Below, in pieces: positions 1 through 44,479 of a stretch of 44,479 nucleotides of DNA. Numbering within the stretch: the stretch's first letter is position 1; each line of letters opens with the position of its first letter. The translations under genes and the position numbers were made by a program. The DNA is taken from NCBI GenBank assembly GCA_003604975.1, contig QZIR01000053.1, positions 1-44,479 on the forward strand. Direction: 5' to 3'. This stretch comes from Desulforudis sp. (GTDB lineage Bacteria; Bacillota; Desulfotomaculia; Desulfotomaculales; Desulforudaceae). The notes beneath the pieces were generated by a model that was given only the letters and a program-made list of their open reading frames with translations, made no database searches and was not told where the DNA came from.

Positions 1-337
1 CCGTGGCGACCAGCGGGCCAGGGCCCGTCACGAACTCGACGCAAACATTTCCGAAGTGGCGGCCGCCGCCGCCTTTGCGGTGAAGAACCGCGGTCAGGTC
101 GTGTTCGTCTATCCGGCGGCACGGAGCATGGCCCTGGTGGCAGCCCTCATGGAAGCGCGCCTGGAACCCAAGCGTCTGCAACCGGTGTACGGCCGGCCCG
201 GCAGCCCCGAGGCTTCCCTGGTTCTGGTCGAGGCCCTGAAAAACGGCGGGGGGGAGGTGGCCCTGCTTGCACCGTTCTATACCCATACGGAGCACCATGG
301 TTCTTTTTCGCCTGCCATTCAGGCCCTCTACGAGTGA
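1..337 (+). CDS. C-terminal part of a TrmN6/YfiC-like tRNA adenine methyltransferase
   Basis: The frame is open from base 2, so the gene begins outside the window and only about 111 C-terminal residues are visible. The segment VFVYPAARSMALVAALMEA, then LEPKRLQPVYGRPGSPEASLVLVEALKNGG, matches the C-terminal part of the tRNA1(Val) (adenine-37-N6)-methyltransferase family in layout: a helix, an EPKR(L) turn, a strand with PG.P...LVLVE, then a short tail. These enzymes N6-methylate A37 of tRNA using SAM. The SAM-binding motif and NPPY motif lie upstream and cannot be checked. It is followed after six bases by comM in the same direction, so the two are probably co-transcribed. A related methyltransferase is the main alternative. 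Confidence 0.6.
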   Translation, partial: RGDQRARARHELDANISEVAAAAAFAVKNRGQVVFVYPAARSMALVAALMEARLEPKRLQPVYGRPGSPEASLVLVEALKNGGGEVALLAPFYTHTEHHGSFSPAIQALYE

Positions 338-343
338 GCTCTC

Positions 344-1396
344 ATGCTGGCCAAGGTCCTGAGCACGGCGGTCATCGGCGTTGACGGCTACCTGGTCCGG
401 GTCGAGGTGGACCTGGCCATGGGGCTGCCCGCCTTTTCCACCGTCGGCCTTGCCGAGGGCGCGGTCCGGGAGAGCAAGGACCGGGTCAGGTCGGCGATCA
501 AGAACAGCGGCTACGAGTTCCCGGCCCAGCGGATCACCGTCAACCTGGCGCCGGCCTCGGTGAAGAAGGAGGGGGCCGGCTATGATCTGCCCATGGCCCT
601 GGGCATCCTGGCCGCCACCGCCACCCTCAAGGCCCCGGACCTGGAGCGCACCGGCGCCATCGGCGAGCTGTCCCTGGACGGCGCGGTGCGGCCGGTGCCG
701 GGCATCCTGCCGATGATCCTCGCCGCCCGCGAATACGGTATCGGCCGCTTTCTGGTACCCGCCGCCAATGCACGGGAAGCGGCGGTGATCCGGGGCATCG
801 ATATCATCCCGGTGCGCCGTCTGCACGAGGCGGTGGAGTGTCTCGCTGGGCTCACGCATCTTGAACCGGCGGTCACCGACATCGAGGCAATTTTCCACGA
901 CCATTGCCGCTATCCAGTGGATTTTGCCGAGGTCCGTGGCCAGGAGTCGGCCAAGCGGGCCATGGAGATCGCCGCGGCCGGCGGCCACAATCTCCTGCTT
1001 TCCGGTGTTCCCGGCAGCGGCAAGACAATGATGGCCCGCCGCCTGCCCACCATCCTGCCCGGCCTGAGTCTGGAGGAAGCCATCGAGACCACCAAGGTCT
1101 ATTCCACCGCCGGCATGCTGCCGAGCGAGACGCCTCTTCTGGTGATCCGGCCTTTCCGCTCCCCGCACCACACCATCTCCGATGCCGGCCTGATCGGCGG
1201 CGGCCACATCCCCAGGCCCGGCGAGGTATCCCTGGCCCACAACGGCGTACTTTTTCTCGACGAGCTGCCCGAGTTCCGCAAAAACGTCCTGGAGGTGATG
1301 CGCCAGCCCCTGGAGGACGGGGTGGTGACCATCTCCCGCGCCGCGACCAGTCTGCGCTTTCCCGCCCGTTTCATGCTGGTGGCGGCGATGAACCCC
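344..1396 (+). pseudogene. comM: comM, 5' part, interrupted by the element
   Basis: This encodes the first 351 residues of a ComM/YifB Mg-chelatase-like AAA+ protein, a helicase that helps integrate incoming DNA during natural transformation. The N-terminal S5-like fold starts with [18 protein letters not shown]. The Walker A motif GVPGSGKT is at about residues 221-228 and Walker [10 protein letters not shown] at about 302-310. Translation stops at a TGA (1397-1399) created by the insertion, directly after AAMNP, where the family continues CPCGYFGD. Joining base 1396 to base 38523 restores that motif and a 511-residue protein, so the split is clean and potentially reversible. As it stands, the sensor-2 part and C-terminal domain are missing. 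Confidence 0.95.
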
Positions 1397-2880
1397 TGAC
1401 CATTCGTTGCCCTGTTATCATCATTTAAAAAAAAAGGTAGATAGTGCAGATTGACGGCCACTTCGTCTTTGTGGATGATGATGCTTTCTGTGATGGTTTC
1501 CACGATCTGACTTTGTTCGTCCCGTGACAGGATTGACCAGCGGGAATGAAGGTCGCGGGTTTCGGACAAGATTTGTTCGGAGGACAGGTTTTGGATCTTG
1601 AGGAAATCGATCTCGCTCTGGAGCTTTGGCAGCTGGTTTTCCAGCTGCGTGAAGCGTTCTTCAAGAGGCTTGTGCTTCCTTCCGAACCCTTCCTTGGAAA
1701 TCTGCCCGTCCATATAGAGATCGTAGAGCTTGTCCATCTCGCGGGCTAGATCGGTCTTTTCTTTCTTCAGAACCTCCAGTTGCTGAGTCTTTTCCTGGAT
1801 TGCATCATCGGCTTGGTGGATGTAGGTGGCCAGGTTTTCCTCGGAAATCAGGAAATCTTTGAGCTGTTCTTGGTAGATGGCCTCCAGGTCTTCTGCCGGA
1901 ATTTTGTTGCGGCACTTAAGACATGTGTATTTCTTGCTGTTGGAAGGGACATACATCTTCCCGCCGCAGTGGCAGAAGGTGAGACCGGCGAAAAGGTGAG
2001 TGGCCGTTTTTCTCGCTATTCTTTTGCCTGATTCTTTTTGAGCTGCCAGAATGGCGTTGCATTTTTCCCACAACTCCTCGGAAACTATCGGCTCGATGCT
2101 GGAATAGACCCATTGATCTTCAGGTTTGAATTTCCAGTGCTTGTTGTCGCCGGTGCTTTTGGTGTAATTGGCCCGGCGCAGCCCTTTGGCAATGGGATCG
2201 GTAAGGAGCCTTTCCACGGTAGTATCGGAGAATTCCGATCCGCTCCGTGTCCTAAATCCTCTTTGGTTCAAGAGTCTGGCCACGGTCTTCTTGCGCTTGT
2301 GTTCCAGAAACAGCTCAAACATAAGCTTGCGGATGGGAGACTCGTCAGGATTCACGATTAGACTTTTTCCTTCCCATTGGTAGCCGAAAGGGGCAGCTCC
2401 TCCGAGAGGCTTTCCCAGTTGCGCCCGGATCGGTACTGAAGCGGCAACTCGTTCGCTGATCTCTTCCCGCTCCCATTGGGCCATGGCGGCAATCATCGTG
2501 TAAAATAGCCGTCCGGCCGGGGTGGTGGTGTCGATGGCTTCCTGAAGTGAGATGAGGCCAGCCTCCGAAGAACGGAAAATATCCGCAATGTCCAGAAGTT
2601 CGCGGGTATTCCGTGCAATACGCGCGAGCTTCGAGAAGATGAGTCCCGAGATATGCCCGGACTGGATGTCCGCAATCATTCGTTTGGCTTCGGGATGTTC
2701 CAGGACGGATTTACCGCTCACTCCTGAAAGGTTGTAGTGCTCGACCACTTTCCAGTTCTTGGACTGGGCATAATAGCGGGCTCGTTGTTCATGATGTTCC
2801 GGGCTTTCGCCCCTGGCCTGGTCTTCGGTGGATACCCGAACCCAGATACCGACACGCTTGCATCTTTTTGATTCTTCCAT
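1099..2880 (-). CDS. large serine recombinase (integrase); C-terminal tail switched by integration
   Basis: This is the enzyme expected to integrate and excise the element. Numbering from ATG 2880, which has GGAGAG upstream (the frame also opens at GTG 2892): RVSTEDQ carries the nucleophile Ser17, [17 protein letters not shown] and [13 protein letters not shown] complete the resolvase domain (to about 150). A recombinase domain with [14 protein letters not shown] follows. A zinc ribbon has Cys303, Cys305, Cys320 and Cys323, and a coiled coil spans about 360-445. Element-coded sequence ends at residue 494. Residues 495-593 are translated from the antisense strand of comM, with no homology expected. 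In the excised circle the same frame continues for 146 codons into the HTH frame at 38084-38524. The gene is downstream of, and co-oriented with, the VirD4-like genes. Confidence 0.93.
1384..1411 (+). other. attL: comM/element junction
   Basis: comM sequence GCGATGAACCCC is followed by the TG core (1397-1398) and then element sequence ACCATTCGTTGCC. Together with attR this gives attB as GATGAACCCC-TG-TCCGTGCGG and attP as GGCAATGAAACTA-TG-ACCATTCGTTGCC. The attP arms are inverted (GGCAATGAA versus TTCGTTGCC, one mismatch), which supports the placement of the core at the centre. Confidence 0.88.
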
Positions 2881-2983
2881 GTTTCTCTCCACTGAATTGT
2901 TAAGGTGCCGGTAAAACCGCTTCCCCAGCTATCAGTTGGAATTGTATTTTCATTGGTCAGCCTTGGATAGGCGTCATTCTTTG

Positions 2984-5900
2984 TCAGTTTTTCATCTTTT
3001 TCATGGAGTTGACGATAAGTTTGGCGATTGCATCTTGTCGTTGCTTCTGCTGGGCGCGTTCGCTTTCCGTGTAATTTACTCTCACCTTGTAGCCTCGGAT
3101 GGTTTTTTGCTGTTCCCTTTTCGGCGATTGCCTTTCATCAAGAAACACGATTAGCTCTTCCGGCGTAAAGTAGCAGATTTTTTCTTGCATGGCCGTATCC
3201 AATGCTTCAATCGCCAGTTGACGGATTTTGTTGAGCTGGGATTTTTCATGGGAAAGGACCAGGACCATTTCATATCCGGCCGCCAAACATTTCTGGATAT
3301 TTTCCAGTTCATGGGATGGAGAGGTAGTGACGGTGATCTCGCAAGCGATTTTTTCTTTTTCCTTCTGCAATGAAACATCCACTATTCCCGTGCCACCCAA
3401 GACACTCTCTTCGATTGCTGCCTTGTATCCGCGCTCTTCCGCCAGCCGCTTTATGAGCTGTTGAAGGTATCTGTGCTGAACTCCGCCGCGCCCGGAAACA
3501 GGTTGATCCGGAAGGACTGGCTTTTTCTTTCCGGCACTCTTTTTCGTCGGTTCTTCTTGTGAGGATTGTTCGGCGCTGACCGTTGGTATTTTGGGCTCGG
3601 GGTCTCTTTCGGATTCTTGTGCCTTGTCGAGGGCCTGGGTCGGATTTTCCGCTTCCAGCTTTTCAATCACTTCCTTTTTGGGAGTTCCGTATCTCTCCCT
3701 GGAGCGGGATATAATCGCCAAGCGGGCTTCGGCATCTTCGCTTTTTTCCGGCAGCGAAAAAGTCTTCAGGTTGAAATCGTATTCCGCCTGTTCGATTCTT
3801 CCTATCGCTTGGCCAATAGCCAGGCTTTGCAGGTCTTTGGCATCGAAGAGCGAGAAACCGCTTGCCAGTTTTGCGGCGTCATGATCTCCCATGCGGAAAC
3901 AAATGCGCGTATATGGATTGGAAAGGACCGAACTGGCCACCTCGCGATCCTTCGATTCCAATTGTCGCAGTTCCTGGTGGGCCAGAATGAGTCCCAGCCC
4001 GTATTTCCTGGCTCCGGAAAGGATAGCTTCCATTGAGGGGGTAATGAAGTTCTGGAACTCATCGAGGTAAAGGTAAAAGGGTTGCCTTTTTTCTTTCTGG
4101 ATGGCTTGCCGGCTGAGCGCCAATTGGTGGAATTTGGCCACGATGAGAGCGCCCAGGAGATAGGAATTTTCTTCGCCGATGCCGCCATGTGACAGCTTGG
4201 CCAGGAAAATTTTTCTTTCATTCATGATCTGGCCGAAGTCGATCCGGTTCTGTTTCTGCGAGACCATATAGCGGATGAGCTTCGGTCGGAGAAAAGTATC
4301 CAGGCGGGTCAGAACCGGCCCTTGAGGCTTGCCAGAAAGAAGCGGGAACTCTTTCTCCCAGTAGTAAACAATCTCCGGGTCTTGGACAGTTTTCAGGAAT
4401 TTCCGACGGAAATCGGGCTCGATCAAGAACCGCCGGAGTGTCATGAGGGTGCCGCCTTCGCTGCTTTCGAGCATTGCCAATATTCCATTGGCCAGAACTG
4501 AATTCATCTGGTCGCCCCAACTACTGGAAAGGCGGCGGAAGACCCCGACCAGATCCGAAGCCAAGAGAGTCTTTTCAGTTTCCGAGTGAGCCCCGAAGAT
4601 ATTGAAGCCGATGGGATATTCTTCGTCAGCCGGATCAAAGAGGATTACATCATCAATGCGCTCCTTCGGGACAAATTCCAGGATTTGGTCTATCAAGTCG
4701 CCATGCGGGTCTAGGACCGCGATTCCTTGCCCGTTACGAACGTCCTGGATGATCAGGTTAAGAAGCAGGGTGGACTTGCCGGTGCCCGAAGCGCCGACAA
4801 TATACATATGCCGCAGCCGCTGTTCAGTGTCCAGGGTGACAAGTTTTGCCCGGCCGTGATGCGTGTTTTCTCCGAGAATGAGTTGATGATTTTCTGAGAG
4901 AGTCGGAGCTTCCTTGGTCTTCTTCGCGTTGCGCAAGAATTTTGCGTTCCTGACCGATGAAGACGGGAAGTGGACGAAATTGACCAATTCGTCCAGATTA
5001 AGGATGATGCCGCTCCGGTTGGTTAGTCGGTCGGCCACATTCTGGGCGTGTATTTCATCCGGATAGTCCTCATTGTGAAGCGGAATGAGGCTATTGCTTC
5101 CGGGCGAATTGAACTGGACCAAGGCCCCGCCCAGGCTTTTGACGATGGAATTGGCCCGATGCTGCGAAGGGCTTTTGGCACCGATCCTGACCACCGCCCC
5201 GTAGAGCGGTTTTTCAACCTTGGCTTTGACGCTTTTTGCCAGTTCGGGGGCGTCAGCCAGAAACGGCTTGCCATTCCAGTCTACTGCCGCGAACTGAAGG
5301 CTTTCCGCCCAGGGGCAGCGTACCGGCAAGAAAAGAACCTGGAAGATGGCGATATCGCTTTCCTGACACAGAGCCAAGGCCCCGATGATCCCGATGAGCG
5401 GATCAACGTCAAAACGGTCTGTCCGTTCCAGGGGGAGCATGGATTCCTGGTCCAGGCCGAAATCAAAGACGGCTGCCTGGTCGTTGTGAGGGTCTTCCCA
5501 AAGGGCGGAGAAAATCCCTTTCTCTTCGGTAATCACCGCTTCCGGAACGTAGGCCTCAAGTTGCGTCAGGATGCCTTGACGGTCGCATTTCCGGACCGCC
5601 AGCTGAATCCAAATTTGATCGGCACTGGCAATGATTTCAAAACAGATCGGGAAACGTGAATAGCTCAAGGATTGCAGAAACTGGTCGGCAAGACGCTTTT
5701 TGCATTCATACGATGGTGGAAGGATGATCTGCAGTTCGCATATTTCACCCTCCGGAACATAAAGATCGAGGGGTTCTTCATCCTCTTCGTCGAAATATTC
5801 TGAAGGGCAGGGCGCTTTCTCAGTCTTTGGCGAGAAAGTATTTTTTACAGCATCTGCCAGGGAACTGAGAAAAGTGGGTTTCCGGGTATCGTCTATGACC

Positions 5901-6073
5901 TCGGCCGGCGGAAGGAAATGGCCGTAGAAGGGTTTGAATGGAGGTTCAGGAGAGACAGGGTATGGCCAGGTCAGATACCCGCGGGTCCGGTATTCCCAAT
6001 CGTAAAAGCGCTTGGTGAGAATAGCAATCTGGCTTTGCCCGATCTGGCCATATGGGACGAGTGAATCATGCAT
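2984..6073 (-). CDS. VirD4/TraG-type ATPase with C-terminal nuclease-like domain
   Basis: This 1029-residue protein has an N-terminal region of about 390 residues found in element-borne coupling-type ATPases. The motor follows: Walker A GASGTGKST at about 427-435, FLDPHG-like strand VLDPHGD at about 453, and Walker B LYLDEFQNF at about 668-676. FDAKDLQSLAIGQAIGRI is typical of the TraD/VirD4-HerA group. After a Lys/Pro/Gln-rich linker (about 800-865), the C-terminus has GGTGIVDVSL (about 893-902) and KIACEITVTT (about 908-917), a D...E spacing like a PD-(D/E)XK nuclease fold, with Thr in place of the usual Lys. The probable role is DNA pumping during transfer or segregation. No other secretion genes are nearby. 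It lies 15 bases downstream of the 167-residue gene. Confidence 0.8.
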   Translation of the reverse strand: MHDSLVPYGQIGQSQIAILTKRFYDWEYRTRGYLTWPYPVSPEPPFKPFYGHFLPPAEVIDDTRKPTFLSSLADAVKNTFSPKTEKAPCPSEYFDEEDEEPLDLYVPEGEICELQIILPPSYECKKRLADQFLQSLSYSRFPICFEIIASADQIWIQLAVRKCDRQGILTQLEAYVPEAVITEEKGIFSALWEDPHNDQAAVFDFGLDQESMLPLERTDRFDVDPLIGIIGALALCQESDIAIFQVLFLPVRCPWAESLQFAAVDWNGKPFLADAPELAKSVKAKVEKPLYGAVVRIGAKSPSQHRANSIVKSLGGALVQFNSPGSNSLIPLHNEDYPDEIHAQNVADRLTNRSGIILNLDELVNFVHFPSSSVRNAKFLRNAKKTKEAPTLSENHQLILGENTHHGRAKLVTLDTEQRLRHMYIVGASGTGKSTLLLNLIIQDVRNGQGIAVLDPHGDLIDQILEFVPKERIDDVILFDPADEEYPIGFNIFGAHSETEKTLLASDLVGVFRRLSSSWGDQMNSVLANGILAMLESSEGGTLMTLRRFLIEPDFRRKFLKTVQDPEIVYYWEKEFPLLSGKPQGPVLTRLDTFLRPKLIRYMVSQKQNRIDFGQIMNERKIFLAKLSHGGIGEENSYLLGALIVAKFHQLALSRQAIQKEKRQPFYLYLDEFQNFITPSMEAILSGARKYGLGLILAHQELRQLESKDREVASSVLSNPYTRICFRMGDHDAAKLASGFSLFDAKDLQSLAIGQAIGRIEQAEYDFNLKTFSLPEKSEDAEARLAIISRSRERYGTPKKEVIEKLEAENPTQALDKAQESERDPEPKIPTVSAEQSSQEEPTKKSAGKKKPVLPDQPVSGRGGVQHRYLQQLIKRLAEERGYKAAIEESVLGGTGIVDVSLQKEKEKIACEITVTTSPSHELENIQKCLAAGYEMVLVLSHEKSQLNKIRQLAIEALDTAMQEKICYFTPEELIVFLDERQSPKREQQKTIRGYKVRVNYTESERAQQKQRQDAIAKLIVNSMKKMKN

Positions 6074-6088
6074 GTCTTGAGGTCAGAC

Positions 6089-6592
6089 CTAGAGATTAAA
6101 AAAATCTCGCATCTTGGGCTTCCTGTCTGCCTCTGAGAGGGCCTTGAGGCCATTAGTATGGGTCAGACTATCTACCACCTCCAAAACGGCGCTATGGACC
6201 AGAGATTGGAACATGATGGCGGTATCGACGTTGTAGTAGGTGGTGGGGCGGAACCATTTTTCCATAATAGGGCCGACAAACGGAATCATCAGCATGAATT
6301 GCCAAAAAACGGATGGGAGTTCGCCCAGCCACCAGGAAATGAAAAACCCGTTGCCGAAAGGTGCTCCGCAAATATCAAAGGCATGTTTTTTTCTGAGAAC
6401 CCGCAAATATTCACGCTTGGCAGAAAGGATTCCGCCTTCTTTCCAATCGACTCGGGAACGCCTGGTGTCGGGAACCAACTTTGTTTCGATGGCGCGTTCC
6501 ACCGAAGCAAAAAAATCCTTTGGAGAAACTGCCAGACCTTCAATTAGCGTGTTCCAGTGGGAAATAACCATGGTTGCGGGTGCTTTGGGCAT
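6089..6592 (-). CDS. conserved-looking element protein of unknown function
   Basis: This encodes 167 residues, starting at ATG 6592 behind AAGGAG. I do not recognise a named family. It has a mixed N-terminal half rich in Lys/Arg (KREYLRVLRKKHAF) and one hydrophobic stretch, FWQFMLMIPFVGPIMEKWF at about 97-115, that could be a single membrane segment or a buried helix. It sits between the two VirD4-like ATPase genes on the same strand, with gaps of 111 and 15 bases, so it is probably in the same transcript and acts in the same process. A membrane-anchoring partner of the ATPases is a reasonable guess only. Confidence 0.75.
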   Translation of the reverse strand: MPKAPATMVISHWNTLIEGLAVSPKDFFASVERAIETKLVPDTRRSRVDWKEGGILSAKREYLRVLRKKHAFDICGAPFGNGFFISWWLGELPSVFWQFMLMIPFVGPIMEKWFRPTTYYNVDTAIMFQSLVHSAVLEVVDSLTHTNGLKALSEADRKPKMRDFFNL

Positions 6593-6703
6593 AAGGCGTC
6601 TCCTTTTTGAAAGGTTAAGAAGAACAATATGGACTGGATAGCAGCTGAATTGTTGCAGAATATACCGGGCAACTCAAGGAAAAAATTGCGGATTATTATT
6701 TTT

Positions 6704-7870
6704 CTATTCTTGGGTAGGCGGGAAGGTTGTGGCACTGAAAGGCAGGGAGGGTTTCCCGTCGATCATCAGTTTCAGGTATATATGGTAATTGGGAAGAGCC
6801 ATGAGGTCGCGGGCTGTGAAGACTCCTTGGAATTCCTTCTCAAGGGAGGTGGCGTCGTAAGCTCCCAGGCGGAAGCTGATGAGCGTTCCAAAGTTCCCGA
6901 TCACGGCATTCCGGATTTTTTCGTCCAGCTGGTGGAGATATTGGTGGGCGAGGATCATACCGACCTGGTATTTCCTAAGTTCCGAGGCCATGTTTACAAG
7001 AGAAAGGGTCGTGAAGGATTGGAACTCGTCAGCATAAAGGAAGAAATCTCGTCTTTCGTTCTCTGGGATATCCGAACGGCTGAAGGCGGCGAGTCCAAAG
7101 GAAGTCATGAGGAGGCCGCCCAGAAGAAGCGAGGCGTCTTCCCCCAGCTTTCCTTTGGATAGGTTGATGATGAGGACCTGGCCTTGATCCATGATTCTGC
7201 GGAGGCTCAAGTTCTCTTTCGGCTCGGTGAGAGCTTGCCGGAGGATAGGGTTGGCAAGGAAGGCTCCGATCTTGTTCTGGATAGGCGCGATGGCTTCGGC
7301 GCGCATCCGGTAGGAATATTTAGCGTATTCCTGAGTCCAGAATTTATTTACTTGCTCATTTTTTACATTTTTTAGAGCCTGTTGCCGGTATGTTGGGCTA
7401 TTGAGCAGATGAAGGATATCGGCAAGGGTGGCTTGGGGTTGGTCAAGCAGGGTGAGCAGGCAATTGCGGAAAATATGTTCCATTCGTACGCCCCAGGCTT
7501 CGTCCCATTGCTTTTTAAAGATTTCGAGGATTCCGGAGGCAAGAAGCGGGCGGCGCTTAGGTGTAACATGACGGATCGGATTATATCCAAGCCCTTGAGG
7601 GTTTTCTGAGACATCCCAATAGATTATTCTTGATTTGTTTTTGATAGCCGCGAAGATTTTTTTTGAGGAATCGCCGTGAGGATCGAGGAAAGTTAAGCCT
7701 CGGTTGGAGGAAATGTCCTGCAGTATTAGGTTTTCGAGGAGAGTGGATTTTCCGGTGCCGGTTTTGCCGATTATGTAAATATGGGAAAATCTATCCTTGT
7801 TTTTGATGTGGAAGGGTTTTTCTATTCCTCGAAAATTGGTTTTTCCGATGAGGCATGATTGTTTTTGCAT
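6704..7870 (-). CDS. short VirD4/TraD-type ATPase
   Basis: This 388-residue protein consists almost entirely of the motor domain. GKTGTGKST is at residues 35-43, FLDPHGD at about 61-67 and Walker B FLYADEFQSF at about 277-286, with the closing TARDLMALPNYHIYLKLMIDGK. It lacks both the N-terminal domain and the C-terminal nuclease-like tail of the ATPase at 2984-6073, so it is a second, reduced member of the same family. The start ATG 7870 follows GAGGT. Two such motors without visible VirB4, relaxase or pilus genes is unusual. They may form a mixed ring, or one may be the DNA-transfer motor and the other a partitioning or packaging-type pump. Confidence 0.82.
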   Translation of the reverse strand: MQKQSCLIGKTNFRGIEKPFHIKNKDRFSHIYIIGKTGTGKSTLLENLILQDISSNRGLTFLDPHGDSSKKIFAAIKNKSRIIYWDVSENPQGLGYNPIRHVTPKRRPLLASGILEIFKKQWDEAWGVRMEHIFRNCLLTLLDQPQATLADILHLLNSPTYRQQALKNVKNEQVNKFWTQEYAKYSYRMRAEAIAPIQNKIGAFLANPILRQALTEPKENLSLRRIMDQGQVLIINLSKGKLGEDASLLLGGLLMTSFGLAAFSRSDIPENERRDFFLYADEFQSFTTLSLVNMASELRKYQVGMILAHQYLHQLDEKIRNAVIGNFGTLISFRLGAYDATSLEKEFQGVFTARDLMALPNYHIYLKLMIDGKPSLPFSATTFPPTQE

Positions 7871-8205
7871 ACCTCAATGATAATCGGGTGAAAGCGGAAG
7901 CAAAAGGCTGGTAATCCTACATTATTGTGGAAGAGACCAATGTGTTTTTTATTATCATTTTTTCGGTAATAAAAAAAATTTAACAACTACACTAAATTTT
8001 TCAAGTTATTGAATGAACTGTTCGGAAAGTAACGTAGATCTCTCCGAACAATTCATGAATCCAGCCAAATAGATGTGGCCTAGTGTATCTGCTGTTATTT
8101 AGTGTATGCATTCGTAGAAAAGTTTATTAAGAGGGATCAGTTATTAGAGTGTCCCAGAAAACGACTATTTCGTAAGCGAAAATATATTTAATCAATTTTT
8201 TAATT
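7871..8205. repeat. gene-free spacer with a 14-bp inverted repeat
   Basis: No gene is supported in this 335-base AT-rich spacer. It contains an inverted repeat: ATGAACTGTTCGGA at 8013-8026 and TCCGAACAATTCAT at 8043-8056, one mismatch, 16-base loop. No T-run follows on either strand, so a protein-binding site or structured RNA is more likely than an intrinsic terminator. It separates the transfer-type genes from the Ppx/Hsp70 group. Confidence 0.6.
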
Positions 8206-9321
8206 TTAAAAGGGGACCCCGAACTTGTATTTTGCGACGTAAGCCCCATAGCGTAGTCCGTAAGCTGCATAACGAACCTCTGTTATGCCAAATTTTTTTA
8301 AGATAAAAAAGTAAACCGGTAAACCATATAAGCGGACAAGTAAATCATTTAATCTTTTTCCACCTATTGAACTTTCATCTTGTATCAGTCCGTATAATGT
8401 GCGAACTTGTTGTGTAGATTGTTCAAGTTCTGAGCAGCTTATTTTCAGGCGACTCATCAGGTCATCAACCGAAAATAACTGATTATGCGCATTATAAGTA
8501 CTCCCACGAGCACACTTTTGAATAGCTGTTCCCATTGCGTAGGCAAATATCCGAGACTGCTTAAGTTCTGGATATCCTTTCCATGAATCGATTCTTTTCT
8601 GAATAAGCTTAATGATACGCTCATTCTGTGTTGAAATACGTCTTAAGTTTTTATTGGGATCAACCCAACCATCTGGTCCAAGACGAAAAAATTCCTCCCG
8701 AAGGGCTGTGGTTCCCAAACTATCGATTGAGTGCACGTTTCCTTTAAATTTATTTGGATATAGGTAGGAGATTTCAGTCGATCCTCCCCCTTGGTCGATG
8801 AGAAGCAGTGCGTCATTTTCCCCAATCGTCACATTGTGTGTTTCATTCTGCGTTGATTTGAAGGTGTGGCCGATTGCGAAAAGGGAAAACTGTGCCTCTT
8901 GAGCTTCAGGGATTACGTAAACCGCAATTCCTGTTTCATTCTTAATGTAATCTATAACTTCCTCTCGGTTCTCAAGCCAGCGAAAGACAGCGGTTCCAAA
9001 AGCCGAAACGTCTTCGATTAGAATCCCTGATCTATGAAGAATATCTAAGTAAGTCGAAATGAATGCAATTATATCTCTGAGTGCTCTACTCTGTTTTATC
9101 CTCAACTTTTGATCAAATTTGCCAACATCTGCTCCCAGTTCGAACACCTGGCCATCGTTAAAAAAAGTCCGGCCGTCCCAGTAATCCGGGACCTTTTTGG
9201 GAGCCACAAGGACACGAACTGCTCTTGTTCCAATGTCGAAGAGAGCTACTTTTTCATCTTGATTGTCCCTTAAATAATCGTAGAGCCTACGAAGGTTTCT
9301 TTCCTTATTTTCCCATCTCAT
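8206..9321 (-). CDS. Ppx/GppA-like ASKHA phosphatase
   Basis: This 371-residue protein has the exopolyphosphatase/pppGpp-phosphatase fold. The first phosphate loop is ALFDIGTRAVRVLV (about 26-39). AFGTAVFRWLENREEVIDYI with GIAVYVIPEAQEAQFS (about 107-146) matches the family block aTxAxRxAxN...tGixvxviSgxeEA. The second phosphate loop is LLLIDQGGGSTEISYL (about 172-187). Ppx/GppA enzymes hydrolyse polyphosphate or pppGpp. The C-terminal HD-type domain of longer Ppx proteins is absent. ATG 9321 has AAAGGA upstream. It lies 273 bases downstream of the nucleoside-phosphorylase gene on the same strand, so it may belong to that system as a nucleotide-processing arm or be an independent neighbour. 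Confidence 0.8.
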   Translation of the reverse strand: MRWENKERNLRRLYDYLRDNQDEKVALFDIGTRAVRVLVAPKKVPDYWDGRTFFNDGQVFELGADVGKFDQKLRIKQSRALRDIIAFISTYLDILHRSGILIEDVSAFGTAVFRWLENREEVIDYIKNETGIAVYVIPEAQEAQFSLFAIGHTFKSTQNETHNVTIGENDALLLIDQGGGSTEISYLYPNKFKGNVHSIDSLGTTALREEFFRLGPDGWVDPNKNLRRISTQNERIIKLIQKRIDSWKGYPELKQSRIFAYAMGTAIQKCARGSTYNAHNQLFSVDDLMSRLKISCSELEQSTQQVRTLYGLIQDESSIGGKRLNDLLVRLYGLPVYFFILKKFGITEVRYAAYGLRYGAYVAKYKFGVPF

Positions 9322-9594
9322 AATATATTCCTTTATTACTAGGATAGATTCTCAACGTTAAAAACGCTGATCAATAAGCTAGTTTTTGTTGTAATTAACA
9401 AATTAAGTAAATGTTACAATTAGTGTTAAATATTCTTCTTTTCACAGTGATTTTTCTTTTTCGATATGAAAAATAAACTTCAATGGGTACAGTATAAATT
9501 AATACTATCATTAAATTCTTTGTAGGTAAACAAGCACAATTGCCATTAGACAACAACACATTGAAATTAAATTAGCATTACCTTTTTATCATTT

Positions 9595-10950
9595 CTATTT
9601 TGGAGGGACGCGACTGTAGTGATCAAGCCAAGCCAGCACTACATCAAGGGCGTGTTTAGTCGCTATTAGCTGGCTCTCCTTTTTACTTTGCGAAGAACCG
9701 GATGAACCACCTGGGGCGTCACCAAAGTCTGATACGCCTTTGACTAGGAGAGCATCAAAACCCCGATCGAGAACAGCGCTAAAGAATCCCTCCGCTTCCA
9801 TTTCATAACCGTAAATATCCGTCGAATGATTCTTCATTTCATGTAAATATACCGAATCAATGTCTTCAAACTTCCAAGGGCCGCAGGCAGATTGTTTAAT
9901 TTCGACTTTAAATGTGAATTCAGGACCGGAGTCCAGGATACTTTGCAATCGTCTAATGCTTTTTGCCGGCGGACCGTGTGGATGAAGTATGCATTTGAGT
10001 CCGCCTTTAGTATCTCTTCGGTGTGCGAGACTGAAGACAGTATTGGGTACCAAAACTTCGCTAGATTTTATCCTGTCTTTTATGCCCATGCACATCCCCA
10101 CCATAAATACTGCATCATATTTTGTTTTACTGATTCGATCGGTGACGAACGATGCAGCTGCCTCGCCTCGCTGATGTAAAGTTCGACACAAAGTTATATC
10201 CCATCCTGAAGGCCATTTGAAATAATCAACAAAATTACCTTGATCCTCCTCTTCGGTGAGCTCTATTCCTTTTTCATTTATCGCTTGGCGGATGGCGATC
10301 CTTTCATTACTGGTTACGCATACTATCAATGCACGAAAACGCTTGCTAGTAATAACATTGTCTGCAATAGGTTCTTTGTTTTCAATTGGCACTATATTTT
10401 GATGATTCTGATCAGAATCTGAATAGACATTATCATGTAAAATTCTTTGCTCAGAGATAATATCGGCACTTAAAGTATCAACTGTGGTTGGAGGTTGCAC
10501 ATCGTCAACATCCAACATCAATAATTCTTCCTTTGACTCATCAGTCATTTTTAAGCTAGATTCTCCAGGTTCATTAATACTTTTTTCTTTATTGTGGGAT
10601 TCTAAATTAGATTTTTTTTCTGAAAATAGCATATGCAATCCAGTTGGTACTCCAAACTTCTCTGTCCTTCCGCGCCCAGCAGCTACTTGAACATCCTCTG
10701 AAGTAGGCTTGGTGGAAAAAGGTGGTTCAATAAATGATGTGAGCTCTCCGTTTACATTTGTCGGGGAATTTTTTTGCGGCTCGAACTGTAAAAGACGCGT
10801 GTTTGAAATAGATATTTCATGTATTAGCTGCTTTTGACGAATAATATTATTTGTTGGGTCCGCGACAAATTGCTGCTCATTTTGCAGTTTTTGTAGCTCG
10901 TCCTCAAGTTTCTTAATATTATCGCGCAGGATTTCAGGCGTCGCAATCAT
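9595..10950 (-). CDS. nucleoside phosphorylase/nucleosidase-domain protein, candidate effector
   Basis: Of 451 residues, the first 55 are coiled coil (IKKLEDELQKLQNEQ at about 12-26). Residues 60-200 are low-complexity, acidic and probably disordered. Residues about 204-445 form a PNP/MTAN-type domain: FRALIVCVTSNERIAI, VFMVGMCMGI (about 281-290), the substrate-binding GYEMEAEG (about 381-388) and catalytic-Asp loop KGVSDFGD (about 404-411). Enzymes of this fold cleave or phosphorolyse nucleosides. When fused to extra N-terminal regions in defence loci, they are proposed effectors that deplete adenine nucleotides. The start overlaps the stop of the helical-protein gene by four bases, indicating translational coupling. 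The substrate is not predictable from sequence. Confidence 0.82.
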   Translation of the reverse strand: MIATPEILRDNIKKLEDELQKLQNEQQFVADPTNNIIRQKQLIHEISISNTRLLQFEPQKNSPTNVNGELTSFIEPPFSTKPTSEDVQVAAGRGRTEKFGVPTGLHMLFSEKKSNLESHNKEKSINEPGESSLKMTDESKEELLMLDVDDVQPPTTVDTLSADIISEQRILHDNVYSDSDQNHQNIVPIENKEPIADNVITSKRFRALIVCVTSNERIAIRQAINEKGIELTEEEDQGNFVDYFKWPSGWDITLCRTLHQRGEAAASFVTDRISKTKYDAVFMVGMCMGIKDRIKSSEVLVPNTVFSLAHRRDTKGGLKCILHPHGPPAKSIRRLQSILDSGPEFTFKVEIKQSACGPWKFEDIDSVYLHEMKNHSTDIYGYEMEAEGFFSAVLDRGFDALLVKGVSDFGDAPGGSSGSSQSKKESQLIATKHALDVVLAWLDHYSRVPPK

Positions 10951-12377
10951 CTTGATTCAAATTTGTTTTTTGAGAAATTAATTGTTCCGTATTTTATCGT
11001 TAAATCCCTAAGCATGGTTTGGATTCGATCTTTTATAGTCACATCCATTGACTCACAATGATTGAGCAACAATAATAGTGTAGGAGAGGTGATGAATTCT
11101 ATAAAAAATTCACTCTGAAGTAACTTCGACTGAATCTGAGTAGAAAATTTTTCAAAATTAGAGATCTTAAGCAATGTATTAAGTGCTGTGCCAAGAAATC
11201 CTTTACAACTATGTGAATTTTCCAACAAAGAGATTAGCTTCAACTGGTCATTATAGTTAGACTTAAGTATCGCAATAGCAACTGCTTTCCCTTCAAGTTC
11301 ACCTTTATAGAGCATTACACTGAATTTATTCCAACACGCTTCATTTTTTGTAAGGTTATCCGATATTTTCTTTACGCATTTAGTTAGTTTCCAGTCGTAA
11401 TTTTCAAATTTAATTAGTTTATTTTTTACGCGATCGCTAAAATACTCCGGGTAGTATTTATTTTTCATCATACGTTTAACGAGTAACCTTCGAATATTGC
11501 GGGCAAGGTGAGGCTCTTGCGTCCATTTATCTAGAAGAAGATTCATCAAGTTATCTCGCGCTTCAATATCTCCAATTTCTCCTGGTGCGAGTACAATCAC
11601 GCTTGCCCAATCCTTCGAGGGGGCAGGAGGATTAGTGATAAACCATTGGTAAAAAGTCATGCCAAATGAGGCAATGAGGTAATGCTTTGCAGGGAAATCA
11701 AGCTTACCTTTCATGAAAAGGTTAACCACTGTCTTCAAGCCGGTTTCACCTGTATTTTGAACAAACAAAGCAATCAGTGGACGAGTTTTCCTAAGGAAAT
11801 CTTCGCTTGAATTACCTTGAGAAAGTTCCTTGATAATGTCGATTACCTGGGGGTAAAGATCTTCGCGACCATTTGAGACAATGTACTGAACCGCTGCAAA
11901 GGAGAGTTCGAAGTTAAGGCCAACATTATCCAAAAGGTTCTCAACTGTTCCTCCGCAATCAAGAATACGTTTAAGGATTAATAAAGCTGTATTTCTTGTA
12001 ATTTGATAAGGAGAACAAAAAAAGTCAGCGAGTACCCGTATAAAATCATCAGCCAATGAGTGGTTTTCTCTAAGGTCATACTCAAATTTGTCGAGAATAG
12101 GCGATATAAGTTCATCAAGCTCATGTTCTGAATGGAGCAAATATATATACTCCAATAGGCACTTAAGTAAAGGGGGGCCGGACATATCGTAGAGACCGGT
12201 TAATTCTTTGACCTTGCAGCGTCGTTCTTCTAAATCATTCGAGCATCGTTCTAGTTCACTTAAAGTGTTTCTAACTTTAAGGCTAAGTATTGGCTCGTGA
12301 GTTAGTTGATCTTCAAATCCTGAACAAAAATTTTTTAAGAGAAAAAGTCGTTCATTGCGAATTAGTTCGGAAATCAT
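10947..12377 (-). CDS. all-helical (HEAT-like) protein of unknown function
   Basis: This encodes 476 residues with no family I can name. The sequence is almost wholly helical with recurrent amphipathic helix pairs rich in Leu and Lys, for example KCLLEYIYLLHSEHELDEL, TALLILKRILDCGGTVENLL and LKLISLLENSHSCKGFLGTA. This suggests a solenoid such as HEAT or ARM repeats. No catalytic motif is visible. It overlaps the Hsp70-like gene upstream and the phosphorylase gene downstream by four bases each, so the three proteins are almost certainly made together. An adaptor linking an ATPase sensor to an enzymatic effector is the inferred role. Confidence 0.75.
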   Translation of the reverse strand: MISELIRNERLFLLKNFCSGFEDQLTHEPILSLKVRNTLSELERCSNDLEERRCKVKELTGLYDMSGPPLLKCLLEYIYLLHSEHELDELISPILDKFEYDLRENHSLADDFIRVLADFFCSPYQITRNTALLILKRILDCGGTVENLLDNVGLNFELSFAAVQYIVSNGREDLYPQVIDIIKELSQGNSSEDFLRKTRPLIALFVQNTGETGLKTVVNLFMKGKLDFPAKHYLIASFGMTFYQWFITNPPAPSKDWASVIVLAPGEIGDIEARDNLMNLLLDKWTQEPHLARNIRRLLVKRMMKNKYYPEYFSDRVKNKLIKFENYDWKLTKCVKKISDNLTKNEACWNKFSVMLYKGELEGKAVAIAILKSNYNDQLKLISLLENSHSCKGFLGTALNTLLKISNFEKFSTQIQSKLLQSEFFIEFITSPTLLLLLNHCESMDVTIKDRIQTMLRDLTIKYGTINFSKNKFESR

Positions 12378-14104
12378 AAAACTTCCCCGTTAAGGATAAT
12401 TCCAGAAAGGTTTGAGATAGAACTTTTATTGCTGTTGTCAAAAGAATCAAGCTCAAAATCTAGTTTAGTCTTGATATCTCCAATTTCGTCTTTAAATACC
12501 ATTTCAAATTGAAATACTTTATTTTTATCTATTTGTCCTATCACTTTATTAAGACGAATATCTCCACTTAATTCCCGTGGAAATATTTGACGTTCGATAT
12601 GAGTGCAAACCATTAGATGATCTTCTGGTGAATCTCCTTGGAAGAATTCAAGCGTTACTCCGCGAGATTTTTGTGAAGTGTAGAAGCAAATTTCGTCATC
12701 GAAAATTCTTTCAACTGGATCTGAAGGTACTGTTAGATTAGTCATAATCTCCAAAAAAGGCATCCCTTCACGTTTCAAAAAAATACGATCCCCAAATATT
12801 TCATTGATAGTCCAAAGATTGCTCCGTTTCAGATAGCTCCAGTTTACCGCCCCGTCGGCTACGGCAAAAAAGGCATCAAGGAGAACTTGTTTTTTCGTAT
12901 TGAAGTAACCAAAAACCTCATTAGTTACTGGTGTGAAATAAGATGACCCTCCAGTTATTCCTATTGCTGAAATATCTTTATAGTTGAATTTTGCTCTTTC
13001 AATTGCCTGGTCGATTGGATTAAAAATATTAATCTTATCTTTTCCACGATATTGTTTTTGAAATGAAATGAGTGGCTCAATAACCTTAAGGACTTCATGA
13101 ATCGGTATGTTTATGTGATTCAAAATATTTGATTTAAATTCAATATGAGGTAAAATCTGAAAATCCAATGATTCTTTATTGGAACAATAATCCTCAAGTC
13201 TATCTCTAAGAGGAATTGCAGGTCCATTTCTTAACGCGTCTGAGAGCTGCATCTTAAAAGCGCCAGCATGCTCCATAATTTTATATGAGAAATGCAATCT
13301 ATCCTCAATCTTTATTTCTTTTTCCAAGAAATCTGATAAAGATGAATAACCCATAGCTATCCATATTTTTTGCAACATTAATGCTGCGATTTCAATGTCA
13401 ATATCATTTCCAGCTAGTTCATTGTATCGTGATGTACTAAGAACCCGTATAATATGGTTATTGGTAGAAATGTTAATTATACTCGCGTCGAGGGTTCCGC
13501 CACCCATATCGAACACAAGGATGTTCGAGTCGTTAGGAATTTCGTTAAAACAATCAGCCTCATTATCCCACTTGCTAAAAATGGCTGCAACTGGCTCATC
13601 AAGGAGATGTAATTTGTCGGTTTCAAATCCTGAAATCCGGGCTGCTTCGATGGTTTCAATTCTCATTTTTGATGAAAACGAGGCAGGGATAGTAATTGTA
13701 ACTGATTCGATTTGCAAGCCCGGATAGTTTTTTTGAAGGCTTAGGTAGACGGTCTTTAATATAAAGGCTGCTATATGTCGAGGCCGATATACACTTTCCT
13801 CAACCTTCGTATACCAGCGAGTATTTCCCATTTGCCGTTTAATTGAATGGATAACCTTTGTTTGGTTATCAGTGGGATAAATGTATCTACAGTAGTCACC
13901 TGTGTATACCTGCCCTTGAGTGAAACAGACTACCGAGGGTAGTAGTTCTTTGGACTCAAAGGGGCTACTTTCTTGCGGGGATTTAAAAAGCTGCCGAATA
14001 GGTAGACGTTTTCGATGTAACTCCCCATTATCTTGGATAATCCCTACGGTGCATGCCGTATATGTGGTACCCAAATCAATGCCGACTAAGAGTGTATTTG
14101 CCAT
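12374..14104 (-). CDS. Hsp70/DnaK-like ATPase
   Basis: This 576-residue protein has an Hsp70-type ASKHA nucleotide-binding domain. Phosphate-1 loop VGIDLGTTYTA is at about 7-17, LLDEPVAAIF (connect/helix region) at about 167-176, phosphate-2 FDMGGGTLDASI at about 198-209 and adenosine loop IGITGGSS at about 381-388. The C-terminal 150 residues are beta-rich but short and divergent, and no DnaK lid is visible, so it is not a housekeeping DnaK. ATG 14104 follows AAAGGGAAA. It heads a tightly coupled operon with the helical and phosphorylase genes. A sensor or ATP-driven switch is the likely role. Confidence 0.85.
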   Translation of the reverse strand: MANTLLVGIDLGTTYTACTVGIIQDNGELHRKRLPIRQLFKSPQESSPFESKELLPSVVCFTQGQVYTGDYCRYIYPTDNQTKVIHSIKRQMGNTRWYTKVEESVYRPRHIAAFILKTVYLSLQKNYPGLQIESVTITIPASFSSKMRIETIEAARISGFETDKLHLLDEPVAAIFSKWDNEADCFNEIPNDSNILVFDMGGGTLDASIINISTNNHIIRVLSTSRYNELAGNDIDIEIAALMLQKIWIAMGYSSLSDFLEKEIKIEDRLHFSYKIMEHAGAFKMQLSDALRNGPAIPLRDRLEDYCSNKESLDFQILPHIEFKSNILNHINIPIHEVLKVIEPLISFQKQYRGKDKINIFNPIDQAIERAKFNYKDISAIGITGGSSYFTPVTNEVFGYFNTKKQVLLDAFFAVADGAVNWSYLKRSNLWTINEIFGDRIFLKREGMPFLEIMTNLTVPSDPVERIFDDEICFYTSQKSRGVTLEFFQGDSPEDHLMVCTHIERQIFPRELSGDIRLNKVIGQIDKNKVFQFEMVFKDEIGDIKTKLDFELDSFDNSNKSSISNLSGIILNGEVL

Positions 14105-14601
14105 TATTTTTTCCCTTTAATCGACTTGTATTTACAGCGTATGGTTATCTCGCATTTTTCATTCCTAGTAATGCCGAAATCCTAGCCAATAATCAAGTTA
14201 AAGTGCTAAAAGCCTGAATTAAGTTTCACGCAATGTACGGTTTCCAACAAGATGTGGGGGAATTAATGGTTAGGGTATCCCTCTAAACGTTCGATAAATT
14301 ACCATTTTCAACACTTCTCAAGAGCTTTTTGTGGTAACTTTGATTTTGGTCGCAACACACCAGGGATGGTATTCCTTGTGGAAAAACTGTATATATACCG
14401 GGACTCCATAATCATTGTCATGAGTAAGAAACAAACGTGAATGTTCCGCCAAAGGCTGGGGCGAACAAGAAAATTGGCTATGAAAAATCACATTGAGCGT
14501 CAGGCCTGCCAGACCGCCAAGGATGCCATCTGTGAAGAAAACCAAGAGACGCTCTTCATTATTAAAATTTAGCTAAAAAATTCGCTTCAGAGCTCTTTTT
14601 A
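14105..14601. other. gene-free divergent spacer
   Basis: About 500 bases lie between the Hsp70-like operon (leftward) and the marR-type gene (rightward). Promoters of both are expected here. A leftward 75-codon frame at 14318-14545 and a 30-codon rightward frame near 14478-14570 exist, but neither has a ribosome-binding site or a recognisable product. I see no structured RNA. Confidence 0.5.
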
Positions 14602-14645
14602 TTGACCTTCAACCCGCCATATAGTTTATATTAAATAATATGAAC
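14602..14645 (+). promoter_or_regulatory. promoter and palindromic operator of the marR-type gene
   Basis: TTGACC at 14602-14607 is followed after 17 bases by the AT-rich TTTATA (14625-14630). Overlapping the -10 region is an inverted repeat, GTTTATATTA (14624-14633) and TAATATGAAC (14636-14645), with one mismatch. MarR proteins bind such AT-rich dyads over their own promoters, so autorepression is likely. AGGGTGG at 14652-14658 is the ribosome-binding site for ATG 14663. Confidence 0.55.
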
Positions 14646-14662
14646 ATATATAGGGTGGCAAT

Positions 14663-15103
14663 ATGCGGAAAGGTAAGAAGGTGGCTAAGGCATCCCCAAA
14701 CTCGCTGGCTTTCGATGCGATTCAGCTGGCTTCGTTGAAAATAGCAGCTGAAGTATACAAATCGCTTCAGTCTCAGCTTACCGTCAGTCAGTTTGGAGTC
14801 CTCGAAGCTATTCATAAAAAAGGCCCCCTCCATCAAGTGGAAATTGCCCGCCATATCTACAAGACAACGGGCAATGTCACCACCGTTATTGATAACCTTG
14901 AGAAGCGGGGGTTGGTAGTCCGGGAAAGGGGCAAGGAGGATCGGCGTTACTTCCAGATACTTCTCACCCCGGAAGGAAGTCGGTTCATCAAAAAGGTTTT
15001 GCCGACCTATGAGAAGCAGGTAGAGAAGGTTTTGGGGAGACTGACCCCGGAGGAGCGGGATGACCTAGTGAGGTTGTGCAGGAAGTTGGAAAATTTGGAT
15101 TAA
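14663..15103 (+). CDS. MarR-family transcriptional regulator
   Basis: This 146-residue protein has the MarR winged-helix layout. LTVSQFGVLEAIHKKGPLHQVEIARHI is the start of the DNA-binding domain. TTGNVTTVIDNLEKRGLVVRE is the recognition helix, and KEDRRYFQILLTPEGSRFI is the DxR wing and TPxG turn that mark the family. The helices on either side form the dimer interface. MarR proteins are dimeric repressors released by small ligands or oxidation. The basic start MRKGKKVAKASP precedes the domain. It is divergent from the Hsp70-like operon and convergent with the SNase gene; an operator-like dyad lies just upstream. Its target other than itself is unknown. Confidence 0.9.
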   Translation: MRKGKKVAKASPNSLAFDAIQLASLKIAAEVYKSLQSQLTVSQFGVLEAIHKKGPLHQVEIARHIYKTTGNVTTVIDNLEKRGLVVRERGKEDRRYFQILLTPEGSRFIKKVLPTYEKQVEKVLGRLTPEERDDLVRLCRKLENLD

Positions 15104-15119
15104 GGTCGCACGTATTTTT

Positions 15120-15806
15120 TTATTTCGTACACTGATCATGAGTCCGGTATCCTGCTTTCAATGCATCGGCCACAGATGAAAACATGGCCGTACAATTTTT
15201 GCAGTTATAATGCTGACACCCTGGGGCATGCAGGGCTTGAGATTTTATGTTGCCATGATATTCTCCTTTGTCAACGCGGGGCAGGGAAGGCGTTGAGGAT
15301 GATACTGTATCTCCCTGGCCTGATCTTCTCCATTCCCAGGGCGGTGTTGGATTCTTGTCGCGCCAAAGTCCTATTCGTTGAGTTCGTGCGCCTTCCGCCA
15401 ATTTACGCCATGACTGACAGAACGATTCGGAGCAATATTTTTGAAACTGCCAGGCATAGCCAGCACGGATTATTTCTTCATTGACGTTTTTTCCTTCGAC
15501 CAGGACTACCCCAACTGTTCTGCCGTACCTGTCGGTGTCGTAGACTTTGACTTCAGCCTGCTTACCATAAACCAGGGATGAAGTGAATTGTTTCGCCTTC
15601 TGTCCGAACTCTTGCCCGCCCTCGGGCGTATCAATGCCGTAGAGACGTATTTTGATCTGCTTAGCAGTTGTGAGGATGGTGATGGTGTCGCCATCAGCAA
15701 CGGAAACAACCCGGCCGGCAATAGTCTGGCAAGGGCAAATCCCTGGCGATCCCAGTAGAAGGGACAGGAAAAGGAGGGCGGTCAGAAATAATGGTTTTCT
15801 TGGCAA
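15120..15806 (-). CDS. secreted SNase-type (thermonuclease) nuclease with Cys-rich C-terminus
   Basis: This encodes 228 residues, starting at TTG 15806 with AGGAG nearby. A signal peptide (MPRKPLFLTALLFLSLLLGSP) is followed by the staphylococcal-nuclease OB-fold. VVSVADGDTITIL, IKIRLYGIDTPEGGQEFG (catalytic Arg and Asp), KVYDTDRYGRTVGVVLVEG and AGYAWQFQKYC are the standard blocks. The C-terminus HAPGCQHYNCKNCTAMF...AGYRTHDQC resembles the small metal-binding cysteine cluster often joined to exported SNases. It would cut DNA or RNA in a Ca2+-dependent way outside the cytoplasm. It converges on the MarR gene with a 16-base gap. Confidence 0.9.
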   Translation of the reverse strand: MPRKPLFLTALLFLSLLLGSPGICPCQTIAGRVVSVADGDTITILTTAKQIKIRLYGIDTPEGGQEFGQKAKQFTSSLVYGKQAEVKVYDTDRYGRTVGVVLVEGKNVNEEIIRAGYAWQFQKYCSESFCQSWRKLAEGARTQRIGLWRDKNPTPPWEWRRSGQGDTVSSSTPSLPRVDKGEYHGNIKSQALHAPGCQHYNCKNCTAMFSSVADALKAGYRTHDQCTK

Positions 15807-16057
15807 TGTTTATGCTCCTCCGAGTAATGCGTCCACGCTTGGTTTAGTAGTGTTATGTTTGCGAGCAGGAAATTACAAGGAGAAATTGCTGCGGAGATTG
15901 GGTTGGCAGAAGGGAAGTAATGTTAGGTGCGTTTCTGTTCGGAATGGTTGATTCTGGAAGATGACTAGAGTAAAAAAGGTATAGGTCTCTTGCATGGCAA
16001 AAACCCAACTCCACCCTGGGAGTGGGGCAACCCTTGGCATAAACTTTGAGGTGGGTA

Positions 16058-16270
16058 ATGGGACGGAAAAAGAAAGGCATTCCCGGCTTATCATTTTCCT
16101 GGAAACGGGCTTTAGGGATTTCTGCTGCAAAAGGGAAATTATCGAGGCAAATAGGCATACCATTAACCCGGTCAGGACGGCAGCGTAAAATAGGAAAGGC
16201 CATGGGCTGCTGTGTGCCATTATTTCTCATTTTTGCCGGTTTTAGTGCAATTATAGCAAGTTTCATTTAA
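16058..16270 (+). CDS. small basic protein with C-terminal membrane helix
   Basis: This encodes 70 residues, starting at ATG 16058 with GAGGTG five bases upstream (an in-frame TTG at 16046 is less likely). The protein begins MGRKKKGIPGLSFSWKRALG, continues with a conserved-looking basic segment (GIPLTRSGRQRKIG) and ends in a hydrophobic stretch CCVPLFLIFAGFSAIIASFI. I recall similar small proteins beside SNase genes, and here it is divergent from one. Its function is unknown; a membrane-anchored nucleic-acid-binding peptide is a guess. Confidence 0.6.
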   Translation: MGRKKKGIPGLSFSWKRALGISAAKGKLSRQIGIPLTRSGRQRKIGKAMGCCVPLFLIFAGFSAIIASFI

Positions 16271-16284
16271 GATTAGGAGGAAAA

Positions 16285-16908
16285 TTGGAATCCAATTTCA
16301 GCATCCACTACGGTCAAAATGTGATAAAATTAAGTCAAAATGATATAAATGAATATGCGGAATTATATAAACTAAATAGAATTTCAAAGGATCGTTTCAG
16401 CTCTCTCTTTGTCATCAATTTAATGTTATTAGAAAAAGTGACTAAAATCGATCCAATGGAAGTAGTTGAAGAAATAATGGTGTTAGAAGGGATGAGACAT
16501 TCGTCGCAGACAAAAACCGAATCAGAATTCAGGGGAGGGCTACTTAAAGGGCTCTGGCACAAGCATTTCATGCCATCGCTTCCAAGTACAATAGCATATA
16601 ATATAACAAATAATCTTGGTAAGCACGGCATCAGTAATCTGGTAGAAAAAATATTTGATCCTAAAAAAAGTCCGATAATAACTAAAGAAATGATAGAAGA
16701 ATTATCTCACCAACTTATTGTTGGCTCTATGGAAGAAAGAGCAGAAAAGGAAAAATTGACAGGTGAATGGATCGTGTATGCAAAAGAGAATAAATACAAC
16801 TATTACTTAGGAATATGGAAGCATGATTCAGGCGATGAAAATATTGCCGAAACAATCCGGTCAACTTGTATGCCGCAATTTCAGTTCCTAAGTAAATATT
16901 TCCCTTAA
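16285..16908 (+). CDS. uncharacterised protein
   Basis: This encodes 207 residues, with a TTG start at 16285 behind a strong AGGAGG (16275-16280). It is mostly helical with a conserved-looking motif FRGGLLKGLWHKHF at about 76-89 followed by SLPSTIAYNITNNLGKHG, a pattern I associate with uncharacterised proteins of accessory regions. The C-terminal part EWIVYAKENKYNYYLGIWKHDSGDE is beta-rich. No catalytic residues are identifiable. It is AT-rich relative to the backbone and stands in a run of small rightward cargo genes (16.0-18.7 kb). Confidence 0.7.
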   Translation: MESNFSIHYGQNVIKLSQNDINEYAELYKLNRISKDRFSSLFVINLMLLEKVTKIDPMEVVEEIMVLEGMRHSSQTKTESEFRGGLLKGLWHKHFMPSLPSTIAYNITNNLGKHGISNLVEKIFDPKKSPIITKEMIEELSHQLIVGSMEERAEKEKLTGEWIVYAKENKYNYYLGIWKHDSGDENIAETIRSTCMPQFQFLSKYFP

Positions 16909-16977
16909 TAGATGTAATGTACTTAGAAAATTAACTCTAATTGGTTTGTCCTCGCATGGTCGAAAGGATATGAATAA

Positions 16978-17565
16978 ATGGCAATTATACATCAAAATAT
17001 TCATCCGCATTTAAATTATTTTTTGTGTTTGGAAGATGACATTGAAAATTTGTCTAGGTGGATTGAACTTTCAGTTGAAAATGAAAAAACGTATTCAGTT
17101 GAACTTGCAAGATTATTAATGACAGCATCTGCCGAAGTCGATGTTATCGCTAAGCATTTATGCAAATCAATTAATAATCAATCAAAAGCAAAAACAATAA
17201 ATGCCTATCAGGAAATATTAGTTGAAGCAATTCCTATTCTTCCAGATGCAATAGTCGAGATGCCTAGGTTTGGCATATCATTTACTCCCTGGATTAATTG
17301 GAAAAACCAAAATAATCCTCCAGAATGGTGGACTGGTAATAATAAAGTAAAACATCATAGAACAGATAATTTTAAAAAAGCTAATTTAAAGAATGTTCTC
17401 AATAGCACAGCTGGTCTGTTGATTTTTTTGCTACTTTATCATTTATCAAAAGGTGAAGATTACCTTTATCCAATTCCAAAGCTATTCTTGCCAAGATTCT
17501 TCGCAACAAGGGAAGGAGATAGTCTTCGGTTGCTAATACCTGATGGTACAAATCTGTCTTGGTGA
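16978..17565 (+). CDS. uncharacterised helical protein, possibly HEPN-like
   Basis: This encodes 195 residues from ATG 16978. Helices ELARLLMTASAEVDVIAKHLC and ANLKNVLNSTAGLLIFLLLYHL flank a conserved-looking block NPPEWWTGNNKVKHHRTDNF. The arrangement of a four-helix core with a polar N..K.HHR motif recalls HEPN-type proteins, but the classic RxxxxH motif is not certain, so this is only a suggestion. It ends at 17565; the next gene's first in-frame ATG is at 17580, so the two are likely co-expressed. Confidence 0.65.
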   Translation: MAIIHQNIHPHLNYFLCLEDDIENLSRWIELSVENEKTYSVELARLLMTASAEVDVIAKHLCKSINNQSKAKTINAYQEILVEAIPILPDAIVEMPRFGISFTPWINWKNQNNPPEWWTGNNKVKHHRTDNFKKANLKNVLNSTAGLLIFLLLYHLSKGEDYLYPIPKLFLPRFFATREGDSLRLLIPDGTNLSW

Positions 17566-17579
17566 GAATTCCATACGCC

Positions 17580-18155
17580 ATGAATCTTGACGAAGAAAAA
17601 GTTTCTGCTCAAAATAATTTTAATCGTTTAGTAGCAGAAATACCTGTTCGGCTCTCCGAAAGAGAGGATCGATTTGCGAGTATGATTGAACGAACAAAGA
17701 CTAATCCAGCAAAAAAACTCGAATCATTGTATTCGTTCATGACCGAACTTTATGAGTTCGTATCGAAGTACACTCCCTGCAAGAAAGGATGTTCAGGCTG
17801 TTGTCACTATTCAGTTACAGTGAGTAAAGTTGAGATCGTACATATCGAAAAGAACGCCAAGATAAAGAGAAATAGATCGATATCACCTAGACAGGACTTC
17901 CATGGTTTACAATGCCCTTTCCTTAAGCAAGGCGTTTGCTCAATTTATGAAGCCCGGCCATTCGTATGCCGAAAGCATGTCGCGCTTACAAGCACAAACA
18001 CGTGGTGCAGCCCCGATATCAGCAACAATGAAACTTTTCCTCTGTTGCACTTTTCAGGTATTAATGACGCTTTTGAACATATTCGTAGTGAAAGCGCGTC
18101 ATTCGAAGTCTACGACATTAGGCAGATATTTGGACATGCAGCACCTAACGAGTAA
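17580..18155 (+). CDS. YkgJ-family cysteine-cluster protein
   Basis: This encodes about 191 residues from ATG 17580 (an in-frame upstream TTG at 17559 overlaps the previous gene). The cluster CKKGCSGCCHYSV, then CPFLKQGVCSIYEARPFVCRKH and a downstream Cys, is the YkgJ/Fe-S-or-Zn cluster signature, which usually binds a metal centre. The N-terminal 60 residues are helical. The family is poorly understood; members accompany protein-modification or redox genes. It is probably co-transcribed with the gene before it. Confidence 0.8.
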   Translation: MNLDEEKVSAQNNFNRLVAEIPVRLSEREDRFASMIERTKTNPAKKLESLYSFMTELYEFVSKYTPCKKGCSGCCHYSVTVSKVEIVHIEKNAKIKRNRSISPRQDFHGLQCPFLKQGVCSIYEARPFVCRKHVALTSTNTWCSPDISNNETFPLLHFSGINDAFEHIRSESASFEVYDIRQIFGHAAPNE

Positions 18156-18292
18156 ATTAGACTGACCCAAGCCATAATTCCGGCAATGAGCTCATCTTGG
18201 ACCGCAATAAAATTATCCTCCGTCATTCATTTACAAATGATTTTAATCAAGCATTGAGAAATTCCGTGTAACTTAACGCCGGGAAGATACTG

Positions 18293-18739
18293 ATGGATAA
18301 GAATTTTGTTTATTGGATAGTAGGTATAATTGTTACAGCAATATTTGGTATTTGGGGCGTAGCTGCGGCTTATAAAAAGAAGCAGCCAAAAATGAAAAAG
18401 TTAAGTGCTGATGAACGGATTCAGAAGATTAGCGAAATTTTATGTTATGGTCATCGGTTTATTGGTGATTTAAAGAGTTGTGCATTTATATTTATGCCAA
18501 ATGGTGATAATATTTTTGGTGCTGGTTGGGTAAATATGGAATGGTTGGAGCTACTGGAAAATTTTGTCAAAAAAAATGGAGATGTAAAACTTGCTCCGAC
18601 TGCCGTTGGTGAAGAATTTTATCTAACCGACCTTATAACAGGAATAAACATTAGAATTCCACTTCATCCAGTAAAGGGAATGTTTATTGACAAAGATGGA
18701 GTAATATTAGGGCATATGTATATTTTTACAAAATATTAA
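18293..18739 (+). CDS. small membrane-anchored protein of unknown function
   Basis: This encodes 148 residues. The N-terminus MDKNFVYWIVGIIVTAIFGIWGVAAAYKKKQPK is one transmembrane helix followed by a basic stop-transfer segment, predicting a type-I-like anchor with a cytoplasmic domain. The remaining 110 residues contain no motif I recognise. It is followed by the decayed recombinase fragment, so it lies at the edge of the cargo block. Confidence 0.6.
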   Translation: MDKNFVYWIVGIIVTAIFGIWGVAAAYKKKQPKMKKLSADERIQKISEILCYGHRFIGDLKSCAFIFMPNGDNIFGAGWVNMEWLELLENFVKKNGDVKLAPTAVGEEFYLTDLITGINIRIPLHPVKGMFIDKDGVILGHMYIFTKY

Positions 18740-18918
18740 GAAATTAGCATACCTGAAGTTGGCAGTAAAAAAATATTACGCACACCAACATATTGACGAG
18801 TCACTTGTAATTGATCTTCCTGAATATAAGAATTAGGATTTTCATATATCTTTCGCATATTCCTTAGGAAAGAGGAGCAACTTTTTTCTTAATTGGCAAC
18901 ATAGCCATGTTTGCTCAA
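18740..18918. other. short non-coding stretch before the recombinase remnant
   Basis: No gene, hairpin or repeat is apparent in this AT-rich stretch between the membrane-protein gene and the recombinase remnant. Confidence 0.4.
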
Positions 18919-19043
18919 TTAACTGTATCCCGATATTATTTTATACACATCATGAATTGCCCCCTTATTCAGCCTCTTTCTTTTGATAGTTTGAGTATTA
19001 GGCAATTGTCCCAGGCTTCGATTTGTTGTCCGATAAGGGCTAC
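18919..19043 (-). pseudogene. remnant of a second copy of a large serine recombinase gene (last 40 codons)
   Basis: The minus strand encodes SPYRTTNRSLGQLPNTQTIKRKR and then LNKGAIHDVYKIISGYS-stop. This is parallel to the C-terminus of the recombinase at 19547-21094 (SPYRTTNRSLEQLPDTQTIRKKK, LNKREIRRVYKIISTID). The reading frame and stop are intact, but everything upstream of the Ser-Pro-Tyr is missing. A 33-bp block is identical in both copies (about 19010-19042 and 19639-19671). It is therefore a divergent paralogue's tail left after deletion. Confidence 0.8.
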
Positions 19044-19080
19044 TGTCAAGACTGGTATTATTGCCAGATCGGCAAACAAA

Positions 19081-19110
19081 GAAAAAACGCTTATCAAAAG
19101 CGTTTTTTCT
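19081..19110 (-). terminator. intrinsic terminator
   Basis: GAAAAAACGCTT (19081-19092) and AAGCGTTTTTTC (19098-19109) form a perfect 12-bp stem with a five-base loop and T-runs on both strands. It lies 19 bases past the stop of the leftward small gene at 19129-19422 and should end its transcript. Confidence 0.8.
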
Positions 19111-19128
19111 TAGTTTTAGTCTTGTTTT

Positions 19129-19422
19129 TCAATTTTCAATATTTGATGACCCCCGAGGGGACTCGAACTTTTTCATCATGATCTGGTTGTTATTCAATCT
19201 TTCCATATCTTCAAGATATATCTCCTCGTTTTCAGGAGTAAGGAAAGGTCCTCCCTCTCTTATTCTTTCATCATAAATCTCTAATACGAATTCGATATAC
19301 CACAAGAATAATTCTTCTGCCTCCCTCAGTTCCTCCTCACTCAGATTAGGACAGCGCTTCCGAAGGAACGGCAGCTTTTCATGGTAGCGGAATCCTGACG
19401 ACTCATTTTTTTCTTCTGTCAT
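19129..19422 (-). CDS. small acidic helical protein, paralogue of the 21144-21329 product
   Basis: This encodes 97 residues. LPFLRKRCPNLSEEELREAEELFLWYIEFVLEIYDER matches IPFIRKRCPHLNEQELREAEELFREYIRLCFEIYEER of the small gene upstream of the second recombinase, so the two are clear paralogues. The shared core (RKRCPxLxExELREAEELF) is a two-helix unit without catalytic features. This copy has a longer C-terminal tail whose last residues (KKFESPRGSS) are encoded by tRNA-3'-end-like DNA. It precedes the recombinase remnant exactly as its paralogue precedes the intact recombinase, so the pair seems to be an old duplicate module. A regulator or directionality partner of the recombinase is a guess. 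Confidence 0.7.
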   Translation of the reverse strand: MTEEKNESSGFRYHEKLPFLRKRCPNLSEEELREAEELFLWYIEFVLEIYDERIREGGPFLTPENEEIYLEDMERLNNNQIMMKKFESPRGSSNIEN

Positions 19423-19546
19423 AAATTCTCACCTCGCTTTCTAGAAAACGAATCGTAGTAAGGCGTAGAAATATGCGCAAGCAGACGAAATAGAAGGAGA
19501 GGGTGGTGACTTTACAATTATAGGCAACTTATCCAGCCTTAACTGT

Positions 19547-21094
19547 CTAATCGATTGTTGATATTATTTTATACACCCTGCGAATTTCCCTTTTATTTAG
19601 CTTCTTTTTTCTGATAGTTTGCGTGTCCGGCAATTGTTCCAGGCTTCGATTTGTTGTCCGATAAGGGCTACCATAAGAATTAACAAGGTAATTTGAGAGT
19701 TCTTTGAACGGACTTTTTAGCTCTAATTCAACATTTTTCCCGAAAACGCTACAGTTCGAGCTTATCTTTTTGACCATATCCCTTTTTTTGTCATCTGATC
19801 CCATATTGTAGCTCAAATAAAGCGATTTTAGGAGTTCGAGTTGTTCAGTGATTTTTTTTCCCAAAGAATCATCTATGGAGTCAATTGCTTCCAATTCTTC
19901 ATCAATCTTCTTTGATTCATTTAGCAGAGATTCCTTCCTTTCCAGATAAACGTCTTTCTCGATGGTGTCATCGACATATGCGTCGGTAAGTCGATCCAGT
20001 CTTGATTTTGTTTTTTCTTTAAGGAGGAGGTATTCCTCTTTCTTTTTTTCAGCTTCTGATTTCCGGGTAATTTTCATACTGTCAACAACCAGTGAAATTT
20101 GTTCAATTTCTTCCGGGAATAGTTGAAGCGGTTGAAGTGTCCATCGCACCTCGTCTTTGAAGACCTCTTCTCGGACACAGCTCCCTTTGCAGTGATGGCA
20201 GCGGTAATAACTGAGCCCTTTTTGTTTTTCCCCGATATATGATCGATTGCATGTCTTGCATATGAACATGCGGCGGTACAGAAAATCGTGCCGTCCCGGT
20301 CCCATCTTCCTTTTTCCTTTGAGAATGTCCTGGACAGTATCAAAGGTTTTCTTGCTGATCAAAGGTTCGTGAATGCCGGCAAATGTCTCGCCGGTGCGCC
20401 TGATACGGATGAGCCCGATATAGAAAGGATTGTGGAGGATTGTCGCGAGCCCATTACGAGTTATCTTGCCACTGCCATTATTCTTGTATCCCTTGCATTC
20501 AAGATATGAAACAAGCTGATCCAGCGAATAATTTCCTGTTGCATATAGCCTGAAGATCTCCCTTACCATGAATGCTTTGGCAGGTTCAGGTATTTTAGGC
20601 TTTCCCGCCCCCTGGTCGAGATATCCAATCGGTGCTGGCAGCGGGTAAATACCCTGTTTGAGGCGCCCATAGAAACCTTTTTTGGTTTCCTCGCGAAGGT
20701 TCCGGATGTAGTCGGCCGCGATGACCGCTTGGATGTCGGCGGATAGCCTTCCTCCGCGGGCATGAAGGTCCATGCTGTCATGAGCGAAACGGACATCAAC
20801 GCCGGCATCCAGCAGTTCTCCTAGGGCAGCCCAGTCTTTGAGGTTCCTGGCGCTTCTGTCGATCTTGTGGATGATGACTCCGGAAGCTTTTTTCTGATGA
20901 AGATTTTTCATCATGCGCGAGAATATCGGCCGGCCGGACTTTGCCGCCGTTTCCCGCTCTTCAAACCATTCGATGATCTGAAGATCATTGTTTCTTGCAT
21001 ACTGCTCAATAGCGGCTTTCTGCTCCTGCAGCGACACGCCCTGTGTTCCCTGGCGAATGGTGGACACTCGGATATATCCATAAACTTTTTGCAT
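19547..21094 (-). CDS. second large serine recombinase
   Basis: This 515-residue protein has the resolvase domain MQKVYGYIRVSTIRQGTQGVSL with nucleophile Ser11 and HKIDRSARNLKDW with the catalytic arginines. A recombinase domain (PAPIGYLDQG, then the NPFYIGLIR block) follows. A zinc ribbon CKTCNRSYIGEKQKGLSYYRCHHC, a long coiled coil (about 345-415) and a basic C-terminus complete the family order. It is unrelated in detail to the boundary recombinase and no ends attributable to it are visible, so it may serve a nested or earlier element. A 61-residue gene lies 49 bases upstream on the same strand. The C-terminal 40 codons have a diverged twin at 18919-19043. Confidence 0.92.
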   Translation of the reverse strand: MQKVYGYIRVSTIRQGTQGVSLQEQKAAIEQYARNNDLQIIEWFEERETAAKSGRPIFSRMMKNLHQKKASGVIIHKIDRSARNLKDWAALGELLDAGVDVRFAHDSMDLHARGGRLSADIQAVIAADYIRNLREETKKGFYGRLKQGIYPLPAPIGYLDQGAGKPKIPEPAKAFMVREIFRLYATGNYSLDQLVSYLECKGYKNNGSGKITRNGLATILHNPFYIGLIRIRRTGETFAGIHEPLISKKTFDTVQDILKGKRKMGPGRHDFLYRRMFICKTCNRSYIGEKQKGLSYYRCHHCKGSCVREEVFKDEVRWTLQPLQLFPEEIEQISLVVDSMKITRKSEAEKKKEEYLLLKEKTKSRLDRLTDAYVDDTIEKDVYLERKESLLNESKKIDEELEAIDSIDDSLGKKITEQLELLKSLYLSYNMGSDDKKRDMVKKISSNCSVFGKNVELELKSPFKELSNYLVNSYGSPYRTTNRSLEQLPDTQTIRKKKLNKREIRRVYKIISTID

Positions 21095-21143
21095 ATGTTT
21101 TGATCAATTTATGATTACCTTTCTGTTACAGTCTAAAAACAGA

Positions 21144-21329
21144 TCAGTTTTCTGTCAAATCATCATTTTTCTGCATTATTTCTCTTTCTTCATAAATCTC
21201 AAAGCAAAGCCGGATGTATTCTCGAAATAATTCCTCCGCCTCTCTCAATTCTTGTTCATTGAGATGAGGGCATCGTTTACGGATGAAGGGTATTTCTTTG
21301 CTGAAATCAATTTTGTTATATTTTCCCAT
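21144..21329 (-). CDS. small helical protein preceding the second recombinase
   Basis: This encodes 61 residues. The core IPFIRKRCPHLNEQELREAE is shared with the 97-residue protein at 19129-19422. It is predicted to be two helices, acidic, without catalytic motifs. It ends 49 bases before the recombinase start on the same strand and is divergent from the D5-like ATPase gene. Because the pairing with a recombinase C-terminus occurs twice, the gene is probably functionally linked to it, perhaps as a regulator or recombination directionality factor. Confidence 0.65.
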   Translation of the reverse strand: MGKYNKIDFSKEIPFIRKRCPHLNEQELREAEELFREYIRLCFEIYEEREIMQKNDDLTEN

Positions 21330-21419
21330 TTGTACAGATTACACTCATGATCACAGGAAAAACAGGATTGAAAATTTATCAGAAAATGGAAATCACCATT
21401 CTATAAATTCATGCTGTTC

Positions 21420-21430
21420 AGGTATATCCT
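21420..21430 (+). promoter_or_regulatory. AGGTATATCCT motif upstream of the D5-like gene
   Basis: This 11-base near-palindrome ends six bases before the ATG at 21437. The identical sequence occurs at 29682-29692 upstream of the XRE gene at 29740. It is a candidate operator shared by the two, which would allow the XRE protein to control both. Confidence 0.45.
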
Positions 21431-21436
21431 GTTGGA

Positions 21437-22726
21437 ATGAGCAACAATCAAAATAAACAAAAAGCAACCAGCAATATTTTTCCGATAACCTCATTGGTTC
21501 TGCCTGACCGGACACTGATCGAAATGGTCTATGATCCGGATAACCGAAAGACAAATCTGCTTAAATGGCAGGATGGAGAAATCGAAACAGCTCTATCCTT
21601 CAAGCTGGAAAAAAATTGGGAGGTTCTGCCATACCGGCCAGAAAACCCACTCCTGCATCAGCGCATCATTCTTTTTCCTATGGGAGTACAGGAATATCAA
21701 GATGACGAAACTCTTATTCGGCAAATCAGATCCTTCATCCACCGGTACGTGGATATCTCCGAGACTTTCGAGCTAGTTTCCGTTTATTACGTCTTGTTGA
21801 CCTGGATTTATGACACTTTTAATGAAATTCCGTATCTGCGGGTGAGGGGAGACTATGGAAGCGGCAAGACTCGCTTCCTGCTCACAGTCGGCAGTATTTG
21901 TTACAAGCCGATTTTTGCATCCGGCGCATCGACTGTCGCGCCGCTTTTCCATATTCTGGATCAGGTAGGCGGGACGCTTGTTTTGGATGAAGCGGATTTC
22001 CGCTTTAGTGATGAAAGGGCGGATATCGCCAAAATCCTCAATAATGGAAATGCCAAGGGATTCCCGGTTCTGCGGTGCGAGAAAATCAACCAGAGGGAAT
22101 TCTCTCCGCGGGCGTATACCATCTATGGCCCAAAAATTGTGGCCGCCAGAAACGATTACGATGATTTTGCTCTGGAGAGCCGGTTCATTACAGAGGATTT
22201 TGGTCTTGGTCCGGTACGGGATGATATCCCGATCACATTGCCGGATAAATTTCACCAAGAAGCCCTGGAACTGAGAAACAAGCTGCTTTTATGGCGCTTT
22301 CGGAACTTTGCTAGGCCCCGCTACCCAGAAGCCCATGTAGATCAAAAGCTCGATAAAAGGATCAGTCAGGTGTTTGCGCCGCTCCTCAGTCTTGTTGCCG
22401 ACAAGGACATTCGGGAACGCATTTCGGGACTTGCGCGTGAAAAAAATGATGAGATCAGGAGTGACCGCGGTTTTCAGCTCGAAGCGGATGTCCTTTCGGC
22501 AATCCGGGCATGCCTGGTGGAAGAAGCTCCCGCAATCTCAGCGATCACCCAGGCTTTCATAAAGCAGTCTGGAGGGGCTTATGAAAGGCAAATAACACCA
22601 AAATGGATCGGATTGATCATCAGGAAAAAGCTCCGTCTCCGGACGCGGAAGAAGAATGGGATTTATGTCCTGGCGGAGAACCAAAAAACGAAGCTCAAGC
22701 GGCTTTTCAAGAAATATAATCTATAG
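21437..22726 (+). CDS. D5-like AAA+/helicase-type ATPase, probable replication protein
   Basis: This 429-residue protein has one P-loop domain: Walker A RGDYGSGKTRFL at about 137-148 and Walker B GTLVLDEADF at about 179-188. SRFITEDF follows, as in primase-associated SF3/D5-type or plasmid-replication ATPases. The N-terminal 100 residues are beta-rich and the C-terminus (ITPKWIGLIIRKKLRLRTRKKNG) looks like a winged-helix DNA-binding tail. No primase motif is present. It most likely unwinds or remodels DNA for replication of the excised element. Its stop lies seven bases before the left 25-bp inverted repeat that bounds the defence cassette. A candidate XRE operator overlaps its leader. Confidence 0.65.
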   Translation: MSNNQNKQKATSNIFPITSLVLPDRTLIEMVYDPDNRKTNLLKWQDGEIETALSFKLEKNWEVLPYRPENPLLHQRIILFPMGVQEYQDDETLIRQIRSFIHRYVDISETFELVSVYYVLLTWIYDTFNEIPYLRVRGDYGSGKTRFLLTVGSICYKPIFASGASTVAPLFHILDQVGGTLVLDEADFRFSDERADIAKILNNGNAKGFPVLRCEKINQREFSPRAYTIYGPKIVAARNDYDDFALESRFITEDFGLGPVRDDIPITLPDKFHQEALELRNKLLLWRFRNFARPRYPEAHVDQKLDKRISQVFAPLLSLVADKDIRERISGLAREKNDEIRSDRGFQLEADVLSAIRACLVEEAPAISAITQAFIKQSGGAYERQITPKWIGLIIRKKLRLRTRKKNGIYVLAENQKTKLKRLFKKYNL

Positions 22727-22732
22727 TTTTGC

Positions 22733-22757
22733 GGACTTAGGGACTTTGGGGACTTTA
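22733..22757 (+). repeat. left 25-bp inverted repeat of the defence cassette
   Basis: This repeat is made of three GGACTT units (GGACTTAG, GGACTTTGG, GGACTTTA). It is perfectly complementary, in opposite orientation, to 29595-29619. The two copies enclose the ubiquitin-like and restriction-modification genes. Confidence 0.85.
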
Positions 22758-22791
22758 TGGAGGGAGAATAAATTAATTTTTCAATGAAATA

Positions 22792-23268
22792 TTAGGTGTA
22801 TATATTACAAACATCTGTTTTTTCAGAATGGTATTTAGGCTCTGCAATCCATGGTTTAATTCCTGTATTATAACACCAGTAAACCATTCCATCTTTAATC
22901 CAGAAATGGCTACAGCATCCTTGGTTTTGCCAAACAGAAGGATAAAGAGTTGGTCTCCCCGATGTGTTTTTCTTTACTTTCCAATTTGGAGTATGAACTT
23001 TTTGGAGTGATAATGAAATAACCTTGCCACATCCGCAAGGACATTGAAATAGTGCCCAATGGGGTTTTCCTTTATATATAACTTCTATAAAATCTCTCTT
23101 ACCAACGGTATCGTTACTCGGTGTTTTGTTAACTATTAACAGTGAATCGAAATGAATATCAGGTACAGGTGATTTTTTTTGAATTGTAGAATCTATGGTT
23201 TCTTCCGGCTCTTGCCCGGATTGGTATTTCCATAATAATTTAATAATTCTTTGAAACCATTTATTCAT
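22792..23268 (-). CDS. DUF6527-type cysteine-rich protein of a ubiquitin-like operon
   Basis: This encodes 158 residues. The core WALFQCPCGCGKVISLSL, PTLYPSVWQNQGCCSHFWIKDG and MVYW match the DUF6527 pattern (CPCxCG, PS.W....C.SHFWI..G), probably a small zinc-binding domain. The N-terminal 50 residues are a helix and linker. Its ATG (23268) overlaps the end of the JAB-E1 gene by eight bases, so it is the last gene of the operon. DUF6527 proteins accompany bacterial multiubiquitin/E2/E1 sets; their biochemical role is not established. A substrate adaptor or ligase-like subunit is possible. Confidence 0.8.
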   Translation of the reverse strand: MNKWFQRIIKLLWKYQSGQEPEETIDSTIQKKSPVPDIHFDSLLIVNKTPSNDTVGKRDFIEVIYKGKPHWALFQCPCGCGKVISLSLQKVHTPNWKVKKNTSGRPTLYPSVWQNQGCCSHFWIKDGMVYWCYNTGIKPWIAEPKYHSEKTDVCNIYT

Positions 23269-24721
23269 TTCTATGTATTTCTCCTAGTTGAGGCATCTCT
23301 AATCTATATTTACCTTCATTTTTTAACAATATTGCATGAGTGCGGCAATATATACAATCTTGATCATCAATTGGTGCATTACTATAAATTCTCAAATTAA
23401 CAAAATCAGTCCAAATATTATCCTGTTGCAAATCTGGAGGAAGGATCCTGTAAGGCCTCACTAGATCCATAAATGTTGCAACTGCATTGTCGGCAGTGGA
23501 ACTTGTAAAGGGGCCTACTCCGGGAGCCTGCTCCCCGCCACCTATTAAATAATAATCTCGTTCAAGCGTAATGGGGTCAAGTTTTGCCAAGGCAGGATTG
23601 TCCCTGATGGCTTGTTCATACCTCAGTCTTTGATCGGTAACAACCCGTTGACAACGTAGACAGGAGCCGAATTCAGGGAGAATGCAACTGACTCGACCAC
23701 GGTGATCTCTTAAGTAGGGATGCCCTTCCGGGTCAGTATCGATTTTACCTGTTAATCCGACATCAATATAGACTTGAGCGTAATAATACATAGCCTGATT
23801 CATGATATTCCTGCCTGCCTGGTCATCCGTGCAGCCAAAAATGATATCTGCGCTTGAAAGCGCGTCAATGGCTTCCCCAGATTCATTTAGATAGGCGTTG
23901 ATGGCAGATATCGAAATGCCCGGCCTAACGCATGCAATGAAATCTGTCAAAGATTGCGCCTTGCTTTTGGTTATGTCCTTGGCGCGATAACCTCGCACGC
24001 GGTTCATGTTACTCTCTTCAAGAATATCGCCATCAATTAGAATTATTTCTCCAACGCCAGCACGAGCTAATAATGTTGCAAGTGGCGACCCGGTTCCCCC
24101 CACCCCAACAACTACGGCTCGTAATGACTGCAGTTTAGCATTGAATGGCTTTCCGAAAGCAGCTTCCTGGCGGATTAGGTCCCCAGCTGATTTATGAGGG
24201 ATAGCAATACCGTGCAATTCAATTTTGTCGCTAACTACGCAAGTGTGGCGAACATACAACAGTTTATCAAAATTGCTTCCGTGGCGAATTCTTGTGTGCC
24301 ATTTGCCATCAGCGAGTATCATTGCGACAAAAAATGAATTATTTCCATTGCAACCGGAAAGGCCATGTAAAATATTTTTCTCATTGTCTGTGTCGAGATG
24401 TGAAAATGCATCATGTCCACGCGGATGGCTGTGTGCGAAGCCAAGTTCTAACCTTTCAGTTTCGCACCGAAGGTAAAGTTCAGGTAATTTTCGTAAGTTG
24501 ATCTTGAGGTGCGTTGGTGAGCTTTCTAATATCCAGTCCTCGGACATTTTGATCACTTCCACGGCAAGAAAACGGTCAGATGATGGTTGTCCATGAACCT
24601 TTCTGGCTAGGCGACGAAACAGTATAATTGCTCCACGTTCGTAACCACTTGGATCCCCTAAGAGCCATTCCTTAAGCTCTCTATCGTGACTGCCCAATAA
24701 TGTGATACGGTGTCCAGTCAT
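23261..24721 (-). CDS. JAB deubiquitinase-like / E1 (ThiF) fusion protein
   Basis: This encodes about 486 residues from ATG 24721, whose A lies in the stop of the E2 gene (TAATG). The N-terminal JAB/JAMM metalloprotease domain has HSHPRGHDAFSHLD (about 97-110), an exact HxHPx6SxxD motif. The central E1/ThiF domain has GVGGTGSPLATLLARAGVG (about 206-224), LIDGD (about 228-232) and EESNMNR for adenylation. Two CxxC pairs (CLRC, CIYC) form a zinc site. It should activate the Ubl C-terminus with ATP and, through the JAB domain, trim or remove it. E1 and peptidase in one chain distinguishes it from operons that encode them separately. Confidence 0.9.
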   Translation of the reverse strand: MTGHRITLLGSHDRELKEWLLGDPSGYERGAIILFRRLARKVHGQPSSDRFLAVEVIKMSEDWILESSPTHLKINLRKLPELYLRCETERLELGFAHSHPRGHDAFSHLDTDNEKNILHGLSGCNGNNSFFVAMILADGKWHTRIRHGSNFDKLLYVRHTCVVSDKIELHGIAIPHKSAGDLIRQEAAFGKPFNAKLQSLRAVVVGVGGTGSPLATLLARAGVGEIILIDGDILEESNMNRVRGYRAKDITKSKAQSLTDFIACVRPGISISAINAYLNESGEAIDALSSADIIFGCTDDQAGRNIMNQAMYYYAQVYIDVGLTGKIDTDPEGHPYLRDHRGRVSCILPEFGSCLRCQRVVTDQRLRYEQAIRDNPALAKLDPITLERDYYLIGGGEQAPGVGPFTSSTADNAVATFMDLVRPYRILPPDLQQDNIWTDFVNLRIYSNAPIDDQDCIYCRTHAILLKNEGKYRLEMPQLGEIHRNE

Positions 24722-25134
24722 TATCTTGCGTCCGGTTTTTTTAAAGCCCATTCAATACGATCAAGGACTTTTTGAATATTATCAATTTTTGGCTTCCAGC
24801 TAGTGGGTGCCCAGTGACGTGACCATCGACAATATTCCTTGCTGTTATAATGACGTGGGTCAGCGCCACCAGGCACAGATATGTTAGGGATGGTTTTACC
24901 ATCAGTACGCACTAGCGCGGGATGAACCCAAAACATATCTCCGCCACTTGTATTGTAATCAGTCGGCGCTATCCAGAGCACCTCAACCTGATAGAGAATT
25001 TGGCCGTTATGTGAATATAGTCCGCCAGAAAGAGGAAAATTTTTTAGTATCAGAAATCGTTGTGCCTGGTCCTCTTCATGGTTCAAGCCAGCCTCCTGGA
25101 GAATTTTGTAATCCTCCTCGTTAAGCAAGGCCAT
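24721..25134 (-). CDS. Prok-E2_E-like E2 protein
   Basis: This encodes 137 residues from ATG 25134 (overlapping the Ubl stop, TAATG; a longer start at 25143 is possible). The blocks FLILKNFPLSGGLYSHNG, VEVLWIAPTDYN, GGDMFWVHPALVRTDGKTIP and EYCRWSRHWAPTSWKP match the prokaryotic E2 family E pattern (DMFW.xP...DG..P, then WSRH and W.P). Cys102 next to the RWSRH motif is a candidate acceptor for the Ubl thioester, but whether it is the active residue is uncertain because the family is divergent. It should pass the Ubl from the E1 to a target. Confidence 0.85.
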   Translation of the reverse strand: MALLNEEDYKILQEAGLNHEEDQAQRFLILKNFPLSGGLYSHNGQILYQVEVLWIAPTDYNTSGGDMFWVHPALVRTDGKTIPNISVPGGADPRHYNSKEYCRWSRHWAPTSWKPKIDNIQKVLDRIEWALKKPDAR

Positions 25135-25373
25135 TAGTTGCACCCGGCCGTAGAACTGGATTCCTGGCAGTAGAATTTTTCAATACCTTCTTGTGCCAGG
25201 TCAATTTTCTCATCATTTGTAATAAGGCGCCCAACCTTGCCTGTTAGCTTGAGATACAGGTCCATGCTTTCGGGAATACCGGCACCCACACTCCTTACTT
25301 CTGCTCCTGTGATAAATTGGTTGTGCCACTCATAAACGGTGTTCTCGATCTTGAATTTGTACTTTTTAGACAT
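25134..25373 (-). CDS. multiubiquitin-type ubiquitin-like protein
   Basis: This encodes 79 residues. KYKFKIENTVYEWHNQFITG, AEVRSVGAGIP and EKIDLAQEGIEKF match the bacterial multiubiquitin domain (beta-grasp; ends in ...D..idL...g.e.F). There is a single domain here rather than a tandem. The C-terminus YCQESSSTAGCN lacks a Gly-Gly end, so the conjugated residue would be Gly77 after removal of Cys-Asn, or another residue. The JAB domain of the neighbour is the obvious processing enzyme. It is the second gene of the operon and overlaps the E2 start. Confidence 0.85.
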   Translation of the reverse strand: MSKKYKFKIENTVYEWHNQFITGAEVRSVGAGIPESMDLYLKLTGKVGRLITNDEKIDLAQEGIEKFYCQESSSTAGCN

Positions 25374-25415
25374 TTTAAGCCTCCGTAATTTGTCTTAACA
25401 GGTTATTAATACAGA

Positions 25416-25589
25416 TTATTTCTCTTTTCTCACTCCCTTGAAAGGATTTTTGTCGCTTTTTTGGTCAATAAATTTCCCCGTGTCAGGATCTCTTTTAGTC
25501 CAGCGGTCATTTTGGGGGTTATGAACCTGTGAGCGGTTCCGAACCGCTCCATGCCTGTGTCCGTCGCCAGTGGGTGGATTTTTTGCCAT
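25416..25589 (-). CDS. 57-residue conserved-looking protein heading the ubiquitin-like operon
   Basis: ATG 25589 follows AGGAGT and the frame runs to a TAA at 25416-25418. The product begins MAKNPPTGDGHRHGAVRNRS, is very rich in Gly, Asp, Arg and Lys, and ends PFKGVRKEK. It has no hydrophobic core and is probably disordered or nucleic-acid-binding. I have a general memory of near-identical small proteins (TGDGHRxGAVxxRSQ, TGxFxDxKxD, FKGVR) in defence regions. It lies 42 bases upstream of the Ubl gene on the same strand, so it is likely the first gene of the transcript. It may be a substrate or regulator. Confidence 0.7.
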   Translation of the reverse strand: MAKNPPTGDGHRHGAVRNRSQVHNPQNDRWTKRDPDTGKFIDQKSDKNPFKGVRKEK

Positions 25590-25618
25590 TACTAACTCCT
25601 CAAATTAGGGTGAGTGTT

Positions 25619-25640
25619 GATATTGCATGTTCGCAATATC
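25619..25640. promoter_or_regulatory. perfect dyad between the ubiquitin-like operon and the XRE gene
   Basis: GATATTGC (25619-25626) and GCAATATC (25633-25640) form a perfect inverted repeat in the 161-base divergent spacer. CGTAT repeats follow at 25641 and 25653. It is the natural operator candidate for the XRE protein encoded at 25751, controlling itself and possibly the leftward operon. Confidence 0.5.
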
Positions 25641-25750
25641 GTATCTGCTTCCCGTATAACGAACATTATAGCGAGTGTCAATGAAAAAAACTTTGCATGG
25701 TTGAATTTGTTATTGTATCGTATAATAACCAACACAGGAGGAGGTGTAAA

Positions 25751-26158
25751 GTGGCCACAGTAGGTGAAAGAATAAGAGAAATTAGGGACAAGCGCGGTCT
25801 TACCCAGGATCAGCTTTGCCAGAAAGCTAATATCAGCAAGGGTTTTTTAAGCGATGTTGAAAATGGCAAAAGAAATATTAGTTCGCAGAAATTATTAGAA
25901 GTGGCCAACGTTTTGGGGGCTTCAATTGACTATTTGTTGAAAGGTGGGATGAAGAAAGAAGCAAAAAATACCCCTGTCACCATTCCTCCGGAGTTGTCCG
26001 AAGCAGCGGAACAGCTTAGAGCGACGTATACCGACACATTAGACGTTCTTGAAGCCCATCGGTCAATTGTTGCCCGCAGGAGCACGAGCCGCAAAAAGGA
26101 TCTTTCGGTTGACGAGTGGAAACAGCTTTTTAAAGTAATTACAGGAGTATTCGGTTGA
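25751..26158 (+). CDS. XRE-family repressor
   Basis: This encodes about 135 residues. GTG 25751 is chosen because AGGAGGAGG precedes it. The Cro/C1-type HTH is IREIRDKRGLTQDQLCQKAN, ISKGFLSDVENGKRNIS and QKLLEVANVLGASIDYLL. The C-terminal half is helical and may dimerise. It is translationally coupled (TGATG) to the ImmA-like gene, a pairing in which the protease usually cleaves or senses the repressor upon DNA damage or infection. It is divergent from the ubiquitin-like operon across a perfect dyad, so it may keep that operon off until needed. Confidence 0.88.
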   Translation: MATVGERIREIRDKRGLTQDQLCQKANISKGFLSDVENGKRNISSQKLLEVANVLGASIDYLLKGGMKKEAKNTPVTIPPELSEAAEQLRATYTDTLDVLEAHRSIVARRSTSRKKDLSVDEWKQLFKVITGVFG

Positions 26159-27186
26159 TGACCACACCAAAACTCAATAATTCCATGGTAATTCTGAGGC
26201 TGGCAAAAGATCTTGGAATTAAAAAAGTAAGTAATCCTGTCGAGGATATTTTGAAATTTTGCGAGAAGAGGATAAAGAAGATTCTCAAGGAATTTCCAGA
26301 TTGCAAAACATTAAATGGATTGCTTGATATAGCGGCAGCAAAATTAAACACTGAATTTCGTGAAATTTTTGATGAAGAAGACTTGTTTAGCATTAAAGAG
26401 CATTTTGTTGGTAAAGGAGAAAAAATATTTTCCAATCTTGAAAATGAATTGAATGATCAGGTATTAGGGATCACATTCAAGATTAGAAACTGTGAATCAT
26501 GGGAGCGTGAATTTGTATCGGTCATTGATTGTAGGGGTGAAAAGGGATTCCGGGCTTACTTTACCAAATGGCACGAGATAGCGCATTTGCTCGTACTGAC
26601 TGATCAGCAAAGACTAAAATTCATGCGGACGAATCTTGCAGCGTCGAAGATGGACCCGGAAGAATCCATGGTTGATATAATTGCTGGGCGATTTGGCTTC
26701 TATCCGCCTTTCATTCAAAAAAATGCTCGATATACCGAGTTGACCTTCGAGCGAATTGACGCGATGCGTGCAGAACTCTGCCCAGAGTCAAGTCTGCAAG
26801 CTGCTTTGATAGGTTTCGTTCAGGCATGGCCAGAGCCATGCATCCTTGCCTTTTGTAAATTGGCCCTGAAAAAGAACCAACAAGCCTTATTGGCCCAACA
26901 ACGATTCGATTTCCATAGTGCGCCAACCTTGGAGTTACGGGCTACCAAGACAACTTCTAATCGATCTGCCAAGGATTCTTCATTCATAATACACAAGAAT
27001 ATGAGGGTGCCAAAATCTTCCATCATCCATGTCCTGTTTGATGGATATCAAGATTATGCGGAAGCTGAGGAAAATCTTTCTATATGGGAATCGAGTGATG
27101 GAAGGAAATTGCCTGATATAAACATTACTGTAAGGGCAAAGCGCTATAATGATGGAATCGTAGCTTTGATAAGTCCGATTGAGTGA
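26158..27186 (+). CDS. ImmA/IrrE-like zinc metallopeptidase
   Basis: This 342-residue protein starts at ATG 26158, overlapping the XRE stop. KWHEIAHLL (about 138-146) is the HExxH zinc motif, and DPEESMVDIIAGRFGF supplies the third ligand and the E...D helix typical of ImmA/IrrE. The C-terminal 150 residues have no recognisable domain but contain a beta-rich part (RVPKSSIIHVLFDGYQDYAEAE) that might be a sensor. ImmA-type proteases inactivate partner XRE repressors. This one most likely controls the coupled XRE protein and hence the cassette. Confidence 0.85.
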   Translation: MTTPKLNNSMVILRLAKDLGIKKVSNPVEDILKFCEKRIKKILKEFPDCKTLNGLLDIAAAKLNTEFREIFDEEDLFSIKEHFVGKGEKIFSNLENELNDQVLGITFKIRNCESWEREFVSVIDCRGEKGFRAYFTKWHEIAHLLVLTDQQRLKFMRTNLAASKMDPEESMVDIIAGRFGFYPPFIQKNARYTELTFERIDAMRAELCPESSLQAALIGFVQAWPEPCILAFCKLALKKNQQALLAQQRFDFHSAPTLELRATKTTSNRSAKDSSFIIHKNMRVPKSSIIHVLFDGYQDYAEAEENLSIWESSDGRKLPDINITVRAKRYNDGIVALISPIE

Positions 27187-27257
27187 CTTTTGATGGTGGT
27201 TTCATGTCTTGCGTAAATATCAAATAAATTTTTTTAAAATAAATCAATTGGGATCAA

Positions 27258-27683
27258 TTGGCTGATACTCTTTCTCCTATCGAACGTAGTGAAAGAATGT
27301 CCAGGATTCGGAGCAAAAATTCGAGTCCTGAGCTTAAATTGCGCCGCCTGATCCATTCAATGGGTTTCCGTTACCGCCTGCATGTAAATGAGTTGCCAGG
27401 GACGCCAGACCTAGTTTTCCCATCGCGGAAATCCGTCATTTTTCTGCATGGATGCTTTTGGCATCGGCACGAAGGGTGCAAGCTCGCAAGGCTGCCGAAA
27501 TCCAAGCTTGATTTTTGGAAGCCAAAGCTCGAAACGAACAGGGCACGGGACTTGCTTCAACAGCAGCAATTGAGAGATTTGGGCTGGCGTCTTCTGGTTG
27601 TATGGGAGTGCGAAATGGTATATACAGAACGCATATCGACAATCGTCAGAAATTTTCTTTGTGAATCGGGCGGTGAAAGATGA
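27258..27683 (+). CDS. vsr: Vsr very-short-patch-repair endonuclease
   Basis: This encodes 141 residues starting at TTG 27258 (MADTLSPIERSERMSRIRSK is the usual Vsr N-terminus). PGTPDLVFPSRKSVIFLHGCFWHRHEGC carries the catalytic Asp of TPDxxF and the Zn-binding His/Cys residues. The C-terminal W..K...N..RD block is intact. Vsr nicks T:G mismatches left by deamination of 5-methylcytosine, protecting the sites methylated by the neighbour. Its stop overlaps the methyltransferase ATG (ATGA), so the two are coupled. Confidence 0.95.
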   Translation: MADTLSPIERSERMSRIRSKNSSPELKLRRLIHSMGFRYRLHVNELPGTPDLVFPSRKSVIFLHGCFWHRHEGCKLARLPKSKLDFWKPKLETNRARDLLQQQQLRDLGWRLLVVWECEMVYTERISTIVRNFLCESGGER

Positions 27684-28891
27684 AATCAGTTGAGCTTTTT
27701 GCGGGTGCCGGTGGTCTTGCCATGGGGATTTCATTGGCGGGATTCGAATCGCTTGCCGTGGTGGAATGGGACAAATGGGCCTGCGACACCATCCGGGAAA
27801 ACCAGAGGCGCGGATATCCGGTCGTCCAGGATTGGCCCCTTTGGGAAGGCGACGTGAGGAATTTTGACTGGGCTTCCATTCCTGTCGGGATCGAGCTTCT
27901 TGCTGGCGGTCCGCCATGTCAGCCTTTCTCTATGGGAGGTAAGCACAAAGCCTTTGGCGACAAAAGGGATATGTTTCCGTCCGCTGTGGAGATTGTCCGG
28001 ACACTACAACCGAAATCCTTCATCTTCGAAAATGTAAAGGGGCTTACCCGTTCGAGTTTTGCGAACTACTATCAATACATCCTTCTGCAGCTTGAATTCC
28101 CGGAAATCACGCGAAAGTCGCGTGAAACTTGGACGGATCATCTGCGCAGGCTTCAGGAAGAAAAGACTTCCGGTACTCTTCATTTGAACGGACTCACGTA
28201 TAATGTGGTCCCGACTCTTGTTAATGCCGCAGATTACGGCATACCACAGAAACGGGAACGTGTTTTCATCGTAGGCTTCCGCTCTGACCTCGGAGCGGAA
28301 TGGTCTTTCCCACGCCCGACCCATTCTTGCGACGGGCTTTTGCATTCACAGTGGGTAACGGACGAATATTGGGAAAAGCACCGGGTGTCTAAATCAAAGC
28401 GTCCGAAAGCGCCGGAAAAGGTTGTGGGCCGCATCAAGAAAATTAGAGGGATGAGCCTACCTCTCAAGGGTCATGCCTGGAGAACGGTCCGCGATGCACT
28501 GATCGATCTTCCTGATCCCCGAAAAGGGGCAGGGGCCTTTCATAATCATAACTTTCAGGATGGTGCTCGGACATATCAGGGCCACACAGGCAGTCCCTTG
28601 GATTTGCCGGCAAAAACCCTCAAGGCGGGAGATCACGGCGTGCCTGGCGGCGAAAATATGATGGTGATGGAAAATGGAGCCGTCCGCTATTTCAGCGTCC
28701 GGGAATCTGCCCGTCTCCAGACTTTCCCCGACGGCTATGTTTTCCATGGATCATGGACGGAGACCATGAGGCAGCTTGGCAATGCCGTTCCCGTTGCCTT
28801 GGCCCGTCGCGTTGCGGCTTCTGTGGCGGAAAGTCTTGTTGAAGTTGAAATGCGTAAAATTGGCAGCCTCAGGAAGAGGAATGCTGCATGA
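27680..28891 (+). CDS. DNA (cytosine-5-)-methyltransferase of an Eco29kI-type system
   Basis: This 403-residue protein has the C5-methyltransferase motifs in order: I VELFAGAGGLAMG, IV GGPPCQPFSMGG with the catalytic Cys, VI FIFENVKGL, VIII IPQKRERVFIVGF, IX to X SVRESARLQTFPDGY and QLGNAVPVALA. It methylates cytosine within the sequence cut by the endonuclease that follows. Both junctions overlap by four bases (ATGA). The variable region between VIII and IX carries the target-recognition domain. Site CCGCGG is inferred from the partner's family only. Confidence 0.93.
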   Translation: MKSVELFAGAGGLAMGISLAGFESLAVVEWDKWACDTIRENQRRGYPVVQDWPLWEGDVRNFDWASIPVGIELLAGGPPCQPFSMGGKHKAFGDKRDMFPSAVEIVRTLQPKSFIFENVKGLTRSSFANYYQYILLQLEFPEITRKSRETWTDHLRRLQEEKTSGTLHLNGLTYNVVPTLVNAADYGIPQKRERVFIVGFRSDLGAEWSFPRPTHSCDGLLHSQWVTDEYWEKHRVSKSKRPKAPEKVVGRIKKIRGMSLPLKGHAWRTVRDALIDLPDPRKGAGAFHNHNFQDGARTYQGHTGSPLDLPAKTLKAGDHGVPGGENMMVMENGAVRYFSVRESARLQTFPDGYVFHGSWTETMRQLGNAVPVALARRVAASVAESLVEVEMRKIGSLRKRNAA

Positions 28892-29532
28892 CAAAGGGCA
28901 AAGTCATTCCTTACAATCCTCTCGACAAGCGGCACCTGGGGGAAAGCGTTGGCCAGGCAATGTTACGTCAGCCGGTCGTTCCCTTGGGAAGCCTGGCGGC
29001 TTTCAGTGGCGCAGGAATCTATGCAATTTATTACACAGGAAATTTTCCAGCTTATGAAGAGATAGTCAACCGGAATCAGCAAAATTGCTTCAATATTCCC
29101 ATTTACGTTGGCAAGGCCGTGCCAAAAGGAGCCAGAAAGGGCGGGGACATGGAAGCAATTCCTGGCCTGGTTCTCTTTAGCAGGCTCAAGCAGCATGCAA
29201 AAAATATCGAGGAAGCTTCCAATCTGGATTTGGCCGATTTCCATTGCCGCTATTTGATCGTTGACGATATTTGGATACCGCTTGGCGAGGCGCTGCTTAT
29301 AGCCAGATTTAATCCGATCTGGAACAAGCTCATCGATGGGTTCGGCAATCATGATCCTGGGAAGGGGCGTCATGCAGGCTTACGCCCTCGTTGGGATGTT
29401 CTCCATCCAGGTCGCTCATGGGCGGATCGGTGCAAGCCTCGCAATGAATCTGCTGACCAGATATTGCGTGAAGCGCAGGATTACCTCAGAAACAACCCTC
29501 CTTTGGATGATATCTCCTTAATCACGACTTGA
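28888..29532 (+). CDS. Eco29kI-family GIY-YIG restriction endonuclease
   Basis: This encodes 214 residues. GIYAIYYTGNFPAYEE and PIYVGKAVPKG are the GIY and YIG halves of the nuclease centre. FSRLKQHAKNIEEA and FHCRYLIVDDIWIPLGEALLIARFNPIWNK complete the family pattern with the conserved Glu and Asn. Described members of this family cut CCGCGG. The start overlaps the methyltransferase stop. Complete motifs suggest an active restriction-modification set with Vsr. Confidence 0.92.
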   Translation: MTKGKVIPYNPLDKRHLGESVGQAMLRQPVVPLGSLAAFSGAGIYAIYYTGNFPAYEEIVNRNQQNCFNIPIYVGKAVPKGARKGGDMEAIPGLVLFSRLKQHAKNIEEASNLDLADFHCRYLIVDDIWIPLGEALLIARFNPIWNKLIDGFGNHDPGKGRHAGLRPRWDVLHPGRSWADRCKPRNESADQILREAQDYLRNNPPLDDISLITT

Positions 29533-29594
29533 TTGATCTTGTCGTACAGTTCAGCTATTGCGCCACCCTGTTTTCTTTGACCGTCTTATCCCCG

Positions 29595-29619
29595 TAAAGT
29601 CCCCAAAGTCCCTAAGTCC
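29595..29619 (-). repeat. right 25-bp inverted repeat of the defence cassette
   Basis: This is an exact reverse complement of 22733-22757 with the same three GGACTT units. It lies 62 bases after the endonuclease stop and about 120 bases before the XRE gene. An adjacent TTTTACCGTAAAA near-palindrome is at 29622-29634. Confidence 0.85.
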
Positions 29620-29650
29620 TGTTTTACCGTAAAAAGTTTGCGAATTTGAC

Positions 29651-29692
29651 AAATATACCATTCTTTGTCCTGGTATATTTTAGGTATATCCT
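29651..29692 (+). promoter_or_regulatory. dyad operator region upstream of the XRE gene
   Basis: AAATATACCA (29651-29660) and TGGTATATTT (29671-29680) form a perfect inverted repeat, followed at once by AGGTATATCCT (29682-29692), which repeats the GGTATA half-site. TTGTCC (29665-29670) with TATCCT (29687-29692) at 16 bp spacing could be the promoter. The arrangement suggests autorepression by the XRE protein. Confidence 0.5.
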
Positions 29693-29739
29693 AAACTCAG
29701 GGTGGCCACCCTGTTTAATTCGTTAATAATTACGGCAAT

Positions 29740-30126
29740 ATGTTTTCTCCAAAGTTGGAAAGTTATTTGCGTGCTTACCGGATCAGAACCGGGCTTACGC
29801 AAAGGGATGTAGCTGCGCTTTTGGGCCTGGAAACCGGGAGCACGATTTCCAGAGCTGAAAAGGGTGCAGGTATTCCGTCCGTGCCTGTTCTTTTGGGATA
29901 CTGCGTCCTCTTTGAGGCGCAGCCAGAAGATCTTGTGCCGGGAATGATCCGCGACATCGAAAAAACTGCCTGTGCTCGCGCAACTCTCCTGGCTGGTAAG
30001 CTCAAGAAACGCCATCCAACACAAATGGTGTTGGCAAGGCTCAGATTCCTTGAAAAACTTCCCCAGCTTATGGAAGGACGCATGCCGAAAAGGTATGAAC
30101 AGCGCAATAAAGGAGGAAGTGCATAA
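29740..30126 (+). CDS. XRE-family regulator upstream of the RuvC-like gene
   Basis: This 128-residue protein has an N-terminal HTH: LRAYRIRTGLTQRDVAALLG, then LETGSTISRAEKGAGIPSVP. Its C-terminal half is basic and helical (KLKKRHPTQMVLARLRFLEKL). It overlaps the region of the next gene's start and shares its transcript. Two operator-like sites precede it, and one of them recurs before the D5-like gene, so it is probably the master repressor of the element's replication genes. Confidence 0.85.
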   Translation: MFSPKLESYLRAYRIRTGLTQRDVAALLGLETGSTISRAEKGAGIPSVPVLLGYCVLFEAQPEDLVPGMIRDIEKTACARATLLAGKLKKRHPTQMVLARLRFLEKLPQLMEGRMPKRYEQRNKGGSA

Positions 30127-30127
30127 A

Positions 30128-30604
30128 TTGGCGCTTGCCATCGATCCCACATCACGTGGATTTGGCTACGCTCTTTTTGAAGGTCCTCAAACTCCCCTCG
30201 ATTGGGGCACCACTGAAATTCGTTCCGAGCAGAACGAAAATTCCCTCGAACGCGTCAAGAAGCTAATCGATTTCTACCACCCCGAAGTCCTGGTCCTAGA
30301 AGATTGCTCCGAAGATTCAACCCGCCGCTGCGAAAGAATCAAGGCTCTTCTTGGACAGATCGCAGATCACGCCAAACTCCAAAAAATTCCGGTGGTGAAA
30401 TACTCATCAAGCCGGATCAAGGAAGTTTTTTCCTTTTTCGATATCCACACGAAGCACCAGATCGCGGAGAAGATTTGCGAATGGCTTCCAGAACTCGCGC
30501 CCCGCATTCCGCCCAAGAGAAAACCTTGGATGAGCGAGGACCGCCGCATGAGTATCTTTGACGCCGTCGCTCTGGTCCTCACATACTACTACCTCGAAGA
30601 ATAA
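30128..30604 (+). CDS. RuvC/RNase-H-fold resolvase-like protein
   Basis: This encodes about 158 residues. The start is uncertain: TTG 30128 is spaced best from AGGAGG (30111-30116), and GTG 30119 is possible. LALAIDPTSRGFGYALFEG has the first catalytic Asp, VLVLEDCS the second acidic strand and MSIFDAVALVLTYYYLEE the final Asp helix, as in RuvC-like nucleases. Such proteins resolve Holliday junctions or process replication intermediates. It belongs with the XRE and RadC genes as a conserved-looking backbone block of the element. Confidence 0.75.
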   Translation: MALAIDPTSRGFGYALFEGPQTPLDWGTTEIRSEQNENSLERVKKLIDFYHPEVLVLEDCSEDSTRRCERIKALLGQIADHAKLQKIPVVKYSSSRIKEVFSFFDIHTKHQIAEKICEWLPELAPRIPPKRKPWMSEDRRMSIFDAVALVLTYYYLEE

Positions 30605-30620
30605 CAAGGAGAAAACCATC

Positions 30621-31109
30621 ATGGAGAAAACAAACGAAAATGAAAAATTCTTTGTGTTTGACCGGCCGGTCACGGAGCAGGAAATCCTGCACCTGGCCAA
30701 GGATATCGCGGCATCCCGGTTCATCCGGGCCGGGCCGGAGATATCTTCCTCGCAGTTGGCCGGAGACTTCCTGAATCATCTTATCGGAAATGATGAACGC
30801 GAAGTCTTCATGGTCATATTTCTCGATGTGCGGCACAGGATAATCGCCTATGAACAGCTGTTTCAAGGCACTATCCATTGCAGTCCCGTATATCCGAGAG
30901 AAATCATAAAACGTGTTCTTTATCACAACGCCGGCGCCGTAATCCTGGCGCATAATCACCCGAGCGGCGATCCCTCGCCCAGCGACAAGGATCGGCAAGT
31001 TACTTCACTCGTCAAAGATGCTCTTTCCTTCATAGAAACCCGTCTTCTCGATCATCTGATCATCGCAGGCTCGAAATGGTTCAGCTTCGCGGACGAAGGG
31101 ATTCTTTAG
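30621..31109 (+). CDS. radC: RadC-type JAB-domain protein
   Basis: This encodes 162 residues from ATG 30621 with AAGGAG upstream. The JAB motif AHNHPSGDPSPSDKD (HxHPSGxxxPSxxD) and LLDHLIIAG are the RadC signature, with ISSSQLAGDFLNHLIGNDEREVFMVIFLD before it. Despite the name, RadC proteins have no proven repair role. They are common in integrative elements and phages, where a function in element DNA processing or anti-defence is suspected. It follows the RuvC-like gene by 16 bases in the same operon. Confidence 0.93.
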   Translation: MEKTNENEKFFVFDRPVTEQEILHLAKDIAASRFIRAGPEISSSQLAGDFLNHLIGNDEREVFMVIFLDVRHRIIAYEQLFQGTIHCSPVYPREIIKRVLYHNAGAVILAHNHPSGDPSPSDKDRQVTSLVKDALSFIETRLLDHLIIAGSKWFSFADEGIL

Positions 31110-31223
31110 TCCGACTTTCCAGCAAATCATACCAGTTCAGTTTTTCAAGCGAGGTGATGGCTTTACATCATCTCGAAAGGCCGTTCTCTGCACATATTTC
31201 AACAAATTGAAGGAGGAAAAATC

Positions 31224-31589
31224 ATGGAAACTGCCCAGCACCCAGAACCGAAAACCGTCAATGACAGCCGAAAAAGGATTGCCCAGCTCAATGACCAATT
31301 CAGAATGACCGGAGTCGGTGGAAAGATCGTCCTCACTCAGGGAGTTGCAAACCTGGGGGAGGACATGGTAATCAAGATCATCCTCGCATTGCGCGGATAT
31401 GCCGACTGGGGGCAGGAAAACGATCCTTGGGGCGAGCATGATTTCGGCGTCATCCAGCTGGCCGAGGCCAGGAAAGTCTACTTCAAAATAGACTACTATG
31501 ACGCCCGGATGGAATATGGATCGGAAGACCCGTCAGACCCGGAAAAGACCACTCGGGTGCTCACGCTGATGCTACCTGAGGAATATTAA
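31224..31589 (+). CDS. DUF3768 family protein
   Basis: This encodes 121 residues from ATG 31224 with GGAGG upstream. RIAQLNDQFRMTGVGGKIVLTQGVANL, NDPWGEHDFGVIQL, VYFKIDYYD, SEDPSDPEKTTRVLTLML and a final EEY match the DUF3768 pattern, a small domain widespread on plasmids and integrative elements. The function is unknown. It follows RadC by 114 bases and is closed by an intrinsic terminator, so it ends the backbone operon. Confidence 0.85.
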   Translation: METAQHPEPKTVNDSRKRIAQLNDQFRMTGVGGKIVLTQGVANLGEDMVIKIILALRGYADWGQENDPWGEHDFGVIQLAEARKVYFKIDYYDARMEYGSEDPSDPEKTTRVLTLMLPEEY

Positions 31590-31600
31590 ACACAGTACTA

Positions 31601-31625
31601 AACCCCGTATTTTAGCGGGGTTTTT
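31601..31625 (+). terminator. intrinsic terminator after DUF3768 gene
   Basis: AACCCCG (31601-31607) pairs with CGGGGTT (31616-31622), and five T residues end the hairpin. It separates the backbone operon from the DUF6932 operon. Confidence 0.85.
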
Positions 31626-31763
31626 CAATATAAAAAGAAAGTTGAAAAAGTGTCAAAATCACTTAAAATTAAAGGATATCCGTAGCTGTTGGAAAACCAT
31701 CCACGCTGAGTATTTCTCCAGAGAAGAGGTTGTTTATTTTTTCGAATTTTTTTTGAAAAAATA

Positions 31764-31797
31764 TTGACAATGCGTCAACACAACATTATTGATGTGT
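31764..31797 (+). promoter_or_regulatory. promoter/operator of the DUF6932 operon, possibly leaderless
   Basis: TTGACA (31764-31769) and TTATTG (31786-31791) at 16 bp place transcription start close to ATG 31799, which has no ribosome-binding site, suggesting a leaderless message. TTGAC (31764-31768) with GTCAA (31774-31778) forms a dyad over the -35. A second dyad, AAGTG and CACTT, is at 31648-31664. The XRE protein of this operon is the natural ligand. Confidence 0.4.
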
Positions 31798-31798
31798 T

Positions 31799-32242
31799 AT
31801 GGTACCTTCATTTGATGATCATGGAAATTTGCCCGCTGGCATTCACTGGACTTCTTGGAAGGAGTTTTCTGAAAGGTTCGGAACAACTCATCATAGAAGA
31901 CGATTGCTAAAAGGTATTCTGGCCGGAATTAAAGTTTTAATGAATGCCGGATGTGGGGCAATTTATATCGATGGAAGTTTTGTCACAAATAAAGAATCCC
32001 CTAACGATTTTGATGCCTGCTGGGATATAACAGGTGCCGATATAAATAAAATTGATCCAATCCTCAGGACCTTTGACGCAAAAAGGGCTTCTCAAAAAGC
32101 TAAATATTATGGGGAGTTTTTCCCCGCACAATACATTGAAAAAGGTTCAGGAAAACATTTTCTTGATTTTCTTTCTACAGATAAAGATGGGCGAAAAAAA
32201 GGTATAGTTGCTCTTGATTTAAGGAGTTTTGATTATGATTAA
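31799..32242 (+). CDS. DUF6932 nucleotidyltransferase-like protein
   Basis: This encodes 147 residues. VPSFDDHGNLPAGIHWTSW, then RFGTTHHRRRLLKGILAGIKVLMNAGC, then AIYIDGSFVTNKESPNDFDACWD. The GS..T.....DFD arrangement is that of a minimal nucleotidyltransferase active site (GSxxx...DxD), and the pattern matches DUF6932. It overlaps the XRE-ImmA gene by eight bases. Such enzyme-plus-HTH pairs resemble toxin-antitoxin or signalling modules. Its substrate (nucleotide, tRNA or protein) is unknown. Confidence 0.8.
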   Translation: MVPSFDDHGNLPAGIHWTSWKEFSERFGTTHHRRRLLKGILAGIKVLMNAGCGAIYIDGSFVTNKESPNDFDACWDITGADINKIDPILRTFDAKRASQKAKYYGEFFPAQYIEKGSGKHFLDFLSTDKDGRKKGIVALDLRSFDYD

Positions 32243-33686
32243 GAACGACAGGCAATACCGGATAACAAAGACCCAGGCAAAAAAATTGGAGCTCTCATTG
32301 CAAATGCTACATGCTGAGCCAAGGGAGACTCATCCTCTTTTGATTAGAGCTCAAGAAGAGGCCTTAACAAGTCAACTGGACGAGCTTAAGGAAGAGCTAA
32401 AGGAATATAAAGAACTCCAGGCCGGTAAATACAAATTTCACTATATTTTTAAGAATATAGAGGACTTGCCAGAGAACTTGATAAAAGCGCGTATATCAGC
32501 AGGGTTAACACAGAAAGAGCTCGCAGATAAACTTGGAATGAAAGAGCAACAAATACAGCGTTATGAAGCCACAGATTATCGAACTGCAAGTTATGAAAGG
32601 TTAATCAATATAATAAAAGCTTTAAATATAAAATTGGACAGAGGTATTCTCCATAAAGAGGACAAGTATTCTATAGAGTATCTTTTGAGGAAATTAAAAG
32701 ATATCGGTATCGATAAGGATTTTGTCTTTAATAGGCTGGTTCATCCAAGGTATAGGTTTAAGGATGAGAGTTTATTAAGGAAGGATAAAGAAGAGGATAA
32801 CTTTATTTTACAAATTGTATCTAGCTTGCGAAATATTTTTAATTGGAGCGAGTCAGATATTTTGAGCGAAACTCCTTTGGAATTAGATAGCCTTGCATCC
32901 ACTTACGCGAACTTTAAAATTCCGGAAGGAGCCCAAAAGAGTAGACTGAGTGCATATATTGTCTATGCACATTATTTGGCACTATTAGTTTTGGATGCAA
33001 CTTCGGCGGTCGCAAAATCACAAATTCCTGATGACCCATTACGCTTACGAGAATCAATCGTAGAACAGTATGGTGATGAGTTTTCGCTCAAAGATTTACT
33101 TAAACATTTTTGGGAATTAGGAATAACAATATTACCTCTTAATGATCCTGGTGCATTTCACGGTGCTTGTTGGAGGATAAATGGTAGAAATATAGCGGTG
33201 TTAAAACAAAGTACTCTGTCTGAATCTCGCTGGATTTTTGATCTACTGCATGAGTATTATCATCTTTCTCAAGAACAAAATGAAGAACAACTTGCAATTA
33301 TTGAGGATGAGCCCGATTCACCCGAGAGGCTTCAATCTGACGAAGAAATGTATGCTAGTCAATTTGCTGGAGAAGTAATCTTGGCTGGGAAAGCAGAGGA
33401 TTTAGCACAAAAGTGTGTTGAAGAGGCGCACGGCAAGGTTGAATGGTTAAAGAAAACAGTTCCTATCGTAGCGGTAAGAGAAAAAGTTGCGATAGATGCT
33501 TTAGCAAATTACATGGCTTTTCGGTTGTCCTTTCAAGGGATTAATTGGTGGGGAGCTGCAAATAATCTTCAAAAAACCGATATGGCACCTTGGGCAATTG
33601 CTCGGGATTTCCTGCTGGAGCGATTAGATTTTAAAAAGTTAAATGAAATGGATCAAAATCTATTGATAAGGGCGCTAACTGATTAG
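32235..33686 (+). CDS. XRE-ImmA/IrrE fusion regulator-protease
   Basis: This 483-residue protein starts at ATG 32235 behind AAGGAG (32221-32226). After a charged coiled coil (to about 65), an XRE HTH, ARISAGLTQKELADKLG and EQQIQRYEATDY, is at about 85-115. A long middle region follows, then an ImmA-type peptidase domain with HEYYHL (about 339-344) and EEMYASQFAGEVIL supplying the second zinc-ligand helix. Fused XRE and protease imply self-cleavage or direct sensing control of its own operon. It is the second gene of six on the same strand. Confidence 0.85.
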   Translation: MIKNDRQYRITKTQAKKLELSLQMLHAEPRETHPLLIRAQEEALTSQLDELKEELKEYKELQAGKYKFHYIFKNIEDLPENLIKARISAGLTQKELADKLGMKEQQIQRYEATDYRTASYERLINIIKALNIKLDRGILHKEDKYSIEYLLRKLKDIGIDKDFVFNRLVHPRYRFKDESLLRKDKEEDNFILQIVSSLRNIFNWSESDILSETPLELDSLASTYANFKIPEGAQKSRLSAYIVYAHYLALLVLDATSAVAKSQIPDDPLRLRESIVEQYGDEFSLKDLLKHFWELGITILPLNDPGAFHGACWRINGRNIAVLKQSTLSESRWIFDLLHEYYHLSQEQNEEQLAIIEDEPDSPERLQSDEEMYASQFAGEVILAGKAEDLAQKCVEEAHGKVEWLKKTVPIVAVREKVAIDALANYMAFRLSFQGINWWGAANNLQKTDMAPWAIARDFLLERLDFKKLNEMDQNLLIRALTD

Positions 33687-33698
33687 GAGGGTTTGGTT

Positions 33699-34283
33699 AT
33701 GTGGCAGAAAAAAAACCTAAAAAAACTTACCCCGTTGGAGGTAACTTGCTCAAGCTCAGATTGCGATAATAATTTGCACTGTTTTACTCAAAATATAAAA
33801 AAGTTAACACCTGATGATGATGGAAAATGCAAATATTGTGGAGCAGAATTAATTGATCCAAACAGGATACGTAGAAGAGATTTATCAGATATACAATATA
33901 CATTTGATTCATTGAAGCATGAGTTATGGCGTCATCATTATTGGCATATTGATATAGATATTAGAGCAGTTAATCATGCGCATCGAAAAGGAAAAAAAGG
34001 CATGAGAGAAGCTGCCGAACATCGCCTGGAAAAATATATAGGCACTGCAAATCCACTATATGATGGACGGCAAACTCCAAAAACTGGAAATATTATATAT
34101 TATGCGCAACATGCAACTGCATGTTGTTGTAGAAAATGTATTGAATTCTGGCATGGAATACCCATGGGGCAAGCCTTAACAAAAGATCAGTTAAAGTATT
34201 TTACTGACCTTGTTATGTTGTATATAGACGAAAGGATGCCAACTTTACCTGAAGATGGAGAGTATGTCCCCAATCTACAATAA
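33699..34283 (+). CDS. zinc-ribbon plus DUF4186 protein
   Basis: This encodes 194 residues from ATG 33699 with AGGAGG eight bases upstream. The N-terminal zinc ribbon CSSSDC...CKYCG (about 18-50) is followed by DUF4186: DGRQTPKTG, IYYAQHATACCCRKCIEFWHGIPMGQALT, a tight match to the family block DGKQTPxxGHPVFxAQHATATCCRxCLxxWHxIPxGxxLT. DUF4186 has no known function; its Cys/His cluster may bind metal. An N-terminal ribbon is unusual for the family, which is normally about 110 residues alone. Confidence 0.82.
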   Translation: MWQKKNLKKLTPLEVTCSSSDCDNNLHCFTQNIKKLTPDDDGKCKYCGAELIDPNRIRRRDLSDIQYTFDSLKHELWRHHYWHIDIDIRAVNHAHRKGKKGMREAAEHRLEKYIGTANPLYDGRQTPKTGNIIYYAQHATACCCRKCIEFWHGIPMGQALTKDQLKYFTDLVMLYIDERMPTLPEDGEYVPNLQ

Positions 34284-34309
34284 TTGTTGAACAAATAAAT
34301 AGGATAAAC

Positions 34310-35305
34310 ATGGATATTGAGGCGAGCTCGATAAAATTGAGAAACAAGATTATTGATCTCTCAAAGAAAAAATTACTTATATCGAATTTAAAAGGATCTG
34401 AACAAGAAAAAGATTTGTTGTTAGCACCGAATTGCAAGGGGTATGGCAGGATCAAGCATTTCAGGCGACATGTTAACGACGAATGGGTAGCAGATCCGCT
34501 GCCAATTGATCCTGTGTGTAAGGGACTTGGGCACCTCCGGACAGATATGATACGTGCCCAAGTTTTCCAGTTAGCAGGATGCAATTTTAGATGTTGGTAT
34601 TGTTTCGTTCCTTTTAGCTTAATCAGTGGAAATGAACAAAATGCAAGTTGGTTAAGCCCTGGTGAACTTATAGAATTATATCTTGATCAACCTGACCCTC
34701 CATCTATAATCGATCTTTCAGGGGGGCATCCAGAATTGGCACCAGAATGGGTCCCATGGATGATGAAAGAGCTGACTGCGCGAAAGTTAGATGATAAAGT
34801 TTATCTATGGTCTGATGATAACCTCAGCACAGATTTTTTCTGGCAATTCCTGACTGATGATGACAGGGAACTTGTAAATTCTTATAAAAATTATAGCAGA
34901 GTGTGCTGTTTCAAAGGTTTTGATCGTGATTCTTTTTCATTCAATACAAAAGCTGATTCGAAGTATTTTGATCGACAATTTGAAATTATGAGGCGTTTGC
35001 TCAAAGAAAATATTGATATTTATGCATATGCAACATTTACAACGAACTCAACAATTGGTATCAAAAAGAAAATTAGTCACTTTGTTGATCGGTTAGCAGA
35101 TCTTGATCCTAATTTGCCCTTACGTACTGTTCCTCTAGAGATAATTGCGTTTACACCGGTTGTGAATAGATTAGATCATCAAGCGACAATTGCAATAAAG
35201 AATCAGTTTGAGGCAATCGAGTTTTGGAAAAAAGAACTTGAAATTCGATTTTCATCCGAAATGATAAACAAGAGCATAGAAAGCATTCCTTTACGTGATA
35301 ATTGA
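34310..35305 (+). CDS. radical SAM enzyme
   Basis: This 331-residue protein has the CxxxCxxC [4Fe-4S] motif GCNFRCWYCF at about 90-99 (Cys91, Cys95, Cys98). The SAM-binding IIDLSGGHPELAPEW (GGE-like) follows, and then YLWSDDNLSTDFF. The N-terminal 85 residues are basic with a Cys pair (CKGYG, CKGLG). It should generate a 5'-deoxyadenosyl radical to modify an unknown substrate. Its location between a DUF4186 gene and a methyltransferase-fold gene suggests joint modification of a nucleotide, nucleic acid or peptide. It ends with TGA overlapping the next TTG start. Confidence 0.85.
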   Translation: MDIEASSIKLRNKIIDLSKKKLLISNLKGSEQEKDLLLAPNCKGYGRIKHFRRHVNDEWVADPLPIDPVCKGLGHLRTDMIRAQVFQLAGCNFRCWYCFVPFSLISGNEQNASWLSPGELIELYLDQPDPPSIIDLSGGHPELAPEWVPWMMKELTARKLDDKVYLWSDDNLSTDFFWQFLTDDDRELVNSYKNYSRVCCFKGFDRDSFSFNTKADSKYFDRQFEIMRRLLKENIDIYAYATFTTNSTIGIKKKISHFVDRLADLDPNLPLRTVPLEIIAFTPVVNRLDHQATIAIKNQFEAIEFWKKELEIRFSSEMINKSIESIPLRDN

Positions 35306-36597
35306 TAGCGGATCCAGCCTTGCATGCCCAAAATTCATTCCAGGAATTAGTTGATACGCAAGTTATTTCAGCCATTTATAATGGCAAAACAACTTTTAAC
35401 GGTATTTTGCTATCTCTCCCTGGTATCTATCCCTCCGAAGTTTTCAAGGCACTTCATCGCCTTAAGGAAACTGGAAAAATATCATCAAATATTCTAGAAA
35501 ATGCTATTCAATGTACTTCATGCAACAATCAAGATGCAATTAAAACGGATCAGGGAAACTCTGTAATAGACGACTTTGACTTGCCAGTACCACACCCATT
35601 GGATTACGAGTGGAGATTTACACCTGAAACAATGGATTATTTGCTTGGGAAATGTCTTGGCCTGACGTCGTCGAAGGATTTAATAGGATTAATGGGTGTT
35701 CCAAGTGTACTTGTCAGGGCAGTTAAAGAAAGCTATTCAAGAAAGATGTTATTATTTGAAAATAACCAAGCTGTTATAGATCATCTTGATGGGATAGTCT
35801 CAAAAGATTCGTATGTTAAGTGTGATTTAACAAGAGACATTCTTCCTTTGATCAGGCCGTCGATAATTATTTGTGATCCACCATGGTATAATGATTACAC
35901 GCTTTCCTTTCTTTGGTCTGCATGTCAGCTTCTAGTTCCAAATGGGTTCTTGCTATTAAGCATTCCTCCATTAGGTACGCGGCCCAGCATAGTCAAGGAT
36001 TGGGAGCTAGTTCAAAATTGGGCTGATCAATTAGGGTTAAGCCTTATGAATGTTGAAATGGGTATTCTGTCATATGTCTCACCACCCTTCGAACGAAACG
36101 CTTTAAAAGCAGAGAAACTCTATAATGTTGATCGTTGTTGGAGAAGGAGCAATTTAGCCATGTATGTATATGACAATGAAACTAAAATTCCGCGCCCTCT
36201 TCCGCCCAATAATGATATTTGTTGGGATGACTATTCTCATAAAAAGGTAAGGATTAGGGTGAAAAGGAATGAAAAAAATATTTTTATAAGCCCAAAACTT
36301 ATACCAGTTGTCCCCGGAGATATATTGCCATCTGTGAGCAATAAAGATGAAAGAAGAAAATATGCTGATGTCTGGACTTCTGGCAATCGCATATTTTCAT
36401 GTAAGGGGACAAATATTTTGAAACATATAATTGATAATATTTGTAATATTGATAAAAGTATTATATGTGTTGAAGATTTTATTGGAAAAAAGCTGTCGAG
36501 AGAAGAAATGCAGCAGATAATAGAAGTTTCATGTCATGTTCAGTCAATCATAGACTGTGAGTATAGTGAATATGTATCAAACGTGTTTTCTGGTTAA
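35302..36597 (+). CDS. DPPW methyltransferase-fold protein with winged-helix N-terminus
   Basis: This encodes 431 residues from TTG 35302, four-base overlap with the radical SAM gene. The N-terminal 65 residues look like a winged helix, and CTSC at 71-74 may bind metal. The class-I SAM-type domain has GVPSVLV, LLFENN, a CD(L/V) strand and DPPWY at about 192-196, with FLWSACQLLVPNGFLLLSIP after it. DPPW motifs occur in N6-adenine and N4-cytosine methyltransferases and in polyamine synthases of the BpsA type. The lack of a clear motif I GxG makes the exact activity open. Confidence 0.75.
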   Translation: MIADPALHAQNSFQELVDTQVISAIYNGKTTFNGILLSLPGIYPSEVFKALHRLKETGKISSNILENAIQCTSCNNQDAIKTDQGNSVIDDFDLPVPHPLDYEWRFTPETMDYLLGKCLGLTSSKDLIGLMGVPSVLVRAVKESYSRKMLLFENNQAVIDHLDGIVSKDSYVKCDLTRDILPLIRPSIIICDPPWYNDYTLSFLWSACQLLVPNGFLLLSIPPLGTRPSIVKDWELVQNWADQLGLSLMNVEMGILSYVSPPFERNALKAEKLYNVDRCWRRSNLAMYVYDNETKIPRPLPPNNDICWDDYSHKKVRIRVKRNEKNIFISPKLIPVVPGDILPSVSNKDERRKYADVWTSGNRIFSCKGTNILKHIIDNICNIDKSIICVEDFIGKKLSREEMQQIIEVSCHVQSIIDCEYSEYVSNVFSG

Positions 36598-36673
36598 CTA
36601 ATAACGACTATCATTTAAATATTATTATTTTCAAATATACAGTTTTATACTGTTTATTACATGCTAAATTCAT

Positions 36674-37762
36674 ATGGTAATTACTAGAAATACTAAATAT
36701 TGGCATAATTTTATCAAGACTGAACTTTGTTTAGCACTAGAGCCAAATCAATATTGGTTTAAATATATTAAACATATTATCAACGATAATGTTCCTTATG
36801 CAATACACTTAGCAATTTTTGTTGAACCATATTTGCAATATATACTTGAAGATAAGAAAACTGTGGAATCAAGATTTTCACGAAATAGAATAGCTCCATA
36901 TAATAGGATATTCACTAATGATGTTATTCTTCTCAAGAGGTCATCTGGTCCAATAGTAGGAATTTGTCAGGCTGATAATGTTTGGAGTTACAAGCTCGAC
37001 CCGAAATCTTGGTCAGAAATTAGGGGAGAGTTTGCCCAAATGCTTTGCGCTCAGGATCCTTCATTCTGGGATCAAAGAAAAAATGCTGAATATGCGACAT
37101 TAATTCGTTTGAAACATGTTTGCCCAATCCCAGCTCTGAATTTTATTAAAACTGATCGACGGGGGTGGGTGATAATGAAAGAGCGAAATAACCAGCTGAA
37201 GTTAAAATCAAATACAGGAAAAAAGAATATCATTCTTTGTTTTGCTGGTGGAATAGCGAGTGGGAAGTCAACTTTATCATCCGCTGTTTCAGATATCTTG
37301 AAATGGCCTCGTGTGAGTTTTGGAGATTATGTGCGAGAAGTAGCAAAGAAAAGGGGAGTCCCTGGGGCAAGGGAAGTTTTGCAAGATATTGGTTTAGAAT
37401 TATTAAAAGACACTGATCAATTCTGTCTAGATGTATTGCGACAGGCTCATTGGAAGCCAGGTGGAAATATAATAATTGATGGGGTCAGGCACCTAAGCGT
37501 ATTAAGATCGTTAGATAAACTTGATAAGAACGCTAAAGTAATATTGATATTCGCCGATACGGCTAAAGAAGTTCGTGAAAAAAGATTTAACAAAAGGAAT
37601 GAAGTTAATAATAGTAAGTTGTCATTGGTCGAAAAACATCCCACAGAAAAAGATGTTAATTCAGAATTGATAAAATCTGCCGATTTTGTTGTTAATGGTT
37701 CAGCTCCACTAAATGATCTTTCTAAAACAATTATCGGCTGGATTAAAGAGAATGTAGTATGA
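36674..37762 (+). CDS. ASCH domain fused to a P-loop nucleotide kinase
   Basis: This 362-residue protein has an ASCH (PUA-like) domain at about 43-168: HLAIFVEPYLQYILEDKKTVESRFSRNR, NDVILLKRSSGPIVGIC, and closing WVIM. A P-loop kinase domain follows: CFAGGIASGKSTLSSAVSDIL (Walker A about 192-200), SFGDYVREVAKKRG and IIIDGVRHL, resembling dephospho-CoA/deoxynucleotide kinases. ASCH domains are thought to read modified bases or nucleotides, and the kinase could phosphorylate a modified monomer. It is the last gene of the DUF6932 operon, 76 bases after the DPPW gene. Confidence 0.8.
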   Translation: MVITRNTKYWHNFIKTELCLALEPNQYWFKYIKHIINDNVPYAIHLAIFVEPYLQYILEDKKTVESRFSRNRIAPYNRIFTNDVILLKRSSGPIVGICQADNVWSYKLDPKSWSEIRGEFAQMLCAQDPSFWDQRKNAEYATLIRLKHVCPIPALNFIKTDRRGWVIMKERNNQLKLKSNTGKKNIILCFAGGIASGKSTLSSAVSDILKWPRVSFGDYVREVAKKRGVPGAREVLQDIGLELLKDTDQFCLDVLRQAHWKPGGNIIIDGVRHLSVLRSLDKLDKNAKVILIFADTAKEVREKRFNKRNEVNNSKLSLVEKHPTEKDVNSELIKSADFVVNGSAPLNDLSKTIIGWIKENVV

Positions 37763-38018
37763 TATGTTATTTGCGATATATAAAACTGAGGATTGTGGTG
37801 GATACAAGGTGAATTTCTGATGGATTGGCATGCTGCGATATGGTCAGTGGTTGAATTTTCCTGATTATCCTGACTATTTATGCTGTCAGATAACTGCCGG
37901 GTTTATTGTTGAGAATAAACTGTATCGTATTTGCGCCAGTGAAGTTGACTGGTCCTTTAAGATGATGGACGGACAATCCTGTTTAAAACTTGCACAGTAG
38001 GGGTGCTTTGTATCGAAC
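37763..38018 (+). other. possible 56-codon frame in an otherwise gene-free stretch
   Basis: ATG 37830 opens a frame to TAG 37998-38000 encoding MLRYGQWLNFPDYPDYLCCQ and a tail ending MMDGQSCLKLAQ. No ribosome-binding site is seen, and I do not recognise the product. It may be a small gene or the remnant of a larger one. Nothing else is apparent between the kinase gene and the right-end terminator. Confidence 0.3.
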
Positions 38019-38053
38019 AAAAAAGCCCGATCGTCAAATATTTACAATCGGGC
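38019..38053 (-). terminator. intrinsic terminator after the right-end HTH frame
   Basis: On the minus strand, GCCCGAT (38053-38047) and ATCGGGC (38031-38025) form a seven-bp stem, followed by a run of six T. It lies 31 bases past the stop at 38084 and would end the recombinase-HTH transcript in the excised circle. Confidence 0.8.
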
Positions 38054-38083
38054 GTGTAGAAAATTTTGCTTTAGTTAATAATA

Positions 38084-38506
38084 TCAATCTTTCGTTTGCC
38101 ACAATTTTTCCATCTTCCCCATGGCTTTTCTCGAAGGAACTCTTTTGCCCGCTTCCCAGGCTTGAATGGAAGTCGGATTAACCCCAAGCATTGCAGCCAA
38201 TTCCTTGATTGTAAGTCCTCTACGTGTCCGGAAAAGCCGCAGGCGCTCGCCCTCCGTTTTTGGATGCTGGACGATGCAATATCTCAGGAAATCGAATATC
38301 CTTGGATAGTGCTGCATTCCAGGCTGGCATCGGTTCATCTCCCAATTAAGGATGGTGCAGGGATCAACTTCGATTATCTGAGCAACATCCTTCTGTTCAA
38401 GACCCATATCCAGTCGCTTTGTCCGGATATGATCACCTATACTTACTAACTCCTTTGGATACTTGAGATTTTTGGGGCGGTTGGAAGTTTTCCGTATGGG
38501 CAACAA
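38084..38506 (-). CDS. double-HTH (XRE) domain, the stranded C-terminal part of the boundary recombinase
   Basis: The frame encodes two consecutive XRE-like HTH units: SIGDHIRTKRLDMGLEQKDV, then AQIIEVDPCTILNWEMNRCQPG, and GERLRLFRTRRGLTIKELAA, then MLGVNPTSIQAWEAGKRVPS. In the integrated state the frame is open only from attR, with a TAG three codons beyond the core on the comM side. The earliest possible start is TTG 38506, without a ribosome-binding site, so independent translation is doubtful. Across a rebuilt attP it is exactly in frame with the recombinase gene at 1399-2880, which would supply start and promoter. This explains an apparently start-less but undamaged frame. A free-standing regulator is the alternative. 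Confidence 0.82.
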   Translation of the reverse strand: MLPIRKTSNRPKNLKYPKELVSIGDHIRTKRLDMGLEQKDVAQIIEVDPCTILNWEMNRCQPGMQHYPRIFDFLRYCIVQHPKTEGERLRLFRTRRGLTIKELAAMLGVNPTSIQAWEAGKRVPSRKAMGKMEKLWQTKD

Positions 38507-38512
38507 CTTGGC

Positions 38513-38535
38513 AATGAAACTATGTCCGTGCGGCT
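38513..38535 (+). other. attR: element/comM junction
   Basis: Element sequence AATGAAACTA is followed by the TG core (38523-38524) and comM TCCGTGCGG. The left arm of attP (GGCAATGAA, 38510-38518) is inverted relative to TTCGTTGCC at the left end. The comM reading frame resumes exactly at the core. Confidence 0.88.
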
Positions 38536-39005
38536 ACTTCGGTGATCGGAGCCGGGAATGCACCTGCGCCCCGGTCCAGGTGCAGCGCTACCAGTCCCGC
38601 CTTTCCGGGCCGCTGCTGGACCGGATCGACATGCACGTGGAGGTACCGCCGGTCAAGGTCAGCGAACTGGGAAACCTTGCGCCGGGCAGTACGTCGGCGG
38701 CTATGCGGGAGCGGGTGTTCGCGGCCCGGGCGGTTCAGGAGAGCCGGTTCGGCAATCACCAGGGCGTTTACTGCAACGCGCAGATGTCCTCGCGTCTGCT
38801 CAAGGAATATTGCGCGCTTGATCCGGCGGCCACGGCCATCCTGCACCGGAGCATCGAGCGGCTGGGTCTTTCCGCCCGTGCCTACAACCGGATTCTCAAG
38901 ATCGCCCGCACCATCGCCGACCTGGACCGGGCCGAACGCATTGATTCCCGGCATCTGAGCGAGGCCGTCCAGTACCGCAGGGCCGCCGCCGCCAACCTCG
39001 ACTGA
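38523..39005 (+). pseudogene. comM: comM, 3' part, interrupted by the element
   Basis: This encodes CPCGYFGDRSRECTCAPVQV, then YQSRLSGPLLDRIDMHVEV and the C-terminal Mg-chelatase domain, with SARAYNRILKIARTIADLD near the end. It is the direct continuation of the 5' part at 344-1396. In the integrated state it has only element-derived codons upstream (GRLEVFRMGNNLAMKL) and no good start, so it is probably not translated. A GC-rich hairpin follows the stop. Confidence 0.95.
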
Positions 39006-39007
39006 CC

Positions 39008-39030
39008 GCAAGCCGGGAGCGCCGGCTTGC
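39008..39030 (+). terminator. hairpin after comM
   Basis: GCAAGCCGG (39008-39016) and CCGGCTTGC (39022-39030) form a perfect nine-bp stem just after the comM stop. There is no long T-run, so termination strength is uncertain. Confidence 0.55.
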
Positions 39031-39193
39031 CTGCAATTCGTTCCGGAACAGATGTCGCTCTTCCGGTTGTTCTGATTCCGGATTCCCAGCCCCCTCGTCA
39101 CAGTAAAAATACATCTGACTCTTTCCTTCCTGGTATAAATTTGCTATAAAATAAGAATGAGATTTTTCCTCAAAATCATGCGACAGGTAAAGT

Positions 39194-39859
39194 ATGACCA
39201 GTGCTGACACACTACTCTCCCCGGTGGCCCCTCCACAGGTGGCGCCCCCCAAGGTATTGGTGGTGGACGACGAGCCCGCCTTGCAGCAGGCCATCAAGCT
39301 GGCCCTGAAAAACGAAGGGTATGAACTCTATTTTGCCGGCAACGGACGCGACGGCATGGAGCTTTTCCGGACGTACAACCCGGATCTGATTTTTCTGGAC
39401 CTGCGTATGCCGATCATGGACGGCTACCAGTTCCTGGAGGCGATCACCGTCACGCCGGACGCCCTGTTCACCGTGATCGCCATCACCGGTCACGGGGTGG
39501 ACCGCGAGATTGAGCGCTGCTATCGCCTGGGAGTGGATTTTTTCCTGAAGAAACCGGTTTCCATGGTGGAAATCTGCTGCATCGCCCGCCGCTGTATTGA
39601 GGAGAAGCGACTGAAGGCGGAGCGGGAACGGCTGATCGCCAGCCTGCAACATGCCCAGGAAACCATCAAGCACCTCAAGTCCTTTCTGGTGATCTGCTCC
39701 AGCTGCCGGCGGGTGCGGGACAGCGAAGAACAGTGGCAGGAACTGGACGCCTACATCCGGACCCACACCTCCACCAGGTTTTCCCACGGCCTGTGCCCGG
39801 ACTGCATCCACGACCTGTACCCGGACATCAGCGACAAGGTTTTGAAGAGGATGAAGTAG
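39194..39859 (+). CDS. response regulator with C-terminal Cys-rich region
   Basis: This 221-residue protein has a receiver domain, PKVLVVDDEPALQQAI to LKKPVSMVEI, with Asp-Asp near the start, phospho-acceptor in LIFLDLRMPIMDGYQF (about Asp72), Thr in AITGHG and Lys in FLKKP. After a coiled coil the C-terminus LVICSSCRRVRDSEEQW...FSHGLCPDCIHDLYP is a small Cys-rich unit often linked to receiver or PAS domains in Desulfobacterota-type genomes, perhaps metal binding. There is no DNA-binding or enzymatic output domain, so it likely signals by protein contact. No kinase is adjacent. A long hairpin overlaps its stop. Confidence 0.9.
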   Translation: MTSADTLLSPVAPPQVAPPKVLVVDDEPALQQAIKLALKNEGYELYFAGNGRDGMELFRTYNPDLIFLDLRMPIMDGYQFLEAITVTPDALFTVIAITGHGVDREIERCYRLGVDFFLKKPVSMVEICCIARRCIEEKRLKAERERLIASLQHAQETIKHLKSFLVICSSCRRVRDSEEQWQELDAYIRTHTSTRFSHGLCPDCIHDLYPDISDKVLKRMK

Positions 39860-39890
39860 CTTTTCCGGCCGCTGCCGGAAAAGCTACTTC
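39853..39890. terminator. 16-bp perfect hairpin at the end of the response-regulator gene
   Basis: GAAGTAGCTTTTCCGG (39853-39868) and CCGGAAAAGCTACTTC (39875-39890) enclose a six-base loop. It covers the TAG stop and lies 17 bases beyond the end of the converging maturase gene, so it is probably a shared bidirectional terminator. Confidence 0.7.
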
Positions 39891-39906
39891 AAGTTCATCA
39901 AGTTTT

Positions 39907-41277
39907 TCAAGAGTGCAAGGTGGATAAAGGCAGCGCATCTACCAAATCGATCCGCACGCTGTCCTCTGGCCTCTGTCCTCTGGCTTCTGACATGGCGTCC
40001 TGCCGCACTGTGCCCTCCAGGGTCCGGTCGTAGAACTCCCGCCGGCAGTCCAACCCGATTTCGTCTGTGCGCTGCATGGCCATGTAGCGGCAGCCGCCGA
40101 AGCAGAGCGGCAGATACGCGCACGCCCGGCATTCCTCGTTCTCCCGCCAAAGGTCTCGGCGGCAAATCCTGGCCGCGTCCGCGAGCCCCTGCCAGAGATC
40201 CCCCACCGCGTATTCGGGATGGCCGATCATGGCCACGCACTTGAAGAGGGTGCCGTCGTGGTTGACGACCATGGCCTCATCCAGGTCCACCATGCAGGGG
40301 GAGGGAATCAGCCGCGGCACCGGGAAGCCGCGGCGTATCGCCTCCTCACGCACCGAAAGCGCCGCATCGGCCAGCCACGGCTCGTCCGTCCTCCGGCAGC
40401 CGCCGCTGAACTCGGGATTGGCGAAGGAGTCAGCGGTCTGCATGACCGGGTGGAACTGGACCTGGCCCAGCGTATCCGGCCCCAGGCCGTCGGCCAGGGC
40501 GAGATCCAGCAGTTCGCCCACCCTTGCAAAGTTCTCCCGGGTGTAGTTGCCGCCGAAGCCGATCCTGACCAGATCATGGCAGGCGCGGACATTGGCCATG
40601 ATCGCCGCGAAGCTTTCGCCGCCGTTCCTGAAGGGCCGCAGCCGATTGTGTTCGTCCGGCGGGCCGTCCACGGTCACCTTGGCCGCGTGCAGGCCGAAAG
40701 GCAGCAGCTCCCTCACCACCGCCCTGGTCAGGAGCGAGCCGTTGGTCACCAGGGAGAAGCTGAAATTGCCGCCGCGCTCCTCGACAAAGTTTTGCAGCGG
40801 CCCGGCAATGGCCTTGATCCTGTCCATATAGAGCAGCGGCTCGCCACCGTAGAAATCCAGGCGCAGCCGGGTCCGGCCCCGCGCCAGATAGCGCTCCGCA
40901 AGAAAGGTGACCAGGCGGCCGCAGGTCTCCTCGGTCATGGCCTGGCCCTGTTTGAGGGTGCCCTCGTAGCAGTAGACGCAGGAAAAGTTGCAGGCCAGGC
41001 CCAGGATCACCGAGACGTTCAGCCCCTCGTCCTGCCGGTTGATCTCGGTGAGCAGGTCGAAGACCTCGGCCCGCTCCGCCTCCGGGTCGGCCACCGCCAT
41101 GCCCAGCCCGGCCAGCTCCTCGGCATGGTCTGCCGGCACTTCTCCGGCGCGCAGCTTCAGTCCATCCTCGGTCGGGAGCAGGGCCCGGGCCGCGTTCTTC
41201 GTGGAGTAGAGAAGCAGATACCCGGGGTCGCCTGGCCAGGGGAAGATTTTCAGGTAGCGGGAAGGAACAAGGGTCAT
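39907..41277 (-). CDS. geopeptide-type radical SAM/SPASM peptide maturase
   Basis: This encodes 456 residues from ATG 41277 (GTG 41280 possible). The radical SAM motif LACNFSCVYCYEG (about Cys96, Cys100, Cys103) and FYGGEPLLY follow an N-terminal YLLLYSTKNAARALL segment that recalls geopeptide maturases. A SPASM region with CVAMIGHPEYAVGDL, CRACAYLPLCFGGCRYMAM and a last Cys binds auxiliary clusters. It should install thioether or related links in the peptide encoded 59 bases upstream at 41339-41461. Both are on the same strand and probably co-transcribed. Confidence 0.88.
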   Translation of the reverse strand: MTLVPSRYLKIFPWPGDPGYLLLYSTKNAARALLPTEDGLKLRAGEVPADHAEELAGLGMAVADPEAERAEVFDLLTEINRQDEGLNVSVILGLACNFSCVYCYEGTLKQGQAMTEETCGRLVTFLAERYLARGRTRLRLDFYGGEPLLYMDRIKAIAGPLQNFVEERGGNFSFSLVTNGSLLTRAVVRELLPFGLHAAKVTVDGPPDEHNRLRPFRNGGESFAAIMANVRACHDLVRIGFGGNYTRENFARVGELLDLALADGLGPDTLGQVQFHPVMQTADSFANPEFSGGCRRTDEPWLADAALSVREEAIRRGFPVPRLIPSPCMVDLDEAMVVNHDGTLFKCVAMIGHPEYAVGDLWQGLADAARICRRDLWRENEECRACAYLPLCFGGCRYMAMQRTDEIGLDCRREFYDRTLEGTVRQDAMSEARGQRPEDSVRIDLVDALPLSTLHS

Positions 41278-41338
41278 CACGTTCGCCGGCCACGGGGGCT
41301 TCAGAGCCGGGGATGGGGCTCCCCGGCTAATCGTGCGA

Positions 41339-41461
41339 TCATTTACCGTCGGTGGTTGTCATGCGGGCTGGGCCGGTCTTGCAGCAAGCGGCAGCGGCGG
41401 CGATCTTTTTCAGAGTGACGGGTTTGGCCAGGACGATGATCTTTTTGGTGGGTTTCTTCAC
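41339..41461 (-). CDS. geopeptide-like RiPP precursor
   Basis: This is a 40-codon gene missed by length filters: GTG 41461 with AGAGGTG upstream, TGA at 41339-41341. The product has a basic leader (MKKPTKKIIVLAKPVTLKKI, counting GTG as Met) and a core AAAAACCKTGPARMTTTDGK. The paired Cys in CCKTGPA is the signature I associate with geopeptide precursors. The pairing with a radical SAM/SPASM maturase gene directly downstream is the main support. The mature product and its role are unknown. Confidence 0.78.
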   Translation of the reverse strand: MKKPTKKIIVLAKPVTLKKIAAAAACCKTGPARMTTTDGK

Positions 41462-41828
41462 GGAGCACCTCTTTGGTTGGGATTGGTGGATTCGGTATCC
41501 GAAGCCATGTTACGGCAAATTAAGCAACCATCATGCCGATTATTTGACAATTCGGAAACAGGTGCTGCCATGGAGCTTTGAGAGAGGGGAATGGCGCCCG
41601 GGGGAGGTTGATGTCATCCCGCAGTGACAATTTGGTTTCCCAAATGACAAAATGTGTCTGCCGGGAAACAGCCGATAGGGGGGAGATCGGGTTACGCCGG
41701 CAGGCCGTAACCCGACGATGACCGCGCGTTCGAGTATGCCTCGCGGGGCCATTGGGAGCCAAGGATGTTGGGTTAGGAGGAGGTGGTTACGAGGATTGGG
41801 CTGCACCTGGTAATGACCAAGGTCAATT
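41462..41828. other. spacer with a stem-loop upstream of the geopeptide genes
   Basis: No gene is supported. CGGGTTACG (41688-41696) and CGTAACCCG (41706-41714) form a perfect nine-bp stem, and a smaller dyad AATTTGG/CCAAAT is near 41630-41645. They may be regulatory or terminate transcripts coming from the TonB receptor gene. Confidence 0.45.
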
Positions 41829-41866
41829 CTGTTTCCGGACTGGCGGATGCGCCAGTCCGGAAACAG
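41829..41866 (-). terminator. 17-bp perfect hairpin after the TonB receptor gene
   Basis: CTGTTTCCGGACTGGCG (41829-41845) and CGCCAGTCCGGAAACAG (41850-41866) enclose GATG. It begins eight bases past the receptor stop. A T-run is lacking, so it may act as a stabilising 3' structure rather than a strong intrinsic terminator. Confidence 0.6.
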
Positions 41867-41873
41867 GGAAAGA

Positions 41874-43784
41874 TCAGAACTTGAAGCGCAGGCCAGCCTC
41901 GACCCAGCGTGGGGCATTGGGAAAATTTGTACTGTAATATTGATCCTCGTCAGAGATATTGTGCAGGGCGATGAAGACCTCGCTCTCAAGCGCGCCCGGT
42001 GCGGCGAACCGGTAGCCGGCCACTGCGTCCCAGAGGAAGGTGCCGGTATCGGGCTCCCAGGTCATGCCTGCCACTTCCTCGTCCACCCACAGGTAATTGC
42101 CGAATATCTGGAAACGCCAGCGGCTGTCATCGTACTGGAGGAGCAGCTTGACCGTGGACAGCTTGTTGTCCTCGCCCTGGTCGGGCTTGAGCAGTTCGTA
42201 CATCCAGCCCGCGTTGACCGAAAAGTTGTGGAAGGTCGCGGACGTCGCCTCCAGTTCCAGCCCCTGGCGCTCATAATCGCCGTCGTTGACCCAGGCCCAG
42301 GTGTCCTGGTCTAATACCCAGACATCGGTGGCCTGGTGGTCGAAGAGGGTGGCTTTGAGCCGGGCAAAGGCGAATTTTGTGGTCTCCACCCCGGCCTGGT
42401 AGGACCAGATGGTCTCTGACTTCAGGGTGGGATTGGTGATATGGAACCAGGGGTCACCCTCAATAAGGCTGGGATAGGGCTTACGGAAACCGTGACCTAC
42501 ACTTCCCCTGAGCAGGGTGTCGCCGCTCAGTTGGTAGGTCAGTCCCAGGCTCGGGCTGACCACGTCCTCGTTCACCACGGCAAGGTGGTCGTAGCGCAGC
42601 CCAGGGGTGACGGTCAGCCGTTCCCAACGGATGGTGTCGTTGACGAACAGGGCCCACAGTTCTTCATCAAGGGTCGGGGCGGCATAGGGGGCCATCAGGT
42701 CGGAATCGTTGCTTTCCCGGTACTCGGTCTCCGCGCCCAGGACCACGGTCTGGGCCTCGCCGGTCCAGACCAAGCGGCCGCTGGCGCTGCTGGCCTTGCC
42801 TTCGTATTCCAGCTTGAGGTAAGGTTCTCCGGTGGACAGCCACAGCCCGTTGTCGGTCCAGGTGTCCTCCAGATAGTGGGCGGCCAGATTCAGGGTCAAC
42901 GCCTTGCTCAAGGGGGCGGTGAAGTCCAGGTTGGCATAGAAGGCCCGGTCGTTTCCTACAAAATCGGCATTCCATTCAGGCAGAGCAGCATACCTGTAGT
43001 CCGGCTGGCTGTAGCCCATGGAGCCCTTCAACTCCATGCCGGAAGCCAGGGGCAGATTGAGTTTGCCGTAGAAGGTCTCGCTGTCGAAGTAGCGGGCGTC
43101 GCGGATACCGTCCGACTCCTGGCGGCCGGCATAGAGGTAGTAGCCCACCGGCCCGGCGAGTCCCGCCGCGTCCAGGCGCAGGTCCGAGGTGGCGTGCTCG
43201 CCGTAGGTGCCCAGGAGGGTGCCCTTGGGCCGGGCCGTGGTGCCGGTGTTCTTGGTGAGGATGTTCACCACCCCGCCCAGGGCCGAGCCCCAAGTGGAGG
43301 AGGCCGGACCTTTGATCACCTCGATCCGCTCTATGATCTGTACCGGGATGGAGTTGGTCTCGGGAAAGTCGTAGCTGACGAAGCCCCAGCGCACTCCGTC
43401 CAGGAGCACCAGCACATGGTCGTAGTCCGAGCCCTGGATGAAAATCGACGACCTGCTGCCGAAGTCGGTGTGACTGCCGTCCACGAGCAGGCCGGTGACC
43501 CGGTTGAGGACCTCGGCCAGAGTATGGGCGTTCATCGCTTCGATCTCCGCGGCGGAGATGACCGTAACGTTCTCCGCAACCTGGCTGATCGGTTTGGGGC
43601 TGCCGGTGGCAACCTCCACCAGCTGGTCGGCCTCCAGGAACAGGGACATCTGCTCCAGCTCGGCCTGTACCTGCGGGGAGGCCTCAACCTGGGCGGTCAT
43701 TCCGGCCGCGGGCAGCAGCAGGGTTCCGGCCGTACCGGCGGCGAGCAGCGAATTTCTCCAACGGCCTCGAAAACGTTTTGTCAT
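41874..43784 (-). CDS. TonB-dependent outer-membrane receptor
   Basis: This 636-residue protein starts at ATG 43784 (AGGAGGG upstream), with signal peptide SLLAAGTAGTLLLPAAGMTAQVEA. The plug domain has VTVISAAEIEAMNAHTLAEVLNRVTG, SSIFIQGSDYDHVLVLLDGV, IERIEVIKGPASSTWGSALGGVVNI. A 22-strand barrel follows, ending in the aromatic C-terminus RFKF required for outer-membrane insertion. Members import siderophores, cobalamin, metals or heme with TonB energy. The ABC-type substrate-binding protein encoded divergently nearby may belong to the same pathway. The ligand is not predictable. Confidence 0.95.
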   Translation of the reverse strand: MTKRFRGRWRNSLLAAGTAGTLLLPAAGMTAQVEASPQVQAELEQMSLFLEADQLVEVATGSPKPISQVAENVTVISAAEIEAMNAHTLAEVLNRVTGLLVDGSHTDFGSRSSIFIQGSDYDHVLVLLDGVRWGFVSYDFPETNSIPVQIIERIEVIKGPASSTWGSALGGVVNILTKNTGTTARPKGTLLGTYGEHATSDLRLDAAGLAGPVGYYLYAGRQESDGIRDARYFDSETFYGKLNLPLASGMELKGSMGYSQPDYRYAALPEWNADFVGNDRAFYANLDFTAPLSKALTLNLAAHYLEDTWTDNGLWLSTGEPYLKLEYEGKASSASGRLVWTGEAQTVVLGAETEYRESNDSDLMAPYAAPTLDEELWALFVNDTIRWERLTVTPGLRYDHLAVVNEDVVSPSLGLTYQLSGDTLLRGSVGHGFRKPYPSLIEGDPWFHITNPTLKSETIWSYQAGVETTKFAFARLKATLFDHQATDVWVLDQDTWAWVNDGDYERQGLELEATSATFHNFSVNAGWMYELLKPDQGEDNKLSTVKLLLQYDDSRWRFQIFGNYLWVDEEVAGMTWEPDTGTFLWDAVAGYRFAAPGALESEVFIALHNISDEDQYYSTNFPNAPRWVEAGLRFKF

Positions 43785-44143
43785 GCAATGCCCTCCTTTA
43801 TTCTCATTGCAATTCATTTTTTGATTACCACTAATCCTCAGTTTTTTTCGATCTACGACCCCGATACCAACCCGACCCCGATTGCTGCTCCTACTTATTC
43901 AGTCTTCGCATTGGACACCAAGGCTGCCGTTCTCACATCCCGCAGAATGAGAGAGCTGTTTTCTCGGGATCGGCGTCGGAGTCGGTATCGGAATCGATTC
44001 TTAAAGGAAGAACCGGGATAGCCGACCCGACCGATTCTAAGTTGCTGAGGATTGATGGTAATTACAATTCATTTTGCGGTTCTTGCACTTTTTCGAACAT
44101 CCCGTATACTTATGATTAATAGCCAATCTTTTTAAGGAATGCA
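43785..44143. repeat. divergent spacer with degenerate six-base repeats
   Basis: At 43966-43996 there are five or so imperfect GATCGG/GTCGG/TATCGG units. CCCGATACC and CCCCGATT-like inverted counterparts are at about 43858-43885. Such low-complexity TCGGxx blocks are a common dispersed intergenic type. Promoters of the receptor gene (left) and the substrate-binding-protein gene (right) should lie here, but no clear -35/-10 pair stands out. Confidence 0.45.
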
Positions 44144-44479
44144 ATGCCGGGCAGAGCGGTCGTGAACAATTTCATCGCCGTAGGCCTTTTTCTGGTCATG
44201 GCAGTGGCCTGGCCGGTTCGGGCGGCGGAGATCACCGTGCTGAAGAGCGCGGTGCTCCCCCCCTACAGCAGCGCTCTTGCCGGCTTCAGCGAGGTCATCG
44301 CCCGGGAGGTCCCCAGTCGGGGGCAGAAGGCGATCCAGGCCCATACGATCACCACCCTTGTCCTCTCCGATGCGGCAAGTCAGGTGGAACTGCGGCAGCG
44401 GATCGTTGACGCCCGGCCGGATCTTCTGGTCGCCATCGGCAGCAGCAGCCTTTCCCTGCTCAAAGACATTCCCGACATC
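44144..44479 (+). CDS. ABC-transporter substrate-binding protein (partial, 3' end outside window)
   Basis: ATG 44144 is preceded by AAGGA. The first 29 residues are a signal peptide (NFIAVGLFLVMAVAWPVRAA). EITVLKSAVLPPYSSALAGF, then HTITTLVLSD and DARPDLLVAIGSSSLSLLKD match the ABC_sub_bind family start (periplasmic binding protein that reads V...P.Y..a..GF). It continues past the window. It is divergent from the TonB receptor gene. Confidence 0.8.
   Translation, partial: MPGRAVVNNFIAVGLFLVMAVAWPVRAAEITVLKSAVLPPYSSALAGFSEVIAREVPSRGQKAIQAHTITTLVLSDAASQVELRQRIVDARPDLLVAIGSSSLSLLKDIPDI

Follow-up and report, generated by a model that had tools for sequence, protein, structure and literature searches.

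The window, by which we mean the whole 44,479-nucleotide stretch of DNA analysed here, contains a small peptide gene and a radical SAM/SPASM maturase gene that form a new member of the named, unstudied geopeptide family. Gene neighbourhoods across relatives show that the geopeptide locus exceeds this precursor/maturase pair and is linked to a TonB-dependent receptor, a periplasmic binding protein and a histidine kinase (Table 1). We propose, with a probability of roughly 0.55, that the whole is a RiPP locus in which a Cys-Cys pair is modified and the peptide is bound by a dedicated receptor, sensed, and used as a secreted and re-imported scavenger.

Table 1 Features of the geopeptide locus, in window positions
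Feature	Position	Strand	Remarks
Response regulator	39194..39859	+	C-terminal CxxC...CxxC tail; convergent with maturase
Inverted repeat, near-perfect	39852..39891		Between regulator and maturase 3' ends
Radical SAM/SPASM maturase, TIGR04280 (geopep_mat_rSAM)	39907..41280	-	457 aa; actual start perhaps ATG at 41277
Geopeptide precursor	41339..41461	-	40 aa, GTG start; leader KIIVLAKP..., core CCKTGPARMTTTDGK
Inverted repeat	41829..41866		Directly downstream of receptor gene
TonB-dependent receptor, geopeptide-linked subfamily	41874..43817	-	Upstream of precursor, same direction; Plug and beta-barrel
PF04392-type (ABC_sub_bind) periplasmic binding protein, N-terminal part	44144..44479	+	Divergent; gene cut by contig end; 83 bits

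A sequence-only reading of this DNA had singled out a 40-residue, GTG-start peptide beside a SPASM radical SAM gene, and both open reading frames exist as it described. The gap between them is 58 bases as the frames are listed, not the 59 it gave, and relatives point to the next codon, an ATG, as the maturase start, which would make the gap about 61. Against the NCBIfam model TIGR04280 ("geopeptide radical SAM maturase", a hypoth_equivalog) the enzyme scores 509.5 bits, 109 bits over the cut-off of 400, and the next family reaches 144 bits. Pfam recognizes a radical SAM domain, and the protein carries the cluster motif CNFSCVYC (CX3CX2C) together with the complete set of SPASM cysteines; C97, C101, C104, C329, C348, C384, C387, C393, C397 and C412 are invariant among 38 aligned relatives, the window included. 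In the maturase tree the window groups with L012 and L084 (100/100), and among the 38 radical SAM matches in the bin it alone exceeds the TIGR04280 cut-off. These sequence comparisons confirm the enzyme as a member of the geopeptide maturase family. In three other loci (L059, L061 and L062) the maturase frame is longer, about 690-730 aa against the usual 430-450 aa, the excess lying in a C-terminal extension.

By sequence, the closest enzyme with a solved structure is CteB (5wgg, E 6e-16), and the maturase shares with the CteB/SCIFF ranthipeptide enzymes (PDB 5wgg, 5why) the radical SAM plus SPASM layout. However, it scores only 87.4 bits against the SCIFF-type model TIGR03974, below the cut-off of 425, and whereas SCIFF-type precursors have many spaced cysteines, the window precursor has one Cys-Cys pair. 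An AlphaFold model built from a three-sequence alignment is poor (pLDDT 52); its PDB matches, TigE, CteB and ChlB, agree with the sequence and add little. A search of plasmids, phages and viral contigs for relatives returned distant SPASM maturases of <30% identity, or none.

The precursor translates as MKKPTKKIIVLAKPVTLKKIAAAAACCKTGPARMTTTDGK, with cysteines at positions 26 and 27, and its frame is preceded by a strong Shine-Dalgarno sequence, aaagaggtgctccGTG. Near-copies of the peptide, MKKQKLIVLSKGVDPKEVAARAICCRLGPRRFMS and MEKKKLIVLAKGTDPKEIAVRAACCKVGPRRFKAW, occur in two relatives identified by sequence search, L012 (63% identity) and L013 of a Desulfobulbaceae bin (56%), respectively. 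Starting from the TIGR04280 loci of L013's phylum, we ran an iterative HMM and looked upstream of every maturase, which gave 37 precursors adjoining TIGR04280 genes; the sequence-only reading had named the absence of similar precursors beside homologous maturases as a finding that would speak against it, and it withstands that test. A purine-rich ribosome site precedes all 37, and 36 lie upstream of the maturase on the same strand, the precursor of L065 being divergent. In their alignment the Cys-Cys pair forms the only two invariant columns. The Leu and Gly of a leader motif, roughly [E/K]-x-[I/L]-x-V-L-x-x-G, are conserved in >90%, and the tail after CC ranges from 7 to 15 residues. The basic leader noted earlier is a property of the window's own subgroup and differs from most of the family, whose leaders are acidic (EIxVLDEG); the GTG start likewise sets the window precursor apart from the family, which it otherwise matches in the make-up of the adjacent precursor and the invariant Cys-Cys.

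An HMM built from the 36 relatives with the window left out, run on 1233 short window frames, picks the precursor alone (E 2.2e-9; next frame 0.067), which together with the TIGR04280 score bears out the earlier call of a geopeptide-like precursor and maturase. That call had also warned that the peptide is easily missed, rightly: no precursor model in NCBIfam or Pfam matches it. Ratios of pN/pS between related precursors are 0.13-0.57 (11 pairs), consistent with purifying selection, and count only as supporting evidence, given that saturation affects some of the pairs and none is long. On this sequence evidence the frame is confirmed as a genuine geopeptide precursor.

We clustered neighbouring frames and counted locus content by tblastn over 42 maturase loci. 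Three kinds of neighbour recur: TonB-dependent receptors, PF04392 binding proteins and histidine kinases with HAMP/HisKA_3 domains. The receptor homologue lies beside 36 of the 42 maturases; the six loci that lack it comprise four at contig ends (L012, L064, L071, L073) and two sub-cut-off TIGR04280 homologues (L079, L080). The binding protein is present in 32 loci and the kinase in 30, the latter being the softest number because it takes in other histidine kinases. Both of these genes usually diverge from the receptor, and in some loci the kinase is followed by response regulators. An MFS exporter of the TIGR00900/EntS-like kind occurs in 8 of the 42, and a sample of 42 flanking proteins yielded no further recurring partner. 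The same gene content appears in three gene orders across different clades, with the receptor either diverging from the pair or running in its direction, and the MFS gene inserted or not. Thus, the earlier description of "a typical natural-product pair" holds for the pair and undersells the locus, because the conserved unit also has the receptor, the PF04392 protein and usually the kinase. To our knowledge, this module is not part of the TIGR04280 family definition.

In the window, the PF04392 assignment of the truncated binding protein was made on its homologues, and a histidine kinase would be expected beyond position 44479. BLASTP finds regulators similar to the window response regulator in geopeptide loci L084, L072 and L068, and we infer that it belongs to the geopeptide module. 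Of the two inverted repeats, the one between regulator and maturase is likely a bidirectional terminator and the other, separating receptor from precursor, likely a terminator or attenuator; scans for sigma-70 promoters and for terminators returned no clear signal.

A search for the window receptor across 17 geopeptide genomes returned 24 matches over the full length (226-739 bits), other receptors in these genomes reaching at most 77 bits. Twenty-one of the 24 adjoin a TIGR04280 gene and two more adjoin a precursor, so that the subfamily appears nearly confined to geopeptide loci in the genomes searched. The best match lies at the geopeptide locus in all genomes but one, and the exceptions to the score order are G704 C82 and G626 C6. 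On the former (L198) a receptor beside a kinase, with no precursor or maturase, outscores the copy at that genome's geopeptide locus. On the latter (L200) a receptor, precursor and MFS gene lie at a contig end without an adjacent maturase. A third locus, L199 (G556 C22), has a receptor and binding protein adjoining a geopeptide-like precursor (7901-8014) in which CIC replaces CC, again without an adjacent maturase.

The contig and the bin that holds it disagree on the host. TIGR04280 is over cut-off in 31 of 395 genomes of L013's phylum and, with four candidates scored per genome, in 1 of 398 genomes of the bin's own phylum, the window alone. The bin's RpoB gives a two-part match that lacks model positions 893-986, a pattern shared by its own-phylum relatives; in geopeptide-bearing genomes the RpoB matches that are complete run unbroken. 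The split yifB of the window groups with Desulfobulbales-like genomes (97/96 with G491, 100/98 for a six-row clade), and a second, intact yifB on contig 2 (C2) of the bin groups with the bin's genus (100/100). Ten relatives searched yielded no TonB plug, and the bin's only TonB plug/receptor is on the window contig (C26 of G000). Tetranucleotide composition gave no separation of the flank by itself. Because of the foreign yifB lineage, the second intact yifB, the single TonB receptor and the rarity of TIGR04280, the contig is most likely Desulfobacterota (Desulfobulbales-like) DNA in the wrong bin. These host names follow from the Desulfobulbaceae of L013, which we take to belong to Desulfobulbales/Desulfobacterota. 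We considered whether the pair had been transferred laterally to the lineage of the bin, and rejected this in favour of mis-binning because yifB, which shares the contig, is foreign in lineage too and duplicated. The Desulfobacterota-like host proposed earlier therefore stands for the contig, by its yifB and maturase trees, and not for the bin, which is of another phylum.

The window yifB is split into 344-1399 and about 38508-39005 by an island of about 37 kb (1400-38490) inserted in comM/yifB, with a GC content of 43% against 61-67% in the flanks. A large serine recombinase accompanies it (1099-2892, minus strand). The island contains an E1-like/JAB protein (22792-25143; PADLOC E1-E2, 1e-16) with a small upstream partner, as well as Vsr (27258-27683) and Dcm-like (27680-28891) genes, which are possible defence cargo. 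The yifB of G605 is also split (C29:582266-588912 and C42:53865-54326; L147, L149, L153), suggesting that insertions in comM/yifB recur.

For the function of the locus, we suggest that the TIGR04280 enzyme would recognise the leader strand [E/K]xIxVLxxG and oxidatively modify the invariant core Cys-Cys. The likeliest chemistry would be a thioether cross-link or another Cys-based change. Thioether is a first guess because the nearest solved enzyme is CteB, a Cys thioether-forming enzyme; a thiazole-like or other Cys change could also occur in the core. The product, a short mature peptide with cysteines (or a complex containing it), would be the ligand of the dedicated TonB-dependent receptor, with periplasmic sensing probably falling to the PF04392 protein and the histidine kinase. 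The receptor barrel has no close counterpart among solved receptors and thus gives no clue to the ligand. Taken as a whole, the simplest role may be the scavenging of metal or nutrients by a peptide that is exported and taken up again, as methanobactin suggests by analogy.

Methanobactin, a small peptide with cysteines that is made ribosomally, is associated with a TonB-dependent transporter and in some cases with an exporter (PMC3621798). It shares with the geopeptide the combination of a ribosomal Cys peptide and a TonB-dependent receptor; however, it is made by MbnB/MbnC and not by a radical SAM enzyme, and a Pfam scan found no MbnB/MbnC (DUF692-type) genes among the window neighbours up to the contig end at 44479. 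A TonB-dependent transporter also occurs in a radical SAM RiPP cluster of Bacteroides, the ItfA type (PMC11002830), which, unlike the geopeptide locus, has a YcaO-like protein, a C39 exporter and an Ile-Thr-Phe core. The metallophore role is hypothetical, since no metal signal was found: no metal-related gene turned up, and seven intergenic regions contained no Fur box, the region upstream of the receptor scoring no better than shuffles.

Because the locus keeps its receptor, binding protein and kinase, the linkage favours a role in uptake or sensing, metallophore-like or signal, over a bacteriocin or ordinary antibiotic. The wording of the sequence-only reading pointed to a bacteriocin-like natural product of the sactipeptide or ranthipeptide class, with which a CteB-related SPASM maturase and cysteines in the core agree; yet the 42 flanking proteins include no recurring immunity gene, C39 peptidase or ABC exporter, and what is conserved instead is the receptor, binding protein and kinase, making this product distinctly improbable. 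The same flanking proteins show no recurring family of dedicated exporter or leader peptidase, MFS genes being limited to their 8 loci. The want of a consistent exporter would suit a redox cofactor or metal-handling peptide that stays inside the cell or periplasm while the receptor imports an unrelated ligand, as would the capacity of vicinal cysteines to act as redox and metal ligands and the receptor and kinase of L198, which exist without a precursor. Against it, the receptor subfamily is nearly restricted to geopeptide loci across the 17 genomes, and L199 retains receptor, binding protein and CIC peptide with no maturase beside them; we regard such a peptide as rather improbable.

Receptor, binding protein and kinase would fit scavenging and signalling alike. 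The modified peptide could be a pheromone that passes through the TonB receptor to the periplasm, is bound by the PF04392 protein and is read by the kinase. Binding protein and kinase are indeed the usual neighbours, about 2-5 kb off, no ABC permease recurs with the binding protein, and some loci have response regulators after the kinase. However, peptide signals, as general knowledge has it, seldom need energised outer-membrane import, and the C-terminal tails after CC vary in length across the family, so that we consider a pheromone unlikely. The secreted and re-imported scavenger is our preferred reading, although the lack of a metal signal, of a consistent exporter or leader peptidase and of a recurring permease for the binding protein, together with the receptor copy of L198, speaks against it. 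More broadly, and more tentatively, geopeptides may be widespread, undescribed radical-SAM-made peptide metallophores (or signals) of Desulfobacterota, modified at vicinal cysteines and with their own receptor, binding protein and kinase.

In the open-access full-text literature searched, no paper mentions "geopeptide" or its accession, and we did not find the receptor-centred module described there. For this family a name and an HMM exist, and the precursor model built from relatives supplies what automatic annotation lacks. Through its link to a single receptor subfamily and a sensor, what was formerly a "RiPP of unknown function" becomes a testable uptake/sensing system in anaerobic metal-cycling bacteria.
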